Origin: an uncultured Victivallales bacterium
Lineage (GTDB): Bacteria > Verrucomicrobiota > Lentisphaeria > Victivallales > UBA1829
DNA: 64,000 bases
Direction: 5' to 3'
Assembly (NCBI GenBank): GCA_944391115.1
Contig: CALXSJ010000004.1
Location: forward strand, 1-64,000
This document shows, piece after piece, positions 1 through 64,000 of the stretch; position 1 is the stretch's first letter; every line of letters begins with the position of its first letter. The position numbers were made by a program, and so were the translations under genes. The notes under the pieces were generated by a model. That model did not search any database. It had not been told where the DNA came from and worked only from the letters and a program-made list of their open reading frames with translations.

Positions 1-39
1 TTCTCAGTAGCACACTTTTTTAGGTTCAGCCATCTTTTT

Positions 40-2736
40 TTACAATTTACACCTGCTTTCTTTTACCATAGCAACTTCCGGGAAAACAAACCGCATCCTG
101 TTGCGGCCGGAGGGCGCCCAGCTCACATAGACAAAATCTCCCCGCTTTCTCGCATATTCCTGAAGATAAATGCTGTTCGAACCTGTCGGAATATGCCTTT
201 TGAAAGACGCCTGATCCAGAAGATTCGTGATGGTGTGGACGGCGGAAAGCGCCGGTGTCGGATAACGGTACGGTTCCGGCAGCAGAAGACCGTCTCCCCA
301 GATGGTCTGCGTGTAGGAGTTGCCTGCCGTCTGCAGGGCTCCGAGGGGAATCAGATCATAATGATTGGCATAGGCCAGAAGCGCATCGCGGATCTGGTAT
401 TTATAGTCGTATCCGACAATTCTTGCGGGACGGGCGGTATATTCATAGCAGGCGGTCAGGGGGATATCCAGCTTGTAATATTTCAAGAGCTCCTTCATGT
501 ACAGGGAGGCCTGAACGCCGCCCTGCCAGAGCCGTTCGGGCATGCTGCCCTGTCCGGGTGTCTCCAGCCCGATTCTGTCAATGTATTTCGGATCAAATCC
601 GCTCCGGAGAAGCGCTGCGATGATTGCCGTGGAAGAGGTCTGGTTCCCGAAGACAAGCTCCACTTCCGGATGATGTTTCCGGTACCAGCTGCCAAGCGCC
701 TCCGCAGCTCTCACGAAAGAAAGATCTCTTTTCCTTTCCTGAGGGGTAAGCTGTTTCCGGATTCCGAAGATTTCCGGCGGAGTCACATCTCCGTAGCTTT
801 CGTGAAAGATGACTGCGCTCTTCACTTCCGGATAGCGGTCCCACATGGGTTTATAGCGTTTTTCGATGAAGGCGAGCATCTGCTTTTCATCGTGTCTGAT
901 TTTTTCCGGGATATTGTAGAAGCGCATCTGCGGAGGAAGAATTTTTTCCGCTGCCAGCGCCGGATGCCGATCCTTCAGACGGCGGCTGAAAAACAGATTG
1001 CTGAAGGGCGCGTAGGAATATTGATGAATTCCGAGTTTGTCATGCATGAGCCGGTAGGCCTCTTCCAGATCCGTCCATGTATCATGGACTCCGTTCCCCC
1101 ACCACCAGATGGAGTAAGGAGAATCCTCCCTTGCCGCCCTCCTGTCATTTTCCGGGAAAAGGACAAAACCGCCGACATGCGTGAGCACCCGTTCTCCATT
1201 CCGGTAGAAATTGATTCTCGTCGCATAATGGCCCTTCTTCGGCATGGACAGATCGAAGGCAAGCGTTTTTTCTCCGCGTCGTTCCAGCGCGGCTTCTCCG
1301 GAAATTGTCCGCAACGGCTTTTCCAGACTTTCCTCCCAGTCGTAAACGGCGGGCTTCATGACACAGTCGCGCAGGTCAAGAATCTTCATCTCCACACGGT
1401 AGTTTCCGGCTTTCCGCGCCGTTATTTTCAATGAGGTTTCCGCTTTTTCCCCCGCGGAAAACGCATAGGCGGGCCGGGACGGAGTCAGATGAATGGAGGC
1501 CGGAGCTTTTTCCAAGGTTGCACCAAAAAGAGTGATTGCGCTCGGCTTCCCCGTCGGTTTCAGGTGCGGGGAGAAGTAGGGTTTCGTTCCGATGTATCTC
1601 GGACCGAAGATCTCGACGTCGATGTAATTGGACATTTTCGCCCTGCCGGCACGCCGGAATCCCGGTTCCAGAAGCCCCATGTAGTCTCCCAGGGCGAGAG
1701 GAAACGTTCCCAGATAGAGATTCCGCTCCCGATGACTGTCTTTCACCGTTCCGACTTTTCTGACTGTTGCCGGGAAATCCTTTTCATTCACGGGAAGCAC
1801 GATATCCGTATACCCTGCCGGAGTCGTGCGCCCGAAAGGGGAGGACTGCCCGATTTTGACCGTGAATTTCCGCTCTTTCCCCGGAGCGGAGTCAATGGCA
1901 AAGAGAAGATGAATCTTATGATAATATCCGGCCGGGACGGAGATCACCTGCGATTCCCGCAGTGCGTCGAAAGCATCCCGTGCCAGAAAAGCGTCCACAT
2001 CCAGCAAACTCTGCCCGTTGGTATTCCGGGTCACGGCAAGATCCGAACTCCTCTCCGGAGGCACAACGGCAAAGGGAATATTGCAGATCAGCTGGTTTCC
2101 CGGAGTCAGGGACAATCTGCACTCCTTCATGGCGTCCGCCGTACCCGCGACACCGACATCAAGCACTTCAAAATTCTCATAATCCCCCTGCGGATTCGCA
2201 TAAGTCCTCCAGCTGCCGATGACATAATCCTCTCCTCCCCTGACATCAATCCTGCTGACTCTTCCCGGATAGGAAAACGCATACCGTCCGTCGAGATAAA
2301 TCCGGCTGTTCCCGCCGTCAAAGCGGACCTCAAGAGCGACCTTCCTGCGCAGGGCGTCCGGCATTGCCTGCCATTGCGGCAGCAGGGATTTGATATCGGC
2401 GGCATTGTAATGAAAGGTCTTCGGCCGCACGTAATAATCAAACGAGACACCCGGTTTGACCGTCACCTTGAAGAGATGATTTTCCAGGCGGATTTTTTTC
2501 CATTCCGGCGCGAGTTTCCTGACATTCCATTTTTCCCCGGCGGGCAGAAAGGTCACCCAGTCCCTCTTTTCTCCCGGGGACGGGACAAAACGGAACGAAA
2601 GTTTCTCCGGTGCGTTCAGTTGGAACGTGAAGGATGCGGAATCATGTTCCGCGGGAATTTCCATGGTCTGGCTTTTGCCGTGGAGAGACAGCGCCATCAT
2701 AACGGAAATTACGGATACTGCCAGATAAACTCTCAT
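40..2736 (-). CDS. Large secreted glycan-active protein (glycoside-hydrolase-like)
   Basis: This 898-residue protein starts with a Sec-type signal peptide (MRVYLAVSVISVMMALSLHG), so it is exported. Residues 30-520 look like beta-sandwich domains. From about residue 545 (the SIWWWGNG region) to 850 it resembles a TIM-barrel glycoside hydrolase of the GH42/GH-A type, with motifs such as VIFHESYGD, VFGNQTSS and IGLETPG. I cannot name a family or a substrate. It lies 87 bp downstream of a pseudopilin-like gene and of a GntR regulator on the same strand, so it looks like the effector of a small glycan-utilisation locus. The C-terminus (FVFPEVAMVKESRCKL) stops abruptly in what looks like a final beta domain, so the 3' end may be truncated by mutation. 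Confidence 0.75.
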   Translation of the reverse strand: MRVYLAVSVISVMMALSLHGKSQTMEIPAEHDSASFTFQLNAPEKLSFRFVPSPGEKRDWVTFLPAGEKWNVRKLAPEWKKIRLENHLFKVTVKPGVSFDYYVRPKTFHYNAADIKSLLPQWQAMPDALRRKVALEVRFDGGNSRIYLDGRYAFSYPGRVSRIDVRGGEDYVIGSWRTYANPQGDYENFEVLDVGVAGTADAMKECRLSLTPGNQLICNIPFAVVPPERSSDLAVTRNTNGQSLLDVDAFLARDAFDALRESQVISVPAGYYHKIHLLFAIDSAPGKERKFTVKIGQSSPFGRTTPAGYTDIVLPVNEKDFPATVRKVGTVKDSHRERNLYLGTFPLALGDYMGLLEPGFRRAGRAKMSNYIDVEIFGPRYIGTKPYFSPHLKPTGKPSAITLFGATLEKAPASIHLTPSRPAYAFSAGEKAETSLKITARKAGNYRVEMKILDLRDCVMKPAVYDWEESLEKPLRTISGEAALERRGEKTLAFDLSMPKKGHYATRINFYRNGERVLTHVGGFVLFPENDRRAAREDSPYSIWWWGNGVHDTWTDLEEAYRLMHDKLGIHQYSYAPFSNLFFSRRLKDRHPALAAEKILPPQMRFYNIPEKIRHDEKQMLAFIEKRYKPMWDRYPEVKSAVIFHESYGDVTPPEIFGIRKQLTPQERKRDLSFVRAAEALGSWYRKHHPEVELVFGNQTSSTAIIAALLRSGFDPKYIDRIGLETPGQGSMPERLWQGGVQASLYMKELLKYYKLDIPLTACYEYTARPARIVGYDYKYQIRDALLAYANHYDLIPLGALQTAGNSYTQTIWGDGLLLPEPYRYPTPALSAVHTITNLLDQASFKRHIPTGSNSIYLQEYARKRGDFVYVSWAPSGRNRMRFVFPEVAMVKESRCKL

Positions 2737-2779
2737 GTTTCCTCCTCTTTCAGCAGTTTTGCAATCGAAAGTTTTTCTT

Positions 2780-2808
2780 CCGAGCCAATTTCAAAAAGAT
2801 TGGCTCAT
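2780..2808 (-). terminator. Hairpin downstream of the pseudopilin-like gene
   Basis: An 8-bp inverted repeat (GAGCCAAT and ATTGGCTC, arms 2782-2789 and 2799-2806) with a 9-nt loop lies just after the stop of the pseudopilin-like gene. There is no clean T tract next to the arm, so it may be a weak terminator or a processing hairpin that lowers read-through into the large secreted protein. Confidence 0.45.
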
Positions 2809-2823
2809 GATAGTATTCCTTTT

Positions 2824-3651
2824 TTATCTGCAATAGTTGAAATATTCATCCCATGGAAGAAAATATGTACTCTGCGTAACCGTTGAGATCGGACGCAGCT
2901 TGCGCACGGAGAAATCACAGTAAATCGTATTGGCATATCCGCCGGCCTGAATTGCCGGGGCTGAATTATAATGACGTCCATAAACATGCTTACTGCTTGC
3001 AATGTGGTAACCTTTCCGATAATCATGCATGCCGTCGGAGAGAGGATACCATGTTTCTGTATATAAAATACGCTGATCAACATTTTTGCGGATTTCTGTC
3101 ATACAATGCTGCTGTGCGGCTGCATCCGTTCTGCCGTTGTGTATTCCTACAGACATTCCATAAGACTTATTTACAGATCCATAGTCAAATTCCGGCGGGA
3201 CCTGCGTAAGCATAAACGGACACCAAAAGACTTTCCAGTCTTTCAGTTTCGATGCTGAAAACTTGCGATTATTTATATACGGTGCAATAAAGTAATCATA
3301 TCTTGCACTGGTATTGCCGTTCATGCCGTTTGCCGGATAATATTCATTGTAATCATTCGCATACATCTGCGTAGCAAGTCCGATCTGCTTCATATTGTTG
3401 ACACAACTGGTCGCCATTGCCGTCTGCCGTGCACGAGAAAGCGAGGGCAGCAATATCGCTGTAAGGATGGCGATAATCGATATAACAATCAGAAGTTCAA
3501 TAATTGTAAAATTTTGACTGTTCATTTGAAACCAATGTTTTTCTTTTTTCGGAAATGAATTCGTTTTGTAAAGCTTTTGTGCTAAGAAATTGCTTCTGCT
3601 GGAAGAGGACCATTTTCCAGACCGGTCTTCCCGAATCGTGTTCTGATTCAT
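2824..3651 (-). CDS. Pseudopilin-like secreted protein (prepilin N-terminal methylation domain)
   Basis: The start at 3651 is chosen because GGAGG lies 4 nt upstream of the ATG (275 residues). After a long basic leader comes the class III signal FTIIELLIVISIIAILTAIL, the prepilin/pseudopilin transmembrane helix with Glu at +5, followed by LPSLSRARQTA and CVNNMKQIGLATQMYANDYN. That organisation is typical of the type II secretion-like pseudopilins that PVC bacteria carry in large numbers. The residue before the Phe is Asn, not the usual Gly. The C-terminal motif that normally reads HX9DG is degenerate here (CDFSV). A role at the cell surface next to the secreted protein is inference. Confidence 0.85.
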   Translation of the reverse strand: MNQNTIREDRSGKWSSSSRSNFLAQKLYKTNSFPKKEKHWFQMNSQNFTIIELLIVISIIAILTAILLPSLSRARQTAMATSCVNNMKQIGLATQMYANDYNEYYPANGMNGNTSARYDYFIAPYINNRKFSASKLKDWKVFWCPFMLTQVPPEFDYGSVNKSYGMSVGIHNGRTDAAAQQHCMTEIRKNVDQRILYTETWYPLSDGMHDYRKGYHIASSKHVYGRHYNSAPAIQAGGYANTIYCDFSVRKLRPISTVTQSTYFLPWDEYFNYCR

Positions 3652-3833
3652 GCAACCTCCATTATTAATGGCATATTTTGCGGATATTTCTCGCATAAAA
3701 CACCGGGAACAGCAAAAAAGCATTGACTTTCATGCAATCCTTGTTATAACGGCAACAAGCGTTTTACATACTGCCAACCACCGGATGGAACTCCAGTATG
3801 TATAGTAAAGCAATCAACGCTTTCCGGCAGTTC

Positions 3834-4928
3834 TCAAGCATTACATATTCCTGTACTTTCCCTGATAATGAGTTCACAGGGGATTAAATATCTGCAGCAT
3901 ATATTGTTTTCCAATTTCTCGTCCATGATCTGCTCCAGCAGACGTGCAGCCTTTCTGCCAATTTTATACTTTGGCTGCTGCAGCGTCGTCAGAAGAAGTT
4001 GATTTTCCTGCGGGACCGAATTGTTGTCAAATCCCATAAGAGAGACATCTTCAGGAATATGCAGCCCAAGTTGCTGCAGCATTGTTGCGATTTCCCGCGC
4101 ATAGTAATCGCAATAAGCGAAAAGGGCACTGGGCCGCTCTGTCTTTCTGGTTTCCGTAAACAGTTTGTATAGAGCTGCTTTTCCGATAATGACCTGCTCA
4201 AGAAGCCCCTTTGAGCGCATAAAATAAGAGTAGGCATTAATCCGGTCATTAATTGAGGAATTGTTATCCATCTCTGATATAAAGACAATTTTTCTATGCC
4301 CCAGAGAATAAAGATGTTCCATTCCAAGAAGAACCGCATCCTCGTTATCTGCAGAAACAGAATTGCAGGATAACCCCGTTGGCCATTGATCCAGCAGAAC
4401 AAGTGGATAATTTTTCCGGACAAGTTCCCGTATTACTTTCTGCATTTCCAAAGGATACGAGGGAATCAGAATGATTCCAGTCGATTTCCTGGCCGCGTCT
4501 CGAATGACCTGATCTTCACGACATTTCTGGATCCAGATATGCCGCTTGACAAGATCATACTTATTATGGTCGATCCCGTCTTCAACCCCTTTGGTGATTT
4601 CTGCCATAAATGGGTCATCATACAGGAATGGGGAGAGAAATGTAATGACAGGTTTCCGGTTTTGCTCATTTGGGACATAATGATAGTAGGGAATCACTTT
4701 TTTGTATGCTTCTGATTTGCTTCCGACAAATGTTCCTTTCCCCTGTACCCGATATAAAATATCCATTGCTTCCAGTATATAAACGACTCTGACAACAGTC
4801 ATTTTGCTGACATGAAGTCTCTCCGCGATCTCTGAAAAAGAGGGCAAAAGATCCCCTTGCCGCATTCCTGAATTTATCATGGAAATCAGATAATCTTTGA
4901 CTTTTAGCTGTTTTTTGGGAAGTTCCAT
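3834..4928 (-). CDS. GntR-family regulator with LacI-type sugar-sensing domain
   Basis: Residues 1-70 form a GntR winged helix (the QGDLLPSFSEIAERLHVSKMT region, then the RVQGKGTFVG wing). Residues 80-360 form a periplasmic-binding-protein-like LacI/GalR sensor, with VITFLSPF, NSVSADNEDAVLLGMEHL, LGHRKIVFIS and PEDVSLMGFDNN. Proteins of this build bind a sugar or sugar derivative and repress nearby transport or hydrolase genes. The start at 4928 (MELPKKQ) is preferred over one 26 codons upstream because the GntR fold begins there and an AAGGA lies about 12 nt upstream. It is followed on the same strand by the pseudopilin-like gene and the secreted glycan-active gene, its likely targets. Confidence 0.85.
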   Translation of the reverse strand: MELPKKQLKVKDYLISMINSGMRQGDLLPSFSEIAERLHVSKMTVVRVVYILEAMDILYRVQGKGTFVGSKSEAYKKVIPYYHYVPNEQNRKPVITFLSPFLYDDPFMAEITKGVEDGIDHNKYDLVKRHIWIQKCREDQVIRDAARKSTGIILIPSYPLEMQKVIRELVRKNYPLVLLDQWPTGLSCNSVSADNEDAVLLGMEHLYSLGHRKIVFISEMDNNSSINDRINAYSYFMRSKGLLEQVIIGKAALYKLFTETRKTERPSALFAYCDYYAREIATMLQQLGLHIPEDVSLMGFDNNSVPQENQLLLTTLQQPKYKIGRKAARLLEQIMDEKLENNICCRYLIPCELIIRESTGICNA

Positions 4929-5083
4929 AATATTGTTTCGTCCTTGTGATAAATTATAAATGGCATTTATGGTTTTAACAATATAATTTATCCTGTATTC
5001 GATCACATTGCCCTAAAAAAGCACTCAACATATCTAAAATAGTTACAAAATTACAACGATCCGGAAAAAGTTTCTGGACTGGA

Positions 5084-5513
5084 TTGTTAAAATCAGGAGT
5101 GACTCTGCATGAAAGGTGTCGAAAGGCTTCCTTCGGAGCAGGAGAGTCCCATATTGCCCCATTGAAAGATGTGCTAATTCCGAATGGGATTCGAGAAGCC
5201 GTCATCATTCCGGAATTAATCCGTGACCATGGTTGCCGGCCAACTTCCACTGCTTTCTTTAAGGCTTGTGCCGAATCTGGAATCCAAAAGATATTCGCCG
5301 GGAACAGCAACCCCAGAGGCAATGCCGATACAGAGCGGATCATTCGAACGTTCAAGGAAGATCCGGTCTGGCCGGGGCAGTTTGATTCAGCAACCGATTT
5401 CGAGACGGCTCCGAACGTATGGCAAAAAATATAACGAGGATTATCATCACTCATCACTCGGTTATATGGTGCCTTATGAGTATGAAAGATGGTTTCATGC
5501 GTCTGCTGCATAA
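5084..5513 (+). pseudogene. Broken IS3-type transposase (integrase catalytic domain remnant)
   Basis: Two reading frames together give the C-terminal half of an IS3-family OrfB/rve transposase. Frame one reads ELIRDHGCRPTS, then GNADTERIIRTFKED, which holds the final catalytic Glu of the DDE triad. Around 5410-5420 it shifts into frame zero, which continues KKYNEDYHHSSLGYMVPYEYE, the conserved family C-terminus. The 5' part with the first Asp is missing or unrecognisable, and I found no convincing terminal inverted repeats. It is a dead remnant in a 775-bp stretch (5007-5781) that otherwise holds no gene. Confidence 0.75.
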
Positions 5514-5781
5514 AAGAGGAAAAGGCGGCATAAAGAACTCTCAAAAAAAGAAATCTGCATTTTTTGACTGCTTCTACGTAATGCCGCCCTTGAAAAAAGG
5601 GGTGCATTACATTTGCAAGGAATGAACGTGCTCGTTTTTTCGCGTTCACTTTTCATCCATTATTCGAATATTCTTGATTTGCAATCTGATTTCTCCATAC
5701 TATTTTATCATTATTGACTATGGAGAAAAGTGTTACCTGTTTTTTACTGAAAAACAGAACCATTTGCTCTCACACATGACA

Positions 5782-6588
5782 TCAATGCTTCTGCCGGAAT
5801 TCCGAGGGGGTCATGCCGTATTTTTTCCGGAAGATTCTCGCAAAGTAATTCGGATCGGAAAAGCCGCATTCAAATGCAATCGTCTTGAGGGCGGCTCCGC
5901 TGATGATACGGGGCAGCGCCTTCCGAAGACGGAAGGCGACGAGATAGCTTTGCGGAGAAAGTCCCGTATGACCGACAAAGAGTCGATAGAGAGAGGAACG
6001 GTGAAGCCCGATTTTTTCCGCCGTTGCGCAAATCGAAAAACCGGGATCGTGGTAATTGCCCTCAATTTCCCGCATAAGCTGTTCCACCTGACTGTTTGTC
6101 TCATGAAATGGACCGTTTGCCGCAAGGCTCAGAATCTCATACGCGCACAGGGAAGCCTGATGCATGCCGTACACGCTTGTGCAGGAAAGAGCCTGAAGGA
6201 CCTTTTCAAACAGCTCCACAGGACACCGTCCGGCATTCCATGGTTCCTTCCGCAAATGAAAATGCCGGATCAGATCCGGAAGTTCCGGTCCGTCCAGGGT
6301 GATCCAGTAGTAGTTCCATCGCTCCGATCCGGTATGAATCCTGTGAGTTTCTCCGGGAAAGTAGCAGCAGACCTCGTCGGGGAACAGAGTCGACAGGCGT
6401 CCGTCATGCTCAAACACGCCGTTTCCCTTGATGCACCAGTAGAGTTCCAGAAAATCTTTCTTTATCACACAATCCCGGAACTCCTTTTCCGCATAGTAAT
6501 GACCGCAGGAACGGACATGGCAAAGTCCGCGGTACTGTCCGGACGGACCAAGCCTGTAATTGGTTACGATCAGTGAAAACTTCGGCAT
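5782..6588 (-). CDS. AraC-family transcriptional regulator with cupin sensor
   Basis: The 268-residue protein has an N-terminal cupin-like effector domain (residues 20-130: LELYWCIKGNGVFEHDGR, FPGETHRIH) and a C-terminal AraC/XylS double helix-turn-helix (residues 170-265: CATAEKIGLHRSSLYRLF, then TIAFECGFSDPNYFARIFRK and YGMTPSEFRQKH). The start at 6588 has GGAGAAAA directly upstream; the longer open frame upstream lacks a ribosome site. Such regulators usually activate sugar-use genes. No target is adjacent in the same direction, and it is transcribed away from the helical-protein gene at 7078. Confidence 0.88.
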   Translation of the reverse strand: MPKFSLIVTNYRLGPSGQYRGLCHVRSCGHYYAEKEFRDCVIKKDFLELYWCIKGNGVFEHDGRLSTLFPDEVCCYFPGETHRIHTGSERWNYYWITLDGPELPDLIRHFHLRKEPWNAGRCPVELFEKVLQALSCTSVYGMHQASLCAYEILSLAANGPFHETNSQVEQLMREIEGNYHDPGFSICATAEKIGLHRSSLYRLFVGHTGLSPQSYLVAFRLRKALPRIISGAALKTIAFECGFSDPNYFARIFRKKYGMTPSEFRQKH

Positions 6589-7077
6589 TTTTCTCCTTTT
6601 CCCCGGGAAAACGCATCCCCCCGCCGCGGTCCGGAAACCGCAGCGTCCGACGGCTGCAGCCTGATCCGCGCCTGCGTGACAGTTTCCCATTGCATCTGCC
6701 GGAACATCGCGCCTCTCCGCCGGGCCGGAAAATTTCCGATGAAACGGTGCGGGGTGCAAACCTGTGAATTACTATAGCCCGCTGCCTGCCGATTGCAAGG
6801 GACGGAACAGATTTTACCCAATCGGCCCCGCGGCAGCAGCCGGAAACATCCCTCTGAACCTGCGGAACACACGCGGGATACGGAAATCCCGGCACACAGA
6901 ACGAAAGCAGGGAAATCCATCTCCGGGAAAAAACGCCGGCCGTTCCGTTTTTCATCCTTTCCGTTTGACGCCGGAAGGAGAATGAAGAGCGAAACGTCCG
7001 GTTTCGTTTCGGATATCTGACTGTGCGGGAGCGGAGAATCTTTCCCTCTTCCGCCGCAAAAGGAAAGGATTTTCATC
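6589..7077. other. 489-bp non-coding stretch between divergent genes
   Basis: This GC-rich stretch separates the AraC gene (minus) from the helical-protein gene (plus). I see no gene, tRNA or clear terminator. A short hairpin (CGAAAC/GTTTCG near 6990-7006) lies 70 bp before the downstream start. No convincing sigma-70 promoter is visible on the plus strand, although a good ribosome site (GGAAAGGA) precedes the ATG at 7078. Confidence 0.4.
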
Positions 7078-7785
7078 ATGGGAAACTGCACTTCAGGGGA
7101 AGAGCTCAAGGCCTGCATCGACAAACTTCACACATGGATTCTGGAAGAAATCCGAGACATCGGGAATTACATTCTGATTCTGAAGCATCTGGAACTCAGG
7201 CGCTGGAATTCCAATGACGCAAAAGCGACCGCACTTTACAAAATGCTCTATGTCAAAACAGGACATCTGAAGATCAAACGAGCCTTCAGTCAGCTGGAGA
7301 TCAAAAAATTCATTGATTCTCAGGATTCCATTCTGAAACTGATCCGTAACTTGTCCGGTCTGCTGCAGGAGATTGAGAAAGCGGAAAAGCGGATCAGAAA
7401 ATGGAAGAATTTCGGAAGCGCACTTGTCGGTCTGATTGATTCAGCATCCGATATCGAGGCGGACAGGAGGAGAGGAAGGGAAACCGTCAATGAGATCATT
7501 GACGACTTTCTTGAGGCGAAAAAATCCCTGAATACCGTCTTCCGGCTGGCAAAAATGATGAACCGGAAAAATATCCCTGTTGTAAAAGAGATTCTCGACG
7601 GATATTTTGATTTCTTCCTGAAAGCGGACGGCATCTGCTCCAAGGTCGCCGGCTACGCAGAAAAAATCCACAGCGAAACAGAGAGGCTGAAAAGTATTTG
7701 GGCGGAAGCGGAAAACAACGGTATGAGCTATCTGAACCTGAGAAGGAAAGCACTTCTGAATCTGAAAAAGGAACTTTATCAGTAA
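7078..7785 (+). CDS. Helical protein of unknown function, 235 aa
   Basis: I do not recognise this family. The sequence is almost entirely predicted helix with many charged Lys/Glu pairs and coiled-coil-like heptads (residues 95-125 and 190-225), no signal peptide and one short hydrophobic stretch. The ribosome site GGAAAGGA lies 8 nt before the ATG. Its end overlaps by 7 bp the end of a convergent gene for a secreted TPR-like protein. The segment YAEKIHSETE near residue 200 recurs, identical at DNA level over about 29 bp, in a C-terminal fragment at 8864-8998, which shows that a second copy once existed. Confidence 0.7.
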   Translation: MGNCTSGEELKACIDKLHTWILEEIRDIGNYILILKHLELRRWNSNDAKATALYKMLYVKTGHLKIKRAFSQLEIKKFIDSQDSILKLIRNLSGLLQEIEKAEKRIRKWKNFGSALVGLIDSASDIEADRRRGRETVNEIIDDFLEAKKSLNTVFRLAKMMNRKNIPVVKEILDGYFDFFLKADGICSKVAGYAEKIHSETERLKSIWAEAENNGMSYLNLRRKALLNLKKELYQ

Positions 7786-8780
7786 AGAAAAAAGTCATCC
7801 GTATCCTGCAATGACGGTATCGTTCGATAATAATCAGCCATGAGCCGATACCGCCACATATCTCCGATATATCCCAGCTTTCCGGCAAAAATTGCCATAT
7901 AATGATGAAATAAAGCCTTGTTGGATGGCTTCTGCTGAAAGATCTGAGAAAATCTTTTCGAGCAGTCTAAGGCTGCTGAATAATCCCCGCGCTTCTGATA
8001 ATATTCCATGAGAAGTTTATATGCAGCAGGGAAAAAGATCTTTTCATCAAGAGAAATCTCTGCCGCCATTTCAGACATTTGCAAGGCGAAATCTGTATCA
8101 TTCAGTGCTGAATATGTCAAGGCTGAATAATAGCAGGAAACAGCAAAAAAAGGAAAGAAACAATCTTTTTGATGCAGATAATGATCCTGGCCTTTTAAAA
8201 AACAGGACAAAGCATCCTGATATTTTTTTTCATAAAATAAAATTTTACCTTTTGTTTCATAATAAGCAGCCAGAATTTCTGAAATTGCATCTGGATTATC
8301 TGTATTTCCCGGTTCTTTTTCAAGGAGTTGCACGCATGATGCGGCTACTTGCAGATAAGCATCTCTTTTTTCAATATTGCCGGTTTTATTGCAGGAATCC
8401 ATTAACGCAATATAAATCTCAAGTTTCCGGGTCAAAATAATCTTCCGGTTATCCGTGTCTGTCTCCAAGGCTTTTTCCAGAAAAAACAACGCCCCGGCAT
8501 AGTCTTTCAGGAGATATTTCGTGATCCCAAGGCGATGATTGGCAATAAAATATATGGATTCTCTGCAAGGATCATTGAGCGAGAGCTTCCCCTGGAGTTT
8601 TAATATTTGAAGAAGATACCGGATCACCAAGCGAGAATCATTTTTTTTCTCCGCCTCAAAAACTTTTTCATACAGAACATCAATTTTTTCCCGAATCTCC
8701 TTATCCGAAAGTGTTTCCGATCCCGAACAGGGCAAGCAGAAAAGCAGAAAAAATACAGAAAACAGAAAAATTGATTTCAT
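7779..8780 (-). CDS. Secreted TPR-like repeat protein, copy 1
   Basis: The 333-residue protein has a signal peptide (MKSIFLFSVFFLLFCLPCSG) followed by helix-turn-helix repeats of the TPR type: NHRLGITKYLLKDYAGALFF, YYETKGKILFYEKKYQDALS, LLMEYYQKRGDYSAALDC. The Cys after the hydrophobic core has Pro at -1, so it is not a canonical lipobox. TPR proteins act as protein-binding scaffolds; the partner here is unknown. The gene is AT-rich compared with the flanking operons. Its first 29 codons and about 70 bp upstream are nearly identical to those of the gene at 8965-10017, whereas the rest has diverged strongly. Confidence 0.75.
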   Translation of the reverse strand: MKSIFLFSVFFLLFCLPCSGSETLSDKEIREKIDVLYEKVFEAEKKNDSRLVIRYLLQILKLQGKLSLNDPCRESIYFIANHRLGITKYLLKDYAGALFFLEKALETDTDNRKIILTRKLEIYIALMDSCNKTGNIEKRDAYLQVAASCVQLLEKEPGNTDNPDAISEILAAYYETKGKILFYEKKYQDALSCFLKGQDHYLHQKDCFFPFFAVSCYYSALTYSALNDTDFALQMSEMAAEISLDEKIFFPAAYKLLMEYYQKRGDYSAALDCSKRFSQIFQQKPSNKALFHHYMAIFAGKLGYIGDMWRYRLMADYYRTIPSLQDTDDFFLY

Positions 8781-8850
8781 TGCATTTCCTTTGGAAATAA
8801 TTGTAAAAATACAATAACATCAAAAGTGGGAAAGTCAATTTTTCAATCGC
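8693..8850 (-). repeat. Direct repeat, copy 1: promoter plus signal-peptide block
   Basis: This 158-bp block covers the upstream region and the first ~29 codons of TPR gene copy 1. It matches 9930-10087 at every base I compared except one G/A difference, which changes Pro to Leu in the signal peptide. Homology between the two genes falls sharply on the 3' side of the block. Confidence 0.9.
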
Positions 8851-8863
8851 ATACTTCTCCTTA

Positions 8864-8998
8864 AGACTTGCTGACTACGCAGAAAAAATCCACAGCGAAA
8901 CAGAAAAAACACTTGGACATAAAAGTGATCTGATGAACGCACTGAACAACAAGAACAGCGTTTATCATTTGCTTTGCGATAAATTAATTCGGAAATAA
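8864..8998 (+). pseudogene. C-terminal fragment of a second helical-protein gene
   Basis: The frame reads RLADYAEKIHSETEKTLGHK, then SDLMNALNNKNSVYHLLCD and KLIRK before a TAA at 8996. It repeats YAEKIHSETE of the 235-residue protein at 7078-7785 with identical DNA over about 29 bp, but continues with a different tail. No start codon or ribosome site is present. The fragment ends inside the convergent TPR gene copy 2 (34-bp overlap), repeating the tail-to-tail layout of copy 1. Confidence 0.7.
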
Positions 8999-10017
8999 GC
9001 ACCTAATGTTTTTTCCAGAGACTGCATCGGAACAATTTCAGAAGCAGACTTCAAAAAAAATTCCGATTTCTCCGGTTCCCCCGACAGCAAATACAGTTTC
9101 CCCATGCAGTAGTAAATATCCGCTTTGCAAAGCGTGTTTCCCTTTGAGGAATGCAGATTGCACCACTGCAGATACTGGGCGGACTCCTGCAGGGCGGTAT
9201 CATATTCCCTTTTCTGAAGATAAGCACGAATCAAAAGGACATAGACATAATCCGGAAAACGATCCATTCGTGCATATATCTGGATGGCACGTTTGGAATA
9301 TTCTATACTTTTATCCCAGTCTTGCCGCAGAAAATAAAGCCATGCAATCCGGAAAAGAATGTCTTTTCTGGCTGCAATATTGTATTCGGCCTGCGTTGAA
9401 TACAACTGCTCCATTTTCAAGAGCGATTCCAGTGCTTTGGCATTTTTCCCTTGATCCACATAGATTTCACTTTCAACGACATAAAAAAAATAACAGCTGT
9501 CGACTGTTCTCCGGGGATATTGTTTTTCTCCGGAAGACATGATCTGATTTTCTATAAGTTTTTTCGCTCTGCTCCATTTCCTGTCGCGTTCCTCGGGATT
9601 CCCGGTTTTATGATAGGATTTCATTAAGGCAATACAAATATCCAGTTTATGTTCCTGAAGCCATTCTCTCGCCTGGGGATGTTTTTTGTCCATGTCTGAG
9701 TTCAAGGCCTTTTCTGAGAAAGGGATTGCCTCCGCATATTGCCGCATTTCATACTTCAACGCCCCAATTCGCTGATTTGCATAGAAAAAAGCCAGACTCT
9801 TATAAGGGCTGTCATCACTTAATAATTTTTCATAATGAAGAAGTCTCTTCAGATATTCCAGGAGTTTTTCCTGATCCTGCTGTTGATCCGCTTCAAGGAT
9901 TCTCCCGTATAGTTCATTCACTTTTTTCTGAATCTCCTTATCCGAAAGTGTTTCCGATCCCGAACAGAGCAAGCAGAAAAGCAGAAAAAATACAGAAAAC
10001 AGAAAAATTGATTTCAT
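8965..10017 (-). CDS. Secreted TPR-like repeat protein, copy 2
   Basis: This 350-residue paralogue of the protein at 7779-8780 has nearly the same signal peptide (MKSIFLFSVFFLLFCLLCSG, one residue different) followed by TPR-type repeats: NQRIGALKYEMRQYAEAIPF, ILFRIAWLYFLRQDWDKSIE, LIRAYLQKREYDTALQESAQ, YCMGKLYLLSGEPEKSEFF. After residue 29 the two copies share only a general pattern. It is tail-to-tail with the fragment at 8864-8998. The function is unknown; a periplasmic or surface binding protein is the likeliest reading. Confidence 0.75.
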   Translation of the reverse strand: MKSIFLFSVFFLLFCLLCSGSETLSDKEIQKKVNELYGRILEADQQQDQEKLLEYLKRLLHYEKLLSDDSPYKSLAFFYANQRIGALKYEMRQYAEAIPFSEKALNSDMDKKHPQAREWLQEHKLDICIALMKSYHKTGNPEERDRKWSRAKKLIENQIMSSGEKQYPRRTVDSCYFFYVVESEIYVDQGKNAKALESLLKMEQLYSTQAEYNIAARKDILFRIAWLYFLRQDWDKSIEYSKRAIQIYARMDRFPDYVYVLLIRAYLQKREYDTALQESAQYLQWCNLHSSKGNTLCKADIYYCMGKLYLLSGEPEKSEFFLKSASEIVPMQSLEKTLGAYFRINLSQSK

Positions 10018-10087
10018 TGCATTTCCTTTGGAAATAATTGTAAAAATACAATAACATCAAAAGTGGGAAAGTCAATTTTTCAATCGC
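9930..10087 (-). repeat. Direct repeat, copy 2: promoter plus signal-peptide block
   Basis: Second copy of the 158-bp block at 8693-8850. It ends exactly where hairpin array A begins (10088), so the block edge and the array edge coincide. Confidence 0.9.
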
Positions 10088-10856
10088 AAAGCGAAGCTTC
10101 GAGAGCCGCCGGAACAGGCCGCAACCTCAGGGAAACGCCCGGAACTCTCGCAACTGAAAAGAATGAAAAATATAAAAATATGCTCTCACATTTTTTGTCT
10201 CTTTTAAGAAAAAAATTGCGACAGCAATTTTAATTCGTGCAGGACTTTCAGTCCTGCCGCGATCCAGCTGCGTAAGCTGGGCGCCGAAGGCGAAATAAAA
10301 TCTGCGCGCGCAGCTGCGCAAAAAAATAACTTGCAACGCAAATTATGATTCATGCAGGACTTTCAGTCCTGCCGCGATCCAGCTGCGTAAGCTGGGCGCC
10401 GAAGGCGAAATCTCCTCCGGCGGCGGTTCCAACCGCTGAAGGACGAGAAGCGCTTCTTCGAGAGCCGCCGGGACAGTGTGTAACCTCGTGAAAATGCCCG
10501 GCACTCTCGCTGTTAAAAATATATTGAAATGATATGGGGAGGCCCGGAGCTCTCGAACTTTTCCTGAGGAAAAGTTCTCGTCACTGAGCGGTCTGAACCG
10601 CTCCGGGCGGGGGATTTCGTGCTCCGCACGACCAGCGTTCCGACGCTGGACCCCGGCAAGGGTCAACGACCCTTGAACCCGAGAAAATGCCATGCATTTT
10701 TCCGTCTCTAAAAACTGCGCAAGCTGGGCGCCGGAGGCGAAATCTCCTCCGGGCGGGGATTTCGTGCTCCGCACGACCAGCGTTCCGACGCTGGACCCCG
10801 GCAAGGGTCAACGACCCTTGACCCCGGGAAAATGCCATGCATTTTTCCGTTTTCTG
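10088..10856. repeat. Hairpin array A: chain of short tight-loop palindromes
   Basis: This 769-bp gene-free stretch is a run of small perfect inverted repeats, nearly all with 2-5 nt loops. Examples: AAAATTGC-GACA-GCAATTTT (10212-10231), GCAGGACT-TTC-AGTCCTGC (10239-10257 and 10354-10372), CCAGCT-GCGTA-AGCTGG (10264-10280), CGCC-GAA-GGCG (10282-10292), 10-bp arms GAACTTTTCC/GGAAAAGTTC with loop TGA, GTGC-TCC-GCAC, CCAGCGT-TCCG-ACGCTGG, CAAGGGTC-AAC-GACCCTTG, GAAAATGC-CAT-GCATTTTTC. Parts recur in tandem with a 145-bp period (from 10614 and 10759). The same chain occurs at 41117-41822. Open frames across it are shadows. The last hairpin may terminate kbl transcription. Confidence 0.85.
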
Positions 10857-10857
10857 T

Positions 10858-12042
10858 TTAAATACCGGTCTCTTTCTTCGCCTCGATAAATGCCTGCACA
10901 GCAAATTCAAGATCCTTTCTGGTGTGTGCAGCGGAAATCTGTGTCCGGATCCGCGCCTCTCCCTTCGGAACGACCGGATAGTAGAAACCCGTCACATAAA
11001 CGCCCTTCGCAAGAAGAGAGGCCGCCATCTTCTGCGCAAGAACGGCATCCCCGAGCATGACCGGAACAATCGGATGCGTCCCCTCCTTGATCGTAAATCC
11101 CGCCTGCTTCATGGCATTGCGGAAGTAGAGGGTATTGTCCATCAGGCGTTTGCGGAGTTCTCCGGAATCCGCGGCCAGCTCCAGCGCCTTCAGCGAGGCG
11201 CAGACCACCGCCGGCGGCACCGAATTGCTGAAAAGATAGGGCCGCGAACGCTGGCGCAGCAGCTCCACAATCTCGCGCCGTCCGCTGGTATAGCCGCCGC
11301 TTGCTCCGCCAAGCGCCTTGCCAAGCGTACCCGTGACAATGTCGACGCGTCCCTCAACACCGCAGTATTCGCTGCTCCCGCGCCCGTGCTCGCCGACAAA
11401 TCCGACGGCATGCGAATCATCCACCATCACCAGTGCATTGTATTGGTCCGCGAGATCGCAGATGCCTTTCAAATTCGCAATGTAACCGTCCATCGAAAAG
11501 ACGCCGTCTGTGGCGATCAGGCGGAAACGTGCGCCGGAAGCGGCCTTGAGCTGCGTTTCCAGATCGGCCATGTCATTGTTTCTGTAGCGGAAACGCTGCG
11601 CCTTGCAGAGACGGATTCCGTCAATGATGCTGGCGTGATTCAGCGCGTCGCTGATCACCGCGTCCTCAGGCCCGAGCAGAGTTTCAAACAGTCCGCCGTT
11701 CGCGTCGAAGCAGGATCCGTAGAGAATGGTGTCGTCCGTTCCGAGAAACGCGGAGATTTTATTCTCAAGCTCCTTGTGAATGTCCTGCGTGCCGCAGATG
11801 AAACGGACCGACGAGAGCCCGTAGCCGCGTTTTGCGCTCCCTTCCTGCGCGGCTTTGACAACCTCCGGATGATCCGCGAGGCCAAGATAGTTGTTTGCGC
11901 AGAGATTCAAAACCTTTCTGCCGCCGCGAACCTCGATTTCGGCGTTCTGCGGACTGGTGATGATCCGTTCGTCCTTGTAAAGTCCCGCCGCGCGGATTTC
12001 ATCCAGTTCGTGCCGGAGATGTTCCTGAAATTTGCCGTACAT
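10858..12042 (-). CDS. kbl: Glycine C-acetyltransferase (2-amino-3-ketobutyrate CoA ligase)
   Basis: This PLP-dependent alpha-oxoamine synthase cleaves 2-amino-3-ketobutyrate with CoA into glycine and acetyl-CoA, the second step of threonine catabolism, in the cytoplasm. The 394-residue length is normal for Kbl. The PLP lysine is K242 in GTLGKALGG; the cofactor site [16 protein letters not shown] and the N-terminal [15 protein letters not shown] are typical. It starts 3 nt after the tdh stop, with the ribosome site GGAGTGA overlapping the tdh end, so the two are cotranscribed. Its stop abuts hairpin array A. Tight linkage to tdh excludes a BioF assignment. Confidence 0.97.
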
Positions 12043-12045
12043 GAT

Positions 12046-13074
12046 TCACTCCTCCCAGTTGAGAATGACTTTTCCGGATTTTCCCGAGCGCATGGCCTCG
12101 AAGCCCTTCTCGAAATCCGTATAGTGGAAACGATGCGTAATGACCGGCGAAATGTCAAGCCCGGATTCCAGCATGCTGCTCATCTTATACCAGGTTTCAA
12201 ACATTTCGCGTCCGTAGATCCCCTTCAGCGTGAGTCCGTTGAAAATGATCTTGTCCCAGTCGACCTGCGTATGCTCCGGCAGAATGCCCAGAAGTGCGAT
12301 TTTTCCGCCATGGCACATCACGTCGATCATCGAACTCAGCGCAACGGGGCTGCCGGACATTTCCAGACCGACGTCGAAGCCCTCCTTCATCCCCAGTTCC
12401 GCCATGACGTCATGCAGATCTTCACGCGACGTGTTGACCGTGCGCGTGATTTTCATTTTTTCCGCCAGCACGAGACGGTCGTCGTTGATGTCCGTAATCA
12501 CCACATAGCGTGCGCCGGCGTGTTTCGCGATCGCGGCGGCCATGATGCCGATCGGGCCCGCCCCGGTAATCAGGACATCCTCGCCGAGCAGGTCGAAGGA
12601 GAGCGCCGTGTGCGTCGCGTTGCCGAGCGGATCGAAACAGGCGAAACAGTCGGTCGGAATTCCCGGGTTGCAGTGCCAGACGTTCGTGACCGGAATGCAG
12701 AGATATTCGGCGAACGCGCCCTGGCGGTTGACCCCGACGCCGCTCGTCGCATTGCAGAGGTGGCGGCGTCCGGCAAGGCAGTTGCGGCAGCGCCCGCAGA
12801 CAATGTGCCCCTCCCCGCTGACCAGCTCGCCGATTTTCACGTCGTGCACGTTGCTTCCGAACGCCGCGACACGTCCGACAAACTCGTGTCCGATCACCAT
12901 CGGCGTACGGATCGTCTTCCGCGACCACTCGTCCCAGTTGTAGATATGCACATCCGTGCCGCAGATCGCTGTCTTTTCAATTTTGACAAGCACGTCGTTG
13001 ATGCCGTATTCCGGAACGGGAACCTCGCCGAGAGTCAGTCCCGGACCGGGCTCTTTCTTGATTAATGCCTTCAT
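12046..13074 (-). CDS. tdh: L-threonine 3-dehydrogenase
   Basis: This zinc-dependent medium-chain dehydrogenase oxidises L-threonine to 2-amino-3-ketobutyrate with NAD+, the substrate of the downstream kbl product. The 342 residues match the family. Catalytic zinc ligands C38 (AICGTDVH) and H63-E64 (GHEFVGR) and the structural zinc cysteines C93, C96, C99 and C107 are present, as is the Rossmann motif [11 protein letters not shown] strong AAAGGAGG lies upstream of the ATG. A consensus promoter at 13157-13185 faces this gene and is covered by an operator-like half-site shared with the divergent XRE-cupin gene. Confidence 0.97.
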
Positions 13075-13146
13075 GAGCTCAAAACCCTCCTTTGATCCGA
13101 TTTTTTCCCTGTAATTTTCATGACGGAAGTTTGATATTGTGAATCC

Positions 13147-13231
13147 TGTTCATTATATTATACGATAAAGGGGATGAATTGTCAAGAGTTTTGTTGAATA
13201 TATTTAACAAAAAGATATATTATAATGAACA
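13147..13231. promoter_or_regulatory. tdh-kbl promoter with paired operator-like inverted repeats
   Basis: On the minus strand TTGACA (13180-13185), a 17-bp spacer and TATAAT (13157-13162) form a consensus sigma-70 promoter for tdh-kbl. A 16-bp element at 13147-13162 (TGTTCATTATATTATA) covers the -10 box and recurs inverted with 15/16 identity at 13216-13231, over the ATG of the XRE-cupin gene. A 20-bp near-palindrome (TTGTT-AATATATT-AACAA pattern, 13191-13210) lies between them. This is the layout expected if the XRE-cupin protein represses both tdh-kbl and itself. Confidence 0.75.
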
Positions 13232-13806
13232 AAAGATCAAAAATTCCGGATCTGCCCGCGGTAGGTGCGAATGTGCACAGGGAACGGAGACGGCAGCAGC
13301 TTTCACTGGATGCGCTTGCGGCTGCGAGCGGGGTGTCCAAGGCGATGCTCTCGCAGATCGAATCCGGCAAGGTGAATCCGACGGTCGCAACGATGTGGAA
13401 GATCGCGCATGCGCTCGGAGTCGATTTCGAGCTGCTTCTGAAAGGCGAAGGCGGAAAGATCAAGCGATTTGAGGTAAACCGTGCGGATGCGGTCACGTCG
13501 TTTACAACGGATCAGACGGGAACGGTGTTCAAGGTGCTCTCCCCGATCAGCATGGCGGAAGAGCTGGAGTTTTATCTTGTGACCCTGGAACCCGGAAGCG
13601 TTCACCGTTCACAGCCGCACACGGAAGGCACCGAGGAGTTCATCACGGTCCTGTCGGGCGACGTCCGCGTCACGGCGGGGAAAAACGCCGCCGATCTGCA
13701 CAAGGGCGATTTCATCCGTTTCCAGAGCGATGTTGAACATACGCTTGAAAACCATTCGGAGAAAAAAGCGGAAGTCTACATGATCGTCCGCTTCGCCGCC
13801 GTTTGA
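13225..13806 (+). CDS. XRE-family regulator with cupin domain
   Basis: Residues 13-65 are a Cro/CI-type helix-turn-helix (VGANVHRERRRQQLSLDALA, ASGVSKAMLSQIESGKVNP). Residues 105-185 are a cupin (SVHRSQPHTEGTEEFITVLS, GDFIRFQSDVEHTLENHSEK). HTH-cupin proteins of this type commonly control amino-acid catabolism genes, which fits the divergent tdh-kbl operon. No Shine-Dalgarno sequence precedes the ATG, and the best -10 (13216-13221) ends only 3 nt before it. Either the mRNA is leaderless or the promoter lies further upstream in the palindrome at 13191-13210. Confidence 0.9.
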   Translation: MNKRSKIPDLPAVGANVHRERRRQQLSLDALAAASGVSKAMLSQIESGKVNPTVATMWKIAHALGVDFELLLKGEGGKIKRFEVNRADAVTSFTTDQTGTVFKVLSPISMAEELEFYLVTLEPGSVHRSQPHTEGTEEFITVLSGDVRVTAGKNAADLHKGDFIRFQSDVEHTLENHSEKKAEVYMIVRFAAV

Positions 13807-13931
13807 AACGCGTGTTTCCCGCTCCGGAAAAGCGCGGCGCAGGAAATCCGGGAAAAACACGGACCGGAGCCCTCTTTTTGCCGTGTTTCCCCCGCGCTTC
13901 ATTTGCAAAAAAGACCGAGCCATGGTATTTT
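13807..13931 (+). promoter_or_regulatory. proA leader region: alternative hairpins and candidate promoter
   Basis: Segment 13811-13821 (CGTGTTTCCCG) and segment 13881-13891 (CCGTGTTTCCC) can each pair with 13848-13862 (CCGGGAAAAACACGG), so two mutually exclusive hairpins are possible. The first follows the XRE-cupin stop and may act as its terminator. Downstream, TTGCAA (13903-13908), a 17-bp spacer and TATTTT (13926-13931) make a plausible sigma-70 promoter for proA. If so, the hairpins belong to the upstream transcript and not to the proA leader. Confidence 0.5.
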
Positions 13932-13972
13932 AACGGGATTGTGAAATCAAACAGAAAAAAGCGAGGTCCGCC

Positions 13973-15256
13973 ATGACGATACACACCGATTCCGACGCAG
14001 GGGAAATGCAGTCGAAACTTCTTGCAATGGGCGAAGCCGCCCGGAACGCATCGCGCAAAATCGCCAATGCGCCGGCGGAACTGAAAAACAGCTGGCTGTC
14101 CGCCATGGCCGACGCACTTGAGAGCAATGCGCAGGCCCTGATTGCGGCCAATGAGACCGATATGAAAAACGGCGCGGCAAAAGGGCTTTCCAATGCCATG
14201 CTCGACCGCCTGAAGCTGGACGGGAAACGCATCCGGGGCATGGCGGACGGACTCCGGCACGTCGTCACTCTGCCCGATCCCGCGGGCGAAATCCTCTCGA
14301 GCGTGACGCGCCCGAACGGCATCCGGATCGACAAGGTCTCCGTGCCTCTCGGCGTGATCGGCTTCATCTACGAATCGCGCCCGAACGTGACCGTCGACGC
14401 CGCAGGACTCTGCCTCAAGGCGGGCAATGCGGTCATCCTGCGGGGCGGCTCCGAGGCGATTCACTCCAATCAGGCCCTTGCGCAGTGCATCATCGAGGCC
14501 GGAAAAAGCAAAGGCATGCCCGACGGCGTGATCCAGCTTGTGCCGTTCACCGACCATGCGGCGGTTTCGATCCTGCTCAAGATGGATCAGTACATCAATC
14601 TGGTGATCCCGCGCGGCGGAGAGCGGCTCATACGCGCCGTCGTGGAACAGTCCACGATTCCGGTCATCAAGCACTACAAGGGGGTCTGCCATCTGTATGT
14701 CGACGAGGAGGCCGATCCGAAAATGGCGCTTGCGATTCTGCGCAACGGAAAATGCCAGCGTCCCGGCGTCTGCAACGCACTGGAAAAGGTGCTGATTCAC
14801 GAGAAAATCGCGCCGGACTTCGTCCCGCTTCTCGCGCGGATGTTCAAGGAGGAAGGCGTGAAGATTCTCGGAGACGCCTCCTACTGCAGACTCGATCCGG
14901 CGGCGGAACGGGCCATCGCGGAGGACTGGTCCGCGGAATATCTGGATCTGATGATTACGGCGGGAATCGTCCCTTCGGTCGAAGCGGCGGTTGACCACAT
15001 CAACACTTACGGATCGGGACACAGCGACGCGATTGTCACGGAAAACGCCGGAAACGCGCGCTATTTCCTCGATCACGTCGATTCCGCCACCGTCTACTGG
15101 AACGCCTCGACCCGCTTCACGGACGGCGGCGAATTCGGAATGGGCGCGGAGATCGGCATCAGCACGGACAAGCTCCACGCGCGCGGCCCGATGGGACTGC
15201 GCGAGCTGACCACCTACAAATACAAGATTTACGGCAACGGCCAGATACGCGCATGA
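13973..15256 (+). CDS. proA: Gamma-glutamyl phosphate reductase
   Basis: ProA reduces L-glutamate 5-phosphate with NADPH to glutamate 5-semialdehyde, the second step of proline synthesis, in the cytoplasm. The 427-residue aldehyde-dehydrogenase-fold protein has the family signature: GVIGFIYESRPNVTVDAAGL near residue 128, ILRGGSEA, and the catalytic cysteine C267 in CQRPGVCNAL. The ribosome site GAGG lies 6 nt before the ATG. Its stop overlaps the start of the esterase gene by 4 bp, so it opens a four-gene cluster with the BioH-like gene, bioC and mtaB. No proB is in the window. Confidence 0.97.
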   Translation: MTIHTDSDAGEMQSKLLAMGEAARNASRKIANAPAELKNSWLSAMADALESNAQALIAANETDMKNGAAKGLSNAMLDRLKLDGKRIRGMADGLRHVVTLPDPAGEILSSVTRPNGIRIDKVSVPLGVIGFIYESRPNVTVDAAGLCLKAGNAVILRGGSEAIHSNQALAQCIIEAGKSKGMPDGVIQLVPFTDHAAVSILLKMDQYINLVIPRGGERLIRAVVEQSTIPVIKHYKGVCHLYVDEEADPKMALAILRNGKCQRPGVCNALEKVLIHEKIAPDFVPLLARMFKEEGVKILGDASYCRLDPAAERAIAEDWSAEYLDLMITAGIVPSVEAAVDHINTYGSGHSDAIVTENAGNARYFLDHVDSATVYWNASTRFTDGGEFGMGAEIGISTDKLHARGPMGLRELTTYKYKIYGNGQIRA

Positions 15257-15882
15257 GCTCTTCCATTTTCATTCTGCCCGGCTGGGGGGTCGATCCGGCG
15301 CTCTACCGGGATCTTGCGCCCGGAGCGGATTTGTTCGACTACGGATTCTTCTCCCCGGAGGAAACGCCGATGCGCCATCCGGAGGAGACATGCGCCGCGG
15401 GACGAACGGTCGTCGCACATTCCATGGGCACGGCGTTCGCGCTCCGCTGCGCGGCGGCCGACCCGTCAGTCAAGAAATTGATTCTCTTCAATCCGTTTCC
15501 CCGCTTCTCCCGTGCGGAGGATTTTCCCTGCGGATGGAAAACGGAGGATATCACGGCGCTGAAAAACGGAATGGAGAAAAACGCGTCCGTAACGCTGAAG
15601 CACTTCTACCGGAACTGTGCGTTTCCGGACAGAATCCGGATCGAACCGCCGGGGAATCTGAACCGGACTGCGCTGCTGGAAGGACTGGACTTTCTCGCGG
15701 CATTCGATTTCCGCGCGCTGCTGCCGTCCATCCGGTGCCCGGTGACGGTTCTGACCGGATCGTCGGACCGGATCGTCTCCCGGGAAATGAGCGCTTTTTC
15801 CATTGGAGGTCCGCTCGCGGTGAAAGAGTTTGACAGCGGGCACTTCCTGCCGTTCAGCGGAAAGGCGCGGGAGGTTTTCTGA
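15253..15882 (+). CDS. Alpha/beta hydrolase, BioH/BioG-like pimeloyl-ACP methyl ester esterase
   Basis: The 209-residue alpha/beta hydrolase opens with FILPGWGVDPALY, has the nucleophile elbow HSMGT (S57), the acid in GSSDRIV and the histidine in DSGHFLPF. It lies between proA (ATGA overlap) and bioC. In biotin synthesis BioH or BioG removes the methyl group that BioC adds, so by position and fold this is the cognate esterase. It is shorter than BioH and not a clear BioG, so I leave the symbol empty. The role rests on gene pairing. Confidence 0.8.
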   Translation: MSSSIFILPGWGVDPALYRDLAPGADLFDYGFFSPEETPMRHPEETCAAGRTVVAHSMGTAFALRCAAADPSVKKLILFNPFPRFSRAEDFPCGWKTEDITALKNGMEKNASVTLKHFYRNCAFPDRIRIEPPGNLNRTALLEGLDFLAAFDFRALLPSIRCPVTVLTGSSDRIVSREMSAFSIGGPLAVKEFDSGHFLPFSGKAREVF

Positions 15883-15883
15883 A

Positions 15884-16672
15884 ATGTCCCGCACAGCCGC
15901 CGTCGAAAGGAATTTTTCCGGCGCCGCGCTCACCTACGACTCCGCGGCCTCATTTCAGCGCACAGCCGCGGAACAGTTCGCGGCGTTCATCCGCCGTCAC
16001 GAGGCGGAACGGCCCGCGCCGCGCCGCATTCTGGAACTCGGCGCGGGAAGCGGCCTCCTCACCATCCATCTGCCGCGATTGTTTCCGGAGGCGGAGATCA
16101 CGGTCAGCGATCTGTCGGACCCCATGCTTGCGGTCTGCCGGGAAAAGTTTGCGCACGGGGGGCGGGAACGGATGCATTTCGTGCGCGCGGATTTCAACGG
16201 GGAACTGCAGATGTTCCGTTCCGGATTCGATGCGGCGTTCTCCTCGATGGCGATGCAGTGGGCGGAGGACTTCGACGCCGCGCTCGGGAACATCGCACGG
16301 ACCCTGCGCGGGGCGGACGCCAGATTTTATCTCTGCATGCCGCTTGCGGAATCCATGGAAACCCTGAAAAATCTTTTTGAATCCGAATCATTGTCGTTTC
16401 CGGGGCTTGAACTTCCGGAACTAGAGAGTATTATACCTCACTTGGACGGGAACGGTTTTTCCCTGCGCGCGTATGAGGCGGGCGAATGCACCGAAACCTA
16501 CGGCGGACTGACGGAATTCCTGCGTTCGTTTCAACTGACGGGAACCGGCCGGATCTCCGGCGGGAGAATGCGTCCCTCCGATCTGAGGCGGCTGCTCCGG
16601 AAAAATGGAACGGCCGTCAGAAACAAGTATAAATTTGCATTTTTCATATGCGAGGTCAGGAAAGAAAAATGA
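15884..16672 (+). CDS. bioC: Malonyl-ACP O-methyltransferase
   Basis: This SAM-dependent methyltransferase of 262 residues carries the nucleotide motif ELGAGSGLLT (51-60), the acidic loop VSDLSDPML, and the BioC-typical FSSMAMQWAEDFDAAL. BioC methylates malonyl-ACP to start pimelate synthesis for biotin. The start at 15884 has GGGAGG 9 nt upstream and lies right after the esterase stop; an earlier in-frame ATG at 15830 would run deep into the esterase gene. The stop overlaps mtaB by 4 bp. No bioA, bioB, bioD or confident bioF is in the window. Confidence 0.9.
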   Translation: MSRTAAVERNFSGAALTYDSAASFQRTAAEQFAAFIRRHEAERPAPRRILELGAGSGLLTIHLPRLFPEAEITVSDLSDPMLAVCREKFAHGGRERMHFVRADFNGELQMFRSGFDAAFSSMAMQWAEDFDAALGNIARTLRGADARFYLCMPLAESMETLKNLFESESLSFPGLELPELESIIPHLDGNGFSLRAYEAGECTETYGGLTEFLRSFQLTGTGRISGGRMRPSDLRRLLRKNGTAVRNKYKFAFFICEVRKEK

Positions 16673-17973
16673 TTGCCATCACAGCATCTGTTGTAACATT
16701 GGGATGCCGTTTGAATCAGGCGGACAGCGCGCTGATCTGCGACAGGCTCCGCCGCTGCGGGTTTCAGATCGTCGACGAGGATTACGAGGAAAGTCCCAAT
16801 CTGGTTATCGTGAACTCCTGCACGGTCACCGCCACCGCCGCGCGAAAGACCCGCCAGCTTCTGACCTCCATCCGCCACAGGCATCCGTATGCCTACATCA
16901 TTCTCACCGGGTGCGCCGCGGAGGTGGACGAGGACATGAAGGAAAATTCCGACTGCGACATCCTGCTGCCCCGCGCGGAAAAGAAGAATCTCGAATCCAT
17001 TCTGGAGCGCCGCTTCAATATTCAGCACCATGAATACAAACCGTCGGAAACCGGCGACGAAAACATCTTCAGAGAGGATGCGTTCGCATATTACCCCTTC
17101 AAAAGCAGGGCGAATCTGAAAGTTCAGGAAGGATGCAACAGCTTCTGTTCCTACTGCATCGTTCCCTATGCACGCGGACGCGAACGGTCCCGCGATCCGG
17201 AGGAAGTCCTGGCGGATTTCCGGCAGCTCCTGGATGCGGGTTTTCATGAAATCGTCATTACAGGCGTCAACGTCTGCAACTACAAATGCGGCAGTCTGGA
17301 TCTGACCGGCCTGCTGGAAAAGCTGCTTGCGGTCGAAGGCGATTTCCGGCTCCGTCTCGGCTCGACGGAACCCGGAGAAATCCTGCCGCGCCTGATCGAT
17401 CTCATGGCCTCCACAAGCCGGATCTGCGATTTCCTGCACCTGCCGCTTCAGGCGGGCACCAATGAAATCCTCAAGGCGATGGGACGCAAATACACGCGGG
17501 AAGAATACCGCGACATGGTCGAATATGCACGCTCGAAAATGCCATTCCTCCATGTTGGAAGCGACCTGATCGTCGGTTTCCCCGGAGAGACGCCGGAACT
17601 GTTCGAGGAGTCCTGCGAATTCGTAAAATCCATGCATTTCGCCAATCTGCACGTGTTCCCCTTTTCCCCGCGCAAGGGAACGAAGGCGGAAAAACTGCCG
17701 GGGCGCATTTCCGTGGATGAGATGGTGCGCCGCGTGGAGGCTACAAAACCGATCAAGGCCGCCTGCGCGGCGGAATTCGCAAAATCGCTGATCGGCACGG
17801 AACAATCGGTTCTTTTCGAGCGCACGCTGGCCAACAACGGCTATGAGGGCTGGTCGTCAAACTACGTCAAGGTGCGCACCCGTTCGCCGAAAAACATTCT
17901 CCGGGAAATCCACACCGTCAGGATCAATGCCGGAAACGAGGAAAACATTCTCTCCGGCAAGCTGGTGAATTGA
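16669..17973 (+). CDS. mtaB: tRNA t6A37 methylthiotransferase (MtaB/YqeV type)
   Basis: This radical SAM methylthiotransferase adds a methylthio group to N6-threonylcarbamoyladenosine 37 of tRNA. In order it shows the N-terminal UPF0004 domain with cluster cysteines C13, C51 and C82 (LGCRLNQADS, VNSCTVTATA, TGCAAEV), the radical SAM motif CNSFCSYC (C156, C160, C163), LHLPLQAGTNEIL and the TRAM region near the end. MiaB and RimO differ in the N-terminal motif; TLGCRLNQAD is the MtaB form. The start at 16669 overlaps the bioC stop as ATGA with AGG-rich sequence upstream. Confidence 0.93.
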   Translation: MIAITASVVTLGCRLNQADSALICDRLRRCGFQIVDEDYEESPNLVIVNSCTVTATAARKTRQLLTSIRHRHPYAYIILTGCAAEVDEDMKENSDCDILLPRAEKKNLESILERRFNIQHHEYKPSETGDENIFREDAFAYYPFKSRANLKVQEGCNSFCSYCIVPYARGRERSRDPEEVLADFRQLLDAGFHEIVITGVNVCNYKCGSLDLTGLLEKLLAVEGDFRLRLGSTEPGEILPRLIDLMASTSRICDFLHLPLQAGTNEILKAMGRKYTREEYRDMVEYARSKMPFLHVGSDLIVGFPGETPELFEESCEFVKSMHFANLHVFPFSPRKGTKAEKLPGRISVDEMVRRVEATKPIKAACAAEFAKSLIGTEQSVLFERTLANNGYEGWSSNYVKVRTRSPKNILREIHTVRINAGNEENILSGKLVN

Positions 17974-17974
17974 A

Positions 17975-18010
17975 ACGGAATGCCCGGCGGCGTTCCGCCG
18001 GGCGTTTCCG
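17975..18010. terminator. Bidirectional terminator between mtaB and the dehydratase gene
   Basis: A 9-bp GC-rich stem (GCCCGGCGG-CGTT-CCGCCGGGC, 17982-18003) lies between two convergent genes and is followed by GTTTCC. It could end both transcripts, although the T tract is short. Confidence 0.75.
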
Positions 18011-18020
18011 GAATCCCGCG

Positions 18021-19199
18021 TCACGCTTCGTTCACGAGATCGTAATACATGACGGCATCCGGCGGGCGGATGTTCGTCAGATCGCCCCTGTAATGCCGGA
18101 GACTGGTCCGGACATACGGGTGCTTGAGAAGCTCCTTTTCATTGAGCTCAATTCCAATGCCGGGACGGTCCGGAATCTGCATGCAGCCGTTTTTCAGCGT
18201 CAGACGTTCGTCGCAGATGTCCGCGCGCCAGGGCACATCGGTCATCATCATTTCCAGCATGACGAAATTCGGGACGCATGCCGCAAGCTGGAGCGTGGCC
18301 GCGTTTGCGACGGGTCCGGACGGATTGTGCGGGCAGAATCCGATATGACGGCATTCCGCCTCCGCGCCCAGCATCCGCATTTCCATGACGCCGCCCGCGT
18401 GCGAGATGTCCGGCTGAATATAGTCGGAACAGTTCAGATCGAAGAATCTGCGGTATTCGTAGCGGTTGTACAGGCGCTCACCGGCGGCGATGGAAACGCG
18501 CACGCGCTCCTTGACCTCGCGCATTCCCTCCTTGTCATCAGGCGGAATGGGCTCCTCGAACCAGAAGATGTCGAACTCCTCCAGACGGCGTCCGATTTTC
18601 ACCGCGGTCGGGATGTCGAAACGTCCATGTCCCTCGATCAGCAGATGAACGTCGTCTCCGGCGGCCTCGGAAACCTTCGCCACGCATTCCATCGCGCGGT
18701 TCAGTTCGTGTTTTCCGATCTGCTGCCAGGCTTTTCCGAAGGGATCCCATTTGCAGCCGGGGAAGCGGTTGCGCCGGATCTCAAGCGCCTTTTCCGCAAA
18801 TTCATCGGGCGTCTTCGCCGGAGCAAACCAGCCGTTGACGTAAACCGGAACAGCGTCGCGCACCTTCCCGCCGAGAAGCTGATAGACGGGAACGTTCAGG
18901 TCTTTTCCCTTGATGTCCCAGAGCGCCGTTTCGACGCCGGCAAGCGCGCTCATCAGGACGGGGCCGCCGCGCCAGTAGGCGTCCCGGTAGCAGTCGTGCC
19001 GGAAGGCCTCGATATTATGGGGGTCCTTGCCGATGAGCCAGTCCTCCAGATCGTGGATCGCCGCCTGGACCGTCAGTTCCTTGTATTCGAGAGTCGCCTC
19101 CCCCCAGCCGTGAATGCCTTTGTCGGTCTCCACCTTGACAAACACGAAATTGGTGCGGAAGGCGTTGCAGATGAATGTCTTCACTGCGGTGATTTTCAT
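18021..19199 (-). CDS. Enolase-superfamily sugar-acid dehydratase (D-galactonate dehydratase-like)
   Basis: The 392-residue protein is a mandelate racemase/muconate lactonising enzyme. It matches the galactonate dehydratase group: MKITAVKTFI start, GCKWDPFGKAW, the Asp/Glu metal ligands in LLIEGHGRFD, FWFEEPIPP and AAGERLYNRY, and the base region CPHNPSGPVANAATLQLA. These enzymes remove water from a sugar acid to give a 2-keto-3-deoxy acid. It is the last gene of an IclR-led operon with glycosidase-like and oxidoreductase genes, which fits an oxidative galactose-type route. The exact sugar acid is inferred. Ribosome site AAAGGAG. Confidence 0.85.
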   Translation of the reverse strand: MKITAVKTFICNAFRTNFVFVKVETDKGIHGWGEATLEYKELTVQAAIHDLEDWLIGKDPHNIEAFRHDCYRDAYWRGGPVLMSALAGVETALWDIKGKDLNVPVYQLLGGKVRDAVPVYVNGWFAPAKTPDEFAEKALEIRRNRFPGCKWDPFGKAWQQIGKHELNRAMECVAKVSEAAGDDVHLLIEGHGRFDIPTAVKIGRRLEEFDIFWFEEPIPPDDKEGMREVKERVRVSIAAGERLYNRYEYRRFFDLNCSDYIQPDISHAGGVMEMRMLGAEAECRHIGFCPHNPSGPVANAATLQLAACVPNFVMLEMMMTDVPWRADICDERLTLKNGCMQIPDRPGIGIELNEKELLKHPYVRTSLRHYRGDLTNIRPPDAVMYYDLVNEA

Positions 19200-19894
19200 A
19201 ATTCAAACTCCTTTCCCGGAGTCATGGCGAAGGAATCCACCCCTGCGGCGCGGCATCCGGCGACGAAGGGCGCGGGATCCGCGGTGTTTTCCGCAAACAG
19301 CCCGATGTGCATGGGCAGAGCGCGCTTCGGCTTCTGCGAGAGGACGCATTTCAGGGCGTCGGCGCAGTTCATGTTGTTGAGTTTCCCGTTGATGCAGATC
19401 AGCATCAGGTCCATCCCCTTCGTCCGCTCGTTCAGGAGACGCTCGTCGTAATTCGTGTCGCCGCTGAGATAGATGCGCTTTCCCTCCGCTTCCAGGACAT
19501 ATCCGCAGCCGGTCGGATCGCTGTGCGCGGCGAAAACCGACGTCACGCGGAAGGGGCCGAAGGAGAGCGTCGCATCCATCGGGACAAGCGTGACGGAAGC
19601 TTCCGGAATCCCCAGACGGAGAAAATGCTCGAAGGAGCGCTGCGGTCCCGCGTAACGGCAGTCCGGATATGCCGCGCGGATCAGCGGAATGCCTTCCGGG
19701 TCGAGATGATCCATGTGGTCATGGGTCACCAGAACCAGATCGGGTTTCAGTTCCGGGATCGCGAGCGGAAACGGATGCAGACGCGCCAGTCCCTCCTTTT
19801 TGAATACGCAGTCGCTGAGATAGGGATCGACCGCAAGACGGTATTTCCCGGATTCCAGCAGAAATCCGCCCTGCCCAAGCCATGTGATTTTCAT
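19196..19894 (-). CDS. UlaG-like metallo-beta-lactamase-fold hydrolase
   Basis: The 232-residue protein has the metal motif THDHMDHLD (residues 57-65) and the later ligands in AAHSDPTG, LSGDTNYD and PMHIGLF, as in the UlaG/L-ascorbate-6-phosphate lactonase branch of the family. It probably opens a lactone, possibly the one formed by the SDR in this operon, before dehydration by the downstream enolase-superfamily enzyme. That substrate is inference. It overlaps the dehydratase gene by 4 bp. Confidence 0.8.
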   Translation of the reverse strand: MKITWLGQGGFLLESGKYRLAVDPYLSDCVFKKEGLARLHPFPLAIPELKPDLVLVTHDHMDHLDPEGIPLIRAAYPDCRYAGPQRSFEHFLRLGIPEASVTLVPMDATLSFGPFRVTSVFAAHSDPTGCGYVLEAEGKRIYLSGDTNYDERLLNERTKGMDLMLICINGKLNNMNCADALKCVLSQKPKRALPMHIGLFAENTADPAPFVAGCRAAGVDSFAMTPGKEFEL

Positions 19895-19930
19895 AATGGA
19901 TTTGTTTTCCCCTGTTTCGGAAATCCCGTT

Positions 19931-20725
19931 CTACGGATGGACATATGCCTCGCCGCACTCGAAATAACGGGTCTCCAGTTGTTTGAAACGTTCCTGCATG
20001 AGATCGGCAAGAAGACGCATGCCGTCACGCTCGGACGGAATGTGCCCGAGAATCAGAAGCGCCTTGCGGAAACCGAGCTGCGCGGCATCGCGCGCATATT
20101 CCCCGAGCTTCCATTCGCAGGCCTCCCCGGTCAGAACGACATCGACCTCATCGCTGCAGAGTTCCTCGAACACGCCGCCGGGCGTGCCGAAGCAGAGCGA
20201 CAGCCGGGTGCACGGCAGATCCGCCGCGCCGCAGATGCGGACATGACCGGCATGAAGCACGTCCCGGAAGCGCAGAGCCAGACTCCGCGGCGTCACGGCT
20301 TCCTCCAGGAGGAAGCGGTTGACCGCACAGCATTTCCCTTTGCTCCAGACACCTTTGAGTCCGAGATATTTCACCTCCCCCTCCCCGATCATGTCCTTGT
20401 CTTTCAGATGCGGATGATCGTGATAGCGCCAGACGGCAAGCCCCGTTTCCTTCAGAAGCCGCTCCTTGGCCGCAGTGACCGGATCGTTTTCGAGACGCCT
20501 GTCGAAATGGTCGTAAAAAGTCGGTTCGTGCACAATCAGGAGCTGAGCGCCCCATTGCGCGGCCGCGCGGATCACCTCCGGCGTCGCAAACATCGTGACG
20601 GCGGCCTTGCGGACCTCCGTTTCCGGACTGCCGCACTTCAAAGTGTCGCACGAATTGGAATAATCATGCGGAGCGCCGTCCGCGCACCAGCGGAAAAGCT
20701 CCTCCATCAGTTCCCGGACCGTCAT
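19931..20725 (-). CDS. Nif3-like dinuclear metal centre protein
   Basis: The 264-residue protein shows the Nif3/YbgI pattern: metal-binding LLIVHEPTFYDH with His near residue 64, and the C-terminal ILGHIPSERDGMRLLADLM with a second metal motif. Nif3-family proteins form hexamers with a dinuclear metal site; their cellular substrate is unsettled. Here the gene sits inside a sugar operon between GH16 and UlaG-like genes, so this member may have a metabolic hydrolase role. Ribosome site GGGAGG. Confidence 0.82.
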   Translation of the reverse strand: MTVRELMEELFRWCADGAPHDYSNSCDTLKCGSPETEVRKAAVTMFATPEVIRAAAQWGAQLLIVHEPTFYDHFDRRLENDPVTAAKERLLKETGLAVWRYHDHPHLKDKDMIGEGEVKYLGLKGVWSKGKCCAVNRFLLEEAVTPRSLALRFRDVLHAGHVRICGAADLPCTRLSLCFGTPGGVFEELCSDEVDVVLTGEACEWKLGEYARDAAQLGFRKALLILGHIPSERDGMRLLADLMQERFKQLETRYFECGEAYVHP

Positions 20726-20743
20726 CAGACACCTCCCTGAAAC

Positions 20744-21565
20744 TCACTCGTCCTTCACTTCGTCGAACACGCGGACGTAATCCACGACAAAATAATCCGG
20801 CAATCGCGCCTTGCGCAGTTCCGCGGCAGGCTCATGGCCTTCACGGTAACCCATGCATTCGGTGGAGACAAGAATGAACTGCTCCCGGTGCGAAACCGGA
20901 CCGTCGCAGCGCCAGGACTCCCTGCCGTCGATGTAATAGACATAGCCGTCCGGGGACCAGTCCAGCCCGAAGACATGATATCCGTCCGGCGTCGGCTCCA
21001 GCCTGCGGTCTCCGGAACCGGCATGTTTGTGATCCTCGCCGTAGCCGTCCCAGTGGTTGTTGTGGGAGACGATGCCGTCCCGGGTGAAATTCTCCATGAT
21101 GTCGACTTCCACCCCGGACTCCTCCGGATTCAGCGTCGCGCCGATGCAGGGAGACTGCAGCCAGAAAGCCGCCCACCATCCGGGCTGTTCCGGAAGCCTG
21201 CAGCGGATTTCATAATAGCCGTAGCGGTGCATGAACTTGGGCTGTTCGATTTTTGCCACGGGCCAGACGAATTTCGGTTTGCCTTGTCCTCCGAAGCAGA
21301 ACTCGCGGCCGGGACGGTCCAGATAATTGGAGCCCGTCTGCAGATGCGGGGAAAAGTAATGCCCGTCCTTTTCCTGAAGCGTAAGCAGGAGATTCCCTTT
21401 TCCATCCAGAAAGGCTCCCTGATCGGTGAACGTCTCGTGACGGCGCTGGAGCAGATGCAGCCGGTAGCTCCATTTCGACTCGTCCAGCGTATCGCCGTCG
21501 AACTCGTCATGCCAGACCAGCTTCCACTTTTTCCCGGGAGGCAGAAGGCTTTTCACATGTTCCAT
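20744..21565 (-). CDS. GH16-family glycoside hydrolase without signal peptide
   Basis: Residues 14-270 form a GH16 beta-jelly-roll: KLVWHDEFDGDTLDESKW, YGYYEIRCRLPEQPGWWAAF, then the catalytic motif GVEVDIMENF with nucleophile E153, helper D155 and acid/base E158. GH16 enzymes cut beta-1,3/1,4-glucans or galactans such as agar, porphyran or laminarin. No signal peptide is present, so it may act on oligosaccharides in the cytoplasm, which is unusual for GH16. The operon context (galactonate-dehydratase-like gene) favours a galactan-derived substrate. Ribosome site GGGAG upstream. Confidence 0.9.
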   Translation of the reverse strand: MEHVKSLLPPGKKWKLVWHDEFDGDTLDESKWSYRLHLLQRRHETFTDQGAFLDGKGNLLLTLQEKDGHYFSPHLQTGSNYLDRPGREFCFGGQGKPKFVWPVAKIEQPKFMHRYGYYEIRCRLPEQPGWWAAFWLQSPCIGATLNPEESGVEVDIMENFTRDGIVSHNNHWDGYGEDHKHAGSGDRRLEPTPDGYHVFGLDWSPDGYVYYIDGRESWRCDGPVSHREQFILVSTECMGYREGHEPAAELRKARLPDYFVVDYVRVFDEVKDE

Positions 21566-21583
21566 TCTTCCCAGCTCCCGTTT

Positions 21584-22324
21584 TCACGGTGCATAATACA
21601 TGCCGCCGTTGATGTTGATGGTTTCGCCGGTCACGTATCCGTTGCCGATCGCGAACAGGACCGCGTCGGCGATCTCCTCGCACGTCGCGCCGCGCCCGAG
21701 CGGAATCGCGGAGGACTCCTCGCGGTATTTCTCCGGCGTCAGACGCTTGTGGATGTTCTCCGTGACGACCATGCCGGGACAGACCGTGTTCGCCGTAATG
21801 CCGAACGGAGCCCCGTTATCCGCAAACGCCCGGGTCAGCCCGTGCATGCCGAGTTTGGAAACGCCGTAAGCGATCATGCTCATTTCCGCCGCGCGGAACG
21901 AACGGACCGAGGCGATGTTCACGATGCGTCCCCAGCCGGACTCCTTGGCGCGGTTGAAAAACGCCATGGAGCAGAGAAACGCGCCTTTGAGGTTCACATC
22001 CATGACGAGCGACCACCATTCGCCCTCGCTCATGTCCGCCGTCCGTTTCCAGGGGTCGAGCCGGGCGTTGTTGACCAGGATGTCAACTCTTCCCAGCTTC
22101 TCGAACATCGCGTTCACCGCCTTCTCGTCGGAGACGCTGCAGACGCATACTTCGGCCCGTCCGCCCGCCGCCTTGATCTCATCCGCGACCTTCTGCGCAT
22201 TGCCGGGGTTGTGCGCGCAGTTGACGATCACTTCGCAGCCTTTTTTCGCAAGCTCAAGCGCAATGACCCGTCCCAGGCCCTGCGAAGCGCCTGTGACAAG
22301 AGCTCTTTTCCCAGTCAGATCCAT
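21584..22324 (-). CDS. Short-chain dehydrogenase/reductase
   Basis: This classical 246-residue SDR has the cofactor motif TGASQGLG (residues 11-18), NNAR, the catalytic Ser in IASVRSF, YGVSK (Tyr-x-x-x-Lys) and the terminal GETININGGMYY. It most resembles sugar or 3-oxoacyl reductases. In an operon with a UlaG-like lactonase and a sugar-acid dehydratase it probably oxidises the released monosaccharide to its lactone. NNAR replaces the usual NNAG. Strong ribosome site AAGGGAAGGA. Confidence 0.88.
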   Translation of the reverse strand: MDLTGKRALVTGASQGLGRVIALELAKKGCEVIVNCAHNPGNAQKVADEIKAAGGRAEVCVCSVSDEKAVNAMFEKLGRVDILVNNARLDPWKRTADMSEGEWWSLVMDVNLKGAFLCSMAFFNRAKESGWGRIVNIASVRSFRAAEMSMIAYGVSKLGMHGLTRAFADNGAPFGITANTVCPGMVVTENIHKRLTPEKYREESSAIPLGRGATCEEIADAVLFAIGNGYVTGETININGGMYYAP

Positions 22325-22351
22325 TTTTCCTTCCCTTTCCGGTATGTTGAT

Positions 22352-23770
22352 TCAGGATTGCACGATGAAGTCACCGAATGTGAGAATCAGCGGATAGTCC
22401 CGCAGCGGCAGGTGGCGGAAGCGGACGAAGCCTTCCCCGTCGCGTTCCAGCATGGTGTCCGGAATCCGGTAGACCGTGCCGGAAAGCGGGTCGATCAGAC
22501 GCCAGTCGTCCTTCTGCGCGGCGAACTCCGCGGAAACGGTCGATTCATACGTCGTCGTCAGCAGTTCCGAAGGTTTCCAGTAGGCGAATGCGGAACTTCC
22601 GTCCGGACGACGGAATCCGCAATGCATCAGATCTCTGCCGTCGTCATCCATGCGGAGGAGTCTCCGGGAATCGGACGGGATGAAAAACATCGGGAGGTCG
22701 CACACGGAAAAATCCTCCCGGAAAATCGCGGCGAGATTCTGCAGAACACGGTAGGATGGTTTCGGCCGGTATTCCCCGGTTGCCACTCCGTTTTCGTCGA
22801 AGTCCGCGGCCAGAACGCCGAAATATCCGAAATCCAGCCAGGTGGATTTCTCGCCCACCTTTCCGTTCAGCGCCTCCACCATGTCCATGCAGGAGAAATA
22901 GGAGGTGAACATGACGCCCGCCGAAAGATGACCGATCATCTGCCGCGCAAGGAATTTCGCCTGCCGCTCCGGCGTCCATGCGGCGCCGTTGAGCGCGCCC
23001 GCCGCGCTGATCCGCGACTGCGTCCCGGTCTCCCCCTGGACCAGGCGGATGCGCGGATTGTAAAGATCGCAGATCGCCCGGATCGTCCGGAGCCGGAGTC
23101 CGGTGCCCTGCTTTTCATCCGGCGTGTAGCCGTGATAGGTAAAAGCATCCATCACCTCGCCCGCGCCGGTCCGGAACACGTCATGCAGCCATTTCAGGCG
23201 GTTGGTGCAGAACGATCCCCCCATGACCTTCGCATCGGGATTCCCTTCCTTCACGGCTTCCGCCGTCGCCTTGACGAACTCGCCGTATTCGGTTCCGTTC
23301 GTGCCGTGCTTCCAGCACCAGCTGCCGTCCGGCTCGTTCCAGACCTCATACCAGGTGACGCGCCCTTTGTAGCGGCGGACGGTTTCCACGACATAACGGT
23401 GCCAGGCCTTTTTCTGCTCCTCCGTCTTGATGGGAGGGCATCCGACCGCGCCGAACACTTTCGCGGCATCCTCGTCATAGAGGCCGTTGCCGTAGCAGAG
23501 ACAGATCCAGGGAACCAGTCCGCGTGCGCATAGATTGTCCACGATTCCGTCCAGCCAGGAAAAATCGTAAACGCCCTTCTCCTTTTCCGTCCGCGCCCAG
23601 CCGGACTGGATGCGAATCCATTTCACACCCAGCTCGGCGACTTTGTCATACGCTTTTTCCGGCTCGAAGACTCCCCGGTCCAGCTTCTCAAAACCCAGTC
23701 CGAGCGGAGAAGTTCCAACCTGTGACGAACACACCGTTTTCACAGTGCCCAGCTTCTGAAGACGATCCAT
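22352..23770 (-). CDS. Clan GH-A glycosidase, GH39-like
   Basis: The 472-residue protein folds as a TIM barrel, with ELGVKWIRIQSGWARTEKE at strand 2, the acid/base E146 in WYEVWNEPDGS and the likely nucleophile E247 in RLVQGETGT, plus a C-terminal beta domain. This fits GH39 (beta-xylosidase or alpha-iduronidase type) or a close GH-A relative. It lacks a signal peptide, so it acts inside the cell. The start at 23770 is preferred because AGGAG lies about 11 nt upstream; the ATG at 23797 would overlap the IclR stop and has a poor site. Confidence 0.82.
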   Translation of the reverse strand: MDRLQKLGTVKTVCSSQVGTSPLGLGFEKLDRGVFEPEKAYDKVAELGVKWIRIQSGWARTEKEKGVYDFSWLDGIVDNLCARGLVPWICLCYGNGLYDEDAAKVFGAVGCPPIKTEEQKKAWHRYVVETVRRYKGRVTWYEVWNEPDGSWCWKHGTNGTEYGEFVKATAEAVKEGNPDAKVMGGSFCTNRLKWLHDVFRTGAGEVMDAFTYHGYTPDEKQGTGLRLRTIRAICDLYNPRIRLVQGETGTQSRISAAGALNGAAWTPERQAKFLARQMIGHLSAGVMFTSYFSCMDMVEALNGKVGEKSTWLDFGYFGVLAADFDENGVATGEYRPKPSYRVLQNLAAIFREDFSVCDLPMFFIPSDSRRLLRMDDDGRDLMHCGFRRPDGSSAFAYWKPSELLTTTYESTVSAEFAAQKDDWRLIDPLSGTVYRIPDTMLERDGEGFVRFRHLPLRDYPLILTFGDFIVQS

Positions 23771-23793
23771 TCTGATCCGTTCTCCTGTTGAAT

Positions 23794-24546
23794 TCATCCT
23801 ATGGATTCTATCGTGGAGAGCGACGCGGAAATCTCCGAAGCCGCTCCGCCGACGATCCGTTTGATTTCTTCAATATGCTCCGCCGTATATTTGGCTACCG
23901 GCATGGAACAGCCGAGGGAAGCGAGAAAACGCCCGTTGGAAAAAACGGGAAACGCAAAGATTCCCTGATCGCCTTTCCGTGTATGATACATGCCGCTCAT
24001 GCGGATTCTCTCCAGCAGCGCATGCACGTTTTCCCGGTCCCGGAACTCCGGCAGGATGTTTTTCCTGTCCCGGACGGCGTCATAATGTGTCAGCTGTTCC
24101 GCGGAGGAGCGGCAGGCCATTTCCATGACCCCCGTCGCCGTCGCGTAGATATCATGAAAAGAGGGCGCGGCAAGGCGGATCGTGCGGTCCGGATTGCAGT
24201 TGCGCAGATAAAGCACATAACGCTCACCGGCGTAAATCTGTGAAATCAGGACGGAATCGCGCACTGCCTCCGCGGTCCGGTCGATCACGGGAACGGCCTT
24301 CTTCAGCAGCGCGGACTGGAACATCGCCATATTGCTCAGCGTCAGGATCCGGGGCCCGGCGACATAACCGGCCTGGCGGGAGACCTGCACGATATAGCCG
24401 GATTCCAGCAGCATCTTCAGAATCCGGGAACAGGTCGCGCGGTTCAGCTCAAGCGCTTCGGCAAGCGCCATCGGGCCCATCGGATGCGGAGTGGCACGGA
24501 CAATCGCCTCCAGAATGCCGAATGTCTTGTCCAATACTTTTATCAT
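23794..24546 (-). CDS. IclR-family transcriptional regulator
   Basis: The 250-residue protein has an N-terminal winged helix (residues 1-60: MIKVLDKTFGILEAI, LAEALELNRATCSRILKMLL) and a C-terminal IclR effector domain (residues 75-245: VLISQIYAGERYVLYLRN, GDQGIFAFPVFSNGRFLASL). It is the first gene of the seven-gene carbohydrate operon and divergent from an MFS transporter, so it likely senses an operon metabolite and controls both directions. The upstream TTCA-CATTA-TGAA palindrome is a candidate operator. Confidence 0.9.
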   Translation of the reverse strand: MIKVLDKTFGILEAIVRATPHPMGPMALAEALELNRATCSRILKMLLESGYIVQVSRQAGYVAGPRILTLSNMAMFQSALLKKAVPVIDRTAEAVRDSVLISQIYAGERYVLYLRNCNPDRTIRLAAPSFHDIYATATGVMEMACRSSAEQLTHYDAVRDRKNILPEFRDRENVHALLERIRMSGMYHTRKGDQGIFAFPVFSNGRFLASLGCSMPVAKYTAEHIEEIKRIVGGAASEISASLSTIESIG

Positions 24547-24559
24547 GCTGCTTTCTCAA

Positions 24560-24640
24560 TATAAAATTCACATTATGAACTTAAAGCATCTTATTGTATA
24601 CTATAATATTAAAATATGAATTTTAAAGTTTATAAATCAA
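24560..24640. promoter_or_regulatory. AT-rich IclR/MFS control region with palindromes
   Basis: TTCA-CATTA-TGAA (24567-24579) lies about 20 bp before the IclR start. AAAATTCA (24563-24570) recurs inverted as TGAATTTT about 50 bp further upstream, flanking an AT-rich stretch suited to promoters. These are plausible binding sites for the IclR protein; no binding consensus can be proved from one site. Confidence 0.5.
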
Positions 24641-24770
24641 AAATTAATCTCTTTTTTCCGATCGCCCCCGAATCGTCTGCACGAAATCCGGGAAAGACAG
24701 AAGACACAGACCTCCGGAAAAAAAGTTTCCCGGATTGCAAAATCCTTTTCCCGCTGTATCTTACGGCATC

Positions 24771-25973
24771 ATGAAAAAACAGACCTTCATACCCACAGCA
24801 CTGCACTCTTCCGGGGCGCGGATGACAACGCTTGCCTCCGCGCACTTCATGGCGGACATGATGGGGGGACTCCTGCCGGGATTCCTTCCCGCGGCGCTGG
24901 CCTATTTCCACCTTGACCTCGGCATGGGGGTCTTCATCCTGACCAGCATGAGCATCGGCTGCAACATGATGCAGATCCCCGTGGCGTATCTTGACCGGGA
25001 CACGCGCAATCCGCGCCTCATCGGCATCGGCCTTCTGATGGCGGGCCTGATCCTGCTGCTCGGCGCTCTTCCGCGCGCAACTCCGGTACCGGTTCTCTGC
25101 CTCATGATGCTCACAGTGGGCGCGGGCGTCGCAATCGTCCATCCGGCCGGACTCCGCGGCATCCAGAACATCGGGCGAATCGCCCCGACAGTCAGCACGC
25201 CGGCATTCATGACGGGAGGATTCCTGGGTTCCTGCATCGGTCCCTGGCTCAGCGCCACCCTGGTCGGAAATCACGGACTGAAAGGACTGTTTTTCCTGAT
25301 TCCTTTCATTCTGCTTCTGCTGGCGGCGCTGCGCATTTCCCATGTCAGGCTCGCGCTGGACCGTCCGGGAAAAACCGCAGCGGCGAAAGAAAACGGGGAT
25401 CCGGCGGCGCCGTGGAGCTTCCGGAGCCTCCTGCTGACCGCGTTTTTCATGAACACCGGAACAACCACCATCCAGATGCTTCTGCCGACCCAGCTGAACA
25501 CGCTCGGCTTTCCGCTTGCCTTCGGAGGATTCAGCGCGATGCTTTTCGGCATCGGATCGGCGACAGGTTCCATCTGCCTTGGCTTTCTGGCGAAGAAATA
25601 TCCGGTTCCGCGCTTCATTTTCAGCGGACTGTTCCTCGGAGTTCCCCTTGTCTTCTGCTATTTTCTGCTCCTGCGGAACATTTCGGCATGTGCACTGGTT
25701 CTGCTGGCGGGATTTACGGCGAGTTCCTGCTATCCGCTCCTCGTGGCGCTTTCACGCAGCGCGCCGAACGGTCCGGGGCTCGGCGCAAGAATGGCGCTGA
25801 TCGTCGGAGGGACCTGGGGGCTGGCGGGCGTGTTTTTTCTCGGAATCGGACAGTTCGCCGCCCGGTTCGGAATCGGAATTGCCATGCACGCCTCCTGGAT
25901 TTTCTATCTGCTCGCGCTGATTTCCGCAGTCGTCACCCTGCGCAGAAACGCGGGAGAAAAAAAATCCGTCTGA
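24771..25973 (+). CDS. Major facilitator superfamily transporter
   Basis: The 400-residue membrane protein has about 12 transmembrane segments in two halves, with the Asp-rich first helix ASAHFMADMMGGLLPGFLPA, the short loop YLDRDTRNPRLIGIG and a long central loop near residue 195. The pattern recalls fosmidomycin-resistance-type (Fsr) MFS exporters, but the position opposite the IclR sugar operon also allows sugar or oligosaccharide import. The ATG at 24771 is chosen as the first with the membrane N-terminus; no strong ribosome site is visible. Confidence 0.85.
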   Translation: MKKQTFIPTALHSSGARMTTLASAHFMADMMGGLLPGFLPAALAYFHLDLGMGVFILTSMSIGCNMMQIPVAYLDRDTRNPRLIGIGLLMAGLILLLGALPRATPVPVLCLMMLTVGAGVAIVHPAGLRGIQNIGRIAPTVSTPAFMTGGFLGSCIGPWLSATLVGNHGLKGLFFLIPFILLLLAALRISHVRLALDRPGKTAAAKENGDPAAPWSFRSLLLTAFFMNTGTTTIQMLLPTQLNTLGFPLAFGGFSAMLFGIGSATGSICLGFLAKKYPVPRFIFSGLFLGVPLVFCYFLLLRNISACALVLLAGFTASSCYPLLVALSRSAPNGPGLGARMALIVGGTWGLAGVFFLGIGQFAARFGIGIAMHASWIFYLLALISAVVTLRRNAGEKKSV

Positions 25974-26030
25974 CAGAAAAAACGCTCTTCATTATCGAAT
26001 AAGCGGCGGGATGCGCGCGGAAAGGACCAT

Positions 26031-26402
26031 TCAGATCAGCCGGGCGGCGCAAAGGCCGCAGAATACGGCGGCAAGTCCGGCAAGATTCTGAAGCAGCAGA
26101 TTCAGCAAGGCACGGACGAACTCTCCCGCCAGAAGCAGATTGGCGCTCTCCAGAACAAGCGTGGAAAACGTTGTGAACGCGCCGAGAAAACCGATCAGCG
26201 CAATTGGCGCATAAGGTTCAAGCGATGGGAAACGCTGCCGCAGAAGGACAAACAGGAATCCGGCCAGAAAACTTCCGGCGGCGTTCACCGTGAACGTGCT
26301 CCAGGGAAACAGGGAGAGGGGAAAGGCCCGGATGACCAGATAACGCAGAAGGGTGCCGATCCCGCCCGCGCAGGTGACAAGCAATAGGATTTTCAGGGAC
26401 AT
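26031..26402 (-). CDS. crcB: Fluoride channel CrcB/Fluc
   Basis: The 123-residue protein has four transmembrane helices and the Fluc signatures GGIGTLLRYL, FTVNAAGSFLAGF (pore Asn) and GFLGAFTTFST (Phe-box helix). Fluc proteins export fluoride as antiparallel dimers in the inner membrane. The start at 26402 has GGAG 8 nt upstream. It faces the MFS gene tail-to-tail. I looked for a fluoride riboswitch upstream and did not find a convincing one. Confidence 0.93.
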   Translation of the reverse strand: MSLKILLLVTCAGGIGTLLRYLVIRAFPLSLFPWSTFTVNAAGSFLAGFLFVLLRQRFPSLEPYAPIALIGFLGAFTTFSTLVLESANLLLAGEFVRALLNLLLQNLAGLAAVFCGLCAARLI

Positions 26403-26544
26403 GGCCGCATCTCCGTTTTTCAGGCGGTAACATATCACGCTTCGGCCTGTTTGCAATCCCCCGCTCCGGAAAGCGGCACGCTTTCGCGGCAATTCCGGAA
26501 AAGATTGTGATAAATATTTTTTTTATTGTTTTTTCCTCCCGCTC

Positions 26545-26572
26545 TTGAAAGCGTATTTTCCCATGTTATATT
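26545..26572 (+). promoter_or_regulatory. Promoter of gdhA
   Basis: TTGAAA (26545-26550), a 16-bp spacer and TATATT (26567-26572) form a sigma-70-type promoter about 55 bp upstream of the gdhA start. Confidence 0.65.
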
Positions 26573-26607
26573 AAAAGCCACTTTTTTGGTCACCTGAAAC
26601 CCTTTAG

Positions 26608-27972
<1,365 letters not shown>

Positions 27973-27996
27973 TCCGGATTCCTTTTCGGAACCTGC

Positions 27997-28033
27997 AACG
28001 GGATGGCGGAACCTTCCGCCGTCCCGTTTTTTT
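27997..28033 (+). terminator. Rho-independent terminator of gdhA
   Basis: A long stem (ACGGGA then GGCGGAA, loop CC, TTCCGCC then TCCCGT, with one mismatched pair) is followed by seven T residues. It may also serve the convergent phosphoethanolamine-transferase gene. Confidence 0.92.
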
Positions 28034-28111
28034 GTGCTGTGTGAAGGGAAAATCCGGACAGACGCGGAAAACGAAACGCGTCGTGCAGGAAAGAACGGCG
28101 CCGGAAAAGGG

Positions 28112-29935
28112 TCAGCGGCGTTTGATTTCGGTTCCGTCGAGACGGCGTGCGCCGAGCAGCGTCCGGGCTTCCTCGAACGGCAGGTTGTAGGACGGCAGCG
28201 CGATCCGGTAGCGCGGCGAACCGAAGGTATGCCGGATTCCCATCAGATCCAGAAGGAGTTCAAACGTCAGGTCGTTCGTGAATACGCTGCCGGCATGAGC
28301 GCGGAGCGTCTCCGCCAGTCCGGGCCGCTCCCTGCGCAGCGGCTCGGAAAGATAGAGAAGCATCGGAATTTCCGCAATCTCCTGCACATAGGCGTCCGCG
28401 CCGTGTCCGACGCCCGGCTTTTCCGAATGGTCGGCAAGATAGAGCGCGGCCTTCACCCGGGGATTGTTCCGCAGCATGGTGAAGATCCGCTCCAGAACGC
28501 CGTCCACATACAGCACGCTCCGGTCATAGACATGCCATGACGCCAGGTCTTCGCGGAACCCCTCCGGATAGCGTCTCGCATACGGGCCGTGGTTGCCCAT
28601 GAGATGCAGCACGACAAGCGAACGGTCCGAGTTCAAATGCTGCGAAAGAGGCGCAAGCAGCGCTTCGTCGAATTTGGTGCGCCAGAGGATGAAGTCCTCC
28701 ATCGTGTTGAGCCAGACAAGCTCATCCGCTCCGGAGACCAGCGCCGCCACAGGCGAATCGTAGCGTCCATGCGGATACTGGTTGCTCAGGAAAACCGTAT
28801 GATAGGCGCAGTATTTCAGCACGTCAAAAATGCTCGGCAGAGCGGCGTTCCCGTATTTGACATATTGATTGTGCGCGCTCAGGAGACAGGAAACGACCTG
28901 CATGGTCTGCACATGGCAGGAAAAGGCGTTTTTCATGAGAATGAAATCCGGTTCGCGCGCCGCCGCCTTCATGAACGGCGTGGTGTCAAGTCCGTAGCCG
29001 TAGGCGCTGCAGCGGTTCCGGTTGTGCGACTCTCCGATAATCAGCACGTAAATGCCGTCCTCGCCGCTGCCTTTTTCAACATGGCGCTTCACCGTCTCCA
29101 TCCGTTCCGGCCCCCGCGCGGCATACTCCTCGATCACCGCGAAATACTGGAGACTGTCCGTGAACAGCACCTTCGTGCGGTTCAGCGAGTCGATGCCGGT
29201 GAGCTCCGTGTACAGCGGGCGGGAAACGCCGATCAGAACCAGTGCAATGCACACGAGATATCCCCGGGAAACACCCCGGGAGGCGCCGATGCGGTTCAGG
29301 AAAAAGAGCCCCGCTCCGCAGAGAATCAGGAGCGCGAACAGAAGCAGGCAGAAAAAATGCGTGAAAAAGTAGTGAAGAGCTTCCGCAAGATCGGTCTGGT
29401 ATACCGCCTGGATGGAGTCATAGGTGAAATTGCGGCCCGTGGCGATGTGGTGGGCAAGAATGGTCACGGGAAGCAGATAGAGGAGAAAGCCGAAAAGCAG
29501 CGTGGGCAGGAGCCGCAGACTGCGCCGGAAATGTCCCGCGGGATCGCCGCACAGCGTGTCCGCGCAGAAAAACCAGACGGAAAGAAGCATGGCGAAAGAG
29601 AGCTGGGTCACGGCATAGAACTGTTCAATCGGAGAGAAATTCAGCCATTCGCAAAGCAGAAGAACCGGGGGAAAGGCAAAATAAATCATCCGCCCCCAGG
29701 CATCGCGCCGGATCAGCGCGCCGGAGAGGAGCGCGGCATACAGCGCGGCGAAAAGGACGAGCGGCCCGACCGTTCCCGGTTCGATGTAGTTTCCCGGCCG
29801 GAACAGGATATACACGGTGCACAGAAACCCGACGGAGAGGAACACCGCCGCGCAGACGATCCAGTCCCTGCGGGAGAGTCTCCGAAGGGAATCCCGGATC
29901 TCCCGGAAAACTGCAATGAAACGGTTTTCATTCAT
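28112..29935 (-). CDS. Phosphoethanolamine transferase (EptA/CptA-type membrane sulfatase-fold)
   Basis: Residues 1-240 hold about five to six transmembrane helices; residues 290-600 form the periplasmic alkaline-phosphatase-fold domain. Metal-site and nucleophile motifs are LIIGESHNRNRCSAYGYGL (GES at 301-303), Thr344 in HVQTMQVVS as likely phospho-acceptor, LMGNHGPYARRYP and ADHSEKPG. Such enzymes move phosphoethanolamine from phosphatidylethanolamine to lipid A or core sugars, altering surface charge and polymyxin resistance. The target is not resolved. The start at 29935 is about 12 nt after AGGAAGGA; 29947 is an alternative. It is the last gene of the helicase-led operon. Confidence 0.88.
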   Translation of the reverse strand: MNENRFIAVFREIRDSLRRLSRRDWIVCAAVFLSVGFLCTVYILFRPGNYIEPGTVGPLVLFAALYAALLSGALIRRDAWGRMIYFAFPPVLLLCEWLNFSPIEQFYAVTQLSFAMLLSVWFFCADTLCGDPAGHFRRSLRLLPTLLFGFLLYLLPVTILAHHIATGRNFTYDSIQAVYQTDLAEALHYFFTHFFCLLLFALLILCGAGLFFLNRIGASRGVSRGYLVCIALVLIGVSRPLYTELTGIDSLNRTKVLFTDSLQYFAVIEEYAARGPERMETVKRHVEKGSGEDGIYVLIIGESHNRNRCSAYGYGLDTTPFMKAAAREPDFILMKNAFSCHVQTMQVVSCLLSAHNQYVKYGNAALPSIFDVLKYCAYHTVFLSNQYPHGRYDSPVAALVSGADELVWLNTMEDFILWRTKFDEALLAPLSQHLNSDRSLVVLHLMGNHGPYARRYPEGFREDLASWHVYDRSVLYVDGVLERIFTMLRNNPRVKAALYLADHSEKPGVGHGADAYVQEIAEIPMLLYLSEPLRRERPGLAETLRAHAGSVFTNDLTFELLLDLMGIRHTFGSPRYRIALPSYNLPFEEARTLLGARRLDGTEIKRR

Positions 29936-29986
29936 GGGAAACAGCATTCCTTCCTGTTGAAGATTCCCCTGCCGAACGGCCTCGCC

Positions 29987-30622
29987 TCACCATGGATTCA
30001 GGATCAGCGACAGCAGTTCCCCGGCAAGCTCCTTTTTGGGTTTCAGTTCCAGATTGAAACATCTCCCGTCGGCAGCGTAAAGCGTCAGCGCATTGTTGTC
30101 GGAGGCGAACCCGCGCCCGGGATTTCCGACCTCGTTGGCGGCAATCCAGTCAAAATTCTTCTCCTTCATCTTGCGGAGCGCATTGGATTCGAGATCGTCC
30201 GTTTCCGCGGCGAAGCCGACCAGAATCTGATCGCCGCGTTTGCGTTTTCCCAGAGAAAGCGCGATGTCCTCGGTCCGTTCCAGCTCCAGAAAAAGATTGC
30301 CTTCGCCCTTCTTGAGCTTGCTCCTGGAGCAGACGACGGGCCGGTAGTCCGCCACGGCCGCGCAGAGAACAATCAGATCCGCCCCGGGCATCGCCTGTTT
30401 CATCGCCTCCGCCATTTCGGCGGCGCTCTCGATCCGGACGAATCGGGCGAGTCCTTCCGGAACATTCAGCGCGACGGGTCCGGAAACCAGCGTGACGGCA
30501 TGCCCGAGTTCCAGTGCTGCCTCCGCGATGGCATATCCCATTTTTCCACTCGAGCGATTGGTGATGAAACGGACCGGATCGATGCTTTCACGCGTCGGTC
30601 CCGCATTAATCAGAACGTTCAT
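29987..30622 (-). CDS. coaB: Stand-alone phosphopantothenate-cysteine ligase (CoaB)
   Basis: The 211-residue protein corresponds to the CoaB half of the usual CoaBC fusion: INAGPTRESIDPVRFITNRS, SSGKMGYAIAEAAL, AAVADYRPV, the lysine-rich LKKGEGN, and GFAAETDDLESNALRKMKEK, followed by AANEV. CoaB joins cysteine to 4'-phosphopantothenate in CoA synthesis. The decarboxylase CoaC is not next to it. It overlaps the NAD-kinase gene by 4 bp, pairing two cofactor-synthesis steps. Confidence 0.93.
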   Translation of the reverse strand: MNVLINAGPTRESIDPVRFITNRSSGKMGYAIAEAALELGHAVTLVSGPVALNVPEGLARFVRIESAAEMAEAMKQAMPGADLIVLCAAVADYRPVVCSRSKLKKGEGNLFLELERTEDIALSLGKRKRGDQILVGFAAETDDLESNALRKMKEKNFDWIAANEVGNPGRGFASDNNALTLYAADGRCFNLELKPKKELAGELLSLILNPW

Positions 30623-31377
30623 AGGGGAATATCCTCAAAACCGATGGCGCGCTGCTCACGGCGGATGCGGCGGCACTCCGGACACATGAAAACTTCGAGT
30701 CCGAGCATTTGCGCGGTCCTGTCGGACTTGCGGATCGTGACGATGTCGCCCTCGGAGAGTTTAACGCTCTCGGGCGAATTGTCGAACACCAGCTCGGACG
30801 GACCGCGCAGGATCCGCACCTTGATGACGGACTCCTCCTTGAGCACCAGGTGGTTCAGAAGCTCCGTGCTGTTGCTGAACGCGATTCCGATCCCGACCCG
30901 GAAACTGCCGTGCGTAATGCTCCGGTAGTAGGCGGTGCTGCCGTGCACGGTGGAAACGCCGACGCCGTCGCCGACGACCTCCCGCGCATAGATGTCGTCA
31001 TCAATCTTCACCTGATAGCGCAAGGCGCTGACATTGTTCATATTGTGAATGAAGATATCGTTGATCGCATACCGTTTGACGTTTCCTGTCATGCCGACCA
31101 GCTTCATCATCCGCGTCGTGCGCAGTCCGCCCGCCAGCAGCGCATCGATCTGGCTTTCCAGGGAATGGCGCGGGCAGTGCGGCGCGGTTTCCACGTCGCG
31201 GACCGGCATTTTCAATCGTTCCGGATAGGCCAGTTCCGCGCCGAGCATCGCGCCGTCTCCGCCGTAGCTGATCAGCAGGTCGAAATCCTCTTTGTTCCTG
31301 TCCACCACGGCAACGCCCTTCTCCCGCAGGATTTTCTCGAGGGCAGACCCGTTTTTTCCATAAAGCGCGACTTTCAT
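30619..31377 (-). CDS. nadK: NAD kinase, divergent
   Basis: The 252-residue protein has the NAD/diacylglycerol-kinase glycine motif ISYGGDGAML (Ala where Thr is usual), AINDIFIHNMN and the nucleotide-binding region DGVGVSTVHGSTAYYRSITH. It phosphorylates NAD to NADP. It ends in MCPECRRIRREQ, a short zinc-knuckle-like extension not typical of NadK. Overlaps with SpoU-type and coaB genes place it mid-operon. Confidence in the family is high, in exact substrate choice (ATP or polyphosphate) low. Confidence 0.85.
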   Translation of the reverse strand: MKVALYGKNGSALEKILREKGVAVVDRNKEDFDLLISYGGDGAMLGAELAYPERLKMPVRDVETAPHCPRHSLESQIDALLAGGLRTTRMMKLVGMTGNVKRYAINDIFIHNMNNVSALRYQVKIDDDIYAREVVGDGVGVSTVHGSTAYYRSITHGSFRVGIGIAFSNSTELLNHLVLKEESVIKVRILRGPSELVFDNSPESVKLSEGDIVTIRKSDRTAQMLGLEVFMCPECRRIRREQRAIGFEDIPL

Positions 31378-31859
31378 TCCGCCGGACTCCTGAATTCATA
31401 TTTTTCGATGATGGAATATAGCACGGCGGCCGCGCAATTTCCAACGTTGACCGAGGTTTTCGCGCCGAACATCGGAAGCGAGACAATCCCGTCGCACATT
31501 GCGCACACCTCCGGATCGACGCCGAGCGCCTCGTTCCCGAAGACCAGCGCCAGAGGAAAGCAACAGGGATAATCCCAGACATGCATCGACGAATCCGAAA
31601 CCTCCACGGCGAGCACGCAGCATCCCGCGCGCTTCAATTCCCGCACCGCGTCGGCCGTCCGGTCGAAATGCCGGAACGGCACCGTCTTGTCCGCCCCCAT
31701 CGCGGAACGCGCAAGCTTCGGATGCGGCGGCGCGGGCGTGTAGCCGCAGCAGATCACCTCTTTCGCCCGGACCGCGTCGGCAAGACGGAAGATGTTTCCG
31801 GCATTGAAGGAACTCCGGAGACGGTCCAGCACAATCGTGAGTTCGGGATGGGCTCCCAT
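31374..31859 (-). CDS. SpoU/TrmH-family RNA 2'-O-methyltransferase
   Basis: The 161-residue SPOUT methyltransferase has motif 1 (SSFNAGNIFRLADA, the Asn-Arg region), motif 2 ALVFGNEALGVDPEVC and motif 3 SLPMFGAKTSVNVGNCAAAV, which make the trefoil knot and SAM site. Substrates are tRNA or rRNA riboses; the exact target cannot be read from sequence. It overlaps nadK by 4 bp and follows the helicase gene. Confidence 0.9.
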   Translation of the reverse strand: MGAHPELTIVLDRLRSSFNAGNIFRLADAVRAKEVICCGYTPAPPHPKLARSAMGADKTVPFRHFDRTADAVRELKRAGCCVLAVEVSDSSMHVWDYPCCFPLALVFGNEALGVDPEVCAMCDGIVSLPMFGAKTSVNVGNCAAAVLYSIIEKYEFRSPAE

Positions 31860-31872
31860 GTTTCCGGCTCCG

Positions 31873-33501
31873 TCAGCGGCGGGAACGGGAAGTGCGCCCG
31901 GAGGACGGGCGGCGCGATCCTCCGCGATGTCCGGAGGACGGGGTACGGGAGCGCGAATGCTTCACGGGAGCGTTGACCCTCTCCGGCAGGACAAGCATCT
32001 CCTCCTCCGGCTGGATCGTCCTGATGACGATCTGGGCGTATTTTTCGATCTCCGGCATCACATAGGCGCCGTATTCGCAGACAAAGCTGATGGATTTCCC
32101 CCGCGCTCCCGCGCGGCCCGTCCGCCCGATCCGGTGCACGTAATCCTCGGGATGGTCGGGCAGGTCGTAATTGACGACATGCGAAATTCCCGCGATATGG
32201 ATGCCGCGCGCGGCGACATCTGTGGCGACGACGATTCGGACCTCGCCGGACTTGAATTTTTCCAGGATCTTCAGGCGCTTCGCCTGGGGAATGTCCCCGG
32301 AGAGCAGTTCCGCCTGCACCCCGTATTCATAGAGATGATCCACCAGGTCGATGTTCTTCTCCTTCCAGTTGCCGAAAATAATCATGCGCTCGAACGGCTC
32401 GTTCCGGATCAGCCAGAGCAGCATGGCGAGCTTCTGGTTGTTGAGCACCGCATAAAAGTGCTGGTCGATGAGATCGGTCACGACATGTTCCGGTTCGGCT
32501 TCCAGCGAAACCGGATCCACCAGCCAGCGGTCGACCAGCGCAAGCACCTCCGGTTCCAGCGTGGCGCTGAAGAGCATCGTCTGGCGTTTGCCCGCGGGGG
32601 GCAGTTTCGCGACGATGCGCCGCACGTCGGGAATGAATCCCATGTCGAGCATCCGGTCGGCTTCGTCGATCACAAGAATTTCCACGGCGGAGAGATCCAG
32701 ATGTCCGCTCCGGGAGTAGTCGATGATTCTGCCGGGCGTGCCGACGAGAATGTCGATCGGATCGGCGAGCGAATCCCGCTGTCCCTGATGGTCCATGCCT
32801 CCGAAGATCACAAGATTGTTGAGCGCGGTGTATTTTCCGAGCGCGAGCGCATCGTTGTGAATCTGAATCGCCAGCTCGCGGGTCGGGGAAAGCACCAGCA
32901 CGCGGCACGCGCCGGGTTTCCGGGATTCGGGGGAAAGCGGATTGCGCAGAAGGCGCGTCATGGACGAAGCCAGAAACGCGGCGGTCTTTCCGGTTCCGGT
33001 CTGCGCCTTTGCGGCGAGGTCTTTCCCCGCAAGGGCGTACGGCAGGCATTTTTCCTGAATCACGGTGCAGTAGCGGAAATTGAGAGACTGCGTCCCGGCA
33101 AGGATTTCCGGAGCGAGGTCAAGATCGGAAAAACGCGTTTTTCCCTCTTCCGGCGGCGGAGGAACCAGTTCCGGCATCGGAGGCGGGGCGGCGCGGAGCG
33201 GCCTTTTTTTCGCAGGGGAGGAGGCGGTTTTTGATTTTTTCTGCGGCTTTTCCGCTTTTTCCGCTTTCGCGGCGGTCTGTCCCGCATTTGCCTTTTTCAC
33301 GGAGGAGCGGCGCTGAATGGAGCGTTCCCGTTTCAGTTCATTCGCAGGCGCGGACTTCGGATTCGGCCGGGAGGACGTTCTTTCTTTTTTCTGTTCTTCA
33401 GCGGCGGAGGATCCGAAAATGGAGCGTTTGAGGAGCCTGAGACGGGCCTTGAGACTGAGGCGGAAGGGACGGTCTGTTCTTGTCTGAGTTTTCTTTAACA
33501 C
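31873..33501 (-). CDS. DEAD-box RNA helicase (RhlB/RhlE-like)
   Basis: An Arg/Lys-rich, low-complexity N-terminal arm (residues 1-120) precedes the helicase core: the Q motif near 140, Walker A AQTGTGKT (166-173), PTREL, DEAD (279-282), SAT (312-314), ATDVAARGIH and HRIGRTGR (456-463). A basic Ser/Arg-rich tail (HSRSRTPSSGHRGGSRR) follows. It unwinds RNA in decay or ribosome assembly, often in the cold. It heads a five-gene operon running to the phosphoethanolamine-transferase gene. Confidence 0.95.
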   Translation of the reverse strand: MLKKTQTRTDRPFRLSLKARLRLLKRSIFGSSAAEEQKKERTSSRPNPKSAPANELKRERSIQRRSSVKKANAGQTAAKAEKAEKPQKKSKTASSPAKKRPLRAAPPPMPELVPPPPEEGKTRFSDLDLAPEILAGTQSLNFRYCTVIQEKCLPYALAGKDLAAKAQTGTGKTAAFLASSMTRLLRNPLSPESRKPGACRVLVLSPTRELAIQIHNDALALGKYTALNNLVIFGGMDHQGQRDSLADPIDILVGTPGRIIDYSRSGHLDLSAVEILVIDEADRMLDMGFIPDVRRIVAKLPPAGKRQTMLFSATLEPEVLALVDRWLVDPVSLEAEPEHVVTDLIDQHFYAVLNNQKLAMLLWLIRNEPFERMIIFGNWKEKNIDLVDHLYEYGVQAELLSGDIPQAKRLKILEKFKSGEVRIVVATDVAARGIHIAGISHVVNYDLPDHPEDYVHRIGRTGRAGARGKSISFVCEYGAYVMPEIEKYAQIVIRTIQPEEEMLVLPERVNAPVKHSRSRTPSSGHRGGSRRPSSGRTSRSRR

Positions 33502-33777
33502 GGCGGCAATGGAAGTTTCTTTGTTTTAAGGGTTAATGATTAAAAGCCTGAACGGATAAATTACATCTGGATCGGCGACAATACAAGTGTTTTTATGAAA
33601 TAAGCGCATATTTTTCAGCGCTTTCCCTCCGGGGAAAGCGTTTTGACGTATGGGAAAGGACACGTTCCGCACCTCCCGGGACATGCGGAAAACGAGGGCG
33701 GAAACAGGAGAAAACGGGAGATTCCCTCTGTCCCGCACCCCTCATCCGAAAAAACACGTTTTTCCTCCGGAGCGAGC
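33502..33777. other. Non-coding stretch between divergent helicase and hibernation genes
   Basis: No gene is visible in this stretch. The 33502-33600 part is AT-rich and likely carries the helicase promoter and 5' leader. The remainder is GC-rich up to the hibernation-factor promoter at 33778. Confidence 0.4.
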
Positions 33778-33805
33778 TTGACATCCGGGAAGCAGGGTCT
33801 ATGTT
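33778..33805 (+). promoter_or_regulatory. Promoter of the hibernation factor gene
   Basis: TTGACA (33778-33783), a 16-bp spacer and TATGTT (33800-33805) form a near-consensus promoter 30 bp before the start codon, so the leader is short. Confidence 0.75.
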
Positions 33806-33835
33806 TAGACAGCACTCGAAAAAGGAGGTGTAGCT

Positions 33836-34189
33836 ATGGAAATCACTGTTAGCGGAAGACATTTCGATGTCACGGAACAAATCAGACAGAAGGTCGTTGA
33901 TGCGCTTACAGCGGGTTTCGCGGATCTGCCGCTGAAAATCATTTCGGCAACTGCGGTTCTGGATGTCCAGGGCAGCAGGGCAATCGCGGATATCGTTGTG
34001 AACATCAAAAACCTTACCGCGAAAGCGCAAGTCGAAGATTTCGATCTCTACAAGGCGATTGACGCCGCCGTCCTCAAAGCCGCCACTCAGGCGCGGAAAT
34101 ATCTGGACAAGCGGCAGCATCACAAGAACGGCGAAACTCTCGTCGAGCTTGAAATGAAGAATGCAGCAAAAGCCGATTCCGAAGAATAA
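33836..34189 (+). CDS. hpf: Ribosome hibernation-promoting factor, short form
   Basis: The 117-residue protein begins MEITVSGRHFDVTEQIRQKV and has the beta-alpha-beta-beta-beta-alpha S30AE/RaiA fold (VLDVQGSRAIADIVVNIKN, then LYKAIDAAVLKAATQARKYL with the basic KRQHHK end). It binds the 30S decoding centre in stationary phase. It is the short HPF/YfiA type without the C-terminal dimerisation domain of long HPF. A very strong ribosome site (AAGGAGG) and its own promoter and terminator mark a single-gene unit. Confidence 0.93.
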   Translation: MEITVSGRHFDVTEQIRQKVVDALTAGFADLPLKIISATAVLDVQGSRAIADIVVNIKNLTAKAQVEDFDLYKAIDAAVLKAATQARKYLDKRQHHKNGETLVELEMKNAAKADSEE

Positions 34190-34203
34190 ATTTTCATCAG
34201 CGG

Positions 34204-34239
34204 AAAGCCCCGGAATGACATCGTTCCGGGGCTTTTTTT
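34204..34239 (+). terminator. Rho-independent terminator of hpf
   Basis: A 12-bp perfect stem (AAAGCCCCGGAA and TTCCGGGGCTTT, loop of 8 nt) runs into a tract of seven T residues. The symmetry lets it also stop the minus-strand operon that ends at 34283. Confidence 0.95.
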
Positions 34240-34282
34240 ATTTCCGGGCGTCCGGCGGAAAAGGCACCTGACAAACTCCGCA

Positions 34283-35239
34283 TCAGGCGGATTCACGGGC
34301 GACACCGGCTTTTTTCTGCCATTCAAGCATCCGCGCATTGCTGAAATCCAGATTGTGCGTGATGGTCTCCAGCGCGTAGAGAGTCGGATCGAAGAGGGGC
34401 GTATCGCGGGAGAGACGGCTGGACAGCCACGCCGCCGGCAGGATCGTCCAGACCGGCAGGCAGAGCTCCCGGACGCTTCTGCCGGGCAGATGCTCCGCGG
34501 CAAGTCCGCGGTAATAATCGTGCAGCGTCGTCCGTCTGCTGTCCAGCACGGTCACGCCTTTTCCGCCGGCCTCCTCCAGAACCATCGCGGCGAACAGCGT
34601 CCGGCAGACGTTCTCCACATGCGCCAGCGGCCAGCGGTTCCGTCCCTTCCACGGGCCGAAATGAAAGACAAAGGGGGAATGTTTCAGATACGCGACCGCG
34701 CGCGGCGTGATCGTCGTATCGCCGTTTCCCCAGACGACGCAGGGGCGGACGCAGGCAAAGCGTTCCGGCGCCAGATGTTCCGCAAGCCACTTCTCGGACA
34801 GGATTTTATACTTCGGATACGGGTGCGACGCCGTGCTGTCAAAGGGAAGCTCCTCCTCTGTTTCCCCGTGAAAATCATGAAGCCCGTAGACATCGGACGT
34901 GGAAAGGTAGACAAAACGTCTGACATGGTGTTTCCGGCAGAGAAGGGCGAGCTGTTTCACGGCTTCGTAATTGACGGTCCGGAAGAGCGCGTCGCGTCCG
35001 ACGTCGCTGGCGCGCGCCGCGATATGCACCACGCAGTCGTATTCCCGCTCGAAGAGGCGTTCCAGCGAGTCGCCGTCGCAGAGATCACCCGGAATCGCGT
35101 CCGCTCCCGTCGCGGTGAAGCGCGGCGCGACCTTCCGGTGGATCATGCCCGTGACCGCACACCCCTGTTTCAGAAAATATTCCACGGCGTTGGAGCCGAT
35201 GTAGCCGCCGGCGCCGGTGATGAGAACGCGTTTTTTCAT
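34283..35239 (-). CDS. NAD(P)-dependent epimerase/reductase (extended SDR), end of lipid-like operon
   Basis: This 318-residue extended SDR has the cofactor motif ITGAGGYIGSNAVEYF (residues 7-22), the Asp/Arg loop MIHRK, VHIAARASD, the Ser/Thr region YLSTSDVYG and the YxxxK pair in HPYPKYKILSEKW. The start at 35239 has GGAGGAG upstream. It is the last gene of the operon, right after the SPT-like synthase. In bacterial sphingolipid and sulfonolipid pathways an SDR reduces the ketone made by the synthase, so it could be a 3-keto reductase here; that is inference from position. An NDP-sugar epimerase is the alternative. Confidence 0.85.
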   Translation of the reverse strand: MKKRVLITGAGGYIGSNAVEYFLKQGCAVTGMIHRKVAPRFTATGADAIPGDLCDGDSLERLFEREYDCVVHIAARASDVGRDALFRTVNYEAVKQLALLCRKHHVRRFVYLSTSDVYGLHDFHGETEEELPFDSTASHPYPKYKILSEKWLAEHLAPERFACVRPCVVWGNGDTTITPRAVAYLKHSPFVFHFGPWKGRNRWPLAHVENVCRTLFAAMVLEEAGGKGVTVLDSRRTTLHDYYRGLAAEHLPGRSVRELCLPVWTILPAAWLSSRLSRDTPLFDPTLYALETITHNLDFSNARMLEWQKKAGVARESA

Positions 35240-35256
35240 CGTCTTCTCCTCCTGTG

Positions 35257-36492
35257 TCACGGCACAATGCCGTATTTCCGGCCGAGCCGGGCGATCGTTT
35301 CGGCGGCGTCTCCGAGCTGTTCCAGCGTATGTGTCGCCATCACGTTCAGCCGGAGACGGCATTGCTTCGCGCGAACGGCGGGCGTTGTTCCGATGTTGGT
35401 AAAGATGCCCGCGTCAAAGAGATCCATCTGGAAGCGCGCGAGTTTCCCCTCGTCCCCGACCGGAACCGGCAGAATCGGGGAACGGCTGTTCAGCGTATCG
35501 AAACCCCGTTCGGTGAGCGCCTTCTGAAAGAAATCGCGGTTCCGCTTCAGGTTTTCCAGATGACAGGGTTCCTCCTCCGCAATTCTTATCGACTCCAGAA
35601 TTTCCGCGACGGTCGAAGCGGGAAGCGCGCTCGAAAAAAAGGTGCTTCTCGCGTAATAACGCAGATAATCGATCACGCATTTTCTTCCGCAGGCGAATCC
35701 GCCGACGCTCCCGAGCGCCTTGCTGAATGTGCCGTAATGCAGATCGACTTCGTCGCGCACGCCACAGAGATCGGCAGTGCCGCGTCCCCGCTCCCCGACG
35801 GCCCAGAATCCGTGCGCGTCGTCGATCATCAGGAATGCGTCAAAGCGCCGTTTCAGCTGCGCGAGTTCCGCGACGGGGGCGAGACTGCCCTCCATCGAGA
35901 AAACGCCGTCGGAGACAATCATCCGGCCCGGCGTGCGGCAGGATTCCAGCAGGCGGGAGAGACGCCGGGCGTTCAAATGCGGATACGGCGCGAGCGACGC
36001 CCCGGAGAGGCGCGCCCCGTCAAACAGCGAGGCATGATTGGACGCGTCGCAGAAAATCGTGTCCCCCGGGCGGCACAGGCCGGACAGCACCCCGAGGTTT
36101 CCGCTGTATCCGGAGGGAAAAAGAAGCGCGCTTTCCGTTCCGCAGAAGCGTGCGAGCTTCTCCTCAAGCGCCTCATGAAGCTCCGTCTGTCCCGCATAAA
36201 GCGGCGGGGAACCCGCACCGGAACCGAAGCGTTCCGCGGCACGCCGGGAGGCCTCCCGGACTCCCGGATGAAAGTTCAGGTTCAGAAACGAGTTGCTCCC
36301 GAGCATCAGCATTTCGCGCACCTCGCCGGCGGGCGTCCGGACCCGGGTGACGGGTTTCACCCCCTCCAGCAGCACCATACGCAAGCCGTCATAGTAGGGC
36401 GGAGGACTGCATGCGAGTTCCGAGGCCAGAAGTTCCGTCTTGTCCGCAATGCGGCCGCCGGGATCAAAACAGCGTTCAAACAGAGTGTTCAT
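35257..36492 (-). CDS. Alpha-oxoamine synthase, serine-palmitoyltransferase-like
   Basis: This PLP enzyme of 411 residues joins an amino acid and an acyl thioester with loss of CO2. Key residues: H153 (SNHASL), DDAHG (224-228) and PLP lysine K258 in HYGTFSKALGSVGGFACG. The FSKxLxSxGGF form and the ~45-residue N-terminal extension are closer to serine palmitoyltransferase and related long-chain-base synthases than to BioF or Kbl (TLGKALG). It overlaps the ThiL-like gene by 4 bp. Neighbours (lipid-kinase-like, UbiA, SDR) point to lipid chemistry. Substrates are unknown. Confidence 0.85.
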   Translation of the reverse strand: MNTLFERCFDPGGRIADKTELLASELACSPPPYYDGLRMVLLEGVKPVTRVRTPAGEVREMLMLGSNSFLNLNFHPGVREASRRAAERFGSGAGSPPLYAGQTELHEALEEKLARFCGTESALLFPSGYSGNLGVLSGLCRPGDTIFCDASNHASLFDGARLSGASLAPYPHLNARRLSRLLESCRTPGRMIVSDGVFSMEGSLAPVAELAQLKRRFDAFLMIDDAHGFWAVGERGRGTADLCGVRDEVDLHYGTFSKALGSVGGFACGRKCVIDYLRYYARSTFFSSALPASTVAEILESIRIAEEEPCHLENLKRNRDFFQKALTERGFDTLNSRSPILPVPVGDEGKLARFQMDLFDAGIFTNIGTTPAVRAKQCRLRLNVMATHTLEQLGDAAETIARLGRKYGIVP

Positions 36493-37421
36493 CGTTCCGC
36501 AAGCTCCTTGAAATAGTGTTCTGTCGCCCGGAGACGCTCCGTTTCCGGGATATTCCGGTAATCCGGCGGCGCCGAGCGCATCCGCCCGGACGGCCTGTTT
36601 CTCCGGAAAAGCCGGAAGTCATTTTCCCGGCATTCCCGGAAATCCCCCTCCCCGATCTTTACGCCCGGACACGCCGTTCCGCAGGGCACGGCATACAGAA
36701 GCTCATACTCTCCGACGCCGCCGATCAGGGTGAAGCACGGGTCAATCGAGGGGGGACACGCATGCAGAACCTCCGGAGAAAGCGCCTGCTCCAGATCGAC
36801 GTGCAGGCGCATGCCCGTGTTGACGCGGCGGAAATTCTCCAGCGCATCAAAAAATCCGCCGCTCGTATCGGTTGCGAAAAGCGATTCCCGCGGAACCGGA
36901 TCGTGCATGGCAAGTTCCGGCATCGCGCCGGACCGGAACGCCGCCAGATTCGCGCATCCCAGCCGTCCGGACGCATAGAGTTCAAACGGAATCCGGCGCG
37001 CGGCGCACCGTGTGACGGGAGCCCGTTCCGTCTGCGCATACGCAACGGCGGCATAGCTCCACGGCACGGAGCACCCCGTATCACCGCCGACGCATTCCGC
37101 ACCGTAAAACTGCAGAACGCGCTCGATTCCGCCACCGACGCGCCGATAGTAGTCCATTCCTTTTGTTTCGTCGACATTCCAGTTCTGGATCCAGATTTCC
37201 GGCGTGACGCCGCAGGCCAGAAGGTCGGTGCAGACCGCGCAAGCCATGTTTCTCCCGATGATTTCCGGCGGCGTGCGGAGGAAAAAATCCTCCTCTTCGG
37301 AAAAGCCGTCCATCGTGAAGAGCAGAAAGGCGGAACCGCGTTTCACAATCTCCGCGTCGGCGAGATACGGTTTTGTCCCGTGAAGCGCCGCGAACAGGCG
37401 GATGCAGGCGTCTTCGTTCAT
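36489..37421 (-). CDS. ThiL/HypE/PurM-like (AIR synthase-related) ATP-binding protein
   Basis: The 310-residue protein follows the ThiL pattern: FTMDGFSEEEDFFLRTPPEI (metal Asp), IGRNMACAVCTDLLACGVTP, and VGGDTGCSVPWSYAAVAYAQ near residue 120, with a C-terminal half that ends in a helical tail. ThiL phosphorylates thiamine phosphate; PurM, HypE and SelD share the fold. No other thiamine gene is near, and overlaps on both sides place it firmly in the lipid-like operon, so I expect a different small-molecule or carrier kinase activity. Ribosome site AAAGGAGGAGG. Confidence 0.75.
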   Translation of the reverse strand: MNEDACIRLFAALHGTKPYLADAEIVKRGSAFLLFTMDGFSEEEDFFLRTPPEIIGRNMACAVCTDLLACGVTPEIWIQNWNVDETKGMDYYRRVGGGIERVLQFYGAECVGGDTGCSVPWSYAAVAYAQTERAPVTRCAARRIPFELYASGRLGCANLAAFRSGAMPELAMHDPVPRESLFATDTSGGFFDALENFRRVNTGMRLHVDLEQALSPEVLHACPPSIDPCFTLIGGVGEYELLYAVPCGTACPGVKIGEGDFRECRENDFRLFRRNRPSGRMRSAPPDYRNIPETERLRATEHYFKELAER

Positions 37422-38332
37422 GGCTGTCCTCCTCCTTTGATCAGCATCAGTTTGCGCGGCGCGACGGAAATTTCGACGGGAAGCGTTCCATGCGGATCGC
37501 CGTCATATTCCACGCGGCACGGCGGCCGCGCCTCGATCCGGACGGGGTCCGAATAAAGGCGCACCGCTCCGCATTTTTCCTTCCGGTAAAGTTTTGCAAG
37601 CAGACGGATCCATCCGGGAAACGAACGGGCGCGTGTATGCCAGAGCAGACATTCTCCGTCGGCGGTGCGCGGCAGATCAAGCGCCAGTCCGCCCGCGATA
37701 TACGGCATCTTCGTAATCAGCATGTGCCCGCACGCCGGAAAACTTTCTCCGTTGACGGCATAGTCGAAACGCGGGTGTTTCAGCAGGGAAACAAGCAGCG
37801 CGCAGAAGGTGCCGAAGCGGTTGCCGAGATACGGACGCAGGACGTTGGCGCGCGCCGCGACATCAGCCCCGATCCCGAGATTGCACGAACAGAGGAAATG
37901 CGCCGTTTTCCCGTTGTGCGTGATTTTCAGAACCTCCACGGGTTCCACGCCTCCGGAACGAAGCGTTTCCAGCGCGGCGAAGGGGTCCAGCGGGATGTGG
38001 TGAAAGGAGCAGAAGTCGGGGCTGGTGCCCGCATAGAGCACGCCGAGCGGAAGCGTTTCGGACGGATTCCGCAGCAGGCCGTCTGCGACGGCGCTTATGG
38101 TTCCGTCACCGCCGACGGCAACGACCGCGTCCACATTCCGGGCACCTGCGGCACGTTCGCCCGCCTCGCCGATGCTCCGCAGAATCACCGCTTCCGCGCC
38201 GGGGAGAAACGGCGCCCATCGTGTCCAGGCCCGGAGCCCCCTCCCCCCGTTCGAGGCGGGATTCACCAGGACAAGGAACTTTTTCCGCACCGCGCTTCTT
38301 TCCCCGATCTCTGTTTCAGCGGACTGTTTCAT
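37418..38332 (-). CDS. Diacylglycerol/sphingosine-kinase-fold protein
   Basis: The 304-residue protein has the DAGK catalytic start KKFLVLVNPASNGGRGLRAW, the ATP loop AVGGDGTISAVADGLL (GGDGT at 74-78) and a C-terminal beta-sandwich lobe ending VEISVAPRKLMLIKGGG. The usual GTGNDFA motif is changed to GTSPDFCS, so it may prefer an unusual lipid. The family phosphorylates diacylglycerol, undecaprenol or sphingoid bases; with the SPT-like synthase next to it, a long-chain-base kinase is an attractive inference. The start at 38332 follows GGGGA and lies beside the radical SAM stop. Confidence 0.82.
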   Translation of the reverse strand: MKQSAETEIGERSAVRKKFLVLVNPASNGGRGLRAWTRWAPFLPGAEAVILRSIGEAGERAAGARNVDAVVAVGGDGTISAVADGLLRNPSETLPLGVLYAGTSPDFCSFHHIPLDPFAALETLRSGGVEPVEVLKITHNGKTAHFLCSCNLGIGADVAARANVLRPYLGNRFGTFCALLVSLLKHPRFDYAVNGESFPACGHMLITKMPYIAGGLALDLPRTADGECLLWHTRARSFPGWIRLLAKLYRKEKCGAVRLYSDPVRIEARPPCRVEYDGDPHGTLPVEISVAPRKLMLIKGGGQP

Positions 38333-39576
38333 TTGTAAATCCCCATTCTGCGGTAGACCGGCGTCGGTGTGCCGCATTTCCAGTTTGCGACCAGTTCGCG
38401 CGTCCGCTCCCACTCCAGCGGGAGACGTTCTCCGGCAGCTGATGCGATTTCAGCGGCACGCGTCCGGCAGATCCACTCGCAGCAGGGCACGGAAAAGGCG
38501 CGGCGCATTCTCTCATACGCGGTCTCAAAGGAAACCTCGCGAAGGTTCCCGAAAGAGAGATTGACGAATTCGCACGGTTGCACGTCGCCCGCCGCGCCGA
38601 TGTAGAAGCGGTCGATTCCGCCGCAGCAGCAGCCGAGCATTTCCGCTGACTCCTCATACACCTGCGCTGTCAGAACCGGATCGTGTTTCCGGCCCCTTGC
38701 ATTATAGTGTTTCTGTGCTGCGCATGCCGTCTCAACGGCCTTTGCGCTCCATTCGGAATCCAGCGGTTTTCCAAGCCACAGTCCGCTGGGTTTCGGATGG
38801 ATCAGCTGCACATAATCGGCCTCCTGGTGCGCGGCGAATTCCATGATCGCATCGATCCCGCCTTCGACGATTTCGCGGTCGGAGAGCACGGTGTTGAATC
38901 CGGTGAGCATGCCCGCTTCCCGGCAGGCGCGGAGAAACGCCAGCGCCGTCTTCTGCGATCCCGGAACGCCGGTAAATGCATCGTGCCGCGCGGGATCGAC
39001 GGCGTGAATGCTGCTCATCACGCCCGTGACGCCGAGTTCCGCCATCGCGGCGATGTTGTCAGGCGCGGCGGAAAACCCCGTGGAATTCACCCAGACCTCC
39101 AGGCCGGAAAGTTCGCGCAGAACGGCCCGCAGACGCTCGAACCGCAGCAGAGGTTCTCCCCCTTCGACAGCCCAGGCAACCACGCCGAACTCCCGCATTT
39201 TCCGGACGTTTTCCACAAGGGTTTCAAGCGGCAGCTCCTCCGACGGATCCCGCCTCTGGTAACAGTGCGGACAATGATAAGCGCACGCTTTCGTCACGGA
39301 AAGCACCACGGAAACCGGACGCGGCGGGCGATGCAGGACCTTGTCCTCCATCGCAAGAAAAAAAGCCTCCGAAGGATAGCGCGGCATGTAGAAATCCAGC
39401 TTGTACTCTCCGGACGGGAGGCGCAGGAGCCTGTGCCGGAAGAAAATCCCCGTGAACTTCGAAGCGCGGGCAAGCACGCGCGGCGAGCGGAAACGCCATG
39501 CGCATGCCAGCGACATCCGCAGGTAGAAAAACAGCTTTGCAAAACCCGTCACACATCTACTCTTTTTCATCGTCAT
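38329..39576 (-). CDS. Radical SAM protein with SPASM-like C-terminus
   Basis: The 415-residue protein has an N-terminal region of about 85 residues, the cluster motif TKACAYHCPHCYQ (C98, C102, C105), the radical SAM barrel (WAVEGGEPLLRF, VWVNSTGFS) and a C-terminal Cys-rich SPASM-type segment (MLGCCCGGIDRFYIGAAGD, VQPCEFVNLSFGNL). SPASM proteins modify peptides or small substrates with auxiliary FeS clusters. No peptide precursor is seen. Its 5' end overlaps the UbiA gene by 20 bp. ATG at 39570 is an alternative start. Role in the operon is unknown. Confidence 0.85.
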   Translation of the reverse strand: MTMKKSRCVTGFAKLFFYLRMSLACAWRFRSPRVLARASKFTGIFFRHRLLRLPSGEYKLDFYMPRYPSEAFFLAMEDKVLHRPPRPVSVVLSVTKACAYHCPHCYQRRDPSEELPLETLVENVRKMREFGVVAWAVEGGEPLLRFERLRAVLRELSGLEVWVNSTGFSAAPDNIAAMAELGVTGVMSSIHAVDPARHDAFTGVPGSQKTALAFLRACREAGMLTGFNTVLSDREIVEGGIDAIMEFAAHQEADYVQLIHPKPSGLWLGKPLDSEWSAKAVETACAAQKHYNARGRKHDPVLTAQVYEESAEMLGCCCGGIDRFYIGAAGDVQPCEFVNLSFGNLREVSFETAYERMRRAFSVPCCEWICRTRAAEIASAAGERLPLEWERTRELVANWKCGTPTPVYRRMGIYK

Positions 39577-40510
39577 ACCAGAGAAACAGCAGTTGAATCA
39601 GCAGAAAACAAAGCGGAATCGCCGGAATCACCGGAAAGCGCCCGGACAGAAAAAACGCGCTCAGCAGCAGGATCTGCGCCACACATGACTGACAGTTCGC
39701 ACATGTCGCCGCATGCAGCGCATGTTTCCGCAGGCAGGCCAGATGCCATGCCGCAATCCCCGCCGTCATCACGAACCCGCAGAAATAATGCAATGCGCCG
39801 AGTGCGCCGCACGTTATGAAAAAGAGGAAAATCCCCGACGCGAAAAATACGAAGATCCCTCCTTCGACTGCCGCGCCCGCAAGAAACGACGTCCGCCATC
39901 CGAGTGTCACCTGGAGTGTCCGGACGCCCGCCGCGCGGTCGCCTTCCAGATCCTTGAAGCTGCTGAAATGGCACATCATGGCGTGGATCAGCGCACAGAA
40001 TCCCCCCATCAGCAGAAGCCGTTTCCCGTTTGCACCGTCCGGCATGCCGCCCGCAACGGCAGAAAAACCGAAGAAAAGACACATCGAAATCGAGAGTCCG
40101 TAGACGGCGCACCCCAGAAAAGGCACTCTCTTTCCCGCATTGTACAGGAGATTGAGAACGATGCCGATCCCGAGCGGAATGAGCGTGACGGGCTCGACCC
40201 GATATGCGGCAAAAACGAAAAACACCGTCAGGAGAGAGGAAAGTCCCAGTGCGGGGAGCGGAGCAAGACGCCCGTCCACCATCGGACGGTGCGGTGCGTT
40301 CAGCGCATCTTCGCGCCGGTTCCCGAAGTCGTTGAAAATCTGGTTGACGCCCCAGGCGAGAAAACCGATCGCGAGAATCACGCCGTCGCGCAGACTCCAC
40401 GGAACGGGGCGGATACAGCGCGCCGCCAGCATTCCGGCAAGCACAGTCGTCCCCGTGACAAACGCGTAGTAGAGGCGCATCGAGCGCAGATAGTAATAGA
40501 GGAACCTCAT
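39557..40510 (-). CDS. UbiA-family prenyltransferase
   Basis: The 317-residue polytopic membrane protein has about nine transmembrane helices. The first Asp-rich motif is NQIFNDFGNRREDALNAPHR (ND and ED kept, the middle Asp changed to Asn) and the second FKDLEGDRAAG is intact, so prenyl diphosphate and Mg2+ binding are likely. UbiA enzymes prenylate aromatic rings, heme, chlorophyllide or lipid head groups. No quinone or heme genes are near. The start at 40510 (MRFLYYYLRSMRLYYAFV) is typical of the family; 40540 is an alternative. It follows the MarR gene by 43 bp. Confidence 0.87.
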   Translation of the reverse strand: MRFLYYYLRSMRLYYAFVTGTTVLAGMLAARCIRPVPWSLRDGVILAIGFLAWGVNQIFNDFGNRREDALNAPHRPMVDGRLAPLPALGLSSLLTVFFVFAAYRVEPVTLIPLGIGIVLNLLYNAGKRVPFLGCAVYGLSISMCLFFGFSAVAGGMPDGANGKRLLLMGGFCALIHAMMCHFSSFKDLEGDRAAGVRTLQVTLGWRTSFLAGAAVEGGIFVFFASGIFLFFITCGALGALHYFCGFVMTAGIAAWHLACLRKHALHAATCANCQSCVAQILLLSAFFLSGRFPVIPAIPLCFLLIQLLFLWYDDEKE

Positions 40511-40553
40511 TGCACACCATCGTTTCCGGACGGGAAGCATCCTGAACAACCGT

Positions 40554-41012
40554 TCATTTCCATTGCTCCATGCGCCGTTGCAGACGCACCATGTATTCGG
40601 TCAGGCGCGTCCGCTCTTCCGGTGTGAATTCGTTCATGATCCCGTGAACGAGTTCCAGATAGGCGGGTTCCAGTTTTTCCAGGAATTCCACGCCTTCCCC
40701 GGTCAGCTTCAGGCGGTAGAAACGCCGGTCGCGTTTTTCCCGGAAGCGGCGGACGAAACCGAGTTTCACGAGTCCGTCGATCAATCCGGTCAGATTGGAT
40801 TTGTCCACAAGCAGGCGTTCGCTCAAATCCTGCTGGGAGAGCGCCCGTTCGGCGTAGCGGAGCGCCATCAGGACGTTGAACTGCGATTCGGCAACGGTTT
40901 GATCCCGGAAAAAACGTCTTGCAATCTGCCTGAGCAGAACACCGGACCACCAGACTCCCATCAGGGCCTCGTGTTCCGCGTCCTCGAAACGGTTGACGGA
41001 ATTGAACGGCAT
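40554..41012 (-). CDS. MarR-family transcriptional regulator
   Basis: The 152-residue protein has the MarR winged helix: LSQQDLSERLLVDKSNLTGL as recognition region (residues 60-85), LVKLGFVRRFREKRDRRFYR as the wing with the conserved DRR, and a long C-terminal dimerisation helix. MarR proteins are usually repressors released by small phenolic or lipid ligands. The start at 41012 has AAAGGA 7 nt upstream. It heads the seven-gene operon and sits under a promoter overlaid by a perfect 12-bp inverted repeat, so autorepression of the whole operon is likely. Confidence 0.9.
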   Translation of the reverse strand: MPFNSVNRFEDAEHEALMGVWWSGVLLRQIARRFFRDQTVAESQFNVLMALRYAERALSQQDLSERLLVDKSNLTGLIDGLVKLGFVRRFREKRDRRFYRLKLTGEGVEFLEKLEPAYLELVHGIMNEFTPEERTRLTEYMVRLQRRMEQWK

Positions 41013-41062
41013 GACAGCGTCCTTTCTCTGCAATACATTGAATTTCAAGATTCTGCTGTATA

Positions 41063-41100
41063 TTATAACATATAACAGTTGTAAAGTCAACTGTTATATT
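41063..41100 (-). promoter_or_regulatory. Operon promoter with MarR-type operator
   Basis: On the minus strand TTGACT (41086-41091), a 17-bp spacer and TATAAT (41063-41068) form a consensus sigma-70 promoter for the MarR-to-SDR operon. A perfect inverted repeat with 12-bp arms, ATATAACAGTTG (41071-41082) and CAACTGTTATAT (41089-41100), spaced by 6 bp, covers the spacer and -35 box. This is the expected place for a repressor site. Confidence 0.85.
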
Positions 41101-41116
41101 ATAAAAAAATTTAAAA

Positions 41117-41822
41117 AAAATTGCGACAGCAATTTTGATTCGTGCAGGACTTTCAGTCCTGCCGCGCTCCAGCTGCGTAAGCTGGTCGCGCAAAGCGCGA
41201 AATTTCCTCCGGCGGCGGTTCCATACGCTAAAGGACGAGAAGCGAAGCTTCGAGAGCCGCCGGCACTGTGTACAACATCGGGGATATAATCGGAGCTCTC
41301 GTGGTTCATTACTATTGAAGAGACGGAAGAATGCTCACGCATTCTTCCGTCTCAATGAATACGCCCGGAGCTCTCGAACTTTTCTAGTGAAAAGTTCTCG
41401 TCAATGAGCGGCTGAACCGCTCCGGGCGGGAATTTCGTGCTCCGCACGACCAGCGTTTCGTCGCTGGACCACGACAAGGGTCAACGACCCTTGACCCCGA
41501 GAAGAATGCTTACGCATTCTTCCATCTCAATGAATACGCCCGGAGCTCTCGAACTTTTCTAGTGAAAAGTTCTCGTCAATGAGCGGCTGAACCGCTCCGG
41601 GCGGGAATTTCGTGCTCCGCACGACCAGCGTTTCGACGCTGGATCACGACAAGGGTCAACGACCCTTGACCCCGAGAAGAATGCATGCGCATTCTTCCGT
41701 CTCATGACCGAGTCATGGACAAGATTTCGTGCTCCGCACGACCAGCGTTTCGACGCTGGATCACGACAAGGGTCAGCGACCCTTGACCCCGAGAAGAATG
41801 CCCGCGCATTCTTCCGTTTCAA
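41117..41822. repeat. Hairpin array B: chain of short tight-loop palindromes
   Basis: This 706-bp gene-free region carries the same kind of chain as 10088-10856 in the same orientation: AAAATTGC-GACA-GCAATTTT (41117-41136), GCAGGACT-TTC-AGTCCTGC (41144-41162), TCGCGC-AAA-GCGCGA (41186-41200), GAAGC-GAA-GCTTC (41239-41251), a perfect 15-bp stem GAGACGGAAGAATGC with loop TCAC (41320-41353), and CATGAC-CGA-GTCATG (41703-41717). A 175-bp unit is repeated in tandem (from 41361 and 41536) with a shortened third unit from about 41724. Loops of one hairpin vary between units (TTAC, ATGC, CCGC) while its arms stay fixed. Confidence 0.88.
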
Positions 41823-41932
41823 GGGAGAATATTAATTTTATTAATTTTATTTTAAATTTTATTAATTTTAATCTTGATTTTATTAAAGAATCATTTATAA
41901 TTAAGAAAGGATACCGGAAGCGGAAAAAGCGT

Positions 41933-42301
41933 ATGGCAAAAGATCATTTTTCGAAAAACTGTCAGAACTGCGGCGGCGAACTCCACATCACGCGAATGGA
42001 ATGCGGCGCCTGCGGACTCGCCGTCGAAGGAAATCTCAAACTCCCGCGCCTGGCGCGCCTGAGCGCCGAGGACCGCGAATTCATCGAACTTTTTCTCCTT
42101 TCCGCCGGTTCCCTGAAGGAGGTCGGAAAAATTCTCGAACTCTCCTATCCGACCGTCCGGAACCGTCTGTACCGGGTGATCGCGCATCTCAGGGACCTCG
42201 ACCGCGACCGCCGGACGGAACGTCTGAAGATCATCCATGAGCTGGAAGGCGGCGGAATAACCGCAGAAGAGGCCGCGCGCCGTCTTGCTGAAATCTCCTG
42301 A
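41933..42301 (+). CDS. DUF2089-family zinc-ribbon/HTH regulator-like protein
   Basis: The 122-residue protein opens with a zinc ribbon (NCQNCGGELHITRMECGACG) and continues with the DUF2089 core ARLSAEDREFIELFLLSAGS, KEVGKILELSYPTVRNRLYR, which looks like a sigma-region-4-type helix-turn-helix, and ends in a short helical hairpin (GGGITAEEAARRLAEIS). Such proteins are presumed regulators of unknown targets, often next to membrane genes. The ATG at 41933 is the first after the AT-rich leader. It is followed at 27 bp by the large membrane-protein gene, with which it is probably cotranscribed. Confidence 0.85.
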   Translation: MAKDHFSKNCQNCGGELHITRMECGACGLAVEGNLKLPRLARLSAEDREFIELFLLSAGSLKEVGKILELSYPTVRNRLYRVIAHLRDLDRDRRTERLKIIHELEGGGITAEEAARRLAEIS

Positions 42302-42327
42302 ATCCTTCAACCCATAAGGCGGAAAAA

Positions 42328-44850
42328 ATGGAAAAGCTGGAACTCCTTCTCACCCTGTCAACATTCATCATCCATCAGTTTCCCGTGATTGCGCTTCTTC
42401 TCCTGAGCGCGGTCACGCTGATTCTGGCATTCCGGGAACGCCATCAGTACAACATGACGCTGAAAATCTCCCGCGAAGAGGCGGAAATCCGGCGTCTCGC
42501 GGCAAACGGCACACTGAATGACACGGAAACGGAACGCCTTCTGGCAAACTGCAATGCCCTGCCGGAAACGGAACAGAAGTATCCGGAACCTGATTTCGCA
42601 TTGAAACTGGTCTCCGCGTTCGCCAGAATCCATGCCCTGCTGAAACTCCTGTTTTTTGCCTCGGTTCTTGTCTGGATCTTCGGACTCCACTTTCTCGCAG
42701 GCAAAGCTCCGGAACTCACTTCCTCGCTCAATGCTCCGGACTCCTCCTTCGGATGGACCGTAATTATGTTTATCTGGGGACTGATCGTCGTTTTTTCAAT
42801 ATGGGAATTCCGTGCGGCCAAACAGGTCTGCCGCGGCGGAATCGCGGCGCGCAATTTCCTGATCTTCGTCTGGCTTTTCGATCTCCTGCTCCCACTGCGC
42901 ATTGAAGCGCATGCACTCCTCTTTCAAGCGCTCATGGTGGGCTGTGGAATTTACACGCTGTATGTGCTGGCATTCCGTAAAGATGCCGCGCGCCGGATCT
43001 CCTTCCAGCATCCGGAATTCACGGGAAGGAAAAAAATCGTGATGCTTTCGCTCCTTGCAACAGTGATTGCATGCGGCTGGGCTGGAGTAAAGTTTACGCA
43101 GTCCTTTTCCGTTGCGGCACATGGTTCTGCCGCGGAAGTCTCGTCAAGTTCCGCGGGGCCGGTATGCGCCGCACTGGAAGAGATCCTGCTGATTCAGGGA
43201 ACACCGGAAGAGGAAACGCTTTTCATGGCGGATTGTCTGGCGGAAAAAATCCGGAAGGAACTGGATATCCCCTGCCATGTGCAGAAATTCGATGCACAGA
43301 CTTCCATACAGGACTTGAACAGACAGCTTCCGCTTGTAATTCTCCGGACGGATCCGTGTCCGAATCCGGTTCTGAAACTGGACATGCCCGGGATCGGACA
43401 GAGCATTCCCCTGAACATTTCATCTCCGGCCGGTTTTATTTTCAAGTATTGGCGAAAGCATCTGTCATTTGATCTTCACACCCTCAGACGCGAATCCTAT
43501 TCATCTGTCGTCAACGGTTTGCTCTTTTCCTCCGTAAACCGTTCCTTCACAGGCAAAGTCCTGTGCGGCTATTCAGGAAGCGCCATGCGCCCGGCAGTGA
43601 AAAAAGCGGCGGAAAATCTCGGGAAGAAGCTGATAGAGAGTTTGAAATCCGCGGACACTCCGGCGATGCGGATTCCGTCTTATGCGGCAGATCCGGAACC
43701 TTTTCCTCTGCCGGAGCTTTCCGGCCTTGCCGAACTGCGGCTGGTGAACCGCTGTTATGCATTTGAATATCAGATGTTCGACGTTTACCGTTTCAGAATA
43801 TCAACGCCGGAGCAGGACCTCGCCTATATCCGGAAACAGCTTTCCGGTTCCATGGAGGAAAACAAAGCCATGGATGGCGTTTCTTTTTCAAAAATCCGGG
43901 AATGTCGAGGGTATCAGAAAGACATGATTGATGTTCTTCTGTCCGCGGGAGACAACGCATCTGGAATCAATGCGGATTCCCGTTACGGGCTTCTCGTCTG
44001 CCGGCAGGTTTCCATGTCGCACAACAGACAAATATATTCCGCCCGGACGCTGGAGGAGTTCCGCAGAAACGATCCCGTTTCCTTTGCCCTTGCCAACGGA
44101 ATCCGGCTCCTGAAGACGCCGGAGGAGCAGCTTCATCTGCTGGAGGAGCTTTCGGACCGCCCGGAATTCGGACTGGATCACAAACTCTGCATTCTGGATC
44201 GACTGCGGGATCACGAATTCCAATCCCCCGGATTCCAGGCTCTTCTCGATCGCTGGTTCCGGATGTGTGCCGATCAGACCCTCGCCCGGAAAGAGAGTTC
44301 CCGTTTTCTTTCCCGGATGAGTATGCTTTTCCGATACTGTGGAAAAGAGAAACGGAAAAATCTGCGAAAGGAACTCATCGAGCGTCTCGGGGACATGTAT
44401 CTCCGGATCCGTATTCCGGAAAAACCGGGACGGATTGTCCGGACGTTCCCGAAAGAAAAAATGCAATCGCCGACAGTGATTGAGTTCGTTTTTGATTCTC
44501 CGGATTACAGGCCGTTATGGTATGGATTCGGCTTTTTCCGCAATGCGTCGGGGATGGAGATTTTCGGTAGCGGGAACAGGACAGGAACTCTGAAAGCCGC
44601 AGGCGGGAAAGCGCATTATTTCTTTCATGAGACCTGGAATGCATGGAAGCACGGGGGGCAAAAACCTTTTTCTCTCCGCGAAGGATGGAGCCAAAGCGGA
44701 TCTTCCGAACATCCCTTTGAAATTCCCCGGAGCATGAGTTCCGACGGAATCCCTTTTGAAATCCGCATTCTGCTGGACACGCATGCGCGCTCTCTGACAT
44801 TGGGAGTTCTGCATGACATGCGGAAAGCACCACGCGGATCAGGAAAGTGA
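42328..44850 (+). CDS. Large membrane protein of unknown function, partner of DUF2089
   Basis: I do not recognise this 840-residue protein. Residues 1-40 include one transmembrane helix, followed by a helical hairpin (SREEAEIRRLAANGTLNDTE, TERLLANC) that recalls the C-terminal hairpin of the DUF2089 protein. Further membrane helices lie near residues 105-125, 140-160, 170-190, 195-215 and 237-258. The remaining ~580 residues are soluble, without recognised motifs, and probably extracytoplasmic. The start follows the DUF2089 stop by 27 bp. Together they look like a membrane sensor-regulator pair, but this is inference. Confidence 0.75.
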   Translation: MEKLELLLTLSTFIIHQFPVIALLLLSAVTLILAFRERHQYNMTLKISREEAEIRRLAANGTLNDTETERLLANCNALPETEQKYPEPDFALKLVSAFARIHALLKLLFFASVLVWIFGLHFLAGKAPELTSSLNAPDSSFGWTVIMFIWGLIVVFSIWEFRAAKQVCRGGIAARNFLIFVWLFDLLLPLRIEAHALLFQALMVGCGIYTLYVLAFRKDAARRISFQHPEFTGRKKIVMLSLLATVIACGWAGVKFTQSFSVAAHGSAAEVSSSSAGPVCAALEEILLIQGTPEEETLFMADCLAEKIRKELDIPCHVQKFDAQTSIQDLNRQLPLVILRTDPCPNPVLKLDMPGIGQSIPLNISSPAGFIFKYWRKHLSFDLHTLRRESYSSVVNGLLFSSVNRSFTGKVLCGYSGSAMRPAVKKAAENLGKKLIESLKSADTPAMRIPSYAADPEPFPLPELSGLAELRLVNRCYAFEYQMFDVYRFRISTPEQDLAYIRKQLSGSMEENKAMDGVSFSKIRECRGYQKDMIDVLLSAGDNASGINADSRYGLLVCRQVSMSHNRQIYSARTLEEFRRNDPVSFALANGIRLLKTPEEQLHLLEELSDRPEFGLDHKLCILDRLRDHEFQSPGFQALLDRWFRMCADQTLARKESSRFLSRMSMLFRYCGKEKRKNLRKELIERLGDMYLRIRIPEKPGRIVRTFPKEKMQSPTVIEFVFDSPDYRPLWYGFGFFRNASGMEIFGSGNRTGTLKAAGGKAHYFFHETWNAWKHGGQKPFSLREGWSQSGSSEHPFEIPRSMSSDGIPFEIRILLDTHARSLTLGVLHDMRKAPRGSGK

Positions 44851-44964
44851 AATATGCGCGGGAAGGCACGCGCTTTCAATAGAATCGAAAATGGACGGAA
44901 TCTCCGGGAGACGCCGGAACATTACGGAGCGCCTCCGGTGAAATCAGAAAGAACGGAAGAAACG

Positions 44965-45444
44965 ATGAATGCCAGAAAAACCAATGTGATGCGTCTGCTG
45001 GACAATGCGGGGATCAAGTATCAGATGTTCGAGTATCCGGTGGATGACGGGCTGATCGACGCCGTCTCCATTGCGCGCAAAATCGGACGGGACGCCGAAC
45101 AGGTCTTCAAAACGCTTGTGACGGTCTCCTCATCCGGCGAACATTTCGTTTTTGTCGTTCCCGCCGACGGGGAACTGGATTTGAAGAAAGCTGCAAAAGC
45201 ATCCGGTCAAAAAAGCATTGAGATGCTTCCCTCCAGACAGCTGCTTCCGCTGACCGGTTATGTCCACGGCGGCTGTTCCCCGGTCGGCATGAAGAAATTC
45301 TTCCGGACCTGGATCGACGAAACGGCAATCCTGTATGACACCATCTGCGTGAGCGGTGGAAAAATCGGAACCAATCTTGCGGTGAATCCGGAAACACTTG
45401 CGGCGTTTCTCCCTGCGGAGTTCGCCGATCTGGCGAAAGAATGA
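44965..45444 (+). CDS. ybaK: YbaK/EbsC-family Cys-tRNA(Pro) deacylase
   Basis: The 159-residue protein is a YbaK-type trans-editing domain: MNARKTNVMRLLDNAGIKYQ, IGRDAEQVFKTLVTVSSSGE, VVPADGELDLKKAAKASGQK, the lysine and GYVHGGCSPVGMKKFF. It hydrolyses Cys-tRNA(Pro) made in error by prolyl-tRNA synthetase. The ATG at 44965 is chosen because the fold begins there and GGAAG precedes it. It lies 114 bp after the large membrane-protein gene and is probably a separate function. Confidence 0.93.
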   Translation: MNARKTNVMRLLDNAGIKYQMFEYPVDDGLIDAVSIARKIGRDAEQVFKTLVTVSSSGEHFVFVVPADGELDLKKAAKASGQKSIEMLPSRQLLPLTGYVHGGCSPVGMKKFFRTWIDETAILYDTICVSGGKIGTNLAVNPETLAAFLPAEFADLAKE

Positions 45445-45446
45445 TT

Positions 45447-45467
45447 CCGTCCGGCAGCTGCCGGGCG
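45447..45467. terminator. GC-rich hairpin between convergent genes
   Basis: CCGGCAG and CTGCCGG with flanking CCG/CGG pairs form a perfect-core stem exactly between ybaK and the LptE-like gene. It lacks a T tract, so it may be a weak or Rho-assisted terminator. Confidence 0.45.
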
Positions 45468-45469
45468 GA

Positions 45470-46006
45470 TTACCAGGCCTCGGTCGTGTATTCCACAATC
45501 AGATTGGCCATATTGTAACAGGCCTGTGTCAAGCCGTTCTCCCTTCCGATGGCGGGGTCGGCGGTAAACTGATACGTGGCCGATCCGGAAACCTTGCGCA
45601 TCGGCACCAGCGGCGCGGCGGAACCGGGAATCGTCACGGTGAATTCCGCATTGACCGTAATGCTGAACTCCGACGGACGGAACGTCATGTCATCGTCAGT
45701 GCTTCTCCAGACGACGCCGGCATTTTTAATACTCAGGATGCGGCACATGACAATGCAGTCCGCTTTTTCCGGAGAAGTGATTTTCAGCGTATTGTCAATT
45801 TGAAAGCGTTCCGCAATCTGTTTGCGCATGATCGCCGACGCCAGAACCTCGCGCGTTTCATTCCGGACCTCGGCGATTGCCACCGTCTTGATCTGCGGAT
45901 GCATCATCGATCCCATGTGATAACCGCAGGAGGTCAGAAACAGCATCAACAGCATCAACCCCGCAGCGGGCAGCACACCTTTTTTCCATTTTTCAGTCAT
46001 TGTCAT
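45470..46006 (-). CDS. LptE-like outer-membrane lipoprotein
   Basis: The 178-residue protein has a lipoprotein signal ending LFLTSCGYHMGS, with the lipobox Cys near residue 27, followed by IKTVAIAEVRNETREVLASA, typical of LptE/RlpB-like proteins in PVC and Bacteroidota relatives. LptE plugs LptD in lipopolysaccharide export. The start at 46006 is chosen for GGAACGG 6 nt upstream; 46012 and 46000 are alternatives. It follows the BamD-like gene closely, so the two envelope-assembly genes are paired. No lptD is in the window. Confidence 0.82.
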   Translation of the reverse strand: MTMTEKWKKGVLPAAGLMLLMLFLTSCGYHMGSMMHPQIKTVAIAEVRNETREVLASAIMRKQIAERFQIDNTLKITSPEKADCIVMCRILSIKNAGVVWRSTDDDMTFRPSEFSITVNAEFTVTIPGSAAPLVPMRKVSGSATYQFTADPAIGRENGLTQACYNMANLIVEYTTEAW

Positions 46007-46025
46007 CAGCATCCGTTCCGTTGAT

Positions 46026-47105
46026 TCAGTTGCTTTCCGGTTCGCGGACAACACTCTTCTTCAGGTCGCGCACAGGCAGAAGCCAGCGGTTGCCGCTGTT
46101 TTCCGGCACGACCATGATCGGAGCGGCATCCTCGGGCGTCGGCCCGCGTTTATAATCCACCTTGTAAGGCGTGAAACGCCTGTCGCGGTTCGGCGGAATC
46201 TCGTATCCCTTGTCGATTTCCGCAAGAAGGTCTTCGGATTTGTTTGCCTGTTCCGTATTGGAATAATTCTTCACAACATCGGCGAGATAGCGTTCAGCAA
46301 TGTCATTCTGTCCGGTGCGGTGATAATAGGCTCCGACGGCATGAATGCGTTTCGCCATCAGGTTCAGAACTTTTTCACGGGCTTTTTTCACCCATGGGAC
46401 CTCGGGGGAATCCGGATAGGTCTTGAGATAATTGTCAAAGGCCTCGATCGCCTGTCTGCTGTAGGAGTTGTCCCCGTCGCCGCGTTCGGCCATCTGGAGC
46501 AGAAGACTGCTCAGTTCCAGCGAGGCATACTGCGCGGCCTCGCTGCCGGGAAACAGTTTCGCGGTCTCGTTCAGATGGCGGATCGCGTCATCGGGCTTCT
46601 GCTCGTCGATATACAACCGCGCAAGACGGAGGCGCGATTCTCCCGCCTGCGCCGAACAGGGGGCGTTTTTCAATGCCGCCTCGTAGATCTCCATGGTGCG
46701 GTCCTCCTTCTTGATGAAGGGGAGCCAGGAGACGGCGACATCGCGGTGTCCCTTGAAAAATTCATCGGCAATCTTGTATTCGCGGTCGACGACCATGGCG
46801 AAATCGATTCCGCCGAGATGCTCCTTGATCAGCTTCTCCAGACAGTCGAATTCATCGCCGTAAAGCTTCGCCTTGCGGTAGGCGCGGGCGGCGGCGATCA
46901 GGGCGTTGCCCTTCAGAATGGAATCGTCCGCCATCAGACGCGCATCCATGTATTTTCCGGCGGCGCGGCGGAACTTCTCCTGTTTTTCAAGGGTACGGCC
47001 TTCTGTGAACAGCGCATTCGCCTCCGCATCGTCCGCCGGACAGGGAAGGCAGAGAAAAATGCCGGTGACAAGCGCGCACAAAAGCCCAGAGAACCGAACT
47101 GTCAT
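46026..47105 (-). CDS. BamD/YbgF-like periplasmic TPR protein
   Basis: The 359-residue protein has a signal peptide (MTVRFSGLLCALVTGIFLCL) and at least four TPR units (ALFTEGRTLEKQEKFRRAAG, RLRLARLYIDEQKPDDAIRH, QAIEAFDNYLKTYPDSPEVP, YYHRTGQNDIAERYLADVVK). The unit YLxxYPDSP is typical of BamD-type outer-membrane assembly lipoproteins, although no clear lipobox is visible. It is followed by the LptE-like gene, supporting an envelope-assembly role. Ribosome site AGGAAAAG. Confidence 0.78.
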   Translation of the reverse strand: MTVRFSGLLCALVTGIFLCLPCPADDAEANALFTEGRTLEKQEKFRRAAGKYMDARLMADDSILKGNALIAAARAYRKAKLYGDEFDCLEKLIKEHLGGIDFAMVVDREYKIADEFFKGHRDVAVSWLPFIKKEDRTMEIYEAALKNAPCSAQAGESRLRLARLYIDEQKPDDAIRHLNETAKLFPGSEAAQYASLELSSLLLQMAERGDGDNSYSRQAIEAFDNYLKTYPDSPEVPWVKKAREKVLNLMAKRIHAVGAYYHRTGQNDIAERYLADVVKNYSNTEQANKSEDLLAEIDKGYEIPPNRDRRFTPYKVDYKRGPTPEDAAPIMVVPENSGNRWLLPVRDLKKSVVREPESN

Positions 47106-47207
47106 AGATTTTTCTTTTCCTGTTTAAGTCATCTCGAACACTGCAACGCGATACATTAGCACATTTCGCGGAAATGGCAAATCCCGAAGCGCGTCTTCCT
47201 GCCGAAA

Positions 47208-50200
47208 TTATTCCGTTTTCCTGCGGCATACCTCGATGATGCGCTGAACCACGGCGTAAAAGACCGGAATCAGAAGCGTGCCGGCAAGAACGGAAAGGAG
47301 CATTCCGCCGAATACCGCGGTCCCCAGAGAACGGCGGCTGACCGCCCCGGCTCCAATCGCCACCACCAGCGGGAAAGTGCCGAGAATGAAGGAGACCGCC
47401 GTCATCAGAACCGCGCGGAAACGCAGACGCGCCGCGTATTCCGCCGCCTCCGGAATCCCCATGCCTTTCTCGTGCTGCTCCTTGGCGAACTCCACGATCA
47501 GGATTGCCGTCTTGCAGGCGATGCCGAAAAGAAGCACAAAACCGACCTGCGTGTAGATGTTGTTGTCAATCCCGAGGAGATAGAGCGACAGCACCGCGCC
47601 GAGAAACGCCACCGGCACCGACAGCAGAACCGAGAACGGAATCATCCAGCTCTCATACTGCGCCACGAGGAAGAGATAGATGAACAGCAGCGCGAGGGCG
47701 AAGACGATCACGATCCGGTTGCCCGCAAGCTTCTCCTGATAGGACATGTCCGTCCATTCAAACGAGAGCGAAGGATCGACTTCCTTCACGATTCGCTCCA
47801 TTTCGTTCATCGCCTGTCCGGAACTGTATCCCGGCGCGGCGGAACCGTTGACCAGAACAGACTGGAACATGTTGTAGCGCGTCAGATACTGCGGAACGAA
47901 ATTGTAGCGGATGCCGACCAGCGTGCCGAGCGGCACCATTTCCCCCTGGTCATTGCGGACATAGGCCTTGGACAGATCACGGACGTCGTCGCGGAAGAGC
48001 TTGTCGCCCTGGAGTTTGACCTTGTAGGACTTTCCGTATTTGTTGAAGTCGTTGACATACGCGGAGCCGAAGATTCCCTGAAGCGCGGTGTTGATGCTGT
48101 CCGGCGTCACGCCGAGGCGGATCGCCTTTTCGCGGTCGATGTCGAGATAAACCTGCGGGAACGAAGCGCGGAAGGTCGAATAGACATTGGAAAAGACCGG
48201 AGAATTGTTGGCCTCCACCAGAATCCTGTTCAGAATCTTCTGGAACGCCTGCGGCTTCAAGTTCCCGGAAGTATCCTGGAGCATCAGCGAAAAGCCGCCT
48301 GTCGTTCCGAGCCCGGGGATTGCGGGAACACCGAACGGAATGATCGAAGCGTCGGGAATCTGCCGCGCCTTCGCATAAAACTCCGCCAGAACCGCATCCT
48401 GCCCCTGCCCGGGTCCTTTGCGCTCGGACCAGTCTTTCAGGATCACGATGCCGAACGCGCAGTTGGAGGCATTGATCCCGTTCAGGATGTTGAAGCCGGA
48501 AGCGAAGATGAAATCCTGCACTTCAGGGATGCCGCGCAGCAGCGCCGTGACCTTTCCGGTCACTTTCGACGTGCGCGCAAGCGACGCGCCGTCCGGGAGC
48601 TGGACGCTCACAAAAAACGCGCCCTGATCCTCGTTCGGGACAAACCCGGTCGGAAGGATCGTGTAGAGTTTGAGCGCACCTGCCCCCATTGCGGCATACA
48701 GCAGAATCACGAGGACGGATTTCCGGAGAAGCGATTTCACGACCGCGGAATAGCCGCGCGTAAGTTTCTCGAAACCGGCGTCGAACCAGCGGAAAAAGAA
48801 GAACTTCCTCCGGTTCGGGTCCGCGGGCCTGAGGATCAGGGCGCAGAGCGCCGGGCTGAGCGTCAAGGCATTAATCATGGAAAGGAACACCGCCACGGAA
48901 ATCGTAACGCCGAACTGGCGGTACATCTCTCCCGTGATGCCCGGCAGGAAACAGACGGGAACGAACATTGCGAGCAGCACCGAGGTCGTCGCAATGATCG
49001 GAGCGGTCACCTGGCGCATGGACTTGAGCGCGGCCTCCTTCGGCGGAAGATGCTCCTCCTCCATCAGGCGGCTGACGTTTTCAATGACGACGATCGCGTC
49101 GTCCACCACGATGCCGATTGCGAGAATCAGCCCGAACAGCGTCGTCATGTTGATGCTGTATCCGACCGCCAGCATGACCGCGAACGTGCCGACCAGCGAG
49201 ACAGGGATGGCAATCGTCGGCACCAGGGTCGAACGCCAGTCCTGAAGGAAGAGAAATGTGACGAGAACAACCAGAAGCACCGCCTCAAACAGCGTGTCCT
49301 TCACCTCGTTGATGGACGATGTGATGAAACGGGTCGTATCATACTGCACGCCGTATTCGAGATCCTCGGGGAAAACGGTCCCCCTGAGCCGTTTCAGGCG
49401 GTTCTGAATCTCTTTTGCGATTTCCAGGCCGTTGGCCTCGTTCAGCTGATAGACGGCCAGCATCGCGGCGGGCTTCCCGTTCAGTGTCGTCACACCGCTG
49501 TAAGTCTCCGCGCCCATTTCGACGCGCGCGACATCGCGGAGCCGGAGCTGCGAACCGTCCGGATTCGAGCGGATCACGATGGCGCCGAACTCCTCGGGAT
49601 TCGCCAGACGCCCCTGCGCGGCAATGGAAAGGCGCTCCGTCTGCGCGGGATCGGACGGAGCGTCGCCGAGCGCGCCCGCCGAAACCTGCACGTTCTGTGC
49701 CGTGATTGCATTTTTGACATCCTCCACCGTAACCTTCAGCGAGGCCATGCGCATCGTATCCAGCCAGATGCGCATGGCGTAGGTCATCTCGCCGAACGCC
49801 ATCACGTCGCCGACACCCGGGATCCGCGCGATTTCATCTTTGATCGAAATCGACATGAAATTGCTCAGCGCCAGTTCGTCATAGGTTCCCTTCGGCGAAT
49901 AGAGCGTGATGACGGCGAGAATGTTGCTTGAGGCCTCCTTGGTAATCACCCCCTGGCGCTGCACCTCCTGCGGAAGCTGCGCGGTCGCCCAGTTGACGCG
50001 GTTCTGCGTGTTGACCGTATTCGTGTCGCCGTCGGTGCCGATGTCGAACGTCACCTTGATCGAGGCGGAACCGTCGTCCGTCGCCGTCGAGGACATGTAG
50101 ATCATTTTCTTGACGCCGTTGATCTGCGATTCAATCGGCTGGATCACGGTGTCGAGCACCGTCTGCGCATCGGCGCCGGGATAGTGCGCGGAAACGGTAA

Positions 50201-50330
50201 TCACCGACGGCGTGATGTCCGGGTAGAGCGTGACCGGAAGCGTAAAGACGGCGATCAGCCCGCTGAGCAGAAAAAGAATCGCCAGCACAATGGCGAAGCG
50301 GGGCCGCCGGATGAAAAATTCACTGATCAT
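47208..50330 (-). CDS. RND efflux pump inner-membrane subunit (AcrB/HAE1 family)
   Basis: The 1040-residue protein has the full RND layout: TM1 at 10-32, a periplasmic porter domain, TM2-6, a second porter domain and TM8-12. Proton-relay residues are present: D410-D411 in GIVVDDAIVVIENVSR and the lysine in FGIACKTAILIVEFAKE. It exports hydrophobic compounds or bile acids by proton antiport together with the upstream adaptor. Ribosome site AAGGGA. A 134-bp gap with a terminator-like hairpin separates it from the adaptor gene. No TolC-type gene is adjacent. Confidence 0.95.
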   Translation of the reverse strand: MISEFFIRRPRFAIVLAILFLLSGLIAVFTLPVTLYPDITPSVITVSAHYPGADAQTVLDTVIQPIESQINGVKKMIYMSSTATDDGSASIKVTFDIGTDGDTNTVNTQNRVNWATAQLPQEVQRQGVITKEASSNILAVITLYSPKGTYDELALSNFMSISIKDEIARIPGVGDVMAFGEMTYAMRIWLDTMRMASLKVTVEDVKNAITAQNVQVSAGALGDAPSDPAQTERLSIAAQGRLANPEEFGAIVIRSNPDGSQLRLRDVARVEMGAETYSGVTTLNGKPAAMLAVYQLNEANGLEIAKEIQNRLKRLRGTVFPEDLEYGVQYDTTRFITSSINEVKDTLFEAVLLVVLVTFLFLQDWRSTLVPTIAIPVSLVGTFAVMLAVGYSINMTTLFGLILAIGIVVDDAIVVIENVSRLMEEEHLPPKEAALKSMRQVTAPIIATTSVLLAMFVPVCFLPGITGEMYRQFGVTISVAVFLSMINALTLSPALCALILRPADPNRRKFFFFRWFDAGFEKLTRGYSAVVKSLLRKSVLVILLYAAMGAGALKLYTILPTGFVPNEDQGAFFVSVQLPDGASLARTSKVTGKVTALLRGIPEVQDFIFASGFNILNGINASNCAFGIVILKDWSERKGPGQGQDAVLAEFYAKARQIPDASIIPFGVPAIPGLGTTGGFSLMLQDTSGNLKPQAFQKILNRILVEANNSPVFSNVYSTFRASFPQVYLDIDREKAIRLGVTPDSINTALQGIFGSAYVNDFNKYGKSYKVKLQGDKLFRDDVRDLSKAYVRNDQGEMVPLGTLVGIRYNFVPQYLTRYNMFQSVLVNGSAAPGYSSGQAMNEMERIVKEVDPSLSFEWTDMSYQEKLAGNRIVIVFALALLFIYLFLVAQYESWMIPFSVLLSVPVAFLGAVLSLYLLGIDNNIYTQVGFVLLFGIACKTAILIVEFAKEQHEKGMGIPEAAEYAARLRFRAVLMTAVSFILGTFPLVVAIGAGAVSRRSLGTAVFGGMLLSVLAGTLLIPVFYAVVQRIIEVCRRKTE

Positions 50331-50357
50331 AAAAAATATCCCTTCTCATCATTGAAA

Positions 50358-50390
50358 AAACGGAAAAATGCGGATGCTTTTTTCCGGGAA
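50358..50390 (-). terminator. Attenuator-like hairpin between adaptor and RND genes
   Basis: On the minus strand CGGAAAAA, a ~10-nt loop and TTTTTCCG are followed by six T residues. It lies inside the adaptor-pump operon and would reduce read-through into the pump gene. Confidence 0.6.
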
Positions 50391-50464
50391 GTCGGGAAGC
50401 GCGGTCCTGGTGCGATCCTGCGACGGTCCGCCGGAAGCGCGGAACACGAAATCCCGGCCGTACC

Positions 50465-51610
50465 TCATTTTGCAGCTCCGGCGGGCGGCTGCTCCTTGTT
50501 TACAACCGGCGTGACGACACTTCCCGACTGCGCCTTCTGGAGGCCGGAGACCACGACTCTTTCGCCTTTCTTCAATCCGTCTTTCACGGCGTAAAATTCC
50601 CCGTTCTTTCCGCCAAGCGAAATCTTGCGCCGTTCCACCTTGTTTTCCCGGTTCACGACGTAGACGAAATCACCGAGCTGCTCGCGCAGGATCGCCTCGC
50701 TCCGGATCATGATCCGCTTTGCATAGGGTTCCACGCGGAGCTTCACGCGGACATACATGCCGGGGAAAAGCTTGCGGTCGGGATTTTTCACCTGCGCCTG
50801 AAGGCGGAAGGTTCCCGTTCCCTCGCCGATCGCATTGTCCCACGCGCTGATCGTGCCGTTGTGTTCGTATTTCACACCGTCCTGAAAATAAATTTCCACT
50901 TCCGGCATCTTTGCCTTCGCGTTCCGTCCGGCGCCGGGATATGCGCGCAGCAGGTGCAGCATGTCCATTTCGCTGATGGAGAAATGGACTTTGACATCAC
51001 CGTTTTTCACAATGGTGGCCAGAACGCCGGAAGAGGGGCCGACCATGTTGCCTTTGCTGTATTTCTTGAAGCTGACCCACCCGTCAAACGGAGCAAGAAC
51101 GCGCGTATAGGACAGATTGATCTCCGCCTGCTCCAGAACCGCCTCGGCGGCGAGCACATCGGCTTCCGCGGTCATTTTATTCATCTCGGCGATGTCGAAA
51201 TTGCGTTTTGCCGTAGCGTCGCTCCGGATAAGTTTTTCCTGACGGTCGAACTCCAGGCGCGCATTCTTCCGGTCCGCCTGCGCCTTCTGAAGATCGGCGG
51301 TCGCCTTCTTCACGGCGGCGTCGTAGACGGCCGGATCGATCTGAAAGAGTTTCGTGCCCTCCTTCACCAGCGTGCCTTCCTTGAAATTCACCTCGGTCAG
51401 GAATCCGGAGACATTGGCGACGAGATTCACGGTCTCGGACGCGGCAACACTTCCGACCTCCTCGCAGGAATCCGCAAAATTGAGTTCGGCGACTTCTTCG
51501 ACAACAACCGACGGCGGAGGCGGCGCTGTCCGTTTCGTCTCCCGGCAGCCGGACGCGGCCGTTCCGAGAACGGCTCCGGCAAATGCGGCAAGCATAAATG
51601 ACGATTTCAT
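50465..51610 (-). CDS. RND efflux periplasmic adaptor (AcrA/MexA-type lipoprotein)
   Basis: The 381-residue protein has a lipoprotein signal (FMLAAFAGAVLGTAASGCRE, Cys near 21), a split biotinyl-lipoyl domain (NLVANVSGFLTEVNFKEGTL and LAPFDGWVSFKKYSKGNM) flanking a coiled-coil hairpin (residues 85-150), then a beta-barrel and membrane-proximal domain. It links the RND pump to an outer-membrane channel. The start at 51610 is chosen from the signal peptide; the frame extends further upstream without a ribosome site. A -35/-10 pair (TTGAAA, 17 bp, TATTTT; 51667-51695) lies upstream. Confidence 0.93.
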   Translation of the reverse strand: MKSSFMLAAFAGAVLGTAASGCRETKRTAPPPPSVVVEEVAELNFADSCEEVGSVAASETVNLVANVSGFLTEVNFKEGTLVKEGTKLFQIDPAVYDAAVKKATADLQKAQADRKNARLEFDRQEKLIRSDATAKRNFDIAEMNKMTAEADVLAAEAVLEQAEINLSYTRVLAPFDGWVSFKKYSKGNMVGPSSGVLATIVKNGDVKVHFSISEMDMLHLLRAYPGAGRNAKAKMPEVEIYFQDGVKYEHNGTISAWDNAIGEGTGTFRLQAQVKNPDRKLFPGMYVRVKLRVEPYAKRIMIRSEAILREQLGDFVYVVNRENKVERRKISLGGKNGEFYAVKDGLKKGERVVVSGLQKAQSGSVVTPVVNKEQPPAGAAK

Positions 51611-51666
51611 GATTCTTTCTCTGCTGATGGTTCCGTTTGAACGATCTGAATTTTCATGGAAACGGT

Positions 51667-51745
51667 AAAATATCACGAAAAAAAAACTTTTTCAATCAAA
51701 TTCATAAGCACGGAGGATTGATTTTATGTTTTTTCTGTCTATTTT
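51667..51745. promoter_or_regulatory. Divergent promoters for the efflux operon and nnrD/E
   Basis: Minus strand: TTGAAA (51690-51695), 17 bp, TATTTT (51667-51672) toward the adaptor gene. Plus strand: TTGATT (51718-51723), 16 bp, TATTTT (51740-51745) toward the NAD(P)H-repair gene. No regulator gene or clear palindrome is associated. Confidence 0.6.
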
Positions 51746-51787
51746 ACCTGTCGGACAACTGCAATTCGCCAGAGAAAGGATTCAGAC

Positions 51788-53341
51788 ATGAAGGCTGTCA
51801 GCGGAACTGAAATGCGCAATCTCGACCGTCGCGCGATCGAGGAGGGGGGAATTCCCGGAGAACGCCTGATGCGGATCGCCGGCGCGCTTGCCACATCGTC
51901 GATTATGGAATACATCGCAAGACTGATGAAGTTCGATGTGTTTCCGCGCAACATCATCGTGCTGGCCGGAAAAGGCAACAACGCGGGCGACGCGTTCGTC
52001 GTCGCGAAACTGCTTGCGAATCTCGGCGAATACAACGTGTTTCTTCACTGCGCGGCAAAGGAGGAGGAACTGCAGGGCGACGCGCTCACGATGTTCCGCG
52101 AACTGCCCGACAAAATCAAGGGCCGAATCACCTGGGGGCTTCAGAAATCCGATCTGGAAATCCCGAACGTCCTGATTGTGGACGGCCTGCTCGGGACCGG
52201 CTGCCGCGGACCGCTGCGCGAACCCTTCGATTCCTGGATCCGGATCGTGAACGAATCCGGCCATCCGGTAGTTTCGCTCGACATCCCTTCCGGACTTGAC
52301 GCCGACACAGGGGAAGTCGCCACCGACGCAATCGTCGCCGATCTCACGCTCACGATGGCGCTTCCGAAACGGGGCATGCTCTCGGAGGAAGGCATCCGCC
52401 GCTGCGGCAGAATCAAAGTGCTCGACATCGGGATCCCCGCGCGCTTTGCGGACGAGGCGACGGAATTCACGGAATGCACGGCTGCATCCGACATTGTGAA
52501 ATACTTCCCGCGCGAACCCTTCGACATTCACAAGAACTCGCGCGGACACCTTCTCGTGATCGGCGGAAGCAGACTCTATTCCGGTGCGCCCGCGCTCGCC
52601 GGAGAGGCTGCGCTCCGCACCTCGGCGGGACTCGTCACCGTGGCGATTCCGGAGGGTGCGCATCTCTTTGCCGATCCGCCCAAGGCCATGATGATCCGGA
52701 AGATACCGGATTCGTGCCTCGGGTTCTTCTGCGAGGATTCGAAACCCGGAATCGCGGAATTGATGGAAAAGGCCGACGCCGTCGTGATCGGCCCCGGCAT
52801 GGGAACCGATCCGAACTCGCTCTCCATCCTGGAACAGGTGCTTGTTTCCGGGAAAAAGGCGCTCGCCGACGCCGATGCGCTGAATCTTCTGGCTCAGGCT
52901 CCGTTTCTGGCGGAAAAGATCACTGCGGACCTTGTCTTTACGCCGCATCCCGGCGAGATGAAGCGTCTCGCCGCGGCGTTCGGAATCGACACGGCGCTCT
53001 CCCGGCTCGAACAGGCAAGAGCTCTCGCTTCAAAACTCCGCTCCACGGTGGTTCTGAAGGGCGCGCATACGGTGGTGGCCGGCAGGAATGGGGAATATGC
53101 GGTCAACCTGAGCGGCTGTCCCGCGCTCGCCACCGCGGGAAGCGGCGACATTCTCTCCGGAATCATCGGCGCGCTGCTTGCCAACGGGCAGTATTCCGCT
53201 TTTGAATGCGCGCGGGCGGCGGTGTTTCTCCACGGCTTCACGGCGGAGCTGGCCGTTCCGCTCGGATCGCGCGGCCTTATCGCGGATGATCTGATCTGCT
53301 ACATTCCGCAGGCGATCCGGAAAGTTTCGGTGACCGCATGA
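51788..53341 (+). CDS. nnr: Bifunctional NAD(P)H-hydrate epimerase/dehydratase
   Basis: The 517-residue fusion repairs damaged NAD(P)H hydrates. Residues 1-215 are the epimerase (NnrE/YjeF_N: IIVLAGKGNNAGDAFVVAKL, VDGLLGTGCRGPL, SLDIPSGLDADTG). Residues 230-510 are the ADP/ATP-dependent dehydratase (NnrD: VIGGSRLYSGAPALAGEAAL, VIGPGMGTD, VFTPHPGEMKRL, ALATAGSGDILSGIIGALLA with the catalytic Asp). Both halves look intact and match the usual ~500 residues. Its stop overlaps the next gene by 4 bp. Confidence 0.95.
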   Translation: MKAVSGTEMRNLDRRAIEEGGIPGERLMRIAGALATSSIMEYIARLMKFDVFPRNIIVLAGKGNNAGDAFVVAKLLANLGEYNVFLHCAAKEEELQGDALTMFRELPDKIKGRITWGLQKSDLEIPNVLIVDGLLGTGCRGPLREPFDSWIRIVNESGHPVVSLDIPSGLDADTGEVATDAIVADLTLTMALPKRGMLSEEGIRRCGRIKVLDIGIPARFADEATEFTECTAASDIVKYFPREPFDIHKNSRGHLLVIGGSRLYSGAPALAGEAALRTSAGLVTVAIPEGAHLFADPPKAMMIRKIPDSCLGFFCEDSKPGIAELMEKADAVVIGPGMGTDPNSLSILEQVLVSGKKALADADALNLLAQAPFLAEKITADLVFTPHPGEMKRLAAAFGIDTALSRLEQARALASKLRSTVVLKGAHTVVAGRNGEYAVNLSGCPALATAGSGDILSGIIGALLANGQYSAFECARAAVFLHGFTAELAVPLGSRGLIADDLICYIPQAIRKVSVTA

Positions 53342-54162
53342 ACATCGATCCGGAACTGAAAACGAGGACGACCGCCTTTCTGGTGCTCCTGGTTGCGCTG
53401 CTGGTCGTGTTCGCCGGATTCCTCGGATTTTTCCGGGATTATCCGGATCTCTTTTCCGGCAAAAGGAAGGAACAGGCCGTGGAGGTGTCGCGCGACATTG
53501 TCGAGAAATGGCGCACCGCGGTGCTGGACGGAGACCGGAAAAATGCTTTTCTCTATGCCTCGCAGATTGTTCCGGATACCGGAGCCCGGCCGCCGGATCC
53601 GGTTTATGCCGAATTTTTCGAAAGTTGCGGACAAACGCCCTCCGTGCTGACCTCCCTGTGGACAGACGCGGATTTCCGGCGCTGGAAGTCCTGGCTTGCG
53701 GAAGCGGCGCGGATTCCCGCGGAAACAGAGGGCCTTGACGGAGCGCTTGCCGCATTGCAGAAGGCCGCGCCGGACAGACTCTTCGACCGTGCGGCGCTTT
53801 CCGGGTTTGATGTTTTTGTGGTACGCGTCATGAACAGCGATCCGCCGCGTGAACTGTATGAGTTCCGCAAAGACGGCGTAATCTGCACCATGTCGCCGTC
53901 CGACCGCAAGTTCGTCCAAGGCGCGGCAAAGGCGGCGCTGCCTGCCGGAGCGGAACTGATCCACCTCTATCCCGCACCGCAGGCGGACTACCGGGCATTC
54001 AATCAGGAACTCTACCGCCGGGTCGAACCCTATCTGGGGAGAATGCCCCGCCCACCTGCGGAAGGCCTGGTGGAATGCAAGGAGAAATACCCCGACATCG
54101 GCGCGGCCGCATTCTGGCCGGATCCGATCCGCCCCGTCGCCAGGATCTCCGTGAAAAAATGA
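53338..54162 (+). CDS. Single-pass membrane protein of unknown function
   Basis: The 274-residue protein has a short cytoplasmic N-terminus, one transmembrane anchor (residues 12-31, TAFLVLLVALLVVFAGFLGF) and a soluble, probably extracytoplasmic domain without recognised motifs. It is translationally coupled to the NAD(P)H-repair gene (ATGA overlap) and ends 14 bp before a convergent gene. I cannot assign a function. Confidence 0.75.
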   Translation: MNIDPELKTRTTAFLVLLVALLVVFAGFLGFFRDYPDLFSGKRKEQAVEVSRDIVEKWRTAVLDGDRKNAFLYASQIVPDTGARPPDPVYAEFFESCGQTPSVLTSLWTDADFRRWKSWLAEAARIPAETEGLDGALAALQKAAPDRLFDRAALSGFDVFVVRVMNSDPPRELYEFRKDGVICTMSPSDRKFVQGAAKAALPAGAELIHLYPAPQADYRAFNQELYRRVEPYLGRMPRPPAEGLVECKEKYPDIGAAAFWPDPIRPVARISVKK

Positions 54163-54175
54163 AAAGCGGCTTTTC

Positions 54176-56347
54176 TCAGTAATTCAGATGCCAGATCCGC
54201 GGTTCATACGGAGTCAGCGTGCCCCGGACCGCGCCGCCTCTTGTTTTCAGGGAAAAGCTGTTTTCCGCACCTGAAAGATTGACGGCAATCAATGTCACGC
54301 GGTCATCGTCCCTTCTTGCCGCATAAGCCAGATCGGGAGTGGATTCCAGCACAAAATTCGGGAGCGCTTTTCCTTTGCGGAAAGCCGGATAGAAACTCTG
54401 GATTTCCGCATTGATGCCGGAAATCAGAGACCAGAGGCGGGTGCGGGATTCCGGCAGATAGCCATGCCCCATATGGAAGATAACGCCCGCCATGTCATGC
54501 AGGACAGCGAGATAAACGCCGGCGCGAAGTTCCTCGGCGGTCCGGCAGGAAGTGTCCGGAATCGTTCCGCCGAGCCAGAAGAGAACCGGTTTTCCGCCCG
54601 CCGCTTTTTTCGCTTCCCCCATGTCGCGGTCGAGATTCGGAATCATGCACGGGGAAAAGCTGGAACTCCAGTAGGAGGTTTCGAAGACATCGCAGTTGGA
54701 GGCGAACTCCCGCAGATGGTCATGATGGTCGATATGAATGGAAAACAGGCGGCCCGGCGCTTTTTCCTTGAGATAACGGTACAGACCGGCATAGAAACCG
54801 GGCGGGTCCTTTTCCGCAAGCCTGTTTTTTGCGCCTTTTTCATAAACTTTCATCTGGGCTTCGTAGGCAATCCGGGTGATGGTGCGGTCTGCGGGGACGC
54901 CTTTCGAAAGGAAGCGGTCAAGAGTCCGTTTCAGTTCGGCATCCGGGGGAAATACATACCCCGCGGCCGGTTTTCTGGTAAAAGAATATCCGGGGATTCC
55001 CGTAATTGCAACTGCATTCGGCTGCACGCCGTATCTGCCGTATTGAAGATTGAAGGCGTCTCCGAAATGCAGAAACGATTTTCCAGTCGGACTGGCGCCG
55101 AGCAGAAACACGGGACTTCCGGCCATCCGGAAAACCCCGTCCGCGCCCCGGAGTTCCGCATCGGAAGGAATCGCCGCAAGCGAAGGAGTTTCGCCGCAGA
55201 GGCAAAAGAGGCGGGTGGTCCGGATTGCGCCGGAGGAAATTTCCACGACATAACGACCGGGTTTCAAAGGCGGACCGGCAAGGGGGATCATGCCCTGTTT
55301 TGGCGCATTTTGAATGGAACGGACGATTTTTCCGTCCCCGCGGACGGTGATCTTCGCCGGTTCCGGGAAATCATGGGAATAGCGGATTTCCCGGTCGGCA
55401 GGCGTATAATAGAATTTATCAAGATGCAGGGCGGAAGTCTGCACGGAATTCGCCAGCGCTTTTCTATGAAGAAGAATCCGTCCCTCCGGCACACTTGTCA
55501 CCCGCAGTTCCACGACACGGCTGCTTTTCAGGGGCTGATAGTCGCCGGACAAACGTCCTTCCCAGGAAAACATCTCTCCCCGGCGGTCCGGCGAAAGGGT
55601 CTGTTCCGTCTTTCCGTCCAGAAACATTTGAACGCGGAAGCGGGAGGAAGGGCCGCCTTCCGGAAGGGAAACCGCACAGGAAAGAACACCGTTCCGGAGG
55701 CGCAGACGCTCCACATGAACAGACGGGACCTGATCCGCCGTCTTCCCCGTTCCGAAAACCAGTCGTCCGAGCTGTTTCACGTCATGATAACTTCTGGCGC
55801 CGGACCAGCTGGCGCTATAGCGATCCGGCGCGCCTCTGCCGGATGCGAAGTTGATTCCCCATGCCGTTCCCGGCGCGGGTGTCTTTTTCCCGAATGCGGA
55901 AAAAGGAATGACCAGTTCCGCACTCCAGACTCCGGCGCCGGTTTCCGTTTTCCTGCCGACGGACGGATTCCAGCTCATGTCCCGCTTTCTGGCCGTGTAG
56001 AGCGCGCCGTTCGGATTAACCGCGAAATGATAATAGACGCCGCTTTCCGGTTCCGGCGCGAGAATGACTTCGGCAATGTCCCCATCGAAGATGGAAAGAT
56101 CGTCATCCCGGTTTCCGACCACATTCGGACGCTGTCCCGGCTCCAGTTCGCGGAAGACCGTCACATAAAGTTTTTCCGCGTCATAGCGGACCTTCGCACG
56201 CAGGTCATGCGGGGGAATTTCCCCCCGGGTTGTGAGAAATCCTCCCGCGGTGCGCTCCGCGCCCGGCTGCGGCAGACGGAGCTCCTCTCCGGAACAGATG
56301 ACGGACAGAAACACTCCTGCGGCGATCGGCAGCAATCTGGATCTCAT
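54176..56347 (-). CDS. Secreted protein with CBM9-like domain and TIM-barrel-like region
   Basis: The 723-residue protein has a signal peptide (MRSRLLPIAAGVFLSVICSG) and an N-terminal CBM9-like carbohydrate-binding domain (residues 22-200: LYVTVFRELEPG, GDIAEVILAPEPESGVYYHF, WSAELVIPFSAFG). A middle beta region follows, then a barrel-like part (residues 430-650: IHIDHHDHLREFASNCDVFE, VLFWLGGTIPD, AGVIFHMGHGYLPESR) and a C-terminal beta domain. It is probably glycan-binding or glycan-cleaving; no catalytic pair can be named. It follows the GH20-N/GH67-like gene on the same strand and likely belongs to the PocR-AraC locus. Confidence 0.72.
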   Translation of the reverse strand: MRSRLLPIAAGVFLSVICSGEELRLPQPGAERTAGGFLTTRGEIPPHDLRAKVRYDAEKLYVTVFRELEPGQRPNVVGNRDDDLSIFDGDIAEVILAPEPESGVYYHFAVNPNGALYTARKRDMSWNPSVGRKTETGAGVWSAELVIPFSAFGKKTPAPGTAWGINFASGRGAPDRYSASWSGARSYHDVKQLGRLVFGTGKTADQVPSVHVERLRLRNGVLSCAVSLPEGGPSSRFRVQMFLDGKTEQTLSPDRRGEMFSWEGRLSGDYQPLKSSRVVELRVTSVPEGRILLHRKALANSVQTSALHLDKFYYTPADREIRYSHDFPEPAKITVRGDGKIVRSIQNAPKQGMIPLAGPPLKPGRYVVEISSGAIRTTRLFCLCGETPSLAAIPSDAELRGADGVFRMAGSPVFLLGASPTGKSFLHFGDAFNLQYGRYGVQPNAVAITGIPGYSFTRKPAAGYVFPPDAELKRTLDRFLSKGVPADRTITRIAYEAQMKVYEKGAKNRLAEKDPPGFYAGLYRYLKEKAPGRLFSIHIDHHDHLREFASNCDVFETSYWSSSFSPCMIPNLDRDMGEAKKAAGGKPVLFWLGGTIPDTSCRTAEELRAGVYLAVLHDMAGVIFHMGHGYLPESRTRLWSLISGINAEIQSFYPAFRKGKALPNFVLESTPDLAYAARRDDDRVTLIAVNLSGAENSFSLKTRGGAVRGTLTPYEPRIWHLNY

Positions 56348-56383
56348 ATGCGGTCCTCCTTTCCGGTATGCCGTAATTTCCTC

Positions 56384-58525
56384 TTACAGCAGAATCATTT
56401 TGCGGTAGGCTGCGACATCGCGCATCATGCTTTCCATCTGGCGGAGCTTCCACTCCAGATGCCACTTGTCGCAGACGTATTCCATGCTGGGCTCCCAGCC
56501 GATGCGCGAATCGGTCTCCACGCAGGGGATCGTATCCCGGACATTCCGCATCTCCTCGTTTGCAAGGGCCTCGATCTTGTCCAGAACGGCAAGCATCTCC
56601 TCCCGGGTCGAAAAGCTCTGAAGGCGGATGTTGAGCATCCACCAGTTCTTCATATGGATCACGGTGCGCACAGCATTGCGGATGAACTTCCCGAGCGCAT
56701 ACAGACGCTCCCCGCCGGCACGCTTCTTTTCCGGCATCAGCGCGAGGGCCTGTTCAAGCGAGGCAAGCCCCTGCTCCCAGAGGGCAAGCATCCTTTCCAG
56801 ATCCCGGAGCTCGACCGGATAACGGAGCGGTCCCGGAGACTGATTTTCATTCTCATAGGGCTGATAAAGCGTTTTGATGATCTTGTAGCCGAAATGCGCA
56901 TGGGGAGCGGTCGGAAACTGGATCTCCTTGTTCGCCATGACACGGGATATGTTCGGCTGGAAAATGAACGGATAGGCGGGTCCGACGCGCCACGGACCGT
57001 ACTGGTCCTCGTTGGAGGCGACATAGAAATCCATGGCGTCGCTCCAGAACTGCCACGCGGCAACGACCTTTTCCGCGGCCTCCGCGCCATAATCGCGCGC
57101 CGCCAGCTGAAGAAGAAACGTGTCCAGGTCATCATGTTCAGGCGTGAAGAAAATCTCCTTGGCGAGATCAAGCGTCGGATTCTCCCACCAGCCGTAATGG
57201 TGATTTTCGTAAAAGCTCTCCACGCCGCACTCCTTGAGATAGCGTTTCAGGCTGAGCATCTTCCGGATCCAGCGCTGGGGCACGGGAACGTACGGCGCGC
57301 AGCCGAAATCCCATGTCGTCCCGGCCAGGTTGCTGGTGGCGCGAATGCGGAGTCCGAGGCTGTGCGCGATCTCCGCCTCGCTGGCGAAGTAATAGCCGGG
57401 CTCCGTTGCGGAGATGGTGTAATCCATGACGGGAGTCTTGAGTCCGCCGCGTTCGTTCGCCTTGAAAATTTCAAACGTGATCTGGAGCGTGATGTCCTTC
57501 GGGAAGTTTTCCAGGAATTTTCTGCGGACGTCCAGCGGAGCCCAGCCCCAGTTGTAGGTGCTGAAAATAATTTCAATGTCAGGATTCACCTTGTGCACGG
57601 CGCGCTTGATCGCATTGAGAAACGCCGGATAATCGCAGCAGGGATACCAGCCGGGACTCGGACGCGTATCCGGAATGCCGTCCACGACGCTGTCACGGTA
57701 GCGTTTTCCCGTGGTCGCAGGATCTTTGCTGGGAAATTCCAGCGACTCTCCGACCAGGCTGATCGCGCGCGCCTTCGGATAACAGCGGGCAAGATTGCCG
57801 TAAATGGAATCGAAGAACTCCTCCGCGTCCGGATCGTCGGGATGCTTGTAACAGCGGATGTAATTGTAGAGCACGACGTCAATCCCGTATTCGGCAGCGC
57901 GTTCGATCAGTTCATTGATGTTGCAGTAGCCGCGCGTTGTCGTGTCAATATCCTTCACGAAAACGTCGATGGCATTGAATCCGGCATGCAGAATCGCGTT
58001 GAGCTGCCAGTCCGGGAAATCGTCAACCCCGGAGCCGGAGTGGACGCTCCGCATCCGGGCGAGAGGAGAACGGGCATACGCGCATTCCGCCAGATAAGGC
58101 GCTTCCCGCAGGTTCATGCGGTCCTCGATATGAATCGCGCCGTAAAGAACTCCGCGCTCTCCGGCGGCGCAGACGAGCACGCTGTCTTCCCCGCAGGCGA
58201 AGAAAAAGGAACCTTGTTTCCGCGGAACATCCGCCGGCGCGGCCGGATAATCGTCCTTCAGCGTCAGGAGAATGGATTTCGGCTTTTTCTCCATGGCGGG
58301 CAGCGTTTCGATGCGGACGGAGACACCCATGCTGACAAAGAGATAATCCTGCAGATCGCAGGCCGCCTTCCGGATCATCTCCGGCGCGCCTTCTTTCACT
58401 GCGATGCACCATCTGGAATCAATGACGGTTTCCCCTTCGCGCGGCTTCAACTCGTGATTGCGGCGGTCCGGCTTGTGAATCTCACGCATTCTGCGGAGAA
58501 AATCGTAATTTTTTTCCACTTTCAT
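56384..58525 (-). CDS. Cytoplasmic glycoside-hydrolase-like protein (GH67/GH20 N-domain type)
   Basis: The 713-residue protein lacks a signal peptide. Residues 50-150 resemble the GH20b/alpha-glucuronidase N-terminal domain (DLQDYLFVSMGV, SVLVCAAGERGVLYGAIHIE). A TIM barrel follows (residues 155-480: MRSVHSGSGVDDFPDWQLNA, NAIDVFVKDIDTT, AISLVGESLEF, IIFSTYNWGWAP), then a helical C-terminal domain. The arrangement suits an exo-acting glycosidase, possibly on uronic acids or amino sugars; catalytic residues cannot be fixed. The start at 58525 has AAGGA 9 nt upstream. An AraC regulator precedes it by 197 bp. Confidence 0.72.
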   Translation of the reverse strand: MKVEKNYDFLRRMREIHKPDRRNHELKPREGETVIDSRWCIAVKEGAPEMIRKAACDLQDYLFVSMGVSVRIETLPAMEKKPKSILLTLKDDYPAAPADVPRKQGSFFFACGEDSVLVCAAGERGVLYGAIHIEDRMNLREAPYLAECAYARSPLARMRSVHSGSGVDDFPDWQLNAILHAGFNAIDVFVKDIDTTTRGYCNINELIERAAEYGIDVVLYNYIRCYKHPDDPDAEEFFDSIYGNLARCYPKARAISLVGESLEFPSKDPATTGKRYRDSVVDGIPDTRPSPGWYPCCDYPAFLNAIKRAVHKVNPDIEIIFSTYNWGWAPLDVRRKFLENFPKDITLQITFEIFKANERGGLKTPVMDYTISATEPGYYFASEAEIAHSLGLRIRATSNLAGTTWDFGCAPYVPVPQRWIRKMLSLKRYLKECGVESFYENHHYGWWENPTLDLAKEIFFTPEHDDLDTFLLQLAARDYGAEAAEKVVAAWQFWSDAMDFYVASNEDQYGPWRVGPAYPFIFQPNISRVMANKEIQFPTAPHAHFGYKIIKTLYQPYENENQSPGPLRYPVELRDLERMLALWEQGLASLEQALALMPEKKRAGGERLYALGKFIRNAVRTVIHMKNWWMLNIRLQSFSTREEMLAVLDKIEALANEEMRNVRDTIPCVETDSRIGWEPSMEYVCDKWHLEWKLRQMESMMRDVAAYRKMILL

Positions 58526-58639
58526 ATGAACGAATCCTTGCTTCGCTGGTTTGTTTTCCGGGAAAATATCATTCCGCCAGTGCAGAATCAAGGGGAAGAT
58601 ATGGAGAAAATTCCGGAATCAGCAGACGAAAAAACGATT

Positions 58640-58680
58640 CGCGCATTGATAAACTATAGCGCTAGGATTATCTTCTCCCG
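58640..58680 (-). promoter_or_regulatory. Operator-like palindrome upstream of the glycosidase gene
   Basis: The 8-bp perfect palindrome TAGCGCTA (58657-58664) lies in an AT-rich patch about 130 bp before the glycosidase start, between that gene and the PocR-AraC gene. It is a weak candidate regulator site. Confidence 0.35.
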
Positions 58681-58722
58681 GCCATCTCGCAAAGGAGAAT
58701 TCTCCGGAAAAGCCGCTCTGTA

Positions 58723-59565
58723 TCAAGCATTTCTTTTCGCTCTGAATTTTTTACGGTAGACGAGCGGAGAATATCCGCTGCATCTCCGGAACATCATTCC
58801 GAAATGGCTCTGGTCGCGCATGCCGCATTTTTCCATGACGGAAGAAATGGAAAGATCCGTATCCCGGAGAAGTCCCGCGGCCTTTTCCATCCGTTTCCGG
58901 AGCAGATACTCCTGCCAGGAATAACCGGTCTCCGCTTTGAACAGATGCAGAAAACGCGATTTGCTCAGAAACACCTCCGACGCCATCTGCTCCGCGGAAA
59001 CCGGATTCATCATATTGCGCTCCAGATAGACGACCGACTGCCGGATGCGGGAATCGGAAATCCGGGTGCCGAGATCCTGCAGATTTTTCTGCTCGCGCCG
59101 TTCCAGCAGAATCCGGCACAAAGGCGGGAAAATTTCCATGGCGGCCGCCACGGCGCAACCCTTCTTCAGCGGCAGCTGCCGGTAAAGCAGTTCCAGACTC
59201 CGGTAAGGACAGTGCGCATTCTCCTCCCGGAAAATACCGAGCAGAACGACTTCCAGCTCCTGTTTCCCGTTGAAGAGCGGAATGACGATCTCCGAGACTC
59301 CTGCGTGACAGCGGTGAAGAAAGGGGGCGCGGACGGTTCCGATTTTTTCAACAAGAAGCTGATTGTCATTCCGGATGCAGCGCTCCAGACGCGTTTTGTT
59401 TTTCTTCACTTCGCGGCAGAAACGGCTGCAATGCAAGGTGTGTTCCGGAGAAAATCCGCATGCGGCGCGGCAGCCTCCAATGCCTTTCCAGAGGAAGTCA
59501 AGCCTGCAGAGCTTTGCAGTCTCCGAAAGAATTTTTTCCGCATCTTCCATTCCGCGACATTCCAT
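58723..59565 (-). CDS. AraC-family regulator with PocR sensory domain
   Basis: Residues 15-165 resemble a PocR ligand domain, with the cysteine-rich ACGFSPEHTLHCSRFC and the conserved run KKNKTRLERCIRND and APFLHRCHAGVSEIVIPLF. Residues 180-275 are the AraC double HTH (MASEVFLSKSRFLHLFKAET, SVMEKCGMRDQSHFGMMFRR). PocR domains are thought to bind small hydrocarbon derivatives such as 1,2-propanediol. It lies upstream of two glycan-active genes on the same strand and probably activates them. An ATG at 59550 is an alternative start. Confidence 0.87.
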   Translation of the reverse strand: MECRGMEDAEKILSETAKLCRLDFLWKGIGGCRAACGFSPEHTLHCSRFCREVKKNKTRLERCIRNDNQLLVEKIGTVRAPFLHRCHAGVSEIVIPLFNGKQELEVVLLGIFREENAHCPYRSLELLYRQLPLKKGCAVAAAMEIFPPLCRILLERREQKNLQDLGTRISDSRIRQSVVYLERNMMNPVSAEQMASEVFLSKSRFLHLFKAETGYSWQEYLLRKRMEKAAGLLRDTDLSISSVMEKCGMRDQSHFGMMFRRCSGYSPLVYRKKFRAKRNA

Positions 59566-59675
59566 TTCATATTTTCAGGAATCAGAACATATCGTAACGG
59601 GAAGAGCTCCGTCCGCATTGTTTCAGAAACGCGGACGGAAGGAAACGTTCTTTCCGGAAAAAAGGGGAAACGGCA

Positions 59676-61316
59676 TTACTGCTGCTGATCGCCGGACATG
59701 TAGCTTTCCGTATTGGCACGCACCCAGTTCAGGAAGGCGCTCTCCGCCAAAGCACGCTTTTCCGATTGGAATTCGGCGGTAAGCGTATCCTTGAGTGATT
59801 GTTTTTCCGCTGCGGTCGGCGGCGTGCGTTTTTCAATCAGGACCAGCATCATGCCCTCCGGAGTCGGAATCACCGGCGTGACATCGGAGTTGGTCGTCAG
59901 AGCATATCTCGCTTCCAAATCGGCGGAATTGATGTTCTGGCGCGAAAACTCCTTGAGCTGCCTGATCTTCATGCCGGGATTCTTCGCAGCCGCGGCGAGT
60001 TCCGCGGCAGGATTTCTGCTTGCCGTCAGTTTCGCGGCGAAATTGGAAGCGGCTTCCTGCGCCGCCGCACGCGCCCGCTGGAGGGAAAGCACCTCCTCGA
60101 CCTTCGTCTTCACTTCGGCAAACGGCGCCGGAACGGAGGGCTGGCGTTTCACGGCAACGGCGACATAAGCGGCGCGTTTTCCCGCAACGCTCTTTGTAAT
60201 CGGATAACGCTCCGTTGTCTGGAAAAGCGCGGCGACGAGGGCCGGCTCCTTGCCGATCTTGTCAATCAGTTCCGAGGAAGCGGTCAGCCAGGAAACCGGT
60301 TTCACCAGCTGGAACTTGTGTTTCTTCGCAAGCTCGCTGAAGACCGCAATCTGACCGGCGCCGGTGGAAACTTCCGAAGTGGCATTGTAGAGTTCGTTGC
60401 GGAATTCGCGCGCGGCTTCCATGGCCTTGCTTTTCGCCGCTTCGAGTTTGAGTTCCGCGACAATCTGCGCCTTTACGGCGGCAAGCGGCTGGAGTTTTCC
60501 ATTCTTTTTGAACTTTTCTTCAGATGCCTTGTAATACTCCACAACCTGCTTGTCGGTCACAGTCAGACCCTTCATGTAATTTTTATAGTCGAACTCCACG
60601 ATTTCCGTCATCAGCTGCGGCGCGGTCATGAAGAGCCTGGTGTTCTGCTTATAGAAATCCTCAAGTTCCCGTTCGGAAATTTTCGCCGGCTTGTAAGAGG
60701 CAAACGGGAAGAGGATGGAAGAGGCTTTGATTTTTTCCAGCTTGAAATTCATGAACCGGTCGAGCTCGTCGGGAACCACGATCACATTGAGACCGACCCC
60801 CTGCAGCAGCTTTCTCGTGGCAATGAATCTGCGGATGGACTCTTCGAAATCGGCAGTGGTCAGCCCGGAAGGTTCGACATAACTTTTCATAAAGGCTTCA
60901 TACCGCGCGTGATCGAATCCCTTTTCCGAGTTGAATACGGGAATCCGCTTGATTTCCGCAATCACTTCCTCGTCCGGAACAGTGACGCCCGCATTCTCCG
61001 CAGCCGCCTCCAGCGCAATATCCGTGAAGATGTTGGCAATCACATAGTCACGCAGTTCGGACGGCGCAGCGGGATTGTAAAGCGAAAGCAGGAGGCTCTT
61101 GTTGTCCACGGCCTTCTGATAGTCTTTCAGTTTCACCTTTTTCCCGAACACCTTTCCGACGGCGGAATTCGGCGACATTCTGTTCCCGAACAGCAGCGAA
61201 CCGTCCACGCCCGGCGTGAAGAACCAGACAAAGGAGATGATGATGACAATCGAAAACGCTCCGAACAGGATTTTGTTGTGCTTCACCAGCACCGTGTTCA
61301 TTTTTCTTATAACCAT
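59676..61316 (-). CDS. SurA/PpiD-like membrane-anchored chaperone
   Basis: The 546-residue protein has a short cytoplasmic arm, one transmembrane anchor (residues 15-33, KILFGAFSIVIIISFVWFF) and a SurA_N/PpiD-type helical chaperone domain (VGKVFGKKVKLKDYQKAVDN, DEEVIAEIKRIPVFN). The following region resembles parvulin-type folds without a clear intact catalytic set. A Gln-rich tail ends in SGDQQQ. It probably helps fold secreted or outer-membrane proteins. AAGGATCGG lies just upstream of the ATG at 61316. Confidence 0.85.
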   Translation of the reverse strand: MVIRKMNTVLVKHNKILFGAFSIVIIISFVWFFTPGVDGSLLFGNRMSPNSAVGKVFGKKVKLKDYQKAVDNKSLLLSLYNPAAPSELRDYVIANIFTDIALEAAAENAGVTVPDEEVIAEIKRIPVFNSEKGFDHARYEAFMKSYVEPSGLTTADFEESIRRFIATRKLLQGVGLNVIVVPDELDRFMNFKLEKIKASSILFPFASYKPAKISERELEDFYKQNTRLFMTAPQLMTEIVEFDYKNYMKGLTVTDKQVVEYYKASEEKFKKNGKLQPLAAVKAQIVAELKLEAAKSKAMEAAREFRNELYNATSEVSTGAGQIAVFSELAKKHKFQLVKPVSWLTASSELIDKIGKEPALVAALFQTTERYPITKSVAGKRAAYVAVAVKRQPSVPAPFAEVKTKVEEVLSLQRARAAAQEAASNFAAKLTASRNPAAELAAAAKNPGMKIRQLKEFSRQNINSADLEARYALTTNSDVTPVIPTPEGMMLVLIEKRTPPTAAEKQSLKDTLTAEFQSEKRALAESAFLNWVRANTESYMSGDQQQ

Positions 61317-61442
61317 AACCGATCCTTGTGTTTTATTGTCAGGTCAACGGAAAACCTTATAATGTATATCGCAAGGCGCATTATTCAACCTTCGGGAAAC
61401 ATTCCCGCGGAAAAATATTGCACAATTTTGCCCGGTGCGCGT

Positions 61443-62855
61443 TCACGCCTTTTTGACTTCCGGGCCGCGGGGCGTGTCGACAATCACCCAGCCCTGCGCC
61501 TTCAACTCATCACGGATCGCATCGGCGGTCTTGAAATCTTTCGCCTTGCGCGCCTCGACGCGTTTTTCGGCGAGCGCCATGATTTCCGGCGGAACATCCG
61601 CCGTGCTCTGCGAAGCGGCGGCATCCACGTCGAACACGGCAAGCACGCGGTCGAATTTCCGGAAACAGGCGAGTACCGCCTCCCCCGCGGCGGACTGCCA
61701 GGAACCGCCCGCCAGAGCGGTGTTCACGGCACGTTCCAGCGTGAATACCGCGGAGAGCGCTTCGGCAATGTTCAGATCGTCCCCGAGCGCATCGGCAAAC
61801 TTTCTGTCCGCCTCGTCCGCCAGCTTCCGCGCCTCCTCCGCTCCGCCGGTGCCTTCCGGCAGGGCCTTCAGGCGGCCGAAGAAATCCGCGAATTTTTTCA
61901 GCGTCGCGCGCGCCTGGTCGCAGAGGGCAAGATTGAAATTCAGTTTGGAGCGGTAGTGGGTGCCGAGCAGCGCCCAGCGCACTTCCTTTCCGGCATAGCC
62001 TTTGCCGAGCAGGTCGCGCAGAGTGTAGAAATTGCCGAGCGACTTCGACATTTTCTTCTTATCAATGGTCAGATGCTCGCAGTGGAGCCAGTAGTTCACG
62101 AATCTGCAGGAGTTCGCCGCCTCGCTCTGCGCGATTTCGTCCTCATGATGCGGGAACATGTTGTCGATGCCGCCGGTATGGATGTCGAATGTTTTTCCAA
62201 GATACTTCATGCTCATGGCGCTGCATTCGAGATGCCAGCCGGGACGGCCGGGTCCCCAGGGGCTGTCCCATTTGACGTCGCCGTCGCTTTCGCTCCATGC
62301 CTTCCACAGTGCGAAGTCCGCCACGGAATCCTTGTCATACTCGTCGTTGTTGATCCGGACGCCGGAACGCTGCTGGGCCATGTCGATCCGCGCCAGCTTG
62401 CCGTAGTCCCTGAACTTCGCGATGGAAAAATAGACGGAACCGTCCTCGGACTGGTAGGCGTATCCCTTGTCAAACAGGACACGGATCATCGCGATCATCT
62501 CCGGAATATGTGTCGTCGCCTCCGGATAGTGTTCGGCGCGTTCAATCCGGAGCGTGGCGAGGTCTTCGAAAAAGGCGTCCTTGTATTTCTTCGTGAAGTC
62601 CCGGAGTTTCAGTCCGGCGGCGCGGGAGTCCCGGATTGTTTTGTCGTCCACGTCGGTCAGGTTCATGACCTGCGTGACCTGATAGCCGTGGTATTCCAGC
62701 GTCCTGCGGAGGAGGTCCTCGAACAGGTAGGCGCGGAAATTGCCGATATGGGCATAGTTGTAGACGGTCGGGCCGCAGGTGTACATCTTTGCCGTTTTTT
62801 CCTCGATCGGCTGAAATTCCTGCACGGCACGTCCCAGAGTGTTATAGAAACGCAT
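61443..62855 (-). CDS. cysS: Cysteinyl-tRNA synthetase
   Basis: The 470-residue class I synthetase charges tRNA(Cys). The HIGH motif appears as HIGN (36-39) in [18 protein letters not shown], the KMSKS motif is [10 protein letters not shown] (268-272), and zinc ligands C27, C211, H236 and E240 are in place ([31 protein letters not shown]). Length and C-terminal DALR region match the family. AGGAAAGG precedes the ATG. It is preceded by a symmetrical terminator at 62994-63027, so it is an independent unit. Confidence 0.97.
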
Positions 62856-62993
62856 TCAGAACATCCTTTCCTGTTGTTTTCATCCCGGCTAATTTACATG
62901 CGGAACGTCTGTTTTTCCAATGGAAAGGCGAAAAGGAAGGAAAGTTTCCTGAAAAATCAGGAAAGAAGCGGAATAATCAGCAATATGTCCGCA

Positions 62994-63027
62994 AAAAAAC
63001 TCCCCGGAAAGTTCCGGGGAGTTTTTT
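62994..63027 (-). terminator. Strong symmetrical terminator between the MscS-type gene and cysS
   Basis: A perfect 16-bp inverted repeat, with arms 62994-63009 and 63012-63027 and a 2-nt centre, has A and T tracts at both ends. On the minus strand it ends the channel gene transcript (stop at 63091) before the cysS promoter. Confidence 0.95.
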
Positions 63028-63090
63028 CCTTTCCGCGCATCAGTCCGCGGGAATAATTCCCGGCGCGCGGAATATCGGGACAATGCCGCA

Positions 63091-64000
63091 TTACAGCTTT
63101 TTCGAGAACTTTTCGTTCCACTCGTTCAGTTTTTTCGCGGCAAGTTCGCGCCCGCCGATGCCGAAGGCGATGGCGCCCGCAAGACAGAAGGCGCCGAGCA
63201 CCATGGTAAAGGCGGTCGTGACGATCGCTCCACCGATCTGCATGGTGTTCAGGGCGATGGCGCCGGTGAAGATCAGCACGATCACTTTCACGGCAAGCGA
63301 AAGCGGTTTGATGTTCTCGCCCTTGCTGATCGCGTCGGAGGCGACATTCGCAAGGAAAATTCCGATCAGCATGACAACAACGCCGAGCAGGATGTTTCCG
63401 CCGAATGTCAGGAACTGGCGGAGAAGGCCGGCAAGTTCCGTGAAGTCAAGAATATTGCAGGCGGCGATCGCCGCAAGGAACATGATCGTTATCATGGTCA
63501 GCTTGCCGGCAACCTGCGCGGGCGTGACGGCCGAATCCTCCTTGCAGACGCCAATGGCGGCAATCAGTCTGTTGAAGCCGAATCCGTCCAGGAGCTGCAC
63601 GACGATTCCGCTGATGATTCCGCCGACCAGGAAGGCGGCGAACAGCAGAACGGCCGCACCGATCACATTGCCGGTAGCGTTCAGAATCAGGTTGAAAAAT
63701 CCGGAAACGGAATCCGTCAGAGCATCAATTTTCAGCGCGGTCAGCGAGGAGATGATGACCGGAATCGCAACCAGGACATAAGAGACAAGTCCGAGCAGCT
63801 GGGACAGGGTTGACTTCTCCCCGAAGACCTTGCCGCAGCCGGCCTGGGTGCCGAGCTCGTCAATCCGTGCCGCGAAGGAAAGTCCGGAGACCGCCTTGCG
63901 CACGATTTTCGCAATGAAAAGTCCGAGCACCAGAATCACAGCGGCGGCAATGAGATTCGGAATGAATTCCAGAACCTTGGTCATCATTTTTTCAAGGGAA
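63091..64000 (-). CDS. MscS-type mechanosensitive channel-like membrane protein, 5' end outside window
   Basis: At least 298 residues of a polytopic membrane protein built from repeated TM-helix units of the conserved MscS-associated type: FIPNLIAAAVILVLGLFIAK, SYVLVAIPVIISSLTALKID, QFLTFGGNILLGVVVMLIGI. The small C-terminal soluble MscS beta domain is absent. The reading frame stays open upstream of the first ATG (codons for SLEK precede it), so the true start probably lies beyond 64000 and the entry is partial. It likely relates to osmotic or tension response. Confidence 0.82.
   Translation of the reverse strand, partial: SLEKMMTKVLEFIPNLIAAAVILVLGLFIAKIVRKAVSGLSFAARIDELGTQAGCGKVFGEKSTLSQLLGLVSYVLVAIPVIISSLTALKIDALTDSVSGFFNLILNATGNVIGAAVLLFAAFLVGGIISGIVVQLLDGFGFNRLIAAIGVCKEDSAVTPAQVAGKLTMITIMFLAAIAACNILDFTELAGLLRQFLTFGGNILLGVVVMLIGIFLANVASDAISKGENIKPLSLAVKVIVLIFTGAIALNTMQIGGAIVTTAFTMVLGAFCLAGAIAFGIGGRELAAKKLNEWNEKFSKKL

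Follow-up and report, generated by a model that had tools for sequence, protein, structure and literature searches.

The hairpin array at positions 41117–41817 of the 64,000-nucleotide stretch of DNA analysed here (the window), termed array B, is probably a cluster, grown by nesting and tandem expansion, of a dispersed multi-hairpin DNA element that is non-autonomous and whose stems are kept mainly by template switching. It is one of ~40 intergenic clusters of near-perfect hairpins scattered through the genome, and its multi-hairpin repeat family is Victivallales-specific, dispersed and intergenic. Covariation of the stems in this family is real. Covariation commonly counts as strong evidence for functional RNA; here the evidence on balance favours DNA rather than RNA, and RNA function is the weaker reading.

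Layout, gene context and spread of the arrays

Hairpin calling revealed ~20 nearly perfect hairpins that fill array B. Perfect hairpins with arms of at least 6 occur at 4–10 per 250 nt in the array, compared with a mean of 0.73 per 250 nt in the window, and the fold z-scores of the array are −11.0 as DNA and −21.7 as RNA. Profile searches gave the unit order Y, W, Z, X, then Z–X again and a third X (Table 1). Read backwards, X has the layout of Y, with terminal AT-rich, GGACT/GGGTC, CCAGC and TCG...CGA hairpins. The standard copy elsewhere is Y-W-Z-X, ~410 bp long, and forms a large inverted repeat with four small palindromes in each half. The perfect 15-bp stem is kept in paralogs with different arm sequences, and copies have no homology to one another beyond the right end of the element.

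Table 1 Units, hairpins and neighbouring genes of the hairpin family in the window
Feature	Position	Strand	Details	Evidence
Array A	10085–10850	+	W-Y-Y-W-Z-X-X; same family as array B	Profile matches, sequence comparison
MarR-family regulator	40554–41012	−		Pfam MarR, 1.5e-12
Y unit	41117–41203	+	Layout of X in reverse orientation	Hairpin call, profile match (Y+, 41117–41203)
Y hairpins			Y1 41117–41136, Y2 41144–41162, Y3 41169–41185, Y4 41186–41200	
W unit, central part	41207–41328	+	Outer stem CCGGCGGC/GCCGCCGG plus GAAGC-gaa-GCTTC at 41239–41251	Hairpin call, profile match, folding
Perfect 15-bp stem	41320–41353	.	GAGACGGAAGAATGC-tcac-GCATTCTTCCGTCTC; 4-nt loop	Hairpin call
Z unit	41356–41429	+	Outer stem GCCCGGAG/CTCCGGGC around Z1 and Z2	Hairpin call, profile match
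Z hairpins			Z1 41376–41397 (invertible loop), Z2 41406–41422	
X unit 1	41432–41525	+		Hairpin call, profile match, covariation
X unit 1 hairpins			H1 41435–41449, H2 41450–41467, H3 41475–41493, H4 41501–41522	
Z unit 2	41531–41604	+	Tandem copy, period 175	TRF, profile match
X unit 2	41607–41700	+	Tandem copy	TRF, profile match, covariation
Short linker hairpin	41703–41717	.	CATGAC-cga-GTCATG	Hairpin call
X unit 3	41723–41817	+	Right end of element, ...GCATTCTTCCGT	Profile match
DUF2089 zinc-ribbon/HTH protein	41936–42298	+		Pfam DUF2089, 3.9e-18
Third copy, degenerate solo X	50360–50453	−	Intergenic; flanking ORFs end at 50330 and start at 50464	Profile match

The original prediction held that array B repeats array A with changes that preserve the stems, and all the hairpins it named are present where it had placed them. 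CGCC-GAA-GGCG in A matches TCGCGC-AAA-GCGCGA in B (41186–41200), each preceded by GCTGG, while a 7-bp AAAATGC stem in A corresponds to a 9-bp GAAGAATGC stem in B, and B also has the 15-bp stem listed in Table 1. The loops TCAC, TTAC, ATGC and CCGC and the change from AAC to AGC were borne out, as were the 175-bp tandem units, which consist of Z+X (2.2 copies, 96% in TRF). GAAGC-GAA-GCTTC, put forward as the B variant, does occur in B but is not specific to it, as array A has the same hairpin at 10089. The solo X on the minus strand is an addition to that earlier list. Beside array A, two adjacent TPR-repeat genes (7779–8780 and 8965–10017, minus strand) have a 215-nt stretch in common at 89% identity, and this similarity suggests that the pair is probably a tandem gene duplication.

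Array B lies between the MarR-family and DUF2089 genes, a divergent pair according to Pfam. In a promoter scan based on consensus matches only, the best promoter-like site of the MarR gene (41090–41062, minus strand) falls outside array B and is directed away from it; that of the DUF2089 gene (41874–41901) lies downstream of the array and is likewise directed away. Across five MAGs the arrays are mostly intergenic, with 9 of 83 regions overlapping a predicted gene. The gene contexts of these 83 regions were 44 tandem, 32 convergent and 7 divergent, as scored by a crude gene caller that placed the MarR gene on the wrong strand and therefore counted array B as tandem. Of 11 solo X units in tandem contexts, 10 are oriented with the coding strand, a bias that could come from a transcript-level role or from insertion linked to replication direction.

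The 706-nt query gave 93 matches in the host genome (G000; 3.66 Mb, 44 contigs), several of them at contig ends. Among genomes sharing exact 23-mers, the named carriers are Victivallales or Lentisphaeria MAGs and the others correspond to relatives of this genome. Two genomes of the same genus (G001 and G003) hold the family at 85–96% identity, and genus g10 has mainly X by itself. Families f1, f2, f4 and f7 of the order have multiple copies of the core pattern CGACCAGCG-N4-7-CGCTGGA, which beyond the order reaches at most 1–2 copies per genome; a scrambled palindrome used as control gave 6 matches in 198 genomes. Other families of the order retain H1 and H2 with a third stem (H3) of different sequence, and in several families H2, stem and loop alike, shows the strongest conservation. 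The distribution is patchy, with 51 core copies in G190 and zero in most of its sister species. Single species (G190, G052, G050, G187, G180 and G012) carry 13–51 copies of the core hairpin, and many sister species carry none. No match was found in Rfam, either at the gathering threshold or at E ≤ 1, among viral contigs (exact 23-mer) or among plasmids, and a tRNA/tmRNA search returned none. Short tandem GATTTCGTGCTTCGCA runs directly precede an X unit in genus g10 (L223/L224 in G019 and L226 in G026), which suggests that slippage has expanded the first hairpin locally.

Pairing, covariation and loop inversion

In an anchored alignment of 58 X units, 98.7% of stem cells are paired, compared with 95.6% after shuffling and 35–41% after sliding. 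Double-change cells number 70 against 20.1 expected, a value reached in 0 of 500 shuffles; both controls allow only partly for relatedness of the units and involve no tree-based null. Matching stems of A, B and other copies thus differ with pairing kept, beyond the shuffled and slid controls, as had been proposed. Hairpin calling, which favours perfect stems, returned 939 of 998 hairpins without a mismatch. Parsimony on two rough trees gave 20–45 two-sided steps from one Watson–Crick pair to another and 11–12 one-sided steps each for G-T and A-C; any single tree is unreliable because the copies recombine.

A stem in RNA accommodates G-U, read on its own strand, but not A-C. Among 1606 stem cells of the 58 X units, a count that leaves out the outer H1 pair, 1579 are Watson–Crick, 13 G-T, 11 A-C and 3 other, so that a preference for G-U over A-C on one strand is absent from these units. 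Ortholog hairpins show 18 G-T and 15 A-C pairs, and unique called stems 6 and 17, respectively, the latter from a biased caller. This rare, strand-symmetric wobble favours DNA over RNA.

A structured RNA, either a non-coding RNA or a 3′-UTR element with a selected fold and compensatory changes reflecting purifying selection, would account for the strong covariation and the RNA fold z-score (−21.7), for the enrichment of arrays between convergent or co-directional genes together with the strand bias of X in tandem contexts, for the conserved H2, Y3 and Z2 loops, and for a core layout shared by families of the order whose H3 stems differ. We nevertheless regard it as distinctly unlikely: wobble is almost absent, with G-T no commoner than A-C, the predicted promoters beside array B are directed away, Rfam holds no match even at E ≤ 1, presence is patchy even among the sister species of G190, and loops invert.

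These inversions are directly readable in a comparison of G000 and G001, in which arrays occupy orthologous places. Among 221 compared ortholog hairpins, a total in which some appear more than once, 85 are identical; in 74 the loop alone differs. The loop of Z1 is exactly inverted in three locus pairs: TGT to ACA (L093/L129), GCT to AGC in both tandem copies of L100/L191, and CAGCA to TGCTG (L094/L128). X and Y share their stems but point in opposite directions, so orientation was fixed for a count across all copies. In Z1, 8 pairs of loops are reverse complements of each other, compared with a mean of 1.8 under the null (reached in 0 of 2000 simulations); the control counts were 0 for simple reversal and 2 for simple complementation. 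For H4 the corresponding figures are 4 and 1.3 (p = 0.027), and short-arm hairpins show no loop inversion above chance in the same count. The two hairpins with an excess, Z1 and H4, have arms of 9–10 bp. Template switching between the arms of inverted repeats produces arm homogenization and spacer inversion (PMC8604942, PMC8794818), and in yeast spacer inversion was seen only with arms over 9 bp (PMC8604942); template switching has also been put forward as the maker and keeper of RNA hairpins (PMC8794818). Enrichment of whole-loop inversions only in long-arm hairpins is therefore a template-switch signature. On a larger scale, a 1.9-kb segment holding one large predicted membrane-protein gene and flanked by two oppositely oriented arrays (L094:3090–4958, G000:C15) is inverted relative to its counterpart (L128:3242–5099, G001:C24), so arrays probably serve as inversion sites.

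Exchange between copies contributes too, as indicated by an apex-block replacement with near-identical flanks (L110/L197, CCAGC[TGCGTAA]GCTGG to CCAGC[GGCGAGAC]GCTGG). Block replacement alone had been named as grounds for rejecting selection on shape; such apex-block swaps explain some of the changes, not all. As a complete account, in which whole hairpins are swapped among copies by gene conversion or short homologous exchange with neither arm copying nor shape selection, it gains from the mosaic module order and from stem alleles that recur genome-wide (T-A/C-G at H1 pair 4, A-T/G-C at H4 pair 4). It is unlikely, as exact loop inversion requires antiparallel copying and stem-level conversion leaves the restriction of inversion to long-arm hairpins unexplained. 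In L118/L194, moreover, an H4 pair is altered on both sides with the uncommon loop gct retained, at a locus with several X copies and uncertain unit orthology.

The stems might instead be maintained for the sake of a host or transposon protein that has to bind the hairpins as single strands or cruciforms, independently of any mutational bias. Consistent with such a selected DNA structure, H2 with its loop is the best-conserved part in several families, and orthologs have diverged more in their spacers (7.2% substitution) than in their stems, where 1685 pairs show 79 one-sided changes. We consider it somewhat unlikely on its own, given that the putative binding protein is without a candidate, that degenerate copies such as the solo X persist, and that loop inversions reveal a mutational process operating regardless.

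We infer that the stems are kept chiefly by template switching and not by selection. Switching between arms would transfer a change in one arm to its partner and sometimes flip the loop, and exchange between copies would aid in keeping stems perfect. The recurrent stem alleles, which could also be obtained by conversion between copies, count against this reading, and the conserved loops of H2, Y3 and Z2 are not predicted by a purely mutational account. Selection on shape could act alongside this mechanism, whether on RNA or, through enzyme binding, on DNA, H2 and its loop being the most conserved part. Of the earlier proposal that the folded shape is selected, the pairing kept beyond controls therefore stands; selection is not its best-supported cause, in view of the rare symmetric wobble, the one-step double changes, the loop inversions and the dispersed nature of the DNA, which in the sister element described below is also mobile.

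A sister element and its insertion sites

Insertion geometry is provided by a non-coding sister element of 156 bp, in which hairpins Y2-Y3-Y4 are enclosed by the element's own left and right hairpins. Its left subterminal palindrome is GCGATGC-tct-GCATCGC; the right palindrome, ACCGCG...CGCGGT with an inner bulge, stands directly before the right-end TTTAT. Most of the copies examined in G001 are 96–98% identical to the copy at L107 and lie at unrelated sites. We searched the joined flanks of eight G001 copies in G000 and obtained two matches across the joint, at 97–99%. Both are precise empty sites (L255, ...CGGATTTATTCTTTC, against L254 in G001; L257 against L241). The empty G000 sites hold a single TTTAT, whereas G001 has TTTAT-element-TTNAT, which indicates that the sister element enters 3′ of TTTAT with no duplication. 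The left TTTAT is constant at these empty-site pairs, and the right end is TTNAT. A target-site duplication, considered because TTTATT can flank the element on both sides, was rejected, as G003 copies read TTGAT at the left end and TTCAT at the right, and L254 has TTTAT and TTGAT. Tandem copies join directly at the right-end TTNAT, as would follow from use of that end as the target of a further insertion. ISDra2 inserts 3′ of TTGAT (PMC2806898), and the chemistry of IS200/IS605 elements and the dissemination of REP sequences have been described (PMC6006769, PMC8266576). By analogy, insertion of the sister element matches IS200/IS605 behaviour and the definition of PATEs, the IS605-derived palindrome-associated elements of Haloquadratum, where the IS200-type transposases are pseudogenes (PMC3119063).

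Many contigs of G003 and G001 terminate within the sister element (for example G003:C53:3–139 and C50:4–140; G001:C23:3–158 and C54:1–77), so assembly is hampered by these repeats and copy counts fall short of the true number.

The larger arrays also vary between genomes, which is indirect evidence that their units move. One array, consisting of two sister-type copies and an X, is absent from G001, where 22 nt separate the flanks in place of 397; these flanks are too diverged to define the ends. Another site has a single X in G003 and Y-W-Z-X-Y-X in G000. G001 and G003 both carry array B at the orthologous position, so that no empty site was found for it there, and its X units are fewer in the assembled G001 sequence than in G000. 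In an empty-site comparison for the solo X copies of G012 within its genus, the flanks were strongly diverged.

Searches of G000, G001 and G003, on MAGs that are 94–95% complete, returned no intact Y1/RAYT transposase, and the RAYT model NF047646 had no match in G000–G003 and a weak sub-cut-off match in G012. Broken remnants of an IS200-type TnpA occur in G000 (L127:2580–2880, C35) and G001 (L271, C3:76606–76746), with none in G003; they are the only Y1 traces detected, and the G000 remnant adjoins a tRNA-like sequence. RAYT or Y1 was rejected as the cognate enzyme, because no intact gene turned up in these three genomes and the presence of Y1 across relatives does not track array abundance. 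The cognate enzyme may have been lost, remain unassembled or be of a different type.

From the insertion geometry of the sister element, we infer that the large array likewise moves as a single strand through an HUH enzyme. The basic cassette would be H1–H4 in both orientations (Y and X), with W and Z as inner units. Most likely the family moves through intergenic DNA as single strands, its hairpins being recognised in trans by an HUH transposase of IS200/IS605 type. Arrays would grow locally by insertion beside existing copies and by unequal recombination.

Comparison with known systems

By analogy, array B may be likened to REP/BIME sequences or to PATEs. The sister element resembles the latter in being too short to code, in its near-terminal palindromes and conserved 5′ oligonucleotide target without target duplication, and in its strain-specific insertions despite IS200-type transposases that are pseudogenes; Haloquadratum PATEs pose the same puzzle of a missing transposase (PMC3119063). 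In contrast to PATEs, the elements here hold a common inner cassette of further hairpins and form long mosaics with inverted copies, and precise insertion is seen with the sister element, whereas the large Y-W-Z-X array may or may not insert likewise. With REPs, BIMEs and REPINs the family has in common high-copy intergenic palindromes, mosaics of inverted copies, tandem clusters and a scarcity between divergent genes. It differs in that its units are four-hairpin cassettes of ~95 nt rather than single 20–40-nt hairpins, in a right end with CCGT after the hairpin and no GTAG foot seen, and in the lack of a RAYT match in G000–G003.

Structured non-coding RNAs of the kind collected in Rfam likewise have covarying helices and a stable fold. 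Unlike them, this family matches no Rfam entry, lacks wobble asymmetry and is taxonomically patchy, and array B lies outside any predicted transcript.

Tentatively, the family may represent a new Victivallales-specific mobile class, a cassette of several hairpins arranged about the conserved core CCAGCG-loop-CGCTGG, moving as single strands and acquiring RNA-like covariation in hundreds of copies from DNA template switching; we hold this to be a serious possibility rather than a probable one. Our analysis adds a family of Victivallales hairpin elements, of which we found no description in the literature and which breaks metagenome assemblies. The closest mutational parallel is quasipalindrome correction, which shows the same arm homogenization, two-sided changes and restriction of whole-loop inversion to long arms (PMC8604942, PMC8794818). 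In this family such correction would operate on hundreds of paralogous hairpins within a single genome and thus be visible across copies. With its two-sided changes, rare symmetric wobble and loop inversion, the family offers a natural test set for separating selection on RNA from template-switch copying.
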